Of a stretch of 46,194 nucleotides of DNA, positions 1 to 46,194 are shown in pieces (the stretch's first letter is position 1; each line of letters opens with the position of its first letter). The stretch is taken from assembly GCA_944392235.1 (NCBI GenBank), contig CALXVZ010000008.1:1-46194 (forward strand), read 5' to 3'. This stretch comes from an uncultured Alphaproteobacteria bacterium (GTDB taxonomy: Bacteria; Pseudomonadota; Alphaproteobacteria; RF32; CAG-239). The position numbers and the translations under genes were made by a program. The notes under the pieces are model-generated. The model searched no databases. It was given only the letters and a program-made list of their open reading frames with translations, and was not told where the DNA came from.

Positions 1-3000
1 TTTATACCATCTACGCTATTTAGCATATCGGTTTTGCTCTTCATGCCATACCAAGAACCTTCGCCTCTTGTCGTCATTTCTATCCCTTGTGGGTTGGTTA
101 GCGTTGTATATTGTGTTATATCCGTAGCACTTGTTCTGTAACATCCACTGGTTTCATCTAAGGAACAGATATTTCCTTCCGGACAGTCTTCTTCTTTATT
201 ATAATATCCATTATTTGTATCACATGTGTATGTGCAGGTATTACAAGTGTTTTCGCCTGATTTGTTAGCTGTTGGTGTAGGTGTTGCTATTTTTCCTGTT
301 TCTTCGGGGCAAGTTACGTATTCTCCTTTCGGACAAGATTTAGCATCTTGTTTGATAAAGCATTTTGAGGATGAATCTTGGACGCAGGTGTATCCTTCGT
401 TTGCTTTTTCGCACTGAATTCCCGTGTTGTATTGTCCTTTTTCTTCATTGCAGCTTGTTAATATATAACATCCACTGACTGAATCTTTAGAACACTCTCC
501 GAATGTTATAATTTGGCATACGGAAAGATCATCATAATATCCAGATGCGGTATCGCAAGAATAAGAACAACTTACGCAAGGTTTGTCTCCAGAAAAATTA
601 TTACCATCTACTTTTTCTTTGATTGTTGTTCCTTCTTTTTTAGGACAATTTCCTTCTGTATAATATCCTACAGGACAATCTTTGGCATCTCCTTTTAGAT
701 AGCACCCATTTTGTTCTATGTCGCATTTATATCCTTTATGGGTTTGTGAACATTCAGAACTTGAATTGTAGTAACCATTGGAGGTATTACAGCTGTTTGT
801 GTTATAACATTCAGTAAATTCATTATATAAACATGTCCATTCAGGATTTGCTAATATACATTCGTCATTGTCATTGTAATGTTTTTCTTCAGTATTGCAA
901 CTATACTTACATGTATAGCAAATTTCTTCTCCTGCCATATTGCCGCTTGGAATGGCTTCAACAGTGTTTTCTTCTTTGGGTGGACATTGTGTATGTTCAT
1001 TTTCGGGGCAGCCTTTTACATCTCCTTTGATATAACAATCATTATCGGCTTTGCAATAATATCCAGGATATTCTTTTTCACATGTCTCTTGAGTGTCATA
1101 AAAATGTTGTTCTGTGTTACATGTTTTAGGGTAATAACACTGACTGATACTGTCTAATGAACAAATCTTATTTGTATGTGCGGCACTGCATGTTTCTTGT
1201 AATTCGTAGTAATTATTTTTAGTATCACATGCATATTCACATAAGAGACACTTTTTGTCTCCGGATATGTTTCCTGTTTCTGATGAACCTGTTAGTATTT
1301 TACCAGTGATACTTGGGCAGCTCGTATATTCGTTTGGTGGACATTCTTTGATTTCTCCTTTTATGTAACATCCTTGCGATAATATGCATTTGTAGCCTTT
1401 ATAGGTATTTTCACAAGTTTCTTGTTTGTTATAGTAGTTATTTTCTTCATCACAGGTTGTTGCTATGTAACAAATTCCGTTTGGACCTAAATCGCATAGT
1501 TTTCCGGTATTTGCTGTTGTGCATTCGTCTATTTCTGTGTAGTTTCCTTGAGCATTGTCACATTCATAACTACATGTGTTACATTGAGATTCTCCGGCAT
1601 AGTTTCCAGTTGGATTAGATATTGTTGTCATTCCTTCTTTTGGTGGACATGTTGTATATTCATCTTTAGGGCACTCTAATGCAAGGTCTTTTATATAGCA
1701 ACTGCCACTCTTTTTACAGCTATATCCAATATTATTGGTAGTGCAGTTCTCCATGCTATCATAATAACCTTGTTCTGCATCGCATCCGGTTGGAATGTAA
1801 CAATTGGATTCTCTGTTTTTATCGCATGTTCTACCAGTATTTGCTAACATACACTCTTCATTCGTGGTATAGAATTTTTCATCGGTATTGCAAACATATG
1901 AGCATGTATAGCATTTATTACTTCCGGATACATTTCCTGTTTCTTCATATTGTGCTTTTAACCCATATTTCTTTGGGCATTGTCCTTCTAAATACTCTTC
2001 TTCAGGGCAGGGAGCGTCATCTGTTTTTATATAACATCCTGATTCTAGGTCTTGTCCGCAGATATATCCTGTATTTGCGGATTCACAACCTTGCTTATCA
2101 CTATAGTAACCATTTTCATTTTGACAGCTGTATATACATTTGTAACATGCTTCATCTCCGGCAAAATTGCCAGTTGCTTCTTCTTTTAAATCGTTTCCGG
2201 GTTTATCTGCACATCCGCCACTCGTATATTCGTTAGAAGGACAAGTTTTGGCTTCTCCTTTGATATAACATTTACTCGTGTTATCTAATTGACAATTATA
2301 CCCTTTATATGCGTTTTCACACATCTCGTCGGTGTCGTAATAGTTATTATCTATGTCGCAACCAGATATTTTATAACACCCATTTTCTATGTCTTGGAAA
2401 CAAAGTCTTCCTGTATTTGCTGTTGTGCATTGTTCGTTGCTGTCATAATAACCTTCGGTTGTATTACATGTGTATGAACATGTATAGCATGGTTCTTCAC
2501 CTGACATTTCTCCACTAGGATTTTCGGAAACGGTTGTTCCAGGTTTTTTAGGGCAATTGCCTGTTGTATATTGTTCTGTTGGACAAGTTTTGGCTTCTCC
2601 TTTGATGAAGCAATCATTGTTAAATGTGCATTCATAGCCAGGGAAGGCTTTTTCGCAATCTTCTAATTCTGCATACCAACCCATATCTATGCGACAGCCA
2701 GATATCATATAGCATTGTGATTCACTATCTAAAGCACATGAACGCCCTGTATTTTCTGCTTCACATTTGCCTTTGTCTTGGTAATAGCCGTCACCACTGC
2801 ATGTGTATATGCATATGTAACATTTATCTTCACCGGCGTAATTGCCACTTTCTTGTTTTTCTATGGTGTTTCCTACTCTTGGTGGGCAGTCTTGGGTGAA
2901 TTCATCTAATGGACACTCTTTGGCTTCCCCTTTGATGAAGCATTCTCCTTGTTGAACGCAGTTATAGCCTTTATTGGCTGAACTACATAAATCTAGTGAT

Positions 3001-6000
3001 GAATAATAGCCTTTTTCTTGGTCGCATCCGGTCGGAATGTAACAGTTTGAATTTAGATTATATTCGCAAATTTTTTCTGGATTTGCTAAGTTGCATTCTT
3101 CCTGATTTGTATAGTAATTCTGACTGTTGTCGCAACTGTATTCGCATATGTTACATACATCTTCTCCAGATTTATTCTCTGTTGGTGTTGCGGTAACCTT
3201 ATTTCCTTCTTTCGGCGCACACGTTACATATTCTCCATCAGGGCAATCTTTTTTGCCATCTTTTTTGTAACATCCATTTTGAGAAACACAGTTATAGCCG
3301 GAATTATTCTTTTCACAAGTTGGCTGGTCATCATAGTAGCCCTCTGAAAGGTTACATCCATTTGGTTTGAAACATCCTGAACTTGCATCAGATGAGCAAA
3401 TATATTCTGGTTTGGCTATGTTACATGCTTCTTCACTTTCATAGTAATTATTACTTGTGTCGCATGTATAGCTACATGTATTACATTGATGTTCTCCTGA
3501 ATAATTGTCTGTTGGTGTTGGGATGGCTTGCATGCCTTTTTTAATAGGACATTCTATGTATTCATTATTAGGGCATTCTTTTGCTTCACCTTTAGTATAG
3601 CAAGAATTGCTATCTCGACATGTATATCCTTTGTTATTGTTTTCACAAGTTTCTTTATCTTCATAATAGCCATCTTCTCCGTTACAGCTGGATGTTACAT
3701 AACATCCTGATGCATCATTGAGAATACATATAAATTCGGGGTAATTCAATAAACAATCTTCTTCAGAAGTAAAGAAACCTTGTGAAGTATTACAGGTGTA
3801 ATGACATGTATAGCATTTTTCACTTCCACTCATCTCCCCACTTTCTTCTTCTGAAACATTGTTACCTATTTGTGGAGGGCATTTACCTGAAGTATACTGT
3901 CCGGCTGGACATGCTTTAGGTTCGCCTTTGACGTAACAATCATCTTCTAATTTACAACTGTATCCCGTATTGTTGCTTTCACATTCGTCTTGTCTGTCAT
4001 AATGTCCTTTATTTATATCGCAACCTGTCGGAATATAACATCCAGATGTTTCATCCTTTGAACATACTTTTGTTGGATGAGCACCTGTGCAACTTAATTC
4101 ATCGGTATAATGTTGTGTTGAGTTGTCACAACTATATTCGCATGTGTAGCATTTTTCATCGCCACTGAAATGATCCGTTGGATTTTCAATTGTGGTGTTT
4201 CCTTTTTTAGGTGGACATAATCCAGTTGTATATTCTCCTTCAGGGCAGGGAATTGTGCTACTCTTTGTGTAGCATCCTTTGGTCTCAGAACATTTCCATC
4301 CTGGAGATGCTAATTCGCACGCATCTTGGCTATCATACCATCCTTTGGATGTATTGCAACTTCCAGGTATATGACAACCCGATGTTTTATCTTGGGAGCA
4401 TATGTTACCGGGATGGCTAGATAAGCAATCATCCTGATTATCGTAGTAATTATTTCCTGTGTCGCACCCGTATGTGCAGCTATAACAAGCTTGCTCTCCA
4501 GAGTAGTTGCCTGTTGCACTAGGTGTTGCTATTTGACCTTCTTTTACCGGACATTCTGTATATTCTTCAGCAGGACACTGTTTGGCATCACTTTTTATAT
4601 AGCAACCATTACTTTGTATACTACAGTTGTAGCCGCGGTTAGCTTGTTCACATTCTTCTTGCTTATCATAATTACCACTAGATATATCGCATTTGCTTGT
4701 AACATAACATTCCGTTTCTGGATTTAGTGCACATGTTAATCCAGGGTTGGCTTGTGTGCAGGCATCCTGATCATCGTAATATTTTTGGTTTGTATCGCAT
4801 TTTCCTTTGATATAGCAAGAACTACCACTATCTAGATTACATAAGTGGCCTTTATTAGCAGCAGTGCAGCTTTCATCGTTATCAAAGTAACCGTTTGAAG
4901 TATTGCACCCGCTTACTTGATAACATTCTGATGTTTCGTCTATGGAACATATTTTTCCTATGTTGGCACTTTCGCATTCTTCTCCGCTGGAATAGTAATT
5001 TTCTGAAGTGTTACATGTATATGTGCAGGTATAGCATTGTTTTTCCCCGCTCATGTTTCCACTTTCGATATGCTCTACATTATTTCCAGGTTTTGATGGG
5101 CATTGACCTTCAAGGTATTCTCCTTGCGGGCAATCTTTCGGAGTGCCTTTTACATAGCATTTGTCTTGTAATTGACAATTATAACCATTATTGGCAGCTT
5201 CGCACTCTTCAGTATTATCATAAAAACCGCCGCTATTGTTACAGCCGGAAGGAACATAACAGCCTGATTCTTGATTTATATTGCAGAATTGTTCAGGGTT
5301 GGCGCGTTGACATGTTTCTGAATCTGAATAATAATTTTCTGCCTCTATACATGTATATGAACATGTATAACATTGTTTTTCTCCAGAAAAGTTATCTGTT
5401 GGGGTTTGGCTTACATCATTGCCAATTTTACTTGGACATTCAGTGTATTCTTGTTCGGGTTCGCTTGGGCAGGCTTTTTCGCTTCCTTTTATATAACAAC
5501 CGTTTTGTATTTGGCAGTTGTAACCTATATAATGTTTTTCACAGTCGTTTTGTTCGTTATAATAATTCTCGCTTTCGTTACATGCTGCGGAAATATAACA
5601 AGATGTTGCTTCATCTTTTTCACATAAGTGTCCGATGTTACTTGATAAACATTCTTGCTCCTCATCATAATATCCGGCGGAACTGTTACATTTTGTTGGT
5701 ATATAACAACCGCTTTCGGCATCAGGACTGCAGAGCATTCCTGTATTTGCACTTTGGCAACTTAGTGCGTCATCATAGTATTTTTTGCTAGTGTCACATG
5801 TATAAATACATCTATAGCATTTATCCTCGCCTGATAAATTTCCTGATGCTGTTTCACTTACAGTTGTTCCAGTCTTTTCAGGACATTTTCCTTTTAGATA
5901 TTCTCCTTCAGGACAATCTTTTTTGTTGCCTTTAATATAGCATCCATCTCCAGCGGATGTGCAATAGTAACCGGTGAATTTTTGTTCGCAAGAACTTACA

Positions 6001-7946
6001 GAATCATAATATCCTAATATATTGTTACAGCCACTTGGTTTATAACAGCTTGATTTATCATCAAAACTACAGATTTTTCCATAGTTGGCTTGTGTGCAGC
6101 TTTGATTGTCTTTATAGTATTTTAGTTCGGTATTACAAGTATATTTACAGATACCACAACTTTGATCTCCAGCGTAATTACCTGTTTCTTCTTTATTGGT
6201 AATATTTCCAGGTTTTGGTGTGCAATATGTTGCTTCACCTTCCGGACAAGTTTTAGCAGTGCCACGCATGTAACATCCATTATTTTCTATGACATTATAT
6301 CCGGGATATTTGCTACTGACTTCTTCTGATGTGTTATAATATCCTTGATCGTTGTCACATCCTGATACGCGATAGCATTTTGATTTTTCATCAAATGAAC
6401 AGCTCTTATTTGTATTGGCAATGATACATGCTGAATTTGAATCATAGTATTTTTGTGATGCATCACATCCGGATACTCGATAACATCCAGAAGGTTCAAC
6501 CACAGAGCATAAATTACCTATATTATTACTTTTGCACTCGCTTAAGCTATCGTAATATGCTTCTGAAACATTACATTTATATATACAGCGATAGCAAAGA
6601 TCGTCTCCTGAATAGTTTGGGGTTGCTATTGTTGTAAATGTTGTTCCTTCAACGTCTGGACAGTTTCCGTTTATATATTGATTTTGTGGACAGTCTTTAG
6701 CACTCCCTTTAACATAGCATCCATTTTCTAATACTCCGTTATAACCTGGGTATTTTTTATTTAATTCTTCTAATGTATCGAAGTATCCTCGATTATTATC
6801 GCAACCTGTTACTTTATAACATCCTGATATGTCATTGTATCCGCAGGATTTGCTAGGGTTGGCGATTTGACACTCATTTTCTCCTTTATAATAACCTTGT
6901 TTATTATCGCAGGTGTATGTGCAAGTGTAACATTTTTCCTCACCGGAGATATGTCCTGTTTCTGTTTGACTAATGCTGTTTCCTGGTTTTACTGGACACT
7001 TGCCGGCTGTATATTCTCCTTCTGGACACGGAATTACTTGATAATTACATTTATAACATTTATTGGAGCCGGATAAGTTACCGGTTTCCGTTTGTGTTAA
7101 ATCATAGCCTTCTTTTTCTTCACAACTTGTTGCCTCGCCGTTAGGACATGGTAGTGCTGTATTTTTTATGTAGCATCCATTGTCATGTTTTTTACAGCTA
7201 TATCCTGGATATGCTTGCATACAGTTGTTGTTGTCTTGATAATAGCCTTGAGATTCATCACAATCGTATTGGCATATATAACATTGTTCATTACCGGAAA
7301 ATGATGTTGACGGAACCTCTGTTAATTCTGTTCCGGCATAACTTGGGCAACCGCCTTTTAAATATTGTCCAGCAGGACAGTCTGCCGGTATACAAGTTTT
7401 TTCATCGGCTTTTTTCCAGAATTGTTGACAGCTGTCTAATTTGAATTTGCCTTCGCAACTTGAGCAAAGACCATGTTCTGGACATTCATCTAGAGGGTAG
7501 TCGTTGACATTGCAACGTATAGGCTCGGAATTTCCTCCACCACCTCCAGAGCCTATAGCTAAAGCTCCTCCGGCAACTAGTGCAGTGCCTGCTATTAAGA
7601 GTCCGGCATTTATTCCACCTGTTTCTTTGATGATTTTTTGACTTTGTATATTTGAATTATCATGACAGGGGACTTTTATTGATGCTCCGAATTGTAGCAG
7701 CAGTTTATAAGCGGAATAATCATTTTGCTGTTGTGCAATGCATAGAGCCGTATTTTGTGTCGCGGAATCTTTGATATTTATGTAGCGTTTAAATTCTTCT
7801 AAGCGGGTGATATTGGCATTTTTTGCCCATAAATATAAATGATACGGTGTCAGCCTAGTTGCTGCCGATACAGTATTTATATTTATTATCATTACCATGG
7901 ATATTGTGCTTAATACATTTCCAAGGCGTCTAATCAAACGTTTCAA
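1..7946 (-). CDS. Giant secreted cysteine-rich repeat protein (C-terminus beyond window)
   Basis: I do not recognise a named family. The frame has no stop in the stretches I read by eye from the TTG start to the window edge, at least 2648 codons. The TTG is preceded by GGAG at a good distance and by an in-frame TGA just upstream, and there is no earlier ATG. Residues 1-28 form a basic then hydrophobic signal peptide (KRLIRRLG start, TVSAA end). Residues about 30-100 include an ankyrin-like helix pair (NTALCIAQQQ, KLLLQFGASI). About residues 118-143 form a Gly/Ala-rich hydrophobic segment ending in GSGGGGG. Everything after is Cys-rich repeats with CxxC pairs (for example CYTCTYTC), about 12 Cys per 111 residues. 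Such density in an exported protein suggests many disulfides or bound metal. A surface or secreted fibre or adhesin is possible, but no function can be assigned. The C-terminal anchor or passenger is not visible. Confidence 0.9.
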   Translation of the reverse strand, partial: MKRLIRRLGNVLSTISMVMIININTVSAATRLTPYHLYLWAKNANITRLEEFKRYINIKDSATQNTALCIAQQQNDYSAYKLLLQFGASIKVPCHDNSNIQSQKIIKETGGINAGLLIAGTALVAGGALAIGSGGGGGNSEPIRCNVNDYPLDECPEHGLCSSCEGKFKLDSCQQFWKKADEKTCIPADCPAGQYLKGGCPSYAGTELTEVPSTSFSGNEQCYICQYDCDESQGYYQDNNNCMQAYPGYSCKKHDNGCYIKNTALPCPNGEATSCEEKEGYDLTQTETGNLSGSNKCYKCNYQVIPCPEGEYTAGKCPVKPGNSISQTETGHISGEEKCYTCTYTCDNKQGYYKGENECQIANPSKSCGYNDISGCYKVTGCDNNRGYFDTLEELNKKYPGYNGVLENGCYVKGSAKDCPQNQYINGNCPDVEGTTFTTIATPNYSGDDLCYRCIYKCNVSEAYYDSLSECKSNNIGNLCSVVEPSGCYRVSGCDASQKYYDSNSACIIANTNKSCSFDEKSKCYRVSGCDNDQGYYNTSEEVSSKYPGYNVIENNGCYMRGTAKTCPEGEATYCTPKPGNITNKEETGNYAGDQSCGICKYTCNTELKYYKDNQSCTQANYGKICSFDDKSSCYKPSGCNNILGYYDSVSSCEQKFTGYYCTSAGDGCYIKGNKKDCPEGEYLKGKCPEKTGTTVSETASGNLSGEDKCYRCIYTCDTSKKYYDDALSCQSANTGMLCSPDAESGCYIPTKCNSSAGYYDEEQECLSSNIGHLCEKDEATSCYISAACNESENYYNEQNDCEKHYIGYNCQIQNGCYIKGSEKACPSEPEQEYTECPSKIGNDVSQTPTDNFSGEKQCYTCSYTCIEAENYYSDSETCQRANPEQFCNINQESGCYVPSGCNNSGGFYDNTEECEAANNGYNCQLQDKCYVKGTPKDCPQGEYLEGQCPSKPGNNVEHIESGNMSGEKQCYTCTYTCNTSENYYSSGEECESANIGKICSIDETSECYQVSGCNTSNGYFDNDESCTAANKGHLCNLDSGSSCYIKGKCDTNQKYYDDQDACTQANPGLTCALNPETECYVTSKCDISSGNYDKQEECEQANRGYNCSIQSNGCYIKSDAKQCPAEEYTECPVKEGQIATPSATGNYSGEQACYSCTYGCDTGNNYYDNQDDCLSSHPGNICSQDKTSGCHIPGSCNTSKGWYDSQDACELASPGWKCSETKGCYTKSSTIPCPEGEYTTGLCPPKKGNTTIENPTDHFSGDEKCYTCEYSCDNSTQHYTDELSCTGAHPTKVCSKDETSGCYIPTGCDINKGHYDRQDECESNNTGYSCKLEDDCYVKGEPKACPAGQYTSGKCPPQIGNNVSEEESGEMSGSEKCYTCHYTCNTSQGFFTSEEDCLLNYPEFICILNDASGCYVTSSCNGEDGYYEDKETCENNNKGYTCRDSNSCYTKGEAKECPNNEYIECPIKKGMQAIPTPTDNYSGEHQCNTCSYTCDTSNNYYESEEACNIAKPEYICSSDASSGCFKPNGCNLSEGYYDDQPTCEKNNSGYNCVSQNGCYKKDGKKDCPDGEYVTCAPKEGNKVTATPTENKSGEDVCNICEYSCDNSQNYYTNQEECNLANPEKICEYNLNSNCYIPTGCDQEKGYYSSLDLCSSANKGYNCVQQGECFIKGEAKECPLDEFTQDCPPRVGNTIEKQESGNYAGEDKCYICIYTCSGDGYYQDKGKCEAENTGRSCALDSESQCYMISGCRIDMGWYAELEDCEKAFPGYECTFNNDCFIKGEAKTCPTEQYTTGNCPKKPGTTVSENPSGEMSGEEPCYTCSYTCNTTEGYYDSNEQCTTANTGRLCFQDIENGCYKISGCDIDNNYYDTDEMCENAYKGYNCQLDNTSKCYIKGEAKTCPSNEYTSGGCADKPGNDLKEEATGNFAGDEACYKCIYSCQNENGYYSDKQGCESANTGYICGQDLESGCYIKTDDAPCPEEEYLEGQCPKKYGLKAQYEETGNVSGSNKCYTCSYVCNTDEKFYTTNEECMLANTGRTCDKNRESNCYIPTGCDAEQGYYDSMENCTTNNIGYSCKKSGSCYIKDLALECPKDEYTTCPPKEGMTTISNPTGNYAGESQCNTCSYECDNAQGNYTEIDECTTANTGKLCDLGPNGICYIATTCDEENNYYNKQETCENTYKGYKCILSQGCYIKGEIKECPPNEYTSCPSITGKILTGSSETGNISGDKKCLLCEYACDTKNNYYELQETCSAAHTNKICSLDSISQCYYPKTCNTEQHFYDTQETCEKEYPGYYCKADNDCYIKGDVKGCPENEHTQCPPKEENTVEAIPSGNMAGEEICYTCKYSCNTEEKHYNDNDECILANPEWTCLYNEFTECYNTNSCNTSNGYYNSSSECSQTHKGYKCDIEQNGCYLKGDAKDCPVGYYTEGNCPKKEGTTIKEKVDGNNFSGDKPCVSCSYSCDTASGYYDDLSVCQIITFGECSKDSVSGCYILTSCNEEKGQYNTGIQCEKANEGYTCVQDSSSKCFIKQDAKSCPKGEYVTCPEETGKIATPTPTANKSGENTCNTCTYTCDTNNGYYNKEEDCPEGNICSLDETSGCYRTSATDITQYTTLTNPQGIEMTTRGEGSWYGMKSKTDMLNSVDGI
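200..7480 (-). repeat. Tandem coding array of ~111-bp modules in ~332-bp higher-order units
   Basis: The recurring CPxGEY-type motif of the encoded protein appears about 22 times. Spacings between copies cluster at about 332 bp, with exceptions near 118, 235, 450 and 556 bp, all close to multiples of 111 bp. One unit has three submodules. The first begins GCYxKGxAKxCP and contains a second CP, a Gly-Thr stretch and SGE. The second is CxxCxYxCD, then YY, then two spaced Cys. The third is a GC pair, then GYYD, then two spaced Cys. Submodules two and three resemble each other. Copies are diverged at DNA level, so this is an old array rather than a recent perfect expansion. Confidence 0.85.
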
Positions 7947-8023
7947 TAAAAAGTCTCCGCTTATACACTTTTGGATTCAGTTTAATTGTTAATGTTTAAT
8001 AATCCGTAAAAATAAACGAAAAT

Positions 8024-8070
8024 TTTATATTGAGTCTAATATTGAGTCTAAAACTTTTGCAAAATGAGTC
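8024..8070 (-). promoter_or_regulatory. Promoter of the giant gene overlapped by TGAGTC direct repeats
   Basis: Two perfect adjacent 12-bp repeats (TATTGAGTCTAA) lie at 8028-8039 and 8040-8051. A third TGAGTC core is at 8065-8070. On the minus strand a -35-like TTAGAC (8051-8046) and -10-like TATAAA (8029-8024) are 16 bp apart. The repeats therefore cover the -35, the spacer and the upstream region. The arrangement fits an operator for an unknown regulator. The predicted transcript would have a leader of about 70 nt before the TTG start. Confidence 0.5.
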
Positions 8071-8268
8071 TTTTCAAATAGTTATATCTTATTAGTTATT
8101 CTCCTTTCTGACGGGTATTTATTATGCTATATTTGTTGGCGATAATTAAATCAATATTTTGTCTATTTTAAAAATCATACATCTGTCTGTTTTTAAAAGG
8201 AAATTAAACTTTTTTTTATAAAGTTTTTGTATGATATTTTAAAAAAGTTTTTTAGAGGGGATTTTGAT

Positions 8269-9375
8269 ATGGATTTGTTTGATACAATTGAAAAATTAAT
8301 TAAATTCAAAACAGAGACAGGAACAGTTTCCGAAATTGATAAATGTCTTGATTATATAGCTTCTTGCTTTGAAGGAACAGATGCTGTTGTGCAAATCGAA
8401 AGATTTGATAATGCTAGTCCTGTAATTTTTATTAGAAATAATCATGATATGCATCAAGATGCTTTGGTTTTGGGACATATTGATGTTGTTAAAGCTGATG
8501 ATAAAATGTTTATTCCTTATGTAAATGATGGAAAAATGTTTGGTCGTGGAACATTGGATATGAAATCTTTTGCTGCGGTTGCTATTCATTCTATGCTCTA
8601 TGTGCTTAAAAATAAATTGCCTGTGAAATTTGGTATTCTTCTCTCTACTGATGAAGAAAAAGGTAGCAAAAGCACTCATGCTTTTATGGAACGTTTTCCT
8701 GCAGTCAATGCTAATGTCGTTTTGGATAACGATGTTGGTGGCGATATTACTAAAATTATTAATAAATGCAAAAATCCTGTTTTTGTTAAACTTCTGGCTA
8801 AAGGTAAACAGGCTCATGGCTCAACTCCTTGGGAGGGAATTGATGCAAATGAGCTCTTAATGCATTCATTGGTTAATTTGAGAAAAATTTATCCTTATTC
8901 TGATTTAAATACTGGAGCTCCTAAAAATACTTGGATTGATACTATGCATGTTGCTTTAATGCAAGGTGGTGAAGTTTCTAATATTATTGCCGGTAATGCT
9001 GAGGCTCTTATTGATTTTCGTTTGGTTGAAACATCTACTCTTGAACAGTTGGAAATGAAATTGCAAAATGCTTGTGTAGATGGTGTTACATATAAAATTG
9101 TTTCATCTTCTACTCCAGTTGTGATGAGCGAAAAAAATCCGCTTATTCTTGAATATAAAAAATTGGCTGAAAAAATTATGGGCGTTTCTGTAGAATTTCA
9201 ACAAATTGGCGGAGCTACAGATGCTCGATTATTTGCTGAAAAAGGAGCTACGGTTATTATGCATTCCGGAACAGGCGAGGGGATGCATGGTGATGATGAA
9301 TATGTTGTTATGAAATCTGTTGAAGATTTGGCTAAAATCCAAATCGAATACTTAAAGTCGCTTGCTCATGAGTAA
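8269..9375 (+). CDS. M20-family metallopeptidase/deacylase (ArgE/DapE/CPG2-like)
   Basis: This is a di-zinc amidohydrolase of the M20 family, which removes acyl or amino-acid groups from small cytoplasmic substrates. Metal-site motifs are present: GHIDVV (His70, Asp72), GRGTLDMK (Asp97), STDEEKGS (Glu129-Glu130), DNDVGGD (Asp154) and a late GMHGDDE (His340). Length is 368 residues, near the usual ~380. ATG 8269 is chosen over an upstream TTG at 8227 because GAGGGG sits 8 bp before it. The stop overlaps the start of the next gene by 8 bp, so the two are probably co-translated. Substrate (acetylornithine, succinyl-diaminopimelate or a peptide) cannot be told from the sequence. Confidence 0.88.
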   Translation: MDLFDTIEKLIKFKTETGTVSEIDKCLDYIASCFEGTDAVVQIERFDNASPVIFIRNNHDMHQDALVLGHIDVVKADDKMFIPYVNDGKMFGRGTLDMKSFAAVAIHSMLYVLKNKLPVKFGILLSTDEEKGSKSTHAFMERFPAVNANVVLDNDVGGDITKIINKCKNPVFVKLLAKGKQAHGSTPWEGIDANELLMHSLVNLRKIYPYSDLNTGAPKNTWIDTMHVALMQGGEVSNIIAGNAEALIDFRLVETSTLEQLEMKLQNACVDGVTYKIVSSSTPVVMSEKNPLILEYKKLAEKIMGVSVEFQQIGGATDARLFAEKGATVIMHSGTGEGMHGDDEYVVMKSVEDLAKIQIEYLKSLAHE

Positions 9376-10003
9376 TCTTTGGATTAAACCAAATTTTTCG
9401 TCTTTATCTCCGATGATAGAGACGGGCATTGAAGAAGGTGAGCTCTCGTCGGTAATGGCGCGAGGGCTTACCTTTGAAAATACTTCTTTTGAGAAAACAG
9501 AGTTTAATACGGTTCATTTTTCAGGTTGTAAATTTAAAAATTGTGATTTTTATCGGACTTCCTTTGTTAAAGTTTTGATGGAAAATTGCTCTTTTGCTAA
9601 TTGTCGCTTTGAAGGAAGTTATTGGGCAGATGTTTTTTGTGAAGATTGTAAAATAATAGGTTCTGATTTTGCTGAAGCTGTTTTTAAAGATTTTATGTGG
9701 CAAGATGTTACGGTTTTATATTCTAATTTTGATACGGCATTGTTTCGTAATGTCTTTTTTCGAAAAACTAAACTGCAAAATTCAGAATTAACGAATTGTA
9801 AGTTGCAAAATGTTAAATTTGAAGAAGCAGATTTGTCTGGAAGTAATTGTTTTAAAACCTATTTTTCTCATTTGGATCTGACGGATGTCAATATTGAAGG
9901 TATTGTGCTTTCTCGGGATTTTGCAGAATTTAAAGGGGCAACAATTTCAAATCATCAGGCTGGTGGACTGATACAACTTTTGGGAATCCATGTCAAAAAT
10001 TAG
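9368..10003 (+). CDS. Pentapeptide-repeat protein
   Basis: From about residue 30 to 165 the protein repeats the A(D/N)LxX-type five-residue pattern, with Phe or Leu at every fifth position (for example CKFKNCDFYRTSF, EEADLSGSN). This predicts a right-handed quadrilateral beta-helix. No signal peptide is visible, so it is likely cytoplasmic. ATG 9368 overlaps the stop of the M20 peptidase gene (ATGAGTAA), showing an operon. Pentapeptide proteins include DNA-gyrase protectors, but most have no known role and nothing here identifies a gyrase-binding form. Length is 211 residues. Confidence 0.85.
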   Translation: MSNLWIKPNFSSLSPMIETGIEEGELSSVMARGLTFENTSFEKTEFNTVHFSGCKFKNCDFYRTSFVKVLMENCSFANCRFEGSYWADVFCEDCKIIGSDFAEAVFKDFMWQDVTVLYSNFDTALFRNVFFRKTKLQNSELTNCKLQNVKFEEADLSGSNCFKTYFSHLDLTDVNIEGIVLSRDFAEFKGATISNHQAGGLIQLLGIHVKN

Positions 10004-10033
10004 GTCGGCTTAAATCTTTAAAAATTGCATGTG

Positions 10034-10061
10034 TTGACTTTTTTTTATTTTGTGGTATTTT
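10034..10061 (+). promoter_or_regulatory. Sigma70-like promoter before 10099 gene
   Basis: TTGACT at 10034-10039 and TATTTT at 10056-10061 are separated by 16 bp. The predicted transcript start lies about 30 nt before the ATG at 10099, which argues against the upstream in-frame TTG at 10060. Confidence 0.5.
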
Positions 10062-10098
10062 GCTTTCGCTTTATTTATTTTTAGGTTTACTAATTCTT

Positions 10099-10548
10099 AT
10101 GAAAAAAATGAATTTAAATGTAGCAGAACAGTATTTGCTGTCTCACTACGACAATCAGTTAGTTTTTCTTTTGTTGCAGAGTATGGATAGAGGGGAACCT
10201 TTAACAAGTTTTTCTGACGATTTTATTCTTCAGCTCTTAGAAAAGGGTGATGAGCAGACTACCAATTTACTGATGGCTAGTCCGGTTCTTCTTTCTGAAG
10301 AAGTTGTTGTTTCTTTGATTAGAAATAAAAATGTTAAGATGTTGCAGAAATTTGTTACAGGTTGTTCCGGACATTCTCCTTATCGCCTTCAGGATAAGAC
10401 GCTTATAGCTCTTATTGAACTTGAAGAGAATGAACTGGTCGATGCTTATTTGCGCTATTGGCGAGGTAAGGCATTGAAAGGTGATGTTATTCGTCGTTAT
10501 TTGCATGAGAAGGAATTGTGGGATTCATACAAGAAGTATCTTCGTTAG
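10099..10548 (+). CDS. Small helical protein of unknown function
   Basis: The 149-residue protein is not recognised. It is rich in Leu, Glu and Lys with predicted successive amphipathic helices (LLQLL- and LLSEEVVVSLI-like segments), reminiscent of a short alpha-helical-repeat protein. No signal peptide, membrane span or catalytic motif is seen. The start is ATG 10099; ATG 10108 is an alternative. It has its own likely promoter and a strong terminator downstream, so it may be a single-gene unit even though it follows the pentapeptide gene on the same strand. Confidence 0.7.
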   Translation: MKKMNLNVAEQYLLSHYDNQLVFLLLQSMDRGEPLTSFSDDFILQLLEKGDEQTTNLLMASPVLLSEEVVVSLIRNKNVKMLQKFVTGCSGHSPYRLQDKTLIALIELEENELVDAYLRYWRGKALKGDVIRRYLHEKELWDSYKKYLR

Positions 10549-10566
10549 TTGATATCCTTCATTAAG

Positions 10567-10602
10567 AAAGGTCTTTATCTATTTAGGATAAAGACCTTTT
10601 TC
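10567..10602. terminator. Bidirectional intrinsic terminator
   Basis: A 13-bp perfect stem (AAAGGTCTTTATC with its complement) is followed by a T run on the plus strand and flanked by A residues on the other side. It separates convergent genes ending at 10548 and 10631. Confidence 0.9.
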
Positions 10603-10630
10603 ATTCTATTTTATCATAGACTTTTAGGAG

Positions 10631-10837
10631 TTATTCTCCTTCTTCTTCATCTACTGGAGCTTTGCCTTCTATGACATAACCTTCTGTAAACCAATTACCT
10701 AAGTCAATATCAGCGCAGCGCTTAGAACAGAACGGACGGTATTTTAAGTTGTCTGTTAATTTACCACATATCGGGCATTTGTGAACTTTTACAACTTTTG
10801 TTGAATTGCTCTCGTCTGTATTTTCTGTTGTGATCAT
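10631..10837 (-). CDS. yacG: YacG-family zinc-finger protein (DNA gyrase inhibitor type)
   Basis: This 68-residue protein has the YacG zinc knuckle Cys21-x2-Cys24 (CPICGK) and Cys37-x3-Cys41 (FCSKRC), followed by the family's DLGNWF motif and an acidic tail. In Escherichia coli YacG binds GyrB and inhibits gyrase. ATG 10837 lies two bases after the stop of the RNase G/E gene, with GGAG in the preceding coding end, indicating translational coupling. A longer frame from 10879 is possible but would overlap the RNase gene. The rng-yacG order is common in alphaproteobacteria. Confidence 0.9.
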   Translation of the reverse strand: MITTENTDESNSTKVVKVHKCPICGKLTDNLKYRPFCSKRCADIDLGNWFTEGYVIEGKAPVDEEEGE

Positions 10838-10839
10838 AC

Positions 10840-12009
10840 TTATAGCTCCACGCGACCTGTGCCTTGACATGTCGGACATTCTTCTGAGAATTGTTCCAAT
10901 AATGTTGGACGTTTACGACGACGGAGTATTTCTACATTGCCAGCTTTACTTAAGCCTAAAACATGTGCTCCTTGTGCGTCTCCTGATAATTCTTCAGATA
11001 GAATATCTAAGATGTTTCTAATGAAGCGATATTCACAAGAACCGGCAAAATCAATAATTATTTTTCCGGCGAGATTGCGCAAGATTATTTGGCGCGCAAT
11101 TTCTTTGGCAGCTTCTTTGTTTAGTGTATCTGTTGCTCCTCTTGCAACATTACCTGCACTATCTACATCTATTGCTACGCATGCTCTGGTTTCTTCAATA
11201 TGTATTTCTCCACCACATGGAAGTTTGATACTTTTTTGAAGAGCTTCTTGTAGCATATCTTGTATCCCATATTCTTCGCTGGGATCTGCGTTATAGATTA
11301 CATTTCCATCATAGACGGCTTTTACTTTTTCTTCTAAATTATGGTCATTTACAATGACAGTGGTTAATTCAGAGTTGTAGCGTCTGATTAATTCAAAGAG
11401 AGGATTTTCTTTGGCATAAAGTAATGCAGGTGCATTAGCGGATCTTGCTTTTACTCTAATGTTTTCGTAAATACTGCGTAATTCGCTCATTTCTTCTATA
11501 ACGCTATTAATATCAACTTCTGCTGCAGCTGTGCGAACTACCCAACCTTCTTGTTGTTGGCTAATATTTTTAGATACAGCATCGTGTAATTCTTGAATCT
11601 TTTCTTCATCTGTGATTTTTGATGATACATCTACATATGTACCAAATGGGCGATATACTAAATATGTGCCTGCAATTTGAATCGCTCTGATTAATTTAGC
11701 TCCTTTATCACCATGTGCTTCTTTGGATACTTGAACGACAACACATTGTCCTTCTGTCATGTTTACCTCTAAGAGACCTTTTTCTTGAGAACTCATAAAG
11801 GCTTCTTTATCATCGCCGATGTTTACTAAAAAGCCAAACTTGTCTTCAGATAAATTAATCTTTTTTACTATTCTTCCTAAATATACATTACCTTCGGAAA
11901 CACCATTTTCATTGAATACTTCAAATTCTCGCAATGAACCGTTATCTAATACGGCTAGACATGCATCTTTTCCTGATTTTTCATAAACTATTGTATCTGC
12001 TTTTATCAT
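10840..12009 (-). CDS. rng: Ribonuclease G/E family endoribonuclease
   Basis: This is a single-strand-specific endoribonuclease involved in rRNA maturation and mRNA decay. The N-terminal S1-like domain covers about residues 30-120. Two catalytic acidic motifs are visible: CVAIDVDSAGNV and IIIDFAGSCEYR, each with the conserved Asp. The C-terminus ends with CPTCQGTG, equivalent to the Zn-link CPxC of RNase E. At 389 residues it is shorter than RNase G (~490) and lacks the long scaffold tail of RNase E. Gene order is maf-rng-yacG with a 39-bp gap to maf, indicating one operon. Confidence 0.93.
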   Translation of the reverse strand: MIKADTIVYEKSGKDACLAVLDNGSLREFEVFNENGVSEGNVYLGRIVKKINLSEDKFGFLVNIGDDKEAFMSSQEKGLLEVNMTEGQCVVVQVSKEAHGDKGAKLIRAIQIAGTYLVYRPFGTYVDVSSKITDEEKIQELHDAVSKNISQQQEGWVVRTAAAEVDINSVIEEMSELRSIYENIRVKARSANAPALLYAKENPLFELIRRYNSELTTVIVNDHNLEEKVKAVYDGNVIYNADPSEEYGIQDMLQEALQKSIKLPCGGEIHIEETRACVAIDVDSAGNVARGATDTLNKEAAKEIARQIILRNLAGKIIIDFAGSCEYRFIRNILDILSEELSGDAQGAHVLGLSKAGNVEILRRRKRPTLLEQFSEECPTCQGTGRVEL

Positions 12010-12048
12010 TTTTGCTCCTTTTCCTTAAAGGTTGCTTTTCTGTTTGGA

Positions 12049-12621
12049 TTAATAAATTCCAGCACCATTTAGCATGTTTTTAGTTTCATATAATGGTAAT
12101 CCAATTACGCTACTATATGAGCCTACTATTCTTTTTACAAAACCGGCTAATCTTCCTTCTATTCTATAACCCGCAACACCTTTCCATTCTTTAGAAGCAA
12201 CATATTCGGCAATTTCTTGCTTTGTTAGGTGTTTCATAACTATTTTCGTAGTGACTGTTTTTTGACTTATGCGACCATCGGAAGATATTAAACACACAGA
12301 TGTTATAACACGATGTGTGTGGCCTGATAAGGCTTCCATAACTTTTATTTGTTCTTCTTCATTATGTGATTTTTGTATAATATGCTGTCCGGTTACTATG
12401 ATAGTATCAGCACTAAGGATATTTTCTTTAGGATACAATGCTGCAACAGATTGCGCTTTTTCTCTAGCAATTCTTCTTATATAAGGAAGAGGCTTCTCAT
12501 CGGCTAAGGGATGCTCATCAATATTTGCCGCATGTATTTCTTTAGGAGTATATCCAATGCTATTTAGTAGTGATAGACGTTGGGGAGATCCTGATGCTAA
12601 TATGAAGTTTTTATTTTCCAT
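12049..12621 (-). CDS. maf: Maf-family nucleoside triphosphate pyrophosphatase
   Basis: The 190-residue protein has the Maf/HAM1-like fold signatures: ILASGSPQRLSLL at the N-terminus, the acidic SADTIIV motif, GHTHRVITSV, GVAGYRIEG and GSYSSVIGLPLYE. Maf proteins hydrolyse (d)NTPs, in several cases modified or non-canonical ones, and can affect septum formation. It starts 9 bp after dksA stops and is followed by rng, so it belongs to the same transcript. Whether it is the dTTP/UTP or the m7GTP subtype is not decided here. Confidence 0.93.
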   Translation of the reverse strand: MENKNFILASGSPQRLSLLNSIGYTPKEIHAANIDEHPLADEKPLPYIRRIAREKAQSVAALYPKENILSADTIIVTGQHIIQKSHNEEEQIKVMEALSGHTHRVITSVCLISSDGRISQKTVTTKIVMKHLTKQEIAEYVASKEWKGVAGYRIEGRLAGFVKRIVGSYSSVIGLPLYETKNMLNGAGIY

Positions 12622-12630
12622 TTATTTCTT

Positions 12631-13056
12631 TTAACCTTCATCATCATAGGTCTTTTCCATACGTTCATGCCTTTCTTGTGCTTCAACACATAATGTTGCG
12701 ATTGGACGTGCCAGGAGGCGGTCTATACCTATTTCTTCGCCAGTTTCTTCGCAGTATCCGTATGTTCCGTCTTCAATTCTTTCCAGAGCTTCATCTATCT
12801 TAATGATTAATTTGCGAGCTCTATCTTTTGTTCGTAAATCAAGAGATTTATCTGTTTCTAATGATGCTCTATCTATGTCATCCGGTTGATTTAATCCTCC
12901 TTGTCTTAAATCTTCCAATGTGCCACTAGATTGATTTAATAAGTCTTTCTTCCACTCAAGTAATTTTTGGCGGAAATATTCCAACTGCATTTCATTCATA
13001 TAGTCTTCTTTTTTGTTGGGAACATAGTCCGGCGGTAATATAACTGAGTTTACCAT
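12631..13056 (-). CDS. dksA: RNA polymerase-binding transcription factor DksA
   Basis: DksA enters the RNA polymerase secondary channel and works with ppGpp in the stringent response. The 141-residue protein has the coiled coil with the DxxDxA tip (Asp59, Asp62, Ala64) and the C-terminal globular motif from TYGYCEETGE to EAQERHE. Only two of the four classical zinc cysteines are present (Cys102, Cys123); the partner positions are Thr105 and Ala126, as in other alphaproteobacterial DksA proteins. ATG 13056 has an AAGGAG site. It is the first gene of dksA-maf-rng-yacG. Confidence 0.95.
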   Translation of the reverse strand: MVNSVILPPDYVPNKKEDYMNEMQLEYFRQKLLEWKKDLLNQSSGTLEDLRQGGLNQPDDIDRASLETDKSLDLRTKDRARKLIIKIDEALERIEDGTYGYCEETGEEIGIDRLLARPIATLCVEAQERHERMEKTYDDEG

Positions 13057-13107
13057 TTTTTTCTCCTTTTGTTTATGTTTTATGCTCCTTAGTTTTAGAT
13101 TGATGTT

Positions 13108-13135
13108 AAAATAGCAATACTTTTTCTAACTGCAA
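13108..13135 (-). promoter_or_regulatory. Likely promoter of dksA operon
   Basis: On the minus strand TTGCAG (13135-13130) and TATTTT (13113-13108) are 16 bp apart, about 50 bp before the dksA start. Confidence 0.45.
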
Positions 13136-13191
13136 GTAAAAAATTTGAGTAATTAACTGTATTCTCCGCTTTTTTATCTGTTTAAGTATGT

Positions 13192-13806
13192 TTAGCTGAA
13201 TATCCAAGTTATATCGTTATCATTCTTGCGGTTGCATGCTTTGCTGATTTGTTCTAAGGTTGGGCGACTGCTTCCGGTACTGCTTAGTAATGAATTGATT
13301 TTATAACGGGTATGGATTTGTGTCGTGTCATAGAAGGAGTATTCATAATACCACGCGGTGTTGTTGTTTACAATCAATGCGTCTAAATCTGAGCCATTAT
13401 TGTAAAATTGCCCTTGTAATAATAATTCAATGCAGCCTTTTTGATAGATGTCTTCAAAGGTAATATAAAATAAATATTTATCATTGGAATCAATTGTGCC
13501 ATCACCAACAGGACCAAATGTTATTTTACCACTTAGAGCATGGTGTAAATTTCTCATATCTAACGGAATGGCTTTTTTGGCTTGCATTAATTCTTCATCT
13601 AAGTTGACATAACTATCATCTGCTGCGGTAAAGTTTACGATGGCTTTTTTTAAATCTAAAATCTGTTGGGCTATTCGGCCTGTCTTGTATCGTGTTAATA
13701 CGGCTCCTACATATGAGGCTAAGATAACACCTAAGGTTCCTAATACACTAATATACAAGATCGTTTCTATCATTGTTGATCCTTTTTCGTTATTGGCGAA
13801 ACGCAT
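13192..13806 (-). CDS. Orphan type IV pilin-like protein (pseudopilin)
   Basis: The N-terminus has a class III signal: short basic leader, Gly9 before the cleavage point, then STMIE with Glu at +5, followed by a 20-residue hydrophobic helix (TILYISVLGTLGVILASYV). This is the prepilin-peptidase substrate pattern. The rest, to residue 204, is a globular domain with a final SKACNRK segment and no recognised subfamily. An AAGGAG site precedes ATG 13806. No prepilin peptidase, assembly ATPase or secretin is nearby. A second pilin-like gene of different sequence is at 26842-27462. Confidence 0.8.
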   Translation of the reverse strand: MRFANNEKGSTMIETILYISVLGTLGVILASYVGAVLTRYKTGRIAQQILDLKKAIVNFTAADDSYVNLDEELMQAKKAIPLDMRNLHHALSGKITFGPVGDGTIDSNDKYLFYITFEDIYQKGCIELLLQGQFYNNGSDLDALIVNNNTAWYYEYSFYDTTQIHTRYKINSLLSSTGSSRPTLEQISKACNRKNDNDITWIFS

Positions 13807-13855
13807 GTGAGGCTCCTTTCTTTTCTTGCCCTTGTTCTTGTTGCAGGGGCTTTTG

Positions 13856-13883
13856 TTTGATAAATGTGATATTTTTGTATACT
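13856..13883 (+). promoter_or_regulatory. Possible promoter before 13945 gene
   Basis: TTTGAT at 13856-13861 and TATACT at 13878-13883 are 16 bp apart. The -10 is good and the -35 is weak. Confidence 0.3.
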
Positions 13884-13944
13884 TTATATTTTAATGTGTT
13901 AAAAATATGCTTAAATTTTATGTTATTTTTTTACTGAGGTGAAT

Positions 13945-14442
13945 ATGTTGAAAAAAATATTAATTATTTTTGCTTTCTTGTTAATCGCAGGAGGGGCTTT
14001 ATTTGCTATTTATAAGATGAAAGGTGTTGATGTACCTGAAATAGAGCATGTTAAGGTTGTCTCTGAAGAAAAAATTATTAGCGATTCCGTGCATTCTTAT
14101 TCTATTAATGATTTAAGTGGCGAATGTCAGGCTGATGATAAAATTTTCTGTGCTATTGAACAAACGGTTAAATGCACTATTTCTCCGGATTTAGCTATAT
14201 GTAATAAAGAATTTGTTCCAGGATTTGTTTTGGGTAAAACTGAAGAAGCTATTCGTCCTACTCAGATATCTTTTGAAATTGTTAAAATTAAGCCAATTCC
14301 TGGAACTCAAGATATTTCTGTATATACGAAATCAGATTGTGATGCTATCTGGTTTGGACTTTGTAAAGGAACGGTTATTTATTCTCTTTCTCGTAAAGAA
14401 AATAAATGGGCTGTTACAAATATTTATGCCTTGGAAGAGTAA
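13945..14442 (+). CDS. Single-pass membrane-anchored protein of unknown function
   Basis: The 165-residue protein is not recognised. Residues 3-24 form one hydrophobic segment (ILIIFAFLLIAGGALFAIY) after a short basic N-terminus. The remainder is probably periplasmic and contains six Cys in an arrangement that could form disulfides (GECQADDKIFC, VKCTI, AICNK, SDCDAIW, GLCKG). ATG 13945 is preferred over GTG 13939 because GAGG lies 5 bp before it. The gene stands alone, with a terminator after it. Confidence 0.7.
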   Translation: MLKKILIIFAFLLIAGGALFAIYKMKGVDVPEIEHVKVVSEEKIISDSVHSYSINDLSGECQADDKIFCAIEQTVKCTISPDLAICNKEFVPGFVLGKTEEAIRPTQISFEIVKIKPIPGTQDISVYTKSDCDAIWFGLCKGTVIYSLSRKENKWAVTNIYALEE

Positions 14443-14466
14443 TTGTTCTTATTTGAGTTTTTGTTC

Positions 14467-14502
14467 AAAAAGGCTTCTGACAAAAAAAAGAAGCCTTTTT
14501 TT
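14467..14502 (+). terminator. Intrinsic terminator
   Basis: Stem AGGCTTCT/AGAAGCCT with flanking A and T runs follows the gene ending at 14442. Confidence 0.85.
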
Positions 14503-14523
14503 ATGTTTTGGCTATTTTTCTTG

Positions 14524-14550
14524 TTGACAAAAGCTTTTTTTAGTTATACT
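14524..14550 (+). promoter_or_regulatory. Promoter of M16-like gene
   Basis: Consensus TTGACA at 14524-14529 and TATACT at 14545-14550 are separated by only 15 bp. This is slightly short but is the best promoter match before 14609. Confidence 0.5.
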
Positions 14551-14608
14551 AGTGAAACTACATTTTTATTTTTATAAAATTATTGTTTAACAAAAAAATT
14601 TTTGCTTT

Positions 14609-15763
14609 ATGGAAAAATTTCATTTGAACAACGGCATGTCTGTTGTTTTTGCAGGTCATTCAAAAGATTATTCAGTGTGTTTAAGTGTTAACGTTGGTCA
14701 TGTCAATGAGCCTTCCAAGGGTATTGCCGCCTTGTTTGAAAAAACATTGTTGTTGCAAGTAAAAGGTATTATTCCTGTCTTTGGTGGTACGATGACTGCT
14801 TATACGGCCGGTGGTGAGGATTTGGATGAAACTTTGGAAAAAGTTTCTCAGGTTTTCCAATCTACCGTTGTAAACGATGAATTTGTTGAACAGGCGAAAG
14901 CTGCTATTGTTAAGCAAACTCACGATACAGCTCCGTTGACGGCTCGACTGATGAAATTGATGTATAAACATGCGGCTTTTGGTGCAGATTGGGTTGTTAC
15001 GCCAGACGAATATCTTGAAATTGTAAATTCATATTCTACTGAAGATGTTCGTAATTTCGCTAATACCTACTACACTGCGGCTAATGCAGTTTTGGTCATC
15101 GCTGGTCCTAAGGTGCCTATAGCAGATTTGAAAGATGCTGCTGATCAGTATTTCGGACAAATTCCTGCAGGTGAGAAAATGCCTAAGTTTAAAGGTAATA
15201 TCTATACCGGTGGATTTGGACGTGTTGATCTCAAAGAAGGTGCTATGGCCAGATTGATGTGCGGTTGGGATGCCAGCAAGTTGAGCTTGGATGATTCTCC
15301 GGTTGCTAATGTGATGATGTCAATGTTCTGGAAACGTGTGGAACGGGCTTTGGCTGAAAATAACATTGATGCACAGGTTGAATTCAAAATTGCTGGCTAC
15401 TATGGTGCCAGAACGATGCGTTTGTCAGTTGTTGCTGATGCCGATGCAAATCAGTTGTATAGCATTGTTCAAGCAGCTGTTGATCGTATCTGCGATACCG
15501 AGGCAAGCGATGAGCGTATGGAGAAATCCCGTAACGCAGCTATGGTTGAAAAATTGGACAAGTATGAACGCTCAGATGACAAGGCACTGGAAGTTGCTTG
15601 GCAGATGATTGGTCGCGGTTCTATGTATGACATTGCAAGCCGTATCGAGGAAATTAAAGATGTTGATGCGGATGCAGTGAGAATGCTGGCACAGCGTATC
15701 TTTAGAGGCTGTAAGCCGACGATTGTGGTTGCGACAGATGTGAACACACAACTCAAATTCTGA
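14609..15763 (+). CDS. M16-fold peptidase homologue lacking the catalytic HxxEH
   Basis: The protein resembles the pitrilysin/processing-peptidase (M16) family: an N-terminal LNNGMSVVFA strand, a central YSTEDVRNFANTYYTAANAVLVIAG segment typical of the family's helix and YxxxN pattern, and a second M16-like half. Where active enzymes have HxxEH, this protein has Ala41-Leu-Phe-Glu-Lys45, so both zinc-binding His are missing. At 384 residues it is slightly short. In bacterial M16 pairs one subunit is often inactive and assists an active partner, but no partner gene is present here. It is flanked by its own promoter and a terminator. Confidence 0.8.
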   Translation: MEKFHLNNGMSVVFAGHSKDYSVCLSVNVGHVNEPSKGIAALFEKTLLLQVKGIIPVFGGTMTAYTAGGEDLDETLEKVSQVFQSTVVNDEFVEQAKAAIVKQTHDTAPLTARLMKLMYKHAAFGADWVVTPDEYLEIVNSYSTEDVRNFANTYYTAANAVLVIAGPKVPIADLKDAADQYFGQIPAGEKMPKFKGNIYTGGFGRVDLKEGAMARLMCGWDASKLSLDDSPVANVMMSMFWKRVERALAENNIDAQVEFKIAGYYGARTMRLSVVADADANQLYSIVQAAVDRICDTEASDERMEKSRNAAMVEKLDKYERSDDKALEVAWQMIGRGSMYDIASRIEEIKDVDADAVRMLAQRIFRGCKPTIVVATDVNTQLKF

Positions 15764-15792
15764 GCTGTGTAGTGTTCGTTTGATGATTGATG

Positions 15793-15829
15793 GTAGGGCT
15801 GAAGATTTTTTCTTCGGCCCTATTTTTTT
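15793..15829 (+). terminator. Intrinsic terminator
   Basis: Stem TAGGGCTGAAGA with complement TCTTCGGCCCTA (one G-T pair), followed by seven T, lies after the M16-like gene. Confidence 0.9.
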
Positions 15830-15910
15830 ATCTAGATGGGGCGTTTTTATCTTGCTTGTTTTTTTAGACCTTTTTATGTTATCTATTGGACTGTAAATGG
15901 TGAGGATGAT

Positions 15911-16558
15911 ATGAAAAGTGAAGTGCATTTGGTGGAAATAAAGTCGGATCAGTGCTTTTGGGTTGATTTGATGTATGCTAAAAATGAAAATATGATGAGA
16001 ACTCCTGTTTATCAAAAAGTAGGGCTAGGTAATCGGTGTTTTGTTCATCAAGATTTAGCACAGTGTTTATCTAATCTTAAGCCGTTGTTACAGAAAAAAC
16101 ATTTAAAGCTTAAAATTTGTGATGCTTATCGACCTCCGGAAGCCTTTTGGTTGATGAAGAAAATTATTCCTATGGAGGGCTTCTTTGCGTTATCTCCGGA
16201 ACGTTCTCAGCATTGTCATGCTTCGGCTGTCGATGTTACTCTTTTAGATGAAAGTGATCGGGAATTAAAGTTTCCTTGTGCTGTTGATGCTTATGATGAA
16301 AAATTTGCTTTGCAAATCGCTCGTGGACAATGGGATGATTTTAAAGCACATTTGCAAAAAGCTAAGTATGATTGGAATGATCTTGGTTTTGAGAAGGAAA
16401 TTGAGCATAGAAATTTATTACGAAATTTAATGGAAAGTGTTGGATTTGTTGCTTTAGAGCACGAATGGTGGCATTTTAATTTGCCAAATAAGGAAAAGTA
16501 TCCTCTTGTGGATTGTTCTATTGATAAAAATGGTGAAATTCGTTTTTTTATTGAATAA
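15911..16558 (+). CDS. D-alanyl-D-alanine dipeptidase (VanX/DdpX-like, M15)
   Basis: This zinc dipeptidase family cleaves D-Ala-D-Ala, either for peptidoglycan turnover or in glycopeptide resistance clusters. The M15D signature is complete: DAYRPPEA (Arg74), SQHCHASAVDV (His101, Asp108) and EHEWWHF (Glu185, His188). Length is 215 residues from ATG 15911, which has GGTGAGGA just upstream. A longer frame from 15836 is possible but has no such site. No vanH or vanA neighbours are present, so a cell-wall recycling role is more likely than resistance. The protein has no clear signal peptide and is probably cytoplasmic. Confidence 0.88.
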   Translation: MKSEVHLVEIKSDQCFWVDLMYAKNENMMRTPVYQKVGLGNRCFVHQDLAQCLSNLKPLLQKKHLKLKICDAYRPPEAFWLMKKIIPMEGFFALSPERSQHCHASAVDVTLLDESDRELKFPCAVDAYDEKFALQIARGQWDDFKAHLQKAKYDWNDLGFEKEIEHRNLLRNLMESVGFVALEHEWWHFNLPNKEKYPLVDCSIDKNGEIRFFIE

Positions 16559-16564
16559 CTTACT

Positions 16565-16604
16565 AAAAAAACCGTTACAATACAAATTGTAACGGTTTTT
16601 TTTT
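16565..16604. terminator. Bidirectional intrinsic terminator
   Basis: Long perfect stem AAAACCGTTACAAT with its complement, flanked by A and T runs, between convergent genes ending at 16558 and 16614. Confidence 0.92.
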
Positions 16605-16613
16605 AGGTATCTC

Positions 16614-17579
16614 TTATCTTTCTACTTCATGTCCCAGCGTTGCCGCTAGAACTCTCTTAATATCCGATAATGGATATTTGTTTAAATCTAATGCGTCAAC
16701 TTCAACACCAAGTTCGCTAAGAACTTCTCGTTTCTGTCGGCGACTGCTTCCCATTAAGTCATCATACATGCGTTGACGAGTGGCATATTCCGCATCAGCA
16801 GCATTTTGTTTTGCAATCTTAAGGCTTTCGGCGGTATAAGTCTCAAGCCTCTTTGACAGCAGATTTTCCAATTCCGTAAGGTCGAGGAGATTGACGTCTA
16901 TGTCGAAGTACTTAATTTCTAATTTATCGAGAATAAGTTTTCGACTGGCGCGGCTGAGATGTAGACCGTTATAGGTTTGACGCGCTTCTATCAAATTCAT
17001 AGCTTCGGCTTTTTTGATGGCTCGATCATATGATTCTTTGAATTGCATCAGTTTACCCTTTTCTGGACCTATCCGCAATACATTTTGGTATGCGATGCCT
17101 AACTTTCTTCCCAATCCTCCGCACTTACGAGCATACTCGTATTTTTCTGCTTTTTCGAGCATGTCTTCTTGGTTCTTGCGCAAAGATGTTTCGCACAAAA
17201 CAGCTTCATGCACTTCTTTTAGAGGGTTATCCTCTGTAATGAAAATGCAATCCGACGCAGGAATACCTCTTTCCCAGTAACCCGTGTTATAATGACCGAG
17301 CGAAAAGATATTTTTGTTGTTTTTCCAACATTTTACTCCTTTGGGCGGAGTGTTAAGGAGTTCCTTTCGGCGTGTCATGTACTCTTCTTTATCGATTTCT
17401 CGTAGAGAATGAGTTCTTAGCTTTTCGTTGCGGTTATATACATAGTAAAAGTAATAGCCGTTAACGCTGAAAACATCTTTTATTGCCAAGTGGGTGTGAT
17501 CTTTTGTCTCACTGGTAAAACGCACGCATTCATCAATATTTACATGAAATTTGATGAATAAATTTTTATTTTTTTTCAT
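16614..17579 (-). CDS. Unknown basic protein with a duplicated ~35-residue helical motif
   Basis: The 321-residue product is not recognised. It is rich in Lys, Arg and Glu, with no signal peptide or membrane span. A long charged central region (about residues 120-210) looks helical. Two segments, about 212-245 and 282-316, share the pattern LxxLxIxxxxxD....L..L..LLxxxL (compare LDKLEIKYFDIDV with LSELGVEVDALDL). This superficially recalls SAP-type DNA-binding helix-loop-helix units. The first 110 residues contain an aromatic-rich stretch (GYYFYYVYNR). It has its own terminator and appears monocistronic. Confidence 0.7.
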   Translation of the reverse strand: MKKNKNLFIKFHVNIDECVRFTSETKDHTHLAIKDVFSVNGYYFYYVYNRNEKLRTHSLREIDKEEYMTRRKELLNTPPKGVKCWKNNKNIFSLGHYNTGYWERGIPASDCIFITEDNPLKEVHEAVLCETSLRKNQEDMLEKAEKYEYARKCGGLGRKLGIAYQNVLRIGPEKGKLMQFKESYDRAIKKAEAMNLIEARQTYNGLHLSRASRKLILDKLEIKYFDIDVNLLDLTELENLLSKRLETYTAESLKIAKQNAADAEYATRQRMYDDLMGSSRRQKREVLSELGVEVDALDLNKYPLSDIKRVLAATLGHEVER

Positions 17580-17751
17580 ACATATATATTTTTAATTTAA
17601 CATAATTCTTTTTATAGCGCTCCTACTATAACATATAAAATAGACAAAAACAAGATAAATTTAAAAAAAATGTAAAAAAATGGATTTGATTTTTTTATGA
17701 AAGATTGAGAAAGGGGGGACGTTATATTTTCTTATTAATGATTGTGTATTT

Positions 17752-19152
17752 TTATAGTTTGGATTGTAGGTATTCTTTTAATTCCGTATCTTCAAGTTCT
17801 TCAGCATAATTTAATGCTTGTTGTAGGTATTTTTTTGCATTGTTTTTATCGCCTTCTCTTAAACAAATTTCTGCTAAGTTGTTGTAATCAATGGCGGCGC
17901 CTTTTAAGCGGTTTTTGCTATTTTCTAAATCTATGGCTTGCTTAAATAATGTGCGAGCTATGCGTAAATTATTTTGATGTAGCTCTATTAAACCTAACAA
18001 TGAATAAGCATTTGCAGGGTAAAAGGTTGTGTAATTTGATGTTTTGTTTTGGATGAGCTTGGTTAGTATTTCTGAGCTTTTTTGATATTCTTGCGTTGCG
18101 TAGTATATTTCTGCTTTTAAATATAAATTTTCAAATATACCAGCTTGATGATGTGTTTTTTGATATATGATTAAAGCTTTATTCGCATAGCTAAGCGATT
18201 TTTCGAATTGCTTATTATGGAAGGTAATGCGTGATAGCATTTCGCTACTGAAGGCTAATGCTTCATCTGACGGTTCTTTCTTTTTTATAATGGAATTGAA
18301 AAGCTTTTGAGCTTCTTTATGTCTTTTTTGCAAATATAAATTTAATCCATGCCAATTTTTTATATCGGCTTCGGTTTTTCTTAAATCGTGAGTGTTGCAG
18401 ATTTCTTCTGCCTGCAGAAAATATTCTTCTGCGGTATTATAATTTTCTCGACTTATTTCTATTAATCCTTGATAGGCTATGGCTTCGGCTTTTTTTCCTT
18501 CTATCTCTAGGGCTGTATAAAGTTTTTCTGCTTCGTGAAACATTGTATATGCTACGTCAAATACACCGCTTATCCGATATGTTTGGCCTAATGCCATGTA
18601 GCATTCCGCTTCTTCATACATAAAACCTTCTTTTTGATATATCTTTAGTGCTTTAGATAATTTTTTTGAAGCATTATACATATCTGTTTGATAGATGTCA
18701 TTGAGAGCGTCTAAGCGTAAAAAGTCGGCTTTTAATGCGCGTGATACATAAAATGGTAACTTTAGATTATTTAATGTTTGTGTGAATTCAATTCGCTTGT
18801 TTAGTTCTTTGCAAATATCTCCGTAAAGTAAAAGTAATTGTAAATTTTTAGGCGATTTTTTTATAGCTTTCAATGTTGTTTCTTCGCCTTTTTTTATGGA
18901 TTGAGTTATTTGCTTATATATTATTTCTTCTGGTGCAGGTTTTTGATGAAAAAAATCTTTTAAGGTTATGCTTTTATTATAAAATGAACTGAAATAATAG
19001 GGGCGGTCCTGGGTTTGAATTTTCTTTATCTCGTGCTTGAATTTATTTTTGATTTTCTTTAATCCCCATAGATGCATTCTAAAATATAGGAAAAAGCTTA
19101 TGCCTGCTCCTATGGAAATAAAAATTATTTGACTTAATTCTAAATCTTGCAA
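17752..19152 (-). CDS. Membrane-anchored tetratricopeptide-repeat protein
   Basis: Residues about 8-24 form one membrane helix, followed by a basic stretch, so the large C-terminal part is probably cytoplasmic. From about residue 140 to the end the 466-residue protein is filled with TPR-like helix pairs (for example EAECYMALGQTYRISG, AIAYQGLIEISRENYNTAE, AAIDYNNLAEICLREGDKN). TPRs mediate protein-protein contacts. There is no catalytic domain. The gene is divergent from the LonB-like protease at 19245. The 172 bp between it and the 17579 start are AT-rich with nothing recognisable. Confidence 0.85.
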   Translation of the reverse strand: MQDLELSQIIFISIGAGISFFLYFRMHLWGLKKIKNKFKHEIKKIQTQDRPYYFSSFYNKSITLKDFFHQKPAPEEIIYKQITQSIKKGEETTLKAIKKSPKNLQLLLLYGDICKELNKRIEFTQTLNNLKLPFYVSRALKADFLRLDALNDIYQTDMYNASKKLSKALKIYQKEGFMYEEAECYMALGQTYRISGVFDVAYTMFHEAEKLYTALEIEGKKAEAIAYQGLIEISRENYNTAEEYFLQAEEICNTHDLRKTEADIKNWHGLNLYLQKRHKEAQKLFNSIIKKKEPSDEALAFSSEMLSRITFHNKQFEKSLSYANKALIIYQKTHHQAGIFENLYLKAEIYYATQEYQKSSEILTKLIQNKTSNYTTFYPANAYSLLGLIELHQNNLRIARTLFKQAIDLENSKNRLKGAAIDYNNLAEICLREGDKNNAKKYLQQALNYAEELEDTELKEYLQSKL

Positions 19153-19244
19153 AATCTTTACTCTATATTAGTTTTTTTTCTTTACAATATCCGCATAAAA
19201 GAATCTGTGTTGATTTTATGTAATATTAGAGGATATTTTTTAAA

Positions 19245-21680
19245 ATGGCTATCACGAAATTAACTTCTGAGCAACTTTATCGCAAATGCGATCCGACTAA
19301 ATTTGAGTTTAATACTACAGCCGAATTGGAAGAGAGGCTTTCTGCTTTGGGGCAGGATAGGGCCATCAGTGCGGTGGAGCTAGGTATTAATATTAAATCT
19401 AAAGGATATAATTTGTTTTGCTTAGGTCCTGAGGGAACAGGTAAAACCAGTTTGGTTAAGCGTATTCTGGAAAAAGAAGGAAAAAAACGTCCAACTCCAG
19501 ATGATTGGGCCTATGTTTATAATTTTGAAGAGCCTCATAAACCGATTGCTATTAATTTTCCTGCTGGTGAAGCTGCTGGTTTTGCTAAGGAAATGGATGA
19601 ATTTGCCGATAAAGTCGAGCATGAACTTCCTGAGGTTGTGAAAAATGAACTTTATGAAGAACAATTGGCTATTATTCGTGAAAAATATCAAGAAAAACGT
19701 AATGATTATGTAAAAGTTTTGCAGAAAAAAGCTAAGGGAAAGAAAGTTTCTCTTTTGCATATGCCAATGGGGGTTGTTGTTGCTCCTATGAAAAATGGCG
19801 AAATTATTAGTCCGGATGTTTTTGATACTCTTTCTGATGAGGAAAAAAATGAAATTATGGCTGACTTGAACGCTATGCAAGAAGAAATTGCTCAGCATCA
19901 GGATGAGGCGCCTGCTTGGGAAGAAAAACAAACAGAAGAAATTAAAAAACTTCAGGAGAAATTAGTTAAAGATGCTATTAAAAAACCTCTTAACGAAATT
20001 AAACAAAAATATCGCGGTAATAGAAAAGTTGCTGATTATTTGAAATCTGTTCAACAATATATTTTGGATAATATTACAAGCTTTGTTCCGGAATATAATC
20101 AGGATAGTAAACCTCAGACAGAAGACGAACCTATGTTGGGGTTACTCAGTCAGCTTAAAAATCAGCAGGAAGAAGATAAAATTGGAAAATTTAAGGTTAA
20201 TGTTGTTGTTAAAAATGTTCCAAACAGCGGTGCTCCGATTGTTTTGCTTGATCACCCAACTCAGGGGAATTTGGTGGGGAAAATTGAACGATTACAACAA
20301 TTCGGTGCTTTAATTACTGATTTTTCTTTAATTAAGAGTGGTGCTCTTCATAAGGCTAATGGGGGATTTTTGTTAATTGATGCCAGAAAATTACTCCTAC
20401 AACCTTATTCTTGGGACTCTCTTAAACGTGCACTCGCTTCTAAAGAAATTAAAATTGAGGCTCCTAGTGAAGATACAAGTTTTTCGACTATCTCTCTCGA
20501 TCCGCAACCTATTCCTTTAGATGTTAAAGTCGTTATGACCGGTGATGCGGATTTGTATGATTTACTTAGTGAACGTGATCCTGATTTTTGCGACTACTTT
20601 AAAGTCGAAGCTGATTTTGGTATGGTTATTGATAGAACTGATGAAAACGAAGTTGAATATGCTAAACTTATTGGTTCTTTAACGAAAAAGAAAAATTTGC
20701 GTTCTCTTAATAAACAGGCGGTTGCAAGAGTTATTGAATATTCTTCTCGTTTGGCTGATGATACCGAAAAATTAACCGCTCATGTTTCTTCTATCGGTGA
20801 TTTGTTGAAAGAAGCTGATTATTGGGCTCGTAAATCTAAAGCTACTCAAATTGGTAAAAATCATATTGAACAAGCTATTAAATCGCAAATTTATCGTGCT
20901 GACAGAGTTAATGAAGCTATGCTTGAACAAATTGATAAGGGAACAATCTTGCTTGATGTAACAGGCGAAAGAGTAGGTCAGATTAACGGTTTAGTAGTTT
21001 ATAACTTTACACGTAACTCTTTTGGTAAGCCAACTCGTATCACGACACAAGTTCGTTTAGGTAGAGGGGAATTTGTTAATATCGAACGTGAAGTGGCTAT
21101 GAGTGGACCTATTCACTCTAAAGGTGTCTTGATTTTGCAAGCTCTAATTTCTAATCGTTTTGCTAAACGTTCTCCGCTATCTCTTTCTGCTTCCATCGTT
21201 TTTGAACAATCATACGGTGGTGTGGATGGTGATTCCGCTTCTTCCACTGAATATTATTGTATGTTATCGGCAATTGCGGAATTACCAATTAAACAGTCTC
21301 TTGCTGTTACTGGGTCTATTAACCAATTTGGTGAAATTCAACCAATTGGTGGTGTTAATGAGAAAATCGAAGGCTTCTTTGAAGTTTGTAAATATAATGG
21401 TTTGACAGGACAACAAGGTGTTATTATTCCTCGGACTAATGTTGCAAATTTGATGCTCCGTGAAGATGTTCTGGAAGCTGTTGATAACGGATTATTCTCA
21501 ATTTATGCTATAGATACTGTTGATGATGGTATTGAACTTTTGACCGGAATTCCAGCTGGTAAGCCCGATAAACATGGTAAATTCCCAAAAGGAACTGTTA
21601 ACTATAAAGTTCAACAGAGTCTTGAAGAATACTATAAAGATTATGTTAAATATGCTCGCGAAACTCATGGAGCTGTTTAA
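19245..21680 (+). CDS. LonB-like ATP-dependent protease (AAA+ with S16 domain)
   Basis: This AAA+ serine protease degrades proteins with ATP. Walker A is GPEGTGKTS at residues 61-69. The AAA module is interrupted by a long charged insertion (about residues 120-300), as in the YcbZ/LonB-like family. The C-terminal Lon domain has the Ser-Lys dyad: Ser664 in VDGDSASS and Lys707 in GGVNEKIEG, separated by 43 residues as in classical Lon. There is no LON N-terminal domain and no transmembrane insertion, so it is a soluble form. Length 811 fits the family. A terminator follows. Confidence 0.93.
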   Translation: MAITKLTSEQLYRKCDPTKFEFNTTAELEERLSALGQDRAISAVELGINIKSKGYNLFCLGPEGTGKTSLVKRILEKEGKKRPTPDDWAYVYNFEEPHKPIAINFPAGEAAGFAKEMDEFADKVEHELPEVVKNELYEEQLAIIREKYQEKRNDYVKVLQKKAKGKKVSLLHMPMGVVVAPMKNGEIISPDVFDTLSDEEKNEIMADLNAMQEEIAQHQDEAPAWEEKQTEEIKKLQEKLVKDAIKKPLNEIKQKYRGNRKVADYLKSVQQYILDNITSFVPEYNQDSKPQTEDEPMLGLLSQLKNQQEEDKIGKFKVNVVVKNVPNSGAPIVLLDHPTQGNLVGKIERLQQFGALITDFSLIKSGALHKANGGFLLIDARKLLLQPYSWDSLKRALASKEIKIEAPSEDTSFSTISLDPQPIPLDVKVVMTGDADLYDLLSERDPDFCDYFKVEADFGMVIDRTDENEVEYAKLIGSLTKKKNLRSLNKQAVARVIEYSSRLADDTEKLTAHVSSIGDLLKEADYWARKSKATQIGKNHIEQAIKSQIYRADRVNEAMLEQIDKGTILLDVTGERVGQINGLVVYNFTRNSFGKPTRITTQVRLGRGEFVNIEREVAMSGPIHSKGVLILQALISNRFAKRSPLSLSASIVFEQSYGGVDGDSASSTEYYCMLSAIAELPIKQSLAVTGSINQFGEIQPIGGVNEKIEGFFEVCKYNGLTGQQGVIIPRTNVANLMLREDVLEAVDNGLFSIYAIDTVDDGIELLTGIPAGKPDKHGKFPKGTVNYKVQQSLEEYYKDYVKYARETHGAV

Positions 21681-21729
21681 TGAAAATTTAAGCTTAAGTT
21701 TGCTTTCTGAACTTAACTGGTTGATTTTT

Positions 21730-21770
21730 CAAAACGCCTTTCGGCACAGATGTCGGAGGGTGTTTTTTTG
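21730..21770 (+). terminator. Intrinsic terminator
   Basis: Hairpin AACGCCTTTCGGCA with TGTCGGAGGGTGTT (several G-T pairs), followed by a T run, after the LonB-like gene. Confidence 0.75.
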
Positions 21771-21854
21771 CTTTACAAATCGGATTAATACTGTTACTCT
21801 GTCCGAACCTACTTATTTTTAGGTCCTTTTATTTTTAATTTAAATTTCATTATT

Positions 21855-22391
21855 ATGAGTAGTTCAGAAATTATGGCATTCGTCCGCGAAGCCGAAGTTA
21901 GCACATTGAGCGTAGAGCGTGAATTAGCTTTTGTCGAGGCTCTATGTGAGTTATCTTTGTTTGATGCGAGAAAATTTCTTCGTCTTTATATGGAGAAAAC
22001 TTCGCAGCTTTACTTGCAGTGTATCGAATATATGCTTGAACATAATTCGACATTGTTCACATTTGCTCTTTCTTTGAGCAGAACCGGATGGCATAGGCGT
22101 TATAAAGACAGAAAGTATTTGGTGCGTGGAACCGAAGATGATGTTTTAGTATTACAGAAACATTTGCTCAGCGAGAAACTTAATATTAGAATTTTATACT
22201 GTTATGCGGTTAATTTTAATGTTGCACTTTTGCCGGAAGTTCTTGATGAGGTTAAAAAAAGAGCTGAACAAGAAGCTTCTGAAAATGGTGTTTCTCTTGA
22301 AAAGCAAATGGAAAAACGTGGTGTTTCGTATGCTTCAATTTATAACTATCAGATTCATCATTTGGATAGAATGAGATTAAAACGGATGTAA
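21855..22391 (+). CDS. Hypothetical protein, helical
   Basis: The 178-residue product is not recognised. It is mostly helical and charged, with no signal peptide, membrane span or catalytic motif. The C-terminal third (EVKKRAEQEASENGVSLEKQ) looks like a coiled coil. The start ATG 21855 follows an AT-rich leader without a clear ribosome site. It is flanked by terminators on both sides and so is its own unit. Confidence 0.65.
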   Translation: MSSSEIMAFVREAEVSTLSVERELAFVEALCELSLFDARKFLRLYMEKTSQLYLQCIEYMLEHNSTLFTFALSLSRTGWHRRYKDRKYLVRGTEDDVLVLQKHLLSEKLNIRILYCYAVNFNVALLPEVLDEVKKRAEQEASENGVSLEKQMEKRGVSYASIYNYQIHHLDRMRLKRM

Positions 22392-22404
22392 TGCTGTTTC
22401 TTCT

Positions 22405-22439
22405 TCCCCTTTTTGCTTTCGCAAATTGGGGATTTTTTG
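22405..22439 (+). terminator. Intrinsic terminator
   Basis: Stem CCCC..TTGC with GCAA..GGGG around a TTTC loop, followed by a T run. Confidence 0.85.
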
Positions 22440-22501
22440 TGCTTCTATCTTTATAACTCCTTTTATTAAAACTGATTAAAATGGGGAAAAGTTTATTTTG
22501 A

Positions 22502-22530
22502 TTGACGCAAATCGAAAAATAATGTATCTT
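22502..22530 (+). promoter_or_regulatory. kdsA promoter
   Basis: TTGACG at 22502-22507 and TATCTT at 22525-22530 are 17 bp apart. This places transcription after an upstream in-frame TTG at 22498 and supports ATG 22564 as the start. Confidence 0.6.
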
Positions 22531-22563
22531 TTGCCCAATTCTGATTTTATGAAAGGGATAACT

Positions 22564-23406
22564 ATGGAACAGAGAATTGTTGATGTTAACGGCGTGAAAC
22601 TTTCCAATAATTTGCCTTTTGGCTTACTTTGCGGACCTTGTCAGATTGAAAGTAGACAACACGCAATTGATATTGCCGGTGCTATGGTGGAAATTACAAA
22701 GGAACTCAATATTCCGTATATTTTTAAGGCTTCTTTTGATAAAGCTAACCGCACATCTATTCATGGTGCTCGCGGGGTTGGTTTAGATGAAGGGATGAGA
22801 ACTTTTGATGAAATTAAAAAACTTTATAATAATTTGCCGATCGTTACTGATGTTCACGAACATGAACAATGTGCTATAGTTGCTCAACATGTTGATATGT
22901 TGCAAATTCCGGCTTTCTTGTGCCGGCAGACTGACTTGGTTGTGGCGGCTGCTCAAACCGGTAAGGTTGTTAATATCAAAAAAGGACAGTTCTTGGCTCC
23001 TTGGGAAGCTAAAAATTTAGTGGTAAAATGTGACGAATCGAATAATCATAATGTTTGCTTAACAGAACGTGGAACAAGTTTTGGATATAATACTCTTGTA
23101 ACTGATATGCGTGGTTTGCCTCGTATGGCTCAAGATACTGGTTGCCCGATTATCTTTGATGCTACTCACTCTGTTCAACAGCCGGGTGGTATGGGTGGTT
23201 GTTCCGGCGGTCAGCGTGAATTTGCTCCGGTTCTTGCTAGAGCTGCTGTCGCTGTTGGTGTGGCTGCTGTATTTATGGAAACTCATGAGAATCCTGATAA
23301 GGCTCTCTCCGATGGTCCTAATACTATCGCTCTTAAAGATATGAAAGGCGTTTTGGAAGTGCTAAAACAGTTTGATGAAGTGCGTAAACGTCTGGATATC
23401 TTTTAA
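22564..23406 (+). CDS. kdsA: 3-deoxy-8-phosphooctulonate synthase (KdsA), metal-dependent type
   Basis: The enzyme condenses phosphoenolpyruvate with arabinose 5-phosphate to Kdo-8-phosphate for the LPS inner core. The 280-residue protein has GPCQIES with Cys26, FKASFDKANR, FDATHSVQQPG (His202), Glu239 and LSDGPN (Asp250). Cys, His, Glu and Asp are the ligands of the metal-dependent (Aquifex-type) class; the E. coli type has Asn in place of Cys. ATG 22564 has AAGGGA upstream. The gene shows that the organism makes a Kdo-containing LPS. Confidence 0.96.
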   Translation: MEQRIVDVNGVKLSNNLPFGLLCGPCQIESRQHAIDIAGAMVEITKELNIPYIFKASFDKANRTSIHGARGVGLDEGMRTFDEIKKLYNNLPIVTDVHEHEQCAIVAQHVDMLQIPAFLCRQTDLVVAAAQTGKVVNIKKGQFLAPWEAKNLVVKCDESNNHNVCLTERGTSFGYNTLVTDMRGLPRMAQDTGCPIIFDATHSVQQPGGMGGCSGGQREFAPVLARAAVAVGVAAVFMETHENPDKALSDGPNTIALKDMKGVLEVLKQFDEVRKRLDIF

Positions 23407-23559
23407 TTCAAAAAATAAATTTTTACATCATTAGCCTTAGTAAATCTTATATGATACTACTTGTATTTCTATCTGATTGCTAGGGCTTTTTTATGACTTT
23501 ATCTTGTTGAAGCTTTTGCGGTAACCCTAGGGATATTTGCACATTCGATTATACCTTTA

Positions 23560-23587
23560 TTGACAAATCTTCTAAAAAGTTTATAGT
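23560..23587 (+). promoter_or_regulatory. recO promoter
   Basis: TTGACA at 23560-23565 and TATAGT at 23582-23587 are 16 bp apart, just before recO. The rest of 23407-23625 shows no gene or clear terminator. Confidence 0.6.
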
Positions 23588-23625
23588 CCTTTTATATGTA
23601 AAAAAGGGAATTGTGCTTCAGGGAA

Positions 23626-24450
23626 ATGATCATTAAAGATGAAGGTTATGTGTTAAGTGCTCGTAAATATGGCGAAAAAGCTTTGATTGTGACACTCTTA
23701 ACACGTTGTAAAGGGAAAATTACTGCTTTTGTTTCTGATGGAACATCTAAGAAAAATAGAGGATTGTTTCAGGCGGGAAATAAAATCTTTTTTGAAGCTT
23801 CCGCTCGGTTGGAAGAAAATATGCGGCGTTTGTTTCGTCTCGAACTTTTAGAACCTAATGCTGTTTTGATGATGACTGATTTTAAACGATTGGAATTAAT
23901 GTCATCTCTCTTACCAATGTTCAAATCTCTTTTGAATGAAAATGAAGAAGTTCCTCTTCTTTATGAAATAGCAGGGCGCTTTTTTGCGGCTCCAAATCTT
24001 AAAGATATGCTGGTGCAATATGCTTTTTTTGAATTTTATGCTTTGGAATATTTAGGGGTGGGGCTTTCTCTTGATTGCTGTGCGGTTACAGGGCAGACTG
24101 AGAACCTTTATTATGTTTCTCCTCGAACAGGGAAGGCTGTTTGTCGTGAAATTGGCGAACCTTATCGCGATAAGTTGTTTTTATATCCGCATTTTGTTGT
24201 GGATAACAACTATCAACCGTCTTATGCAGAAATTTTTAATGTGCTAAAGATGACTGAGTTTTTCTTGAAAGAGAATTTTTTTAAGTTCCATAATTTATCA
24301 ATACCGGCTTCTCGTGCGGATGTTTGGCGTTATTTTGATGGTGTTGTTGCTGATAATGAGAGAGGATCTGTTGCAAAGTTGAGGGCTATTGATATCGGAG
24401 CTAAGCAGATGGATGAGGGGGAAAAACATTTTTATGGAGTGGCAGTTTAA
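23626..24450 (+). CDS. recO: DNA repair protein RecO
   Basis: RecO anneals complementary strands and with RecR loads RecA onto SSB-coated DNA in gap repair. The 274-residue protein begins with the OB-fold pattern MIIKDEGYVLSARKYGEKAL and has the C-terminal signature CCAVTGQTENLYYVSPRTG. ATG 23626 matches the family start; a TTG at 23611 would add five residues and has AAGGGA directly before it. parC follows after 100 bp without a clear terminator, so the two may be co-transcribed. Confidence 0.92.
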   Translation: MIIKDEGYVLSARKYGEKALIVTLLTRCKGKITAFVSDGTSKKNRGLFQAGNKIFFEASARLEENMRRLFRLELLEPNAVLMMTDFKRLELMSSLLPMFKSLLNENEEVPLLYEIAGRFFAAPNLKDMLVQYAFFEFYALEYLGVGLSLDCCAVTGQTENLYYVSPRTGKAVCREIGEPYRDKLFLYPHFVVDNNYQPSYAEIFNVLKMTEFFLKENFFKFHNLSIPASRADVWRYFDGVVADNERGSVAKLRAIDIGAKQMDEGEKHFYGVAV

Positions 24451-24551
24451 CTCATTGATGTTCTAAAATTTGAGTGTTTGGAAACTGCGTCTAAATGAAA
24501 TTAAAAAATTGCCTGAAAGGTATAAGATAACAGAGGCTGTAAGAGGGTATA

Positions 24552-26786
24552 ATGGAAGAAGAAGAAATTGTAGAAGAAAGAATTCATGACGTTAAACTAA
24601 AAGAAGAATTAAGCAAAAGATATCTTTCTTATGCGATGTCAACAATCGTGGCTCGTTCACTTCCGGATGTGCGGGATGGTCTTAAACCTGTGCATCGTCG
24701 TTTGCTTTATGCTATGAGACAACTTAAACTTGATCCAAAATCAGGTTTTAAGAAATGTGCAAGAGTTGTTGGTGATGTTATCGGTAAATATCACCCTCAC
24801 GGTGATAGCGCCGTTTATGGAGCGATGGTTCGTTTGGCTCAGGACTTTTCTGTGCGGTATCCTCTTGTTGATGGACAAGGTAATTTTGGTAATATCGATG
24901 GTGATGGTGCAGCTGCGATGCGTTATACAGAAGCGCGTTTGACAGAGTTTGCTATTGCTTTAATGGAAGGCTTAAATGAAAATGCTGTCGATTTTATGGA
25001 TACGTATGATGGGGAAGAACAAGAACCTATTGTGATGCCTGCGGCTGTGCCTAATCTCTTATGCAATGGTTCTGCAGGTATTGCTGTTGGTATGGCGACT
25101 AATATTCCGCCTCATAACTTGGGTGAGGTGGCTGATGCTCTTCTCTATTTAATTAAAAATCCAGAATGCGAAATTACTGATTTAGTTAAATATGTTAAAG
25201 GTCCGGATTTCCCAACAGGCGGTTTGATTATTGCGGATCAAAAAGCTATTGTTGATGCTTATACTCATGGTAAAGGCTATTTCCGTATTCGTGCTAAATG
25301 GGAAAAAGAAGATCTAGGTAAAGGACAGTATCAGATTGTTGTTACGGAAATTCCTTATCAGGTTATTAAATCTAAATTAATTGAGAAAATTGCTCAACTC
25401 TTGGAAGATAAGAAATTACCGCTTTTGGCTGATGTGCGTGATGAATCTGCTCATGATGTGCGTATTGTCTTAGAACCTAAAAATCGATCTGTTGATGCTA
25501 ATCTTTTAATGGAACATCTCTTTAAACAAACAGAACTTGAAATTCGTTTTGCTATGAATATGAATGTTCTTTCTTCTGATGGTGTTCCAAGGGTTATGAG
25601 CCTTAAAGAGGTTCTTAAAGAATATTTGAACCATAGGCATAAAGTCCTTATTCGTAAATCTCAATATCGTTTAGATAAGATTATGGCTAGATTGGAAATC
25701 TTATCTGGCTATTTAATCGCTTATCTTAATCTTGATGAAGTTATTCGTATTATTCGTGAAGAAGAAGATGCTAAGGCTTCTTTAATGGCAAAATTCGCTC
25801 TGACCGATAATCAGGCAGAAGCTATCCTTAATATGAAATTACGTAACTTGCGTAAACTTGAAGAAGAAGAAATTCGCGGCGAATTTGACGAACTTACGGA
25901 AGAAAAAAATGAATTAGAAACATTACTCGGAAGTGAAGAATTGCGTTTTACTAAATTGGCAGAAGAAATCAATGTGATGAAGGATAAATTTGGTAAAAAA
26001 ACAGCACTTGGGCGTCGTCGTAGTCAGTTTGCAGATATGCCCGATGATGTTGATGTGCCAATAGAAGTTATGGTTGAAAAAGAGCCGATTACCATTATTC
26101 TTTCGCAAAAAGGTTGGATTAGAAGTATGAAGGGGTATGTTCCTCTTAATGATGACTTCAAATTTAAAGAAGATGATGCGCTGCAATTGGCTATTCATGC
26201 TTATACAACTGATAAAATCATTTTATTTGATACATCCGGTAAATTCTTTAATATCAATGCCAGTGAGATCCCTTCCGGTCGTGGTTTTGGTCAGCCGGTG
26301 CGTTTGATGATTGATTTAGGGGGGACTGATAATATTTGTGCTATGTTCGTTTTTGAAAAAGGTGCAAAATATGTTGTTTCTTCTGATTATGGACATGGAT
26401 TTGTTATTGATGAAAGCCATATTATTGCTCAAACGCGCAATGGTCGTAAAATCCTTAATTTGGCAGAGGGTGAAACAGCGGCTTTCTGTAAGAAAATTAC
26501 CGGTGATATGGTCGCTGTTGTTGGTGAAAATCGCAAACTACTTATCTTTAAATTGGAGGAAATTCCGACAATGGCTCGCGGTCGTGGTGTTGGTTTGCAG
26601 AAATATCAAGCCGGTTGCAAAATGTCCGATATTCAAATCTTTAAGGAAGAAGACGGCTTTTGCTATAATCGTTCCGGCGGGATTGCTAATGAAAAAGAAC
26701 TGCTTACTTGGCTCGGTCATCGTGCTCAAGTCGGGCGTTTGGTTCCGTTTGGCTTCCCGAAAACTAATAAATTCTTTAAAGAATAA
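24552..26786 (+). CDS. parC: DNA topoisomerase IV subunit A
   Basis: This is the strand-cleaving subunit that decatenates chromosomes with ParE. Catalytic Tyr125 is in [11 protein letters not shown]. The quinolone region reads [20 protein letters not shown], with Ser86 equal to E. coli ParC Ser80 and Gly90 at the position of Glu84. Length 744 and the short C-terminal domain with few beta-pinwheel blades fit ParC rather than GyrA; the GyrA-box is not seen. ATG 24552 has AAGAGGG upstream. A terminator follows. Confidence 0.93.
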
Positions 26787-26793
26787 AAATTGT

Positions 26794-26821
26794 AAGTGCG
26801 GTATAAAATCCGCACTTTTTT
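26794..26821 (+). terminator. Intrinsic terminator after parC
   Basis: Stem AAGTGCGG/CCGCACTT with an 8-nt loop and a T tail. Confidence 0.88.
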
Positions 26822-26841
26822 GTATTGCTTTGTTTATTTTG

Positions 26842-27462
26842 TTATTTCCAGAGAATACGCATGAAACATTGACTTTGGTTTAAACATGTGGTTTGACACA
26901 GTTCAATTATTTTAGCTGGATTTAAATCTCTTAAACATCCTAATCCTTCTTTGCAATAATTGTCTCCGTAATAACGAGTGTCAAAATTTGAACTGTCACT
27001 ATCTTCTTCTTGATGTATAAAATGTGTTTGCCATATAATGGGACTTAGCTCTTTACTGAAGTTTAATATGTTAAAACATGTTTTTGTATCTACCTTGTTG
27101 TTTTTACCTGTAATGACCATTGTGAAAAAGTATCTGTCAAAGCTTATAAAAATTTGATTGCCTAATGCATCATATATCAGGTTGCTATCGTTTGTGGTCA
27201 TTTCTTCGGGGATAATTCCAGCATTTTGGAGAAAAGATGTTATGTTTACGATAGAATTTTTGGGGAGACCTTTTATATCTAGCAGAGGCAAAGATTGTGT
27301 TATAATTTTTGTGTATTGTTCTATTTGCTTGTTGGTGCGATGTTTTATTATCGCTTTGTTGTAGCCGGTGATTCCTCCAATTGATAAAATGCCTACTATC
27401 GCTATTACTCCTAACATCTCTAACATTGAACGTCCAGCTTGTTCAATCTTATTTCGTTTCAT
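26842..27462 (-). CDS. Second orphan pseudopilin, cysteine-rich C-terminus
   Basis: The class III signal is clear: basic leader, Gly10 before cleavage, then RSMLE with Glu at +5 and a hydrophobic helix (MLGVIAIVGILSIGGITGY). The 206-residue protein has a globular domain ending with several Cys (DNYCKEGLGC, ELCQTTCLNQSQC) that probably form disulfides in the periplasm. A strong GGGGGG site precedes ATG 27462. Immediately upstream is a structured, terminator-ended RNA that may control it. No pilus or type II secretion genes are nearby. Confidence 0.82.
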   Translation of the reverse strand: MKRNKIEQAGRSMLEMLGVIAIVGILSIGGITGYNKAIIKHRTNKQIEQYTKIITQSLPLLDIKGLPKNSIVNITSFLQNAGIIPEEMTTNDSNLIYDALGNQIFISFDRYFFTMVITGKNNKVDTKTCFNILNFSKELSPIIWQTHFIHQEEDSDSSNFDTRYYGDNYCKEGLGCLRDLNPAKIIELCQTTCLNQSQCFMRILWK

Positions 27463-27482
27463 TATTTCCCCCCTATGACTGT

Positions 27483-27711
27483 AAAAAAAGCCGCCGGATT
27501 AAGGCGACTGGAAGTTAGAAACTACTTATATGAATAGCGCGGCATATTAGCCAAATAAATCATATATCACTAGTATATATATGAATCTTATTTTTAAATA
27601 GCCTATTTTGCCGCCTTCCAGTCCTTGACCAGAAAGCATGCAAAATTTTCGTCCAGCATATAGACGCATATAAAGAGGTTTCTACGCCCCAGACAGGTTT
27701 CCCTAATCCGC
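27483..27711 (-). ncRNA. Structured RNA candidate ending in a terminator, upstream of pseudopilin
   Basis: On the minus strand a promoter-like TTTACA (27744-27739) and TAACAT (27722-27717), 16 bp apart, would start RNA near 27711. It begins with GCGGATTAGG (27711-27702), which can pair with CCTTAATCCGGC (27504-27493). Inside, GACTGGAAG (27623-27615) can pair with CTTCCAGTC (27514-27506). The 3' end is a terminator hairpin GTCGCC/GGCGGC plus seven T (27508-27483). The end stem and the terminator share bases, so they are mutually exclusive. It could be a free ncRNA of about 229 nt or a riboswitch/attenuator for the pilin gene. I could not match it to tmRNA, RNase P, 6S or SRP RNA. Confidence 0.5.
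27490..27508 (-). terminator. Terminator at 3' end of RNA candidate
   Basis: On the minus strand GTCGCC-TTAATCC-GGCGGC is followed by TTTTTTT (27489-27483). Confidence 0.7.
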
Positions 27712-27786
27712 TTTCTATGTTAGCGGAAAATTTTTGATTGTAAAGTCTTATCTTTATGTGCTATTTGGTTTCTTATTCGGATTTTT

Positions 27787-27930
27787 ATGGTGAAGTGTTA
27801 TTTAATATTTGGAGTTTTTTTGTTTTTCTGCGGTGTCTTGAGTTTGGTTAGGGGCTTGAATAATAGTGCGACGAATATTGAATGTGATGGGATAATACGT
27901 TCAAACGATTTTATTGATGGCGATGGTTGA
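27787..27930 (+). CDS. Possible 47-residue membrane microprotein
   Basis: A short reading frame from ATG 27787 to TGA 27930 encodes a basic start, one hydrophobic helix (CYLIFGVFLFFCGVLSLV) and a polar tail ending IIRSNDFIDGDG. The pattern fits a small membrane protein or a decayed N-terminal fragment of a secreted protein. No strong ribosome site is visible (only weak CGGA), and there is no recognised homologue, so it may be chance. Confidence 0.3.
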   Translation: MVKCYLIFGVFLFFCGVLSLVRGLNNSATNIECDGIIRSNDFIDGDG

Positions 27931-27969
27931 GTTGCTTTCTTAAATTATTATGACTTTGTTAATCTTATC

Positions 27970-27997
27970 TTGACTCAGTTGCTTTTTTTGTTATGAT
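27970..27997 (+). promoter_or_regulatory. pheA promoter
   Basis: TTGACT at 27970-27975 and TATGAT at 27992-27997 are 16 bp apart, about 37 bp before the pheA ATG. Confidence 0.6.
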
Positions 27998-28033
27998 TTT
28001 TCTAATTGGGTTTTATTTTTGAGGATAAGAAAA

Positions 28034-28867
28034 ATGCAGAAAATTACTTTTCAAGGAGCTCTCGGTGCTTATTCACATATCGCTTGCACAGAACTTTTTC
28101 CTGGGGCAGACTATATTCCTTGTGATACTTTTGAGCAGGCTATGGAATTGGTTAGTAATGGTGAAGCTGATTTTGCGGTTATTCCTGTCGAAAATTCTAA
28201 TGCCGGACGTGTTTCTGATGTGCATTTTCTCTTGCCTCAAACGGGATTGACTATTATTGGAGAACACTTTTTACGCGTGGAACATCAACTCTTGGCACTT
28301 CCGGGAGCAAAACTTGAGGATATTGAGGCAGCAGCTTCTCATCCACAAGCTTTGGCTCAATGTTCTGAATTCTTAAAAAAACATACAATTAAGGCTCTTT
28401 CTCGTATTGATACTGCAAAATCTTGTGAACGCATTATTGAAATGCAAGATAAAACAAGAGCAGCTATAGCTTCTAAATTGGCGGCGAGAATCTATGGATT
28501 GCAAATTTTGGCTTCTAATATCGAAAATGAAAATAATAATACAACAAGATTTTTGGTTATGAGCAGAACTAAAACGATGCCCAAAGATGATGGTTCTAAA
28601 TTTATTACTTCTCTTGTTTTTCATGTTAAAAATATTCCGGCTGCTCTCTATAAAGCTTTAGGTGGTTTTGCAACAAATGGGGTTAATCTTACTAAAATTG
28701 AAAGTTATGTTATCGGTGGTAACTTTGTATCCGCTCAGTTTTATATCGAAATTGAGGCTCATCCAGAATCTCGTGAATTTAAATTGGCTTTTGAGGAATT
28801 GAAATTTTATTCCGAAAGTATTCACTTCTTGGGAACATATAAAGCTAATCCTAGACGCTATTTGTAA
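28034..28867 (+). CDS. pheA: Prephenate dehydratase (monofunctional PheA)
   Basis: The enzyme converts prephenate to phenylpyruvate in phenylalanine synthesis. The 277-residue protein has the PDT domain with FQGALGAYSH, VIPVENSNAGRV and the catalytic NNTTRFLV motif, then an ACT regulatory domain (about residues 190-270) with GALYKAL-like IPAALYKALGGF and KIESYVIGG. There is no chorismate mutase domain. ATG 28034 has GAGGA upstream; an earlier TTG at 28019 lies too near the ribosome site. ACT-domain presence suggests feedback inhibition by phenylalanine. Confidence 0.93.
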   Translation: MQKITFQGALGAYSHIACTELFPGADYIPCDTFEQAMELVSNGEADFAVIPVENSNAGRVSDVHFLLPQTGLTIIGEHFLRVEHQLLALPGAKLEDIEAAASHPQALAQCSEFLKKHTIKALSRIDTAKSCERIIEMQDKTRAAIASKLAARIYGLQILASNIENENNNTTRFLVMSRTKTMPKDDGSKFITSLVFHVKNIPAALYKALGGFATNGVNLTKIESYVIGGNFVSAQFYIEIEAHPESREFKLAFEELKFYSESIHFLGTYKANPRRYL

Positions 28868-28893
28868 TTTGTTTATTTTATTAGATTTTTGTG

Positions 28894-28922
28894 GAGCCAT
28901 ACTTAATTTATGGCTCTTTTTT
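28894..28922 (+). terminator. Intrinsic terminator after pheA
   Basis: Stem GAGCCATA/TATGGCTC followed by six T. Confidence 0.9.
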
Positions 28923-29002
28923 AATCTTGAATTTTTATTTTTTTTAGTCTATTCTCTCTTTAGTGAGTTAATTATTATGTTTTACATAAAAAATGAATTA
29001 GT

Positions 29003-29845
29003 ATGAAGAAAATTTTGTTTTTACTGTTTGCAGTATTGTTTATGACTTCTTGTAGCAGGATTATTACTAAAGATTATGAAGTCGTTGACAGAGGTGTCAT
29101 CTCATCAATTGATTATCATAATTATAAAGTAACACTAGAGTATCGAAGTGGCTTGTTTCATGAGTGGCTGGTTCAAAATCCATTTGATGGTTTTTCCTTA
29201 AAAGGTTTAGCCTATGTGGATAGTCTTCAGGTTGGTGATAGGTGCTTTGTTTATAAAAGTAAAGATAATGAAACGCTGATTTCTAAAGTCAATGTCAATG
29301 ATGCTAAAATAATTAATAAGGCATTGTTTAATTTTTATTGGCGAAGCTTGCTATTTTCTGAATGGTTTTGGGGCTTGTTATTTATGGCTATCCTTATGGT
29401 TGCTATAACAATGTTTGTTGCTCGTAAAAAGGTTAGTGTCTTTTTATTCGTGATTACAACAGGGGTGGCTATTGTGGGGATGTCTCCGGGACGTAAATTG
29501 GTTAAAATCGATGAAGGACAAATTTCTAAAATTCATAATAATTGTGTCTTTGTTGATGATAAAACTGTTTATAGTACATCAGTGAATGATTTATTTTCCG
29601 AAAAGCCATTATCTTTGGGGCAAAATGTTGTGGTCTATAGCTATCAACGTGGCGAAACTCAAAATAGTATAGGTAGTTGTCGACGTGATATCTTTTTAAG
29701 CTTGCGTAACTTTGATGAAATTACTCTTAAAGTGGGGCAAATTTATCCGGAAATTATGCTTTACTCAGCTCTTGTGTATTGGTTTATGTTGTTGATTCTA
29801 TGGTTGATTTGTAAGCCAATTGTGCGTATTTTTTTTAGAAGATAA
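29003..29845 (+). CDS. Lipoprotein-like membrane protein of unknown function
   Basis: The 280-residue protein begins with MKKILFLLFAVLFMTSCSR, a lipoprotein-like signal with Cys17 (lipobox MTSC is imperfect). Later hydrophobic segments lie at about 115-137, 143-162 and 250-272, so it is a polytopic membrane protein, unusual for a lipoprotein. Between them are two beta-rich soluble parts of similar layout (VVDRGVISSIDYHNYKVTLE and LVKIDEGQISKIHNNCVFVD), suggesting an internal duplication of a small beta-domain. The family is not recognised. Confidence 0.65.
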   Translation: MKKILFLLFAVLFMTSCSRIITKDYEVVDRGVISSIDYHNYKVTLEYRSGLFHEWLVQNPFDGFSLKGLAYVDSLQVGDRCFVYKSKDNETLISKVNVNDAKIINKALFNFYWRSLLFSEWFWGLLFMAILMVAITMFVARKKVSVFLFVITTGVAIVGMSPGRKLVKIDEGQISKIHNNCVFVDDKTVYSTSVNDLFSEKPLSLGQNVVVYSYQRGETQNSIGSCRRDIFLSLRNFDEITLKVGQIYPEIMLYSALVYWFMLLILWLICKPIVRIFFRR

Positions 29846-29851
29846 CGTTAA

Positions 29852-29884
29852 GGGCAGACTTTCTTTTTAGATTGTCTGCTCTTT
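29852..29884. terminator. Terminator overlapping the kinase 3' end
   Basis: GGGCAGAC/GTCTGCTC stem followed by TTTT on the plus strand. It lies between convergent genes and includes the last codons of the histidine kinase gene. Confidence 0.7.
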
Positions 29885-31303
29885 TAATATCTGTATGGGG
29901 AGATATATATTGAATGTAATTGTATTATTTTCTGAATTTATTAACATGTTTCCCTTATGGCGTTTAATAATTTGTGAGGCTATGGATAAACCTAAGCCTG
30001 TTCCCTTGATGTTTTTGTTCTTGTGTTCTTGTAAACGATAAAAACGTTCGGTCAGACGTTCTAGATCTTCCTTTTTTATGGTAACGCTTTGATTGCTTAT
30101 ACTTATTTTAATGGCTTCTCCTTCTGCAACTTCGTAGTATCTGTTTTTTGGTATGGTCGGTACTTTGCTTGTAATAATTGATATACTGGTTTTTTGGGGG
30201 GCGTATTTTATAGCGTTGTCTATTAAGTTTTGCAATACTTGAGTGATTTGATGCGTATCTGCGGTTATTTGAGGTAAACGCGCAAATCTGGTGCATAATT
30301 CTAAATTGTGCTCTTTTAATTTTATTTCTAAGGCGCTTTTTATTTCTCTGATTGTGGCGTTGATGTTGACCTTTTCTTCCGGCGGAGTGTTAATGCTTAA
30401 CTCAATTTTGGATAATGATAGTAAATTTTCAATCAATGCAGACATATATTCGGTTTGTTCTTGCATTATTTTTAGGAATTTTTCTCGAGCTTTTTCATCA
30501 TCTTTGGCGGTGGTTTGAAGGGTTTCAATAAAACCCGAAATGATTGATAACGGAGTTCTTAACTCGTGACTGGCATTGGTTACAAAGTCTTGTTGCATTT
30601 GTTCTAGTTTTAAGGCTTTGTGTAAATCATAAAAGGATATGACGGCAACTCTTTCCCCCTTGGCAAACCAAGGAATTGTGCTGATACGAATATAAAATTT
30701 TGGCTTGTTCTTTTGTGTGGTTAAACATAAATTTAGTTCTTCTTCATTGGCTTCATTGTTTAATACTTTCGTTAGAATACAATTAAATTTGTTATTTGTA
30801 ATATAACTTTTTATTGTTTTGCCATTTAAATCTGCTCCAAATAAACGTCTGGCAGCTAAATTGGCTCCGATAACACAGTATTGCTCATTTATCATTAATA
30901 ATGGATCAGGTAATGTGTCTAATACTGCTGCATCTGATAATGTCCTATTTTCTAGTAAATCCGTCTTCTCAACCCAGAATTTATGCATAGAGTTAATTGC
31001 AGCAGTTAAATCTCTGGTTTCTTTTTCGGTTAAATTTTCTAATTCCTTTTCTTCACAAGAACCATTCGATAAACTTAATATGTATTTCTTGATTTGTTGT
31101 ATTTCTATTGAAATAGGCATTAAAAATACTGTGTTGAAAAATAGTATGCAAACATAAGATAATGCTGCTAATGGAGTTGATAAAATATCAAATAATCCTA
31201 ATATTAGAAATATTAATCCGGCTGGTATGGATAATATAATTACTCGCAGTGCAAAGCCAGAGTTCTTGTCAACGCCTAAAAATTCGTCTTCTTGATTTAT
31301 CAT
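29867..31303 (-). CDS. PhoR-like membrane sensor histidine kinase
   Basis: The protein has two N-terminal membrane helices (about residues 16-38 and 44-66), a PAS-like domain (LPDPLLMINEQYCVIGANLAA), then HisKA with FVTNASHELRTPL (phosphorylated His about 246) and HATPase with the N box QNLIDNAIKYA and G2 box KGTGLGLSIAS. The G1 box (normally DxGxG) reads ISNQSVTI, so the adenine-contacting Asp is missing. The order PAS-HisKA-HATPase resembles PhoR of phosphate sensing. No response regulator is adjacent. ATG 31303 is preferred to the upstream TTG at 31336. Length is 478 residues. Confidence 0.88.
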   Translation of the reverse strand: MINQEDEFLGVDKNSGFALRVIILSIPAGLIFLILGLFDILSTPLAALSYVCILFFNTVFLMPISIEIQQIKKYILSLSNGSCEEKELENLTEKETRDLTAAINSMHKFWVEKTDLLENRTLSDAAVLDTLPDPLLMINEQYCVIGANLAARRLFGADLNGKTIKSYITNNKFNCILTKVLNNEANEEELNLCLTTQKNKPKFYIRISTIPWFAKGERVAVISFYDLHKALKLEQMQQDFVTNASHELRTPLSIISGFIETLQTTAKDDEKAREKFLKIMQEQTEYMSALIENLLSLSKIELSINTPPEEKVNINATIREIKSALEIKLKEHNLELCTRFARLPQITADTHQITQVLQNLIDNAIKYAPQKTSISIITSKVPTIPKNRYYEVAEGEAIKISISNQSVTIKKEDLERLTERFYRLQEHKNKNIKGTGLGLSIASQIIKRHKGNMLINSENNTITFNIYLPIQILKEQTI

Positions 31304-31325
31304 TAGTATATCTCTAAAATTATCG

Positions 31326-31354
31326 TGGACTAACAAATGTATCTTTATTATACT
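31326..31354 (+). promoter_or_regulatory. Likely mutS promoter
   Basis: TGGACT at 31326-31331 and TATACT at 31349-31354 are 17 bp apart in the short divergent region. Confidence 0.4.
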
Positions 31355-31388
31355 CCCCCTTAAGTTTAGATTTCGTTAATTTGTTGAA

Positions 31389-34232
31389 ATGCCTATTTGT
31401 GAAGGATGTTGTGTCGTGGTTGATACCGTAATTAAAAATAATGCCCCAGATGAAATAAATCTTGCAGAAATGAGCGAGAATTGTGCTTGTAAAGAAGAAA
31501 GTCGGGCAAAAATGCAGAAAAATGGTATGGCTTCTTTTGAAGATACCGACGTGCAATCTATGACGCCTGCGATGGCTCAATATATCGAAATTAAAAAGGA
31601 ACATCCGGAATATCTGCTGTTTTATAGAATGGGCGATTTTTATGAACTGTTTTTTGAAGATGCAATTACGGTATCCGGTGCGTTGGGCTTGACTTTAACT
31701 AGTCGTAGTAAATCTTCTTCCGGTAAAGAAATTCCTATGTGTGGGGTGCCGTTTCATGCTTATGAAATTTATTTGGCGCGCCTTATTAAATTGGGATATA
31801 AAGTTGCTATTTGTGAACAAACTGAAGATCCTAAAGAAGCTAAAAAACGTGGTTATAAAGCTATTGTAAAACGTGAAGTTGTGCGGCTGGTTACTCCGGG
31901 AACTCTCACGGAAGATACTCTCTTAGATGCTAAACGTGATAATTTTATTGCTTGTGCTTATGTCAAATCTGCTGATATTGGTATTGCTTGGTTGGATATC
32001 TCGACCGGTGCATTCTTCTTGCAAACTCTTAAAGCAGGAGAAGTGCCTTCTCATGTTGTTTTAGCTACGGCTTTGGCAAGATTGGATCCAGTTGAATTAT
32101 TGATTTCTGATAAGCTATTGGAACTTCCAGATTTCTTCTCTCTCTTTGCAGAGTATAGAGAAAAACTTTCTGTTTGGCCTAAGGCGCGCTTTAATTATGA
32201 AAGTGCTCTTGCGGCTCTTCTTAAAGCTTATCAAGTGCAGACTTTAGATGCTTTTGGGGATTTTTCTAAGGTGGAAACAGTCGCAGCCGGTGTGTTGTTT
32301 GAATATGTGGAAAATACTCAAAAAGGAAAATTCCCTCGTATTGAGGCTCCTCGTAGAGTTCATGAAACCGAAATTATGGAAATTGATGCGTCTACTCGTA
32401 AAAGTTTGGAACTTCTTTATCCGGCATCTCAAGGGGGGATTAGCTTGCTTAGAGTTCTGGATAGAACTGTTACCGGTGTGGGGGGACGTTTGTTGGCGGA
32501 ACGTCTGGCCGCTCCTTCTCTTAATATTAAAGAAATTAATGATAGACTTGATGAAGTGTCTTTCTTTGTTGATAATCCTGATGTTCGATATGCTTTAAGA
32601 TCTACTTTAAGTCATTGTTTGGATATGAAAAGAGCAGTGCAACGTCTTAGTCTTGGAAGAGGTGGACCTAAAGATCTATTTGATTTGTCTGCAACACTTA
32701 AAGTTATTCCAGATATTAAAAATATTATCTTGGGTTTTCAACATTATCAGCCTGATACAGTTTACTCTCAGCCACCTATGGCTTTGTTTAACTTGGTAAA
32801 TGGATTTTTTGATCATTCGTCGCTATGGACCGAAATTGATAATATGCTTTTAGATAATCGTGAAGATTTGCCTGTGTTGGCTCGAAATGGTTCTTTTATT
32901 AAGAAAAATGCATATCCTCCTCTTGATCACTTGCGGAATATTCGTGAAGATAGTGCTATACAATGTGAACAATTGCGTGAACAATATGCCCAAGAAACAG
33001 GTGTTTCGGTTCTTAAAATTAAAAATAATTCTGTTATTGGTTACTATGTTGAGGTTCCGGCTAAATTTGCTGATAAACTTCTGGAAAATAAAAAGTTTAT
33101 TCATCGTCAGTCTGTCTTAAATGCTGTTAGATTTACTACTGATGAGCTTTGTAAGCTTGAAAGTGAAGTATTATCTGCAGATGAAAAGGCTTTGGCACTT
33201 GAATTGCAGATATTTGAAGAATTAGCTCAACGTGCTCTTGTGCAGGCGGATATGATTGCTCAATCTGCTGAAATTATGGCTAAATTAGATGTGGCTTCTT
33301 CTTTGGCTGAATTGGCCGCTGAATATAATTATGTGCGTCCGGTTATTAATGATAGCTTGGATTTTGACGTTGTTGATGGACGCCATCCGGTAGTTGAAGC
33401 TGCTCTTAAACGTGAAAATGCTGTTAGCTTTGTGGGTAATGATTGTATCTTAAAACACGAAGATGATAGAATTTGGTTGCTTACAGGCCCTAATATGGCT
33501 GGTAAATCAACTTTCTTACGTCAAAATGCATTGATTGCCATTATGGCTCAGATGGGATCCTTTGTTCCTGCTAAAAGTGCTCATATTGGTGTGGTTGATA
33601 AGGTCTTTTCAAGAGTTGGGGCTAGCGATGATTTGGCTCGAGGGCGTTCTACATTTATGGTTGAAATGGTCGAAACTGCCGCTATTCTCAATCGAGCTGG
33701 GGAACGGTCTTTCGTTATTCTTGACGAAATTGGACGAGGAACAGCAACCTTTGACGGACTTTCTATCGCTTGGGCCGTTGTTGAACAATTGGCAGAAGTT
33801 AATCGCTGTCGGACTATCTTTGCTACTCACTATCACGAACTTACAAAATTACATAGTAAACTTAAAGGATTGAGTTTGCATTGTATGAAAATTAAAGAGT
33901 TTAATGGCGATGTCGTCTTTATGCATGAGGTGATTGAAGGGGCTGCTGACAGATCTTATGGTATTCATGTGGCTCGTCTTGCCGGGCTTCCGTCTTTGAC
34001 CGTTAAACGTGCTGAGCAAGTCTTGAAATTATTGGAAGATGAAAAACAACATAAAGTCTTTACGGCTGTTGATGATGATTTGCCTTTATTCGAAGTCTTA
34101 AAAGAAAAAGATGATAAAGTTCAGGAAAATCCTGCTGTTCTAGAATTGAAAGCTTTAGATGTTGATAGTCTTTCACCTCGTGAAGCTCTTGATAAACTTT
34201 ATGATTTGAAAGCAAAGGCTCTTAAAGATTAG
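31389..34232 (+). CDS. mutS: DNA mismatch repair protein MutS
   Basis: MutS recognises mismatches and recruits MutL. The mismatch-contact motif GDFYELF (Phe-x-Glu) is present, as are Walker A GPNMAGKST (about residue 700), VILDEIGRGTATFDG (Walker B/signature) and the ATHYHEL switch. From ATG 31389 the protein is 947 residues, with about 45 extra N-terminal residues including five Cys (ICEGCC, NCACKE) before the usual MutS start. ATG 31512 (Met42) or 31527 (Met47) would give a standard N-terminus. No candidate has a strong ribosome site, so the start is uncertain. Confidence 0.95.
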   Translation: MPICEGCCVVVDTVIKNNAPDEINLAEMSENCACKEESRAKMQKNGMASFEDTDVQSMTPAMAQYIEIKKEHPEYLLFYRMGDFYELFFEDAITVSGALGLTLTSRSKSSSGKEIPMCGVPFHAYEIYLARLIKLGYKVAICEQTEDPKEAKKRGYKAIVKREVVRLVTPGTLTEDTLLDAKRDNFIACAYVKSADIGIAWLDISTGAFFLQTLKAGEVPSHVVLATALARLDPVELLISDKLLELPDFFSLFAEYREKLSVWPKARFNYESALAALLKAYQVQTLDAFGDFSKVETVAAGVLFEYVENTQKGKFPRIEAPRRVHETEIMEIDASTRKSLELLYPASQGGISLLRVLDRTVTGVGGRLLAERLAAPSLNIKEINDRLDEVSFFVDNPDVRYALRSTLSHCLDMKRAVQRLSLGRGGPKDLFDLSATLKVIPDIKNIILGFQHYQPDTVYSQPPMALFNLVNGFFDHSSLWTEIDNMLLDNREDLPVLARNGSFIKKNAYPPLDHLRNIREDSAIQCEQLREQYAQETGVSVLKIKNNSVIGYYVEVPAKFADKLLENKKFIHRQSVLNAVRFTTDELCKLESEVLSADEKALALELQIFEELAQRALVQADMIAQSAEIMAKLDVASSLAELAAEYNYVRPVINDSLDFDVVDGRHPVVEAALKRENAVSFVGNDCILKHEDDRIWLLTGPNMAGKSTFLRQNALIAIMAQMGSFVPAKSAHIGVVDKVFSRVGASDDLARGRSTFMVEMVETAAILNRAGERSFVILDEIGRGTATFDGLSIAWAVVEQLAEVNRCRTIFATHYHELTKLHSKLKGLSLHCMKIKEFNGDVVFMHEVIEGAADRSYGIHVARLAGLPSLTVKRAEQVLKLLEDEKQHKVFTAVDDDLPLFEVLKEKDDKVQENPAVLELKALDVDSLSPREALDKLYDLKAKALKD

Positions 34233-34277
34233 ATTTAACTAATCTTTATAGCTTATTAAATCTTGCTTTCTTCATAC

Positions 34278-36200
34278 CTATTTTAATTCTTGTTTTAAGA
34301 TTGTTGTGGTGAGAATTTGTGGTAAAATTTTTGGGGTGTCAGAGCCTTGTGGGTAGTAAACGTAAAGAGGTATGCTATTACGGTTATAGCTCTTTAAGGC
34401 TTCTCCGATAATCTCATCTTTATTTGTCCAATCAGCTTTGAATATTCTTATCTTTTTATCTTTTACCAACTCTTTGAAGGTTTCTGTTGATAGTGAACTC
34501 TTGTCGTTTAATAAGCATACTAAACACCATTTAGCTGTGAAATTGATGAATACAGCTTGTTTTTTTTCTACAGCTTGTTCTACTTTATTTTGCTCATATG
34601 TTTCCCATGATATTTCTGTTTTATCAGAGCTGGGGGACAGTTGATTGCTTATAATCCATCCTAGCCAGAAACATGTCAGTAATATGGGGAATGCTAAAAT
34701 CCTTTTTAATGTTATCATCCAATATCCTGGTTTAGGGATATATCTTAAAAAGAATTTGGGGAATAATTCGATAAGCGTATAGGGAAGGGCGTATCCTATA
34801 CTTAATGACAAAAAGATACAGAAATAAATTAGTGCTGGTTTAGTTATAGCGTATCCTAAGGCTGCTCCCATAAATGGTCCGGTGCATGGGCATGCGATAA
34901 CTACGGCGAAAAATCCGGTCAGAAAACTTTGTTTGCCGGCTAATTTGCTGAGTGAATCTGCAAAATTATCAGGGAGAGGTAATCTATCTATCAGGTTTAA
35001 GAATATTAGAATAAATAGAATTAATAGCATGATATTAAAAATTGGTGATTGTAATTGAAATCCCCATCCTAATTCATTGCCTAACTCTCTTAAATAAAAT
35101 AGAATTCCGGCTAAAAATAGAAAAGAACATACAACACCACTTAAATATGATAGAGCTGATAATGGAGAGTTCTTGTGTCTGTTTTGAACTAAATATAATG
35201 CTTTAAGGCTTAAAATCGGTAATACGCAAGGCATTAAATTTAGTATTAATCCTGCAATAAATGCTGTTAATATATAATACCATAATCCTTGATTTTCTGA
35301 AGGAGTGTTATTGGGTAAATGTTCTGCTTTGTTTGTCTCAGCTTTAGCTTCTGTTATTGTTTGTGTATTAATAGGGAGTGATTTGGCAGATATTTCTGGC
35401 GTTGTCGGTTCAACGTAATATGCGTGTCCGGGGCAGAGTATTATTCCTCTATAATCTGGTGGTAATTCGCTTTCTGAAAAATCAACTTGGATTTGGTTAT
35501 GTGAGGCTACTTTAGTTTCCGGTAATTCTGATAAAATTCCCTTTTTCGGATGATAGCTTACAAATTCGGCTTCTCCGCAATCTTGGAATATTTGGTCTTG
35601 TAATTCTATTTCTAATTGTTTTTCGCGAATTCTTGCTTTTGCAGATAGTTTTAGTGGAAAGCTGTTTTCAGCTTGGATTACAGTGCTTAAATATGTAGGA
35701 TTTGTTTCTGCTTTTTCTCCTATAGGGAGGGCAAAGTTTAGATGAATATCCTCCGGTAAACATGATTCTTGGCATGCTGTATATGATAAGACTATTCTAA
35801 ATGGTAGTCGTGTTATATTTTCTAAATTCTTTAATTCAAAACTGCTCTTAAAATAAATTTTCTTGGTGTATATGTAGGATGTGATCATTTCTTCATATAC
35901 TGATTTTGCAGGTGAGGAGTGTATGCTGCTTGTTTCTTTGTAGTAAGGCGATTCAAAAAATGTAAGAGTTGTCGGACCGCCTATATCTCCTGGATTGTCC
36001 CAATATAAATGCCAGCCTTGTTCTATATCGGCTTCGGCTATGATATTTATATGTTTTGTTTCGGATGATAGTGTTTTATACTCCGGCGTAATTCGTAAAT
36101 TTACAAGTTTTGTTTGTTGGTTGAAGCTAATCGCCGATGCTGTTTCAGATAATGCACATAAAAATATTGTTAGAAATATGATTAAAAATTTTTTCAGCAT
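34278..36200 (-). CDS. DsbD/ScsB-family thiol:disulfide interchange protein
   Basis: The protein carries reducing power from cytoplasmic thioredoxin across the inner membrane to periplasmic thiols. Signal peptide is residues 1-23. The N-terminal periplasmic domain (about 24-290) has Cys143 and Cys147 (TACQESC). The central polytopic domain has the two redox Cys motifs LNLMPCVLPIL and ACPCTGPFMG. The C-terminal thioredoxin-like domain has Cys559-Leu-Val-Cys562 (KWCLVCLL). At 640 residues it matches ScsB-like DsbD proteins. It starts 22 bp after the binding-protein gene, and AAGAAAGG precedes the ATG. Confidence 0.9.
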   Translation of the reverse strand: MLKKFLIIFLTIFLCALSETASAISFNQQTKLVNLRITPEYKTLSSETKHINIIAEADIEQGWHLYWDNPGDIGGPTTLTFFESPYYKETSSIHSSPAKSVYEEMITSYIYTKKIYFKSSFELKNLENITRLPFRIVLSYTACQESCLPEDIHLNFALPIGEKAETNPTYLSTVIQAENSFPLKLSAKARIREKQLEIELQDQIFQDCGEAEFVSYHPKKGILSELPETKVASHNQIQVDFSESELPPDYRGIILCPGHAYYVEPTTPEISAKSLPINTQTITEAKAETNKAEHLPNNTPSENQGLWYYILTAFIAGLILNLMPCVLPILSLKALYLVQNRHKNSPLSALSYLSGVVCSFLFLAGILFYLRELGNELGWGFQLQSPIFNIMLLILFILIFLNLIDRLPLPDNFADSLSKLAGKQSFLTGFFAVVIACPCTGPFMGAALGYAITKPALIYFCIFLSLSIGYALPYTLIELFPKFFLRYIPKPGYWMITLKRILAFPILLTCFWLGWIISNQLSPSSDKTEISWETYEQNKVEQAVEKKQAVFINFTAKWCLVCLLNDKSSLSTETFKELVKDKKIRIFKADWTNKDEIIGEALKSYNRNSIPLYVYYPQGSDTPKILPQILTTTILKQELK

Positions 36201-36222
36201 ATGTTTTAACCTTTCTTGAAGA

Positions 36223-37338
36223 TTAATATACTTGTTTAAATTCGCCGTTTTGATACATTTCTATTATATATTTCGAAGATTTAATACTTCCACTATGCAT
36301 TAAAAATTCGCTCCATTTTTCTTTTGCTTCTTCACTGTTGGCGGCTTTAGACAGTTTATCATATGAGAAACCTTTAACTTGTTTGGCTAAATCACCCCAG
36401 AGCTTAACAGCTACATAACTGTATGCTTCCAATCCTTCCGGCTCAATTCCTAATAAGCGTAGATTAACTAAATTTTCCGTAAACATTAAGCTATCTTTAA
36501 GGCCAGGTAAAGTCATAGCATATAAACCGTCTGCTTTATTATTTAATTTTTCTAAGGCTTGAGGCGAGACTAATCCTTTATTAGTAAATAAAATTATGTC
36601 TTTATTTATTTCTTTTGCCGCATTCATAAGATTAATGGCTTCATCTTCTTCTCCCAGCACGAAAATGATATTTATATTATCGTCTTTTAATGATCGTGCT
36701 AAATCGTATACTCCTCCTTGTTCGCGGTTCAGAGCATAGAATTTTAATAATTCACTTTTTCCATAGCGGCGAAACTCTTCATATAGTGATTTGGCTACTT
36801 CTGCATAGCCTAATTCAGGTTTGTCATTATATATGAATCCTACTTTCATGCCAGCATAGTTTCGATTATAAAAACGGAAAAAATCTCCACTCATCTGGGC
36901 TTTTGTGCCTAATAGCAAAATTTGACCTTTCTTATCAAAATTATCGGCGTTGTATGTAACTGTAGTCGGAACTATTTGGAAAATTTTTGCTTGTTCATAA
37001 ATATCGGCAATTTCTTCAAAACGATTGGAGCAATAAGGTCCTACAACTAAACCTATTTTTTTAGATTTTAATAAAGTTAGCATTTCTGCTGTCGATATGG
37101 CTAATCTATCATCGCATCGGTCGTCAATGGTGAGCATATCTAATTTTTCTCCGTTAAGTCCTCCATTGTTGTTTATTTCTTCTATAGCTAACCGTGCACC
37201 ATTAAATAGTTCTGTTCCTTGTTGGACATATTCTCCGGCTTTGGGGGCTATCACCGCAAGGGTTATTTCGGCTTTGGCAGTGCTTATCCAACATAATTCT
37301 ATAATGCTGATAAAGAATATATAGATGAATTTTGTCAT
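36223..37338 (-). CDS. LivJ-type periplasmic binding protein (Peripla_BP_6), orphan
   Basis: The 371-residue protein has a signal peptide (about residues 1-23, ending STAKA) and the type I periplasmic-binding fold of branched-chain amino-acid receptors: LAVIAPKAGEYVQQG, GARLAIEEINNNGGLNG, VVGPYCSNRF and GLYAMTLPG. These receptors deliver amino acids or related ligands to ABC transporters, or act as sensors. No LivH/M/G/F permease or ATPase genes are present. The dsbD-like gene follows 22 bp downstream, so the two are probably one operon. The ligand is unknown. Confidence 0.85.
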   Translation of the reverse strand: MTKFIYIFFISIIELCWISTAKAEITLAVIAPKAGEYVQQGTELFNGARLAIEEINNNGGLNGEKLDMLTIDDRCDDRLAISTAEMLTLLKSKKIGLVVGPYCSNRFEEIADIYEQAKIFQIVPTTVTYNADNFDKKGQILLLGTKAQMSGDFFRFYNRNYAGMKVGFIYNDKPELGYAEVAKSLYEEFRRYGKSELLKFYALNREQGGVYDLARSLKDDNINIIFVLGEEDEAINLMNAAKEINKDIILFTNKGLVSPQALEKLNNKADGLYAMTLPGLKDSLMFTENLVNLRLLGIEPEGLEAYSYVAVKLWGDLAKQVKGFSYDKLSKAANSEEAKEKWSEFLMHSGSIKSSKYIIEMYQNGEFKQVY

Positions 37339-37384
37339 ACTTCTTTTTTACAATCAAATTATTAGCGCTTTTTTATAAAAATTA

Positions 37385-37412
37385 GTTATATACATTATTT
37401 TTTAATTGGCAA
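37385..37412 (-). promoter_or_regulatory. Promoter of binding protein-dsbD operon
   Basis: On the minus strand TTGCCA (37412-37407) and TATAAC (37390-37385) are 16 bp apart. Confidence 0.5.
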
Positions 37413-37423
37413 GTTTTTTATAT

Positions 37424-37478
37424 AAAAAAAAGAGACAGATAAGCTCCTCCTTTGAGTTTATATATCTCTTATCTGTCT
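37424..37478 (-). terminator. Terminator after outer-membrane barrel gene
   Basis: AGACAGATAAG and CTTATCTGTCT form an 11-bp stem with a 24-nt loop, followed by eight T on the minus strand. Confidence 0.8.
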
Positions 37479-37506
37479 TCTTAGACTTTAATGTTTTTTA
37501 ATTCTA

Positions 37507-38070
37507 TTAGAAAGTATAGCGGATACCAGCTGTTACTTCCATTAAGTTATCAAGGTTTGCCATGCCTACGTAACTGTATCTTCCCATTACTCTGAATGAT
37601 ACATTCTCTGTCATGTCGTATGACATACCGATACCGGCACGATAACCGAGACGTTGTTTGTCTTGGCTTGTTCCGTTAAATTTATATTTTGTATTGTAGT
37701 TGGCAATACCAATGGATGCCAATGCATTGAAATCAGAACACATTATTGGCATGCGACCATATAAATCTAAACCGTATGCATAAAATTCAGATTTAATTTC
37801 ATCGTCGGCATTGTGTGCTTTGCGCTCTGGTGCTTGTTGGTAGAAGGCTTCAATGCTGGTGTATTCACCAATGTCTGTTCCCATGTTGATCATCCAAGAA
37901 TTGTAATCTCTTTTAGCATGGGATGCTATGTTACCTTGTTTTGTATGAGAATATACATAATCTGCTCCTACATAAGGCTTAAAATGTGCGTTTCCCATAC
38001 TCCAATCAGCCGCTTGAGCATTCATCGCAAATACCGATACGGCCGCAGCTAATAAATAAATTTTCTTCAT
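37507..38070 (-). CDS. Outer-membrane beta-barrel protein (OmpA/OMP_b-brl-like)
   Basis: The 187-residue protein has a typical signal peptide (residues 1-20, ending MNAQA). It then has alternating amphipathic strands such as HFKPYVGADYVYSH, FYAYGLDLYGRM, RLGYRAGIGMSYDM and VSFRVMGRYSYVG, and ends in the C-terminal Phe used for BAM-mediated insertion (VTAGIRYTF). Size and strand pattern fit a small eight-stranded barrel of the Omp25/OmpW-like class. Function beyond envelope structure cannot be told. It has its own strong terminator; no well-placed promoter could be identified in 38071-38258. Confidence 0.85.
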   Translation of the reverse strand: MKKIYLLAAAVSVFAMNAQAADWSMGNAHFKPYVGADYVYSHTKQGNIASHAKRDYNSWMINMGTDIGEYTSIEAFYQQAPERKAHNADDEIKSEFYAYGLDLYGRMPIMCSDFNALASIGIANYNTKYKFNGTSQDKQRLGYRAGIGMSYDMTENVSFRVMGRYSYVGMANLDNLMEVTAGIRYTF

Positions 38071-38258
38071 ATTTAAAACTCCATAATAAACTAAAATTAA
38101 CTTTAGTCCTAAAGTACTATAATCTTTTTTTACAATACTTATCGCTAGTCATATATGCTTCCTTTTTTGTTTTTAAATGGGGGAAAGAAACTTTTTTTAC
38201 TTTTTTTTTTGCTCGACTGCGGTAAAAAGTATTAATGATGTTTAAAAAAGGATGAAAA

Positions 38259-38924
38259 ATGAAACTTGTATTACCTTCTGAGAATTGTTCTCTTTGTCAG
38301 AGATTGTGCTCCTATAGGGATAATAATAAACTTAAATATCCTCATTATCATAATGGACCGGTTGAGCCGTTTGGTGAATTAAATGCTCAAATTCTTATTG
38401 TGGGGTTGGCTCCAGGATTAAATGGGGCTAACCAAACTAATCGGCCTTTTACTAATGATTATGCTGGGGATGTTCTATATCCGATTTTGAAAAAATATGG
38501 TTTAGCTAAAGGCGAATATCAAAAAAGAAAAAATGATGGATATGAACTTGTTAATGTCAGAGTGACAAATGCTGTGAAATGTGTTCCTCCTGAAAATAAA
38601 CCGACTACGGATGAAGAGAAAACTTGTCGGCAGTTTCTGATTAATGAGATTTCGGCTATGCCTAACTTGAAAGTTATTTTAAGTCTAGGGACTATTTCTC
38701 ATAAAAATGTTTTACAAGCATTGGGTTTGAAACAGTCTTTTGCTAAATTTAAACATGGTGAAGTTTATACTTTGCAACCGAATGTTAATTTGGCAACAAC
38801 TCAAAAATCATTGTTGCTTGTTGATAGCTATCACACCTCTCGGTATAATATTAATACTGGCGTCTTGACTTATGAAATGTTTGAGGAAATTATTGAGAAA
38901 ATTCAAGGGTTACTGAATAAATGA
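38259..38924 (+). CDS. Family 5 uracil-DNA glycosylase (UDGb-like, Fe-S)
   Basis: The enzyme removes uracil and deaminated bases from DNA. Motif A is GLAPGLNGANQTNRPF; motif C is YHTSRYNINTGVLT (family: HPS..N..TG.LT). Four Cys at 10, 13, 108 and 123 match the Fe-S ligands of families 4 and 5 (CSLC, KCVPP, TCRQF). The Ala-Pro-Gly in motif A rather than an acidic residue points to family 5. Length is 221. The stop overlaps the next start (ATGA), so it is co-translated with the MdoB-like gene, an odd functional pairing. Confidence 0.88.
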   Translation: MKLVLPSENCSLCQRLCSYRDNNKLKYPHYHNGPVEPFGELNAQILIVGLAPGLNGANQTNRPFTNDYAGDVLYPILKKYGLAKGEYQKRKNDGYELVNVRVTNAVKCVPPENKPTTDEEKTCRQFLINEISAMPNLKVILSLGTISHKNVLQALGLKQSFAKFKHGEVYTLQPNVNLATTQKSLLLVDSYHTSRYNINTGVLTYEMFEEIIEKIQGLLNK

Positions 38925-40720
38925 GAAAAAAAATATTTCAAATGCTTTTTAAAATGCCTTCTAGCATAGAATTGCTTAAAACTTCTGTTTATGCTCTGAT
39001 TTTATTTTTATCCCAAATCTTAGCGACTATCCTTATTTGGGCTCGTAATACTTGGGTCGATTTTGAGTATGATCAAATTTTTACGAATGCTAATGTTAAT
39101 TTAAGCAAAATTGATATCTTAACCTTTAGTCCTGAATTGAAATATTATGTTTTAGGTAGTTTCATATTATATAGTATTTTTATTTGCATTTGCAGTAATA
39201 AAAATATGTTGAAATTATCAGGAATCTTTCTTTGCATTGTTATCTGGCAATTGCGGATTATTCCATACTACTATTACAAAAATACTTATACGGATTTGTA
39301 TGAAAAATATTATAAAACTCCTAAAATTGATGAAATTAAATTTCCAAAAGAAAAACGTAATCTTATTTTAATCCATCTTGAAAGCATGGAAAATAATTTC
39401 CAAGATCCTGAACTGTATCAGAAAAATTTAATTCCGCATTTAACAGAGTTACAGGCAACTAATCCTCATTTTGTAAATTATCATTCTTTATATGGCACAA
39501 ATTATACTAAAGCAGCTTTAGTATCTGGCCATTGCGGAATTTCTTATAAAGGTATGAATTTATCCTTTAAATCCCTTTTTAATGGTTTAAAAAATGTTAC
39601 ATGTTTGTCGGATGTCCTTTTTGCTAATGGATATCAAACTTGGTTTGCTAAAAGTGCTGATCATAATTTTGCGTATACTAATATTTTTTATAAGCAACAT
39701 CATTATACTAATGTTATTGATGCTTCGGTCCTTACTGAAAATATGTCTAAGGATGAAATTTTAAAGAATAAAGGTTCATATGGAGGGTTGGCTGATAAAC
39801 TTATGTTCTCTTATATCGAGAATTTGTTTGATACTAAACAAATTAAAGAGCCTTTCTTGTTTACATTATTTACAGTTGATACTCATGTTCCGGGGACGGT
39901 GTTGCCTTATAATTGTGTTAAACATTTTGATGATGTTCGCGATAATATTTTATGTTCAGATAATACAGTTGTGGAATTTTTAAATTATTTGAAGAAAACA
40001 CCTTATTGGGATAATACAACAGTGGTTGTTGTTGGTGATCATCCTATGTTTAGACCTATTGAAACGTATAGTAATAAAAAATATAAAAGAACTATATATA
40101 ATGTCTTTCTTAATGTCCCATCTTCTCTAAAGTATCATAAAAATAAAAATTTTACAACGTTGGATTTGGCTCCAAGTTATTTGGAAGTTATTGGAGCAGA
40201 ACTTCCTAATCATAGTTTTGGATTGGGGCGTTCTTTGTTTTCTGAGGTGCCTTCTCTTATTAGCTTAAAAGGAAATAATTTGAAAATTGCTGTAAGACAG
40301 AAATCTAATCTTTATGATAGTTTTAATGAGGCTCAACCTCAGAAGTTTATTCCTTATACGTTGGGGTCTGTTTTGTCTTCTAAGGATGTTCTTCTTTATA
40401 CAGAATATTATGAGAAAATGTTGGATAAGTATTTTGTGAATAGTTTGGGATTGAAATTGGATAAATTGCCTGAGGGTGATTTGGACTTAGAAGTTGATGT
40501 GATGGTCATGCTCTCTTATGATCCGTATTTGTATGTGAGATTGAATCAGCAGTTGTTGGCTGAAATTCCATTACAGAAAAAAGAGGGAGTGCAGACTGTT
40601 AAACTTAAAATTCCTCATGGTAAAATTTCTTCAACAGATCTAAATTTGGAGTTTATTAATAATAATTATCGTTCTGCAATTAGTCAGAGTGTTAGTATTC
40701 AAAAGTTTGTCTTGAAGTAG
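38921..40720 (+). CDS. Membrane sulfatase-fold transferase (MdoB/LtaS-like)
   Basis: About three to four N-terminal membrane helices (residues about 18-42, 74-92, 98-116) precede a large extracytoplasmic sulfatase-fold domain. Motifs include LILIHLESMENN (metal Glu154), YGTNYTKAALVSGHCG (candidate nucleophile Thr196; MdoB has a similar GTxxT...CG), FTVDTHVPG and VVVVGDHPMFRP (metal Asp/His). Relatives transfer phosphoglycerol or phosphoethanolamine to membrane-derived oligosaccharides or lipid A. The exact substrate is unknown. Length is 599 residues; it overlaps the UDG gene by 4 bp. Confidence 0.82.
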   Translation: MRKKIFQMLFKMPSSIELLKTSVYALILFLSQILATILIWARNTWVDFEYDQIFTNANVNLSKIDILTFSPELKYYVLGSFILYSIFICICSNKNMLKLSGIFLCIVIWQLRIIPYYYYKNTYTDLYEKYYKTPKIDEIKFPKEKRNLILIHLESMENNFQDPELYQKNLIPHLTELQATNPHFVNYHSLYGTNYTKAALVSGHCGISYKGMNLSFKSLFNGLKNVTCLSDVLFANGYQTWFAKSADHNFAYTNIFYKQHHYTNVIDASVLTENMSKDEILKNKGSYGGLADKLMFSYIENLFDTKQIKEPFLFTLFTVDTHVPGTVLPYNCVKHFDDVRDNILCSDNTVVEFLNYLKKTPYWDNTTVVVVGDHPMFRPIETYSNKKYKRTIYNVFLNVPSSLKYHKNKNFTTLDLAPSYLEVIGAELPNHSFGLGRSLFSEVPSLISLKGNNLKIAVRQKSNLYDSFNEAQPQKFIPYTLGSVLSSKDVLLYTEYYEKMLDKYFVNSLGLKLDKLPEGDLDLEVDVMVMLSYDPYLYVRLNQQLLAEIPLQKKEGVQTVKLKIPHGKISSTDLNLEFINNNYRSAISQSVSIQKFVLK

Positions 40721-40763
40721 CTGTTGGAGCTTTGAAAAAATTGTTAATCCGCTCTAAAAGTAT

Positions 40764-40791
40764 TTGAAGTCTAAATTTTGGACGCTATACT
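40764..40791 (+). promoter_or_regulatory. ssb promoter
   Basis: TTGAAG at 40764-40769 and TATACT at 40786-40791 are 16 bp apart, about 40 bp before the ssb start. Confidence 0.6.
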
Positions 40792-40830
40792 GCTTTAAAA
40801 ATTAATTCTTTTGTAGAGGTAAAAAATAAA

Positions 40831-41298
40831 ATGGCTGGTAGTATTAATAAAGTGATTTTAGTGGGTAATTTGGGGCAAGATCCTCGTGTTAGCAATACTC
40901 AAAGTGGCGCTAAAGTTGTTTCTTTTAGTTTGGCAACAACTGATACTTGGCGTGATAAAGCGAGTGGTGAACGTAAAGATAGAACAGAATGGCATCGTAT
41001 TGTGATTTTTAATTCTGGTTTGGCCGATACTGCTGAGAGATTTTTACGCAAAGGATCTAAGGTTTATTTGGAAGGTCAACTACAAACTCGTGAATGGGAT
41101 GATCAAAGTGGACAAAAACGCTATACAACGGAAGTTGTTTTGCAAAATTATAACAGCACATTGGTTATGCTTGATGGACGTGGTGGTGATGGTGCTCCTG
41201 CTGGTGCTGGTGATATTTATGATTCTTCAGCAGCTTCCGGTTGGGATAGCACTCCTTCTGCCGGGGCCGAAGTTATGGATGATGATGTTCCATTCTAA
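40831..41298 (+). CDS. ssb: Single-stranded DNA-binding protein
   Basis: SSB coats ssDNA in replication and repair and recruits partners such as RecO. The OB fold spans about residues 1-110 ([48 protein letters not shown]). A Gly/Ala/Ser-rich linker follows, and the tail ends DDDVPF, the partner-binding tip. Length 155 is standard. GAGG precedes the ATG, and a promoter and terminator flank it, so it is monocistronic. Confidence 0.97.
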
Positions 41299-41320
41299 TA
41301 ATTTGTATTTGAGTTTTATG

Positions 41321-41349
41321 AGCGACAGTTATAGGGCTGTCGCTTTTTG
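41321..41349 (+). terminator. Intrinsic terminator after ssb
   Basis: Stem AGCGACAG/CTGTCGCT followed by T residues. Confidence 0.8.
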
Positions 41350-41381
41350 TTTATATGTATAGATGCTTAATATAATTGTAG

Positions 41382-42515
41382 TTATCGGGAATTTTTGTTG
41401 CGGCGATTTCTTAAAATCTTAGTTTCTTTATTCATAAATTCATAGCGATTGTTTTGGGCTCTGGCAATAATTCTGGACATCCTTGGCATTTTGAAAATGT
41501 CCGGCATTTCAGTTAATTCTTTTTCATTTTTTAGACTATGTTCTGCGACGATATTGACTACTTCATGAAAAGCTTGACTTAGTTGATCGCCTTGTTTGGT
41601 TCTGTCATCATCATCTTTATCAGAGTAGCTGGCGAATACATGCTCAATACCATCCATGTCTTCATCTTTTTGTATTTCTACAGGATACATGTTGTTTACT
41701 GCGAAAAATGTTTCATTGGCGGTGGGGCGAAAAACGGAAAAATTCATTATGAAAGGTCTGTTTCCAGCTTTTCGTTCTGTCTCATTGCCATTGACCCCTT
41801 CCATGAAACGCTCATGTTCACGCTTACGGCGTAAAATATAATTTATTTTAGGCGTGCGCACACTTGTTACCTTCTCATCAGATAAAGAACCAAATTTTAT
41901 TGTCGTCGTTTTTGTGATACCAATGGGAACAACAGGAGCTACATCAATGTTATGTATTTGTTTTAGAAGATAATCTTGAACTTTGTTGCTGTATCCTAAT
42001 TGTTTCATATCTTCGACCATCAGTCGTTCCATTTGAAAGGCAACGGTTGAACCTTGGCAGTGGTTAACAAAAGATATCATATTTAGGCGTTGAGCTACTT
42101 TTGCTATGGCTAACTTGTTGCCGTTTTCATCACGAAGTCTTGGGGCAATGGTCTTTTCGTAAATGTCTTTGATATATTGTGGAATGTAACTGAATTCTTC
42201 TTCGCGGTATTTTAATAATGGAGAGTTTGGATCTCCTTGTTCATAATGGTTGAGTAAAGCTAAGCGGTCTGAAAATGATTTTCTTCCTGCAGAATCGTAT
42301 TCGGCAGAAAATAGGGCTATTTTTTTGTTTTTTAAAATTTCTTGCACCATTTTGGCAAAGCCGTTTGCTTTTTTAGAATTATCGGTGCTTGAACCTGATA
42401 AAGTTACAATACAAGGCATGTCTGGTGGAATTTGTTCTACATATTTCCAGCCCAGAGGATATTCTTTACTCTTTTTTACGCGTTGGCCAATTTTTGAATG
42501 GGAATTATCAGTCAT
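41382..42515 (-). CDS. Alpha/beta-hydrolase-like protein with possible Cys nucleophile (unknown)
   Basis: The 377-residue protein has no recognised family. An alpha/beta-hydrolase reading fits three points: an early strand-turn PCIVTLSGSSTDNS (oxyanion-type), then IALFSAEYD, and later MISFVNHCQGSTVAFQME. The last resembles strand-nucleophile elbow-helix, with Cys153 in the place of the usual Ser (sm-x-Nu-x-sm = N-H-C-Q-G). No signal peptide or membrane segment is seen. The C-terminus is Arg/Lys-rich (RNRRNKNSR). It is between ssb and tRNA-Arg. The function is unknown and the hydrolase assignment is an inference. Confidence 0.6.
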   Translation of the reverse strand: MTDNSHSKIGQRVKKSKEYPLGWKYVEQIPPDMPCIVTLSGSSTDNSKKANGFAKMVQEILKNKKIALFSAEYDSAGRKSFSDRLALLNHYEQGDPNSPLLKYREEEFSYIPQYIKDIYEKTIAPRLRDENGNKLAIAKVAQRLNMISFVNHCQGSTVAFQMERLMVEDMKQLGYSNKVQDYLLKQIHNIDVAPVVPIGITKTTTIKFGSLSDEKVTSVRTPKINYILRRKREHERFMEGVNGNETERKAGNRPFIMNFSVFRPTANETFFAVNNMYPVEIQKDEDMDGIEHVFASYSDKDDDDRTKQGDQLSQAFHEVVNIVAEHSLKNEKELTEMPDIFKMPRMSRIIARAQNNRYEFMNKETKILRNRRNKNSR

Positions 42516-42588
42516 TTCTTTTATCTCCTATTGCCATAGAATAGCAGAATCCACAGTTATTTGCAAGATTTATTAGTGTTTGAAATAA

Positions 42589-42615
42589 AAAAAGCATCGG
42601 ATATCCGATGCTTTC
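42589..42615 (-). terminator. Terminator after tRNA-Arg
   Basis: A perfect 24-bp palindrome at 42591-42614 (AAAGCATCGGAT and its complement), with a T run beyond it on the minus strand, ends the tRNA transcript. Confidence 0.85.
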
Positions 42616-42619
42616 TTAG

Positions 42620-42696
42620 TGGTACGCCCGAGGCGATTCGAACGCCTGACCCACAGCTTAGAAGGCTGTTGCTCTATCCTGCTGAGCTACGGGCGC
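42620..42696 (-). tRNA. tRNA-Arg (anticodon TCT)
   Basis: On the minus strand GCGCCCG pairs with CGGGCGT (acceptor). D-arm GCTC/GAGC is present, anticodon stem ACAGC/GCTGT has loop CTTCTAA with anticodon TCT, and T-arm AGGCG-TTCGAAT-CGCCT follows. CCA is encoded. The 77-base gene decodes AGA and AGG. Confidence 0.97.
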
Positions 42697-42710
42697 ATGA
42701 ACATTTTTTC

Positions 42711-42739
42711 TTCATAGATGATTTGTTTTTATTTGTAAA
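42711..42739 (-). promoter_or_regulatory. tRNA-Arg promoter
   Basis: On the minus strand TTTACA (42739-42734) and TATGAA (42716-42711) are 17 bp apart, placing the start just before the tRNA. Confidence 0.6.
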
Positions 42740-42854
42740 GAGTTTTTTTGCTATTTTTTTAAAAAAAAGAAAAATGAGGTTTTAGGATAATATTTTTGCG
42801 ATTCGGAAACGAGGTTTAAAACACATTTAAATTAAAAAATGTTTAAAATAATGG

Positions 42855-42883
42855 TTGACTTCATGAAAAAAACAAGCTAAGTT
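42855..42883 (+). promoter_or_regulatory. str operon promoter
   Basis: TTGACT at 42855-42860 and TAAGTT at 42878-42883 are 17 bp apart. The transcript would have a leader of about 150 nt before rpsL. Confidence 0.5.
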
Positions 42884-42897
42884 TGGTCAACTTATCA

Positions 42898-42918
42898 AAG
42901 GGCGCAGTTTGTGCCCTT
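42898..42918 (+). promoter_or_regulatory. Hairpin at 5' end of str-operon leader
   Basis: AAGGGC and GCCCTT form a stem near the predicted transcript start. There is no T run, so it is not a terminator. It could stabilise the mRNA or take part in ribosomal-protein autoregulation. Confidence 0.35.
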
Positions 42919-43038
42919 GGTCTGTTTTGTCTTAAAAGTCTGGTCTCTGTGGCTTTAATGAATAAAAATCAAATCCATGGTTATCTCGCTTTCAAGGCAA
43001 GTCGTTTTAATAATTTTAATTTTTTTAAGGAAATTGTG

Positions 43039-43410
43039 ATGCCTACAATTAATCAGTTAATTCGTAAATCACGAACACCGAAAGAGAAGAGAAACAAAGT
43101 CCCGGCTTTGGATGCTTGTCCACAAAAAAGAGGTGTTTGTACAAGGGTTTATACTGTTACCCCTAAAAAACCAAACTCCGCTTTGCGTAAAGTGGCACGT
43201 GTGCGTCTAACCAATGGCTCTGAAGTAATCAGCTATATCCCTGGTGAAGGTCATAATCTTCAAGAACACTCAGTGGTGCTGATTAGAGGAGGCCGTGTGA
43301 AAGACTTGCCTGGTGTTCGTTATCATATTATTCGTGGTACCTTGGATACTCAAGGAATTGCTAAACGTCGTCAACGTCGTTCTTTATACGGCGCTAAGAG
43401 ACCTAAATAG
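43039..43410 (+). CDS. rpsL: 30S ribosomal protein S12
   Basis: S12 sits at the decoding centre. The 123-residue protein starts [12 protein letters not shown] and has [17 protein letters not shown] with the Lys in PKKPNS, and [12 protein letters not shown]. Both streptomycin-resistance positions (Lys43 and Lys88 in E. coli) are wild type by motif. ATG 43039 with TAAGGAA upstream is chosen; the longer frame to 42883 overlaps the leader and promoter. It is the first gene of rpsL-rpsG-fusA-tuf. Confidence 0.98.
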
Positions 43411-43421
43411 GAGAATACCAG

Positions 43422-43892
43422 ATGTCACGTCGTCATAGTGCTGTAAAAAGAGTTGTGCTGCCTGATGCTAAATATAATGACCAGGTAGTTGCTAAATTTA
43501 TTAATAATGTTATGGAACAAGGTAAAAAAGCTGTTGCTGAAAAAATTGTTTACTCAGCTTTCGATATTATGGCTCAGAAATCTAAACAAGATGCTCTGAC
43601 AGTGTTCCATGAAGCTATTGAAAATGTTAAACCTGTTTTGGAAGTTCGTTCTCGTCGTGTCGGCGGTGCTACTTACCAAGTTCCTTGCGAAGTAAGAGCT
43701 GATCGTCGTCAGGCTTTGGCAATCCGTTGGATTATTGCTGCGGCTAAGAAACGTTCTGAAACAACCATGACAGATAAACTTGCTAATGAATTGCTTGATG
43801 CTTTTGCTAATCGTGGTGCTGCTGTTAAAAAACGTGAAGATACTCACAAAATGGCTGAAGCTAATAAAGCTTTCTCTCATTACAAGTTCTAA
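43422..43892 (+). CDS. rpsG: 30S ribosomal protein S7
   Basis: S7 is a primary 16S-binding protein of the 30S head. It is 156 residues, beginning [10 protein letters not shown], with [37 protein letters not shown] and [20 protein letters not shown] motifs. It begins 11 bp after rpsL with a GGAG site, indicating the same operon. In E. coli S7 represses its own operon; the 11-bp rpsL-rpsG gap here is much shorter than E. coli's ~100-nt regulatory gap. Confidence 0.98.
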
Positions 43893-43913
43893 TTTTTTAG
43901 GAAACATAAGACA

Positions 43914-45989
43914 ATGGCTCGTACACATTCTTTACAAATGTATAGAAATATCGGTATCATGGCTCATATTGATGCCGGTAAAACCACAACAACTGAGCGT
44001 ATTTTGTACTATACGGGTGTAAACCATAAAATTGGTGAAACTCACGATGGTGCAGCTACGATGGACTGGATGGAACAAGAACAAGAACGCGGTATTACTA
44101 TTACTTCCGCTGCTACTACTTGTTATTGGAAAGGTTATCGTGTTAACATCATTGATACTCCGGGTCACGTTGACTTTACTGTTGAAGTTGAACGTTCTTT
44201 GCGTGTATTAGATGGTGCTATTACCGTATTCGACTCTGTTGCTGGTGTTGAACCTCAGTCTGAAACAGTTTGGCGTCAAGCTGATAAATATAATGTTCCG
44301 AGAATCTGCTTCTGTAATAAAATGGACAGAATCGGTGCTAATTTCTATCGCTGCTTGGATATGATTGTTGACCGCTTAGGGGCTAGACCTTTGGCCTTGC
44401 AATTGCCAATCGGTGCTGAAGCTGAATTTCAGGGTGTGATTGATTTACTTAATATGAAAGCTATCGTTTATACTGGCGATACAGCTGATGCTCCGGTTAA
44501 TGTTACGGATATCCCAGCTGAATTGAAAGATAAAGCTGAAGAATATCATGCTAAATTGGTTGAAACTGCCGTTGAAATGGATGACCAGGCTATGGAAGAC
44601 TATTTCGAAGGTAAGGAAATTTCTATCGATACTTTGAAAAAATGTATTCGTAAAGGTACATTGAGCATGTCTTTTGTTCCTGTTTTGTGCGGAACAGCTT
44701 TCAGAAATAAAGGTGTTCAACCTTTGTTGGATGCAGTTGTTGATTATTTGCCTTCTCCTCTCGATTTGCCGGATGTTGAAGGTGTTAAACCGGGAACAGA
44801 AGAAGTTGTTACTCGTAAGGCTGATGATAATCAACCTTTAGCTGCGTTGGCTTTTAAAATTATGAATGACCCATTTGTTGGTTCACTTACTTTTACTCGT
44901 ATCTATTCTGGTACTATTAATGCTGGTTCTTATATCTATAACTCTGTTAAAGATAAAAAAGAAAGAATCGGTCGTATGCTTTTGATGCATGCTAATAAAC
45001 GTGATGATATTAAAGAAGCTTATGCTGGTGATATTATTGCTTTGGCAGGTCTTAAAGATACTACTACTGGTGATACTTTGTGTGATTCAAGCAATCCTAT
45101 TGTTTTGGAAAATATGGTGTTCCCAGATCCTGTTATCGAATTGGCTGTTGAACCTAAAACTAAAGCTGATGTTGAAAAAATGGGATTGGCTCTTTCTCGT
45201 TTGGCTATGGAAGATCCTTCTTTCAAAGTTTCTTCAGATCCAGATTCAGGACAAACTATTATTAAAGGTATGGGTGAATTGCACTTGGATATTATTGTTG
45301 ATCGTTTGCGTCGTGAATTTAAAGTCGATGCAAATGTAGGTAATCCTCAAGTTGCTTATCGTGAAACAATTACTAAACCTTGCGATATTGAATATACTCA
45401 CAAGAAACAATCTGGTGGTGCTGGTCAATTCGCTAAAGTTAAAATTAAATTTGAACCAATGGAAGGTTATACAGGTTTTGAATTTAATAACACTGTTGTT
45501 GGTGGTAATGTTCCGAAGGAATATATCCCTGGTGTTGAAAAAGGTTTACGCTCTGCTATGGATGCTGGTGTTTTAGCTGGTTACCCTGTAACAGGTGTTA
45601 AATGTACACTTTATGATGGTGCATATCACGAAGTTGACTCTAATGTTATGTGCTTCGAAATTGCTGCTAGAGCAGCTTTCAGAGAAGGTATGCGTCAAGC
45701 TGCAGCTGTTTTGCTTGAACCTATTATGAAGGTTGAAGTTGTTACTCCGGAAGAATATATGGGTGATATTATCGGTGACTTGAACTCAAGACGTGGTTTG
45801 GTTAACGGTATGGATCAGCGTGGTAATGCTCGCGTTGTTGATGCTCATGTTCCTTTAGCTAATATGTTTGGCTATGTAAACACTTTACGTTCCTTGTCTC
45901 AGGGGCGTGCTCAGTTTACTATGATTTTTGACCATTATGCTGAAGTTCCGAGAGAAGTTGCTGAAACTATTAAAGCTAAAAATGCTTAG
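43914..45989 (+). CDS. fusA: Translation elongation factor G
   Basis: EF-G is the GTPase that drives translocation. The G domain has [15 protein letters not shown] (P loop), RGITITSAA (switch I), DTPGHVDFT (G3) and NKMDRIGA (G4). Domains II-V follow, with [17 protein letters not shown] and the C-terminal [19 protein letters not shown] signature. Length 691 is standard for the bacterial canonical form. It starts 21 bp after rpsG with an AGGAAA site. Confidence 0.98.
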
Positions 45990-45998
45990 TATTTAATT

Positions 45999-46028
45999 GG
46001 AGTGCTACTCCTTGTGTGTGGCACTCCT
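45999..46028 (+). promoter_or_regulatory. fusA-tuf intercistronic hairpin
   Basis: GGAGTGC and GCACTCC form a 7-bp stem with a 14-nt loop, 10 bp after the fusA stop. The sequence after it is not a clean T tract, so it may act as a weak terminator or an mRNA-stabilising element between fusA and tuf. Confidence 0.45.
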
Positions 46029-46117
46029 ATATCGGATTTTCTTGTTGGGAAGAATTTTCCGTATTTTTAATGTTTATAATGAAAATCTTTTTGTTGATAT
46101 TTTAGGAGAAGATTAAG

Positions 46118-46194
46118 ATGGCAAAAGAGAAGTTTGAACGCAGTAAGCCACACTGCAACATTGGTACTATCGGTCACGTTGACCATGGTAAAAC
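46118..46194 (+). CDS. tuf: Elongation factor Tu (5' part only)
   Basis: The window ends inside the gene. The 25 visible residues are MAKEKFERSKPHCNIGTIGH then VDHGK, the EF-Tu N-terminus with the first part of the P loop. AGGAGA precedes ATG 46118. The gene follows fusA by 128 bp. Confidence 0.97.
   Translation, partial: MAKEKFERSKPHCNIGTIGHVDHGK

Follow-up and report, generated by a model that had tools for sequence, protein, structure and literature searches.

Type V secretion proteins are described as low in cysteine, with the cysteines that they have only a few residues apart, and this close spacing is expected to allow only small loops before passage through the outer membrane (PMC8151025, sections consulted). 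Similarly, most autotransporters carry few passenger cysteines, according to the part consulted of a paper on IcsA (PMC9769942). The chlamydial Pmps are autotransporters with many cysteines, up to 18 in the passenger (sections consulted of PMC8151025), and recombinant chlamydial PmpD forms disulfide-linked oligomers (PMC6005502, part consulted). Here we analyse a 46,194-nucleotide stretch of DNA (the window), which is the entire contig C8 of G000, the draft genome of an uncultured alphaproteobacterium (1.29 Mb, 31 contigs, 76.8% complete), and which ends inside a giant gene.

The product of this gene resembles type Va autotransporters with a PF03797 barrel in its signal peptide-like start, in its large passenger and, as far as complete homologues are concerned, in the barrel and a terminal F. 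It differs from them in the 262 cysteines of its passenger, against the low number of closely spaced cysteines described in the consulted sections of PMC8151025, and in the inferred spacing between the first and fourth cysteines of a module, about 29 residues against a few. It shares the many cysteines of the chlamydial Pmps, but has more than 14 times more of them, arranged in a module array. A Pmp identity was rejected, as GGA(I/L/V) and FxxN occur once and three times, respectively, in 2,648 residues and no Pfam Pmp match was found. The Giardia VSPs are similar by analogy only, as cysteine-dense surface proteins, and this identity was also rejected, the protein being bacterial, with no VSP model among its Pfam matches and no dominance of CxxC.

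Results

The giant gene and its surroundings

The frame from 3 to 7946 on the minus strand runs from a TTG at 7946 through 2,648 codons without a stop and is open at the contig end (2,658 residues when the whole open frame is counted), in agreement with the original prediction of a giant, exported-looking protein whose gene continues past the window edge. A Shine-Dalgarno-like GGAG (7955..7958, minus) is located 8 nt 5' of the TTG; at each of the seven other loci in the comparison the distance is 7 nt, and the sequence GCGGAGA is present at all eight loci, including the window. Since this upstream GGAG is kept among the compared loci, whereas the frame above the TTG is not conserved, the TTG at 7946 is most likely the start codon. 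A divergently oriented M20 peptidase gene (8227..9375, plus; Pfam) adjoins the giant gene in nine of nine loci examined (L085-L091, L095, L099) and marks a conserved chromosomal position. Antisense frames within the giant gene, such as that at 4895..5791 on the plus strand (298 aa), were treated as chance, and a tRNA was the only match of an Rfam scan. Elsewhere in the window, a short pilin-like protein (13192-13806, minus) matched PilS in Pfam just above the cut-off, and another short protein (26842-27462, minus) looked pseudopilin-like by eye, with no Pfam match at E 0.01.

N-terminal regions

Residues 1 to ~28 (7863..7946, minus) form a signal peptide-like start according to hydropathy, with a hydrophobic window beginning at residue 11 and a candidate cleavage site, VSA/A (NTVSA/ATRL), judged by eye. 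They are followed by an ankyrin-like domain (residues 33-115; 7602..7850, minus), which was recognised by profile matches to ankyrin-type structures: profile A2 gave 54 matches with E <=0.01 against PDB sequences (best 2.8e-7), most of them named ankyrin-repeat or DARPin. The Pfam matches of this domain were weak, with Ank_2 in 3 and Ank in 1 of the 14 members, and the window's own row matched neither. A Gly/Ala-rich hydrophobic stretch then leads into a Gly-rich linker (residues ~111-140; 7527..7616, minus; sequence and hydropathy). Homologues have similar stretches.

Cysteine-rich modules

The protein contains 264 cysteines, 262 of which lie within residues 141-2602 (141..7526, minus), where they make up 10.6% of the residues; the cysteine content of twelve neighbouring proteins combined is 1.3%. 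This region, the putative passenger, is built of two kinds of module with four cysteines each, A of ~35 and B of ~40 residues. There are 37 A modules by pattern scan, or 43 by HMM matches when partial ones are counted, and 22 B modules, and the module matches span 2,109 residues of the 2,658-residue open frame. The order is mostly A-A-B, with 0 to 4 A modules between successive B modules in the pattern scan. In 13 aligned A-A-B units of 110-114 residues, all 12 cysteine columns are invariant, which agrees with the density of about 12 cysteines per 111 residues that had been noticed originally, and twelve of these units share 35-47% identity with the first. The 111-residue repeat that was first proposed is not one fixed unit, given the variable number of A modules. 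The statement that many of the cysteines occur as CxxC was exaggerated, as there are 23 such motifs, approximately one per unit. Neither CxC nor CC occurs in the window protein, and His accounts for only 0.8%. A cysteine-free stretch (residues 2603-2648; 3..140, minus), which by eye is like the beginning of the relatives' stem, precedes the contig end.

Searches with the whole window protein against Pfam, NCBIfam and PDB sequences gave only chance-level matches; one NCBIfam and one PDB match near residues 39-99 coincide with the ankyrin-like domain. Similarly, no convincing family was found for the A-A-B unit in Pfam, NCBIfam, PHROGs or PDB sequences. Kazal and LDL-receptor class A identities were considered for this unit and rejected, the matches being weak (Kazal_C6 in one of the 13 units, E 0.0077; LDLRAD3, E 0.16), and a tblastn comparison of three units with phage records gave no match. 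AlphaFold2 modelling of one A-A-B unit, based on the 13-unit alignment, was confident (mean pLDDT 96.2, pTM 0.76), with each A module predicted as a short helix plus two strands and the B module as two long strands. A model of three units based on seven orthologue rows had a pLDDT of 92.5 and a pTM of 0.54; the individual modules are thus predicted with confidence, unlike their mutual arrangement and the shape of the string. Foldseek comparison of one unit with the PDB gave nothing convincing (two matches, best E 9.2). The libraries searched, including PDB folds for one unit, therefore hold no clear match to a named repeat family, as the original prediction had anticipated, and no described family that would contradict it.

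Orthologues and the C-terminal region

The search for relatives of the giant protein covered 58 genomes, including that of the window, and 18 of them contained matches. Nearly full-length orthologues are present in G003, G017, G008, G009, G014 and G015, which belong to the same genus, at the corresponding chromosomal position and with 46-67% identity per segment and 48-63% identity to the window protein. A further genome, G011, matches residues 1-789 with 69% identity up to the end of its contig. The six long orthologues have the same stop-free frame and align through the last Cys modules, so that the stop or frameshift that could have undermined the original prediction did not appear in them. 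A more distant homologue in G007 (L047 5360-7315) is interrupted after 652 codons by an in-frame stop, within the Cys region; apart from this stop, its frame continues to the end of the contig, and decay or a draft error are both possible.

The continuation of the window gene was not found in G000, and its C-terminus is therefore deduced from relatives. The contigs of G003, G017, G008, G009 and G015 end near the break point of the window. In G003, the final 77 bases of the contig recur without a mismatch on a second contig, in the region coding for the C-terminus of a paralogue, which explains the break as a shared repeat that stopped the assembler; this paralogue also carries a C-terminal PF03797 domain. 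The orthologue in G014 aligns with window residues 1-1176 (50% identity) and 1101-2646 (49%), and the same 3,421-residue frame contains PF03797 (profile positions 11-255 of 255) shortly before its contig ends. Two more distant positional homologues adjoining the M20 gene, in G018 (3,235 residues) and G010 (3,370 residues), are complete and have a C-terminal PF03797 domain. The barrel of type Va autotransporters ends in an aromatic residue, and F is the last residue in both of these complete homologues. At the C-terminal end of the relatives, a stem that is free of cysteines and has YG(I/M) repeats leads into the PF03797 barrel, and the last cysteines of the G014, G018 and G010 proteins (2733, 2600 and 2712, respectively) each precede the stem and barrel.

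The window gene is accordingly predicted by comparison to encode a type Va autotransporter, its export being well supported through the orthologues, and the full-length protein probably has ~3,300 residues, the first ~80% of which lie in the window. With PF03797 in the relatives, the export route would be of a described kind; it escaped the original prediction because the barrel lies past the window edge.

Conservation and pairing of the cysteines

Across seven genomes (the window protein and the six orthologues), 263 of the 264 window cysteines are invariant; in gap-free columns, the corresponding figures are 33 of 221 for Ser, 133 of 230 for Gly and 124 of 218 for Tyr. The sole exception is position 1219, which is Ile in G015. 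The window protein has no cysteine at position 102, where all six orthologues have one, and it does not have an 8-Cys segment near position 1114, which fits its count of 22 B modules versus 23 in each orthologue. The dN/dS values were 0.05-0.21, with dS up to 2.59, a range taken from pairs of orthologues, as pairs with the window gene were saturated (dS 3.2 or not computable).

The fate of the four A-module cysteines was followed in 376 matches, 65 of which were set aside for a gap in a Cys column. Among the remaining 311, 303 keep all four cysteines and eight lose Cys2 and Cys3 jointly while keeping Cys1 and Cys4; a single loss of Cys2 or Cys3 was not seen in any of the 311. The eight paired losses are at two places in close orthologues and thus correspond to at most two events. 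The number of cysteines in the Cys region is even in 11 of 12 proteins, the odd one having 269. These 12 were taken from 30 Cys-rich frames; those that a contig end cuts within the Cys region, those lacking the ankyrin-start motif, and that of G007, interrupted by its in-frame stop and with 53 cysteines after the ankyrin-like domain, were omitted. Both G000 paralogues described below have even counts, and four Cys-rich proteins of other genera have two even and two odd ones (63 and 287). The paired losses and the even counts favour disulfides over metal, and the passenger is likely to consist of disulfide-clamped beads. Within the A modules, the comparison suggests that Cys2 likely pairs with Cys3 and, by elimination, Cys1 with Cys4.

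Distribution and related proteins

The unit profile matched 25 of 153 family genomes (own counted), in 3 of 16 genera, whereas class-wide, in a sample with few members of the window's family, only the window's own genome matched among 385. A scan with the N-terminal domain identified 17 named loci, all from uncultured assemblies, 16 of Alphaproteobacteria and one of Rhodospirillales according to their titles; six of the 17 titles mention gut samples from deer, yak or water buffalo. PF03797 is found in all 19 genus genomes, with 2 to 11 matches each. A PF03797 match in G013 (C11:31419-32147) lies within a 4,165-residue open frame, which exceeds the homologues studied.

G000 itself has three PF03797 matches outside the window. 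Two are in paralogues, L053 and L054 (C1 ~191131-193029 and C2 ~35720-37486), which were identified with the C-terminal region of the G003 paralogue and have frames of 1,815 and 1,154 residues. By eye, both have the ankyrin-like start, the hydrophobic stretch and an end made of stem and barrel, but the 56 and 8 cysteines after their Gly linkers are far fewer than in the giant protein. Their sequences suggest that the giant protein and these paralogues perhaps form a family with swapped middle parts. The third match is at C1:1794-2516.

Other Cys-rich, exported-looking proteins with matches to the unit profile or the A modules occur in the genera g3 (L103, L107) and g14 (L102, L105, L106, L108, L109), with lengths of up to 2,912 residues and up to 288 cysteines. 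They resemble the giant protein in these matches, but they differ from it in that the ankyrin-start motif is absent and that Pfam found no PF03797 in five closed frames of these other genera. The L106 frame (g14) has an AMP-binding enzyme match at its end.

Redox and export context

Searches with Pfam models found neither DsbB nor VKOR in the 19 genus genomes or in 137 family genomes; control scans of 14 genomes were positive in 6 for DsbB and in 3 for VKOR. TamB was found in none of the 19 genus genomes. All 19 contain Thioredoxin_4 (DsbA-like) proteins, and G000 has three, one with a weak ScsC_N match below the cut-off. The window also codes for a DsbD/ScsB-like thiol:disulfide interchange protein (34278..36200, minus; DsbD_N, DsbD_TM and Thioredoxin_7 in Pfam), which we infer to be a possible helper of the giant protein. 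An oxidase of another kind may still act in this family.

Discussion

The reading that we consider probable is that the window encodes the N-terminal four-fifths or so of a type Va autotransporter whose Cys modules are disulfide-clamped and whose bead string probably forms a surface fibre. The chain would be exported by Sec and the C-terminal barrel would insert into the outer membrane. Emerging first, the Cys-free stem would fold, the Cys modules would follow from C to N and form a long string of small beads clamped by disulfides, and the ankyrin-like domain would end up at or near the tip. Such a string would probably be a tough fibre on the cell surface, with which the bacterium would bind to host, mucus or neighbouring cells. 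The architecture makes a disulfide-locked fibre or adhesin at the surface the most likely of the functions originally put forward, whereas the metal-binding layer lost ground through the paired cysteine loss and the parity.

Such a layer, in which Cys thiolates would hold Zn, Cu or other metals at the cell surface, is decidedly improbable. The very high cysteine content, the 23 CxxC motifs and the lack of DsbB and VKOR matches in the 137 sampled family genomes would all suit it. However, the joint loss of Cys2 and Cys3 with Cys1 and Cys4 kept is better accounted for by two disulfides per module than by one four-Cys site, and the even counts in 11 of 12 proteins, the lack of CxC and CC and the scarcity of His also argue against it. 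A passenger that stays at least partly reduced at the surface and cross-links Cys-rich host mucins or itself by thiol-disulfide exchange is improbable. The lack of DsbB and VKOR matches in the genus and family genomes is again consistent with this idea, as are the DsbD/ScsB-like protein on the same contig, the DsbA-like thioredoxins of all 19 genus genomes, the gut sources (deer, yak or water buffalo) named in 6 of 17 related loci titles, and the oligomers formed through disulfides by chlamydial PmpD (PMC6005502, part consulted); the near-complete invariance and even number of the cysteines, though, resemble fixed internal pairs rather than free thiols.

The gene of the window species might also have a different C-terminus and not be an autotransporter, since its end is outside the contig, with no continuation found in G000, and since the five closed Cys-rich frames of other genera gave no match to PF03797. 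This is very improbable in view of the alignment of six long orthologues through the last Cys modules, the stem-like appearance by eye of the last window residues, and the three PF03797 matches elsewhere in G000, of which two belong to proteins that start similarly. An assembly chimera or a decayed gene, which the contig end inside the gene, the 76.8% completeness of the draft and the in-frame stop of the more distant G007 homologue might suggest, has a practically negligible probability, as the frame and module array recur in six long orthologues, dN/dS among the orthologues is low, and the start region and synteny are conserved.

Under the preferred reading of a disulfide-clamped autotransporter, the beads either form after passage or are tolerated by the barrel. 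It is a tentative suggestion, and rather doubtful, that the Cys-packed giants of these alphaproteobacteria represent a class of autotransporters whose passenger, for want of DsbB and VKOR, is kept reduced in the periplasm by ScsB/ScsC-like thioredoxins and threaded unfolded through the barrel, with ~130 disulfides formed outside the cell.

A search of the literature, with most subscription journals outside its coverage, yielded no description of the giant protein. What is new here is a predicted type Va autotransporter with a cysteine count far above that in the published reports consulted, and a repeat undescribed in the libraries searched, a Cys-rich module that is predicted with confidence and for which the PDB offers no clear relative. 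The presence of 262 nearly invariant passenger cysteines in a family in which 137 genomes yielded no DsbB or VKOR match makes the order of passage and oxidation testable. If secretion does come first, this would be a new disulfide-clamped bead fold that is assembled in order, from the membrane outward.
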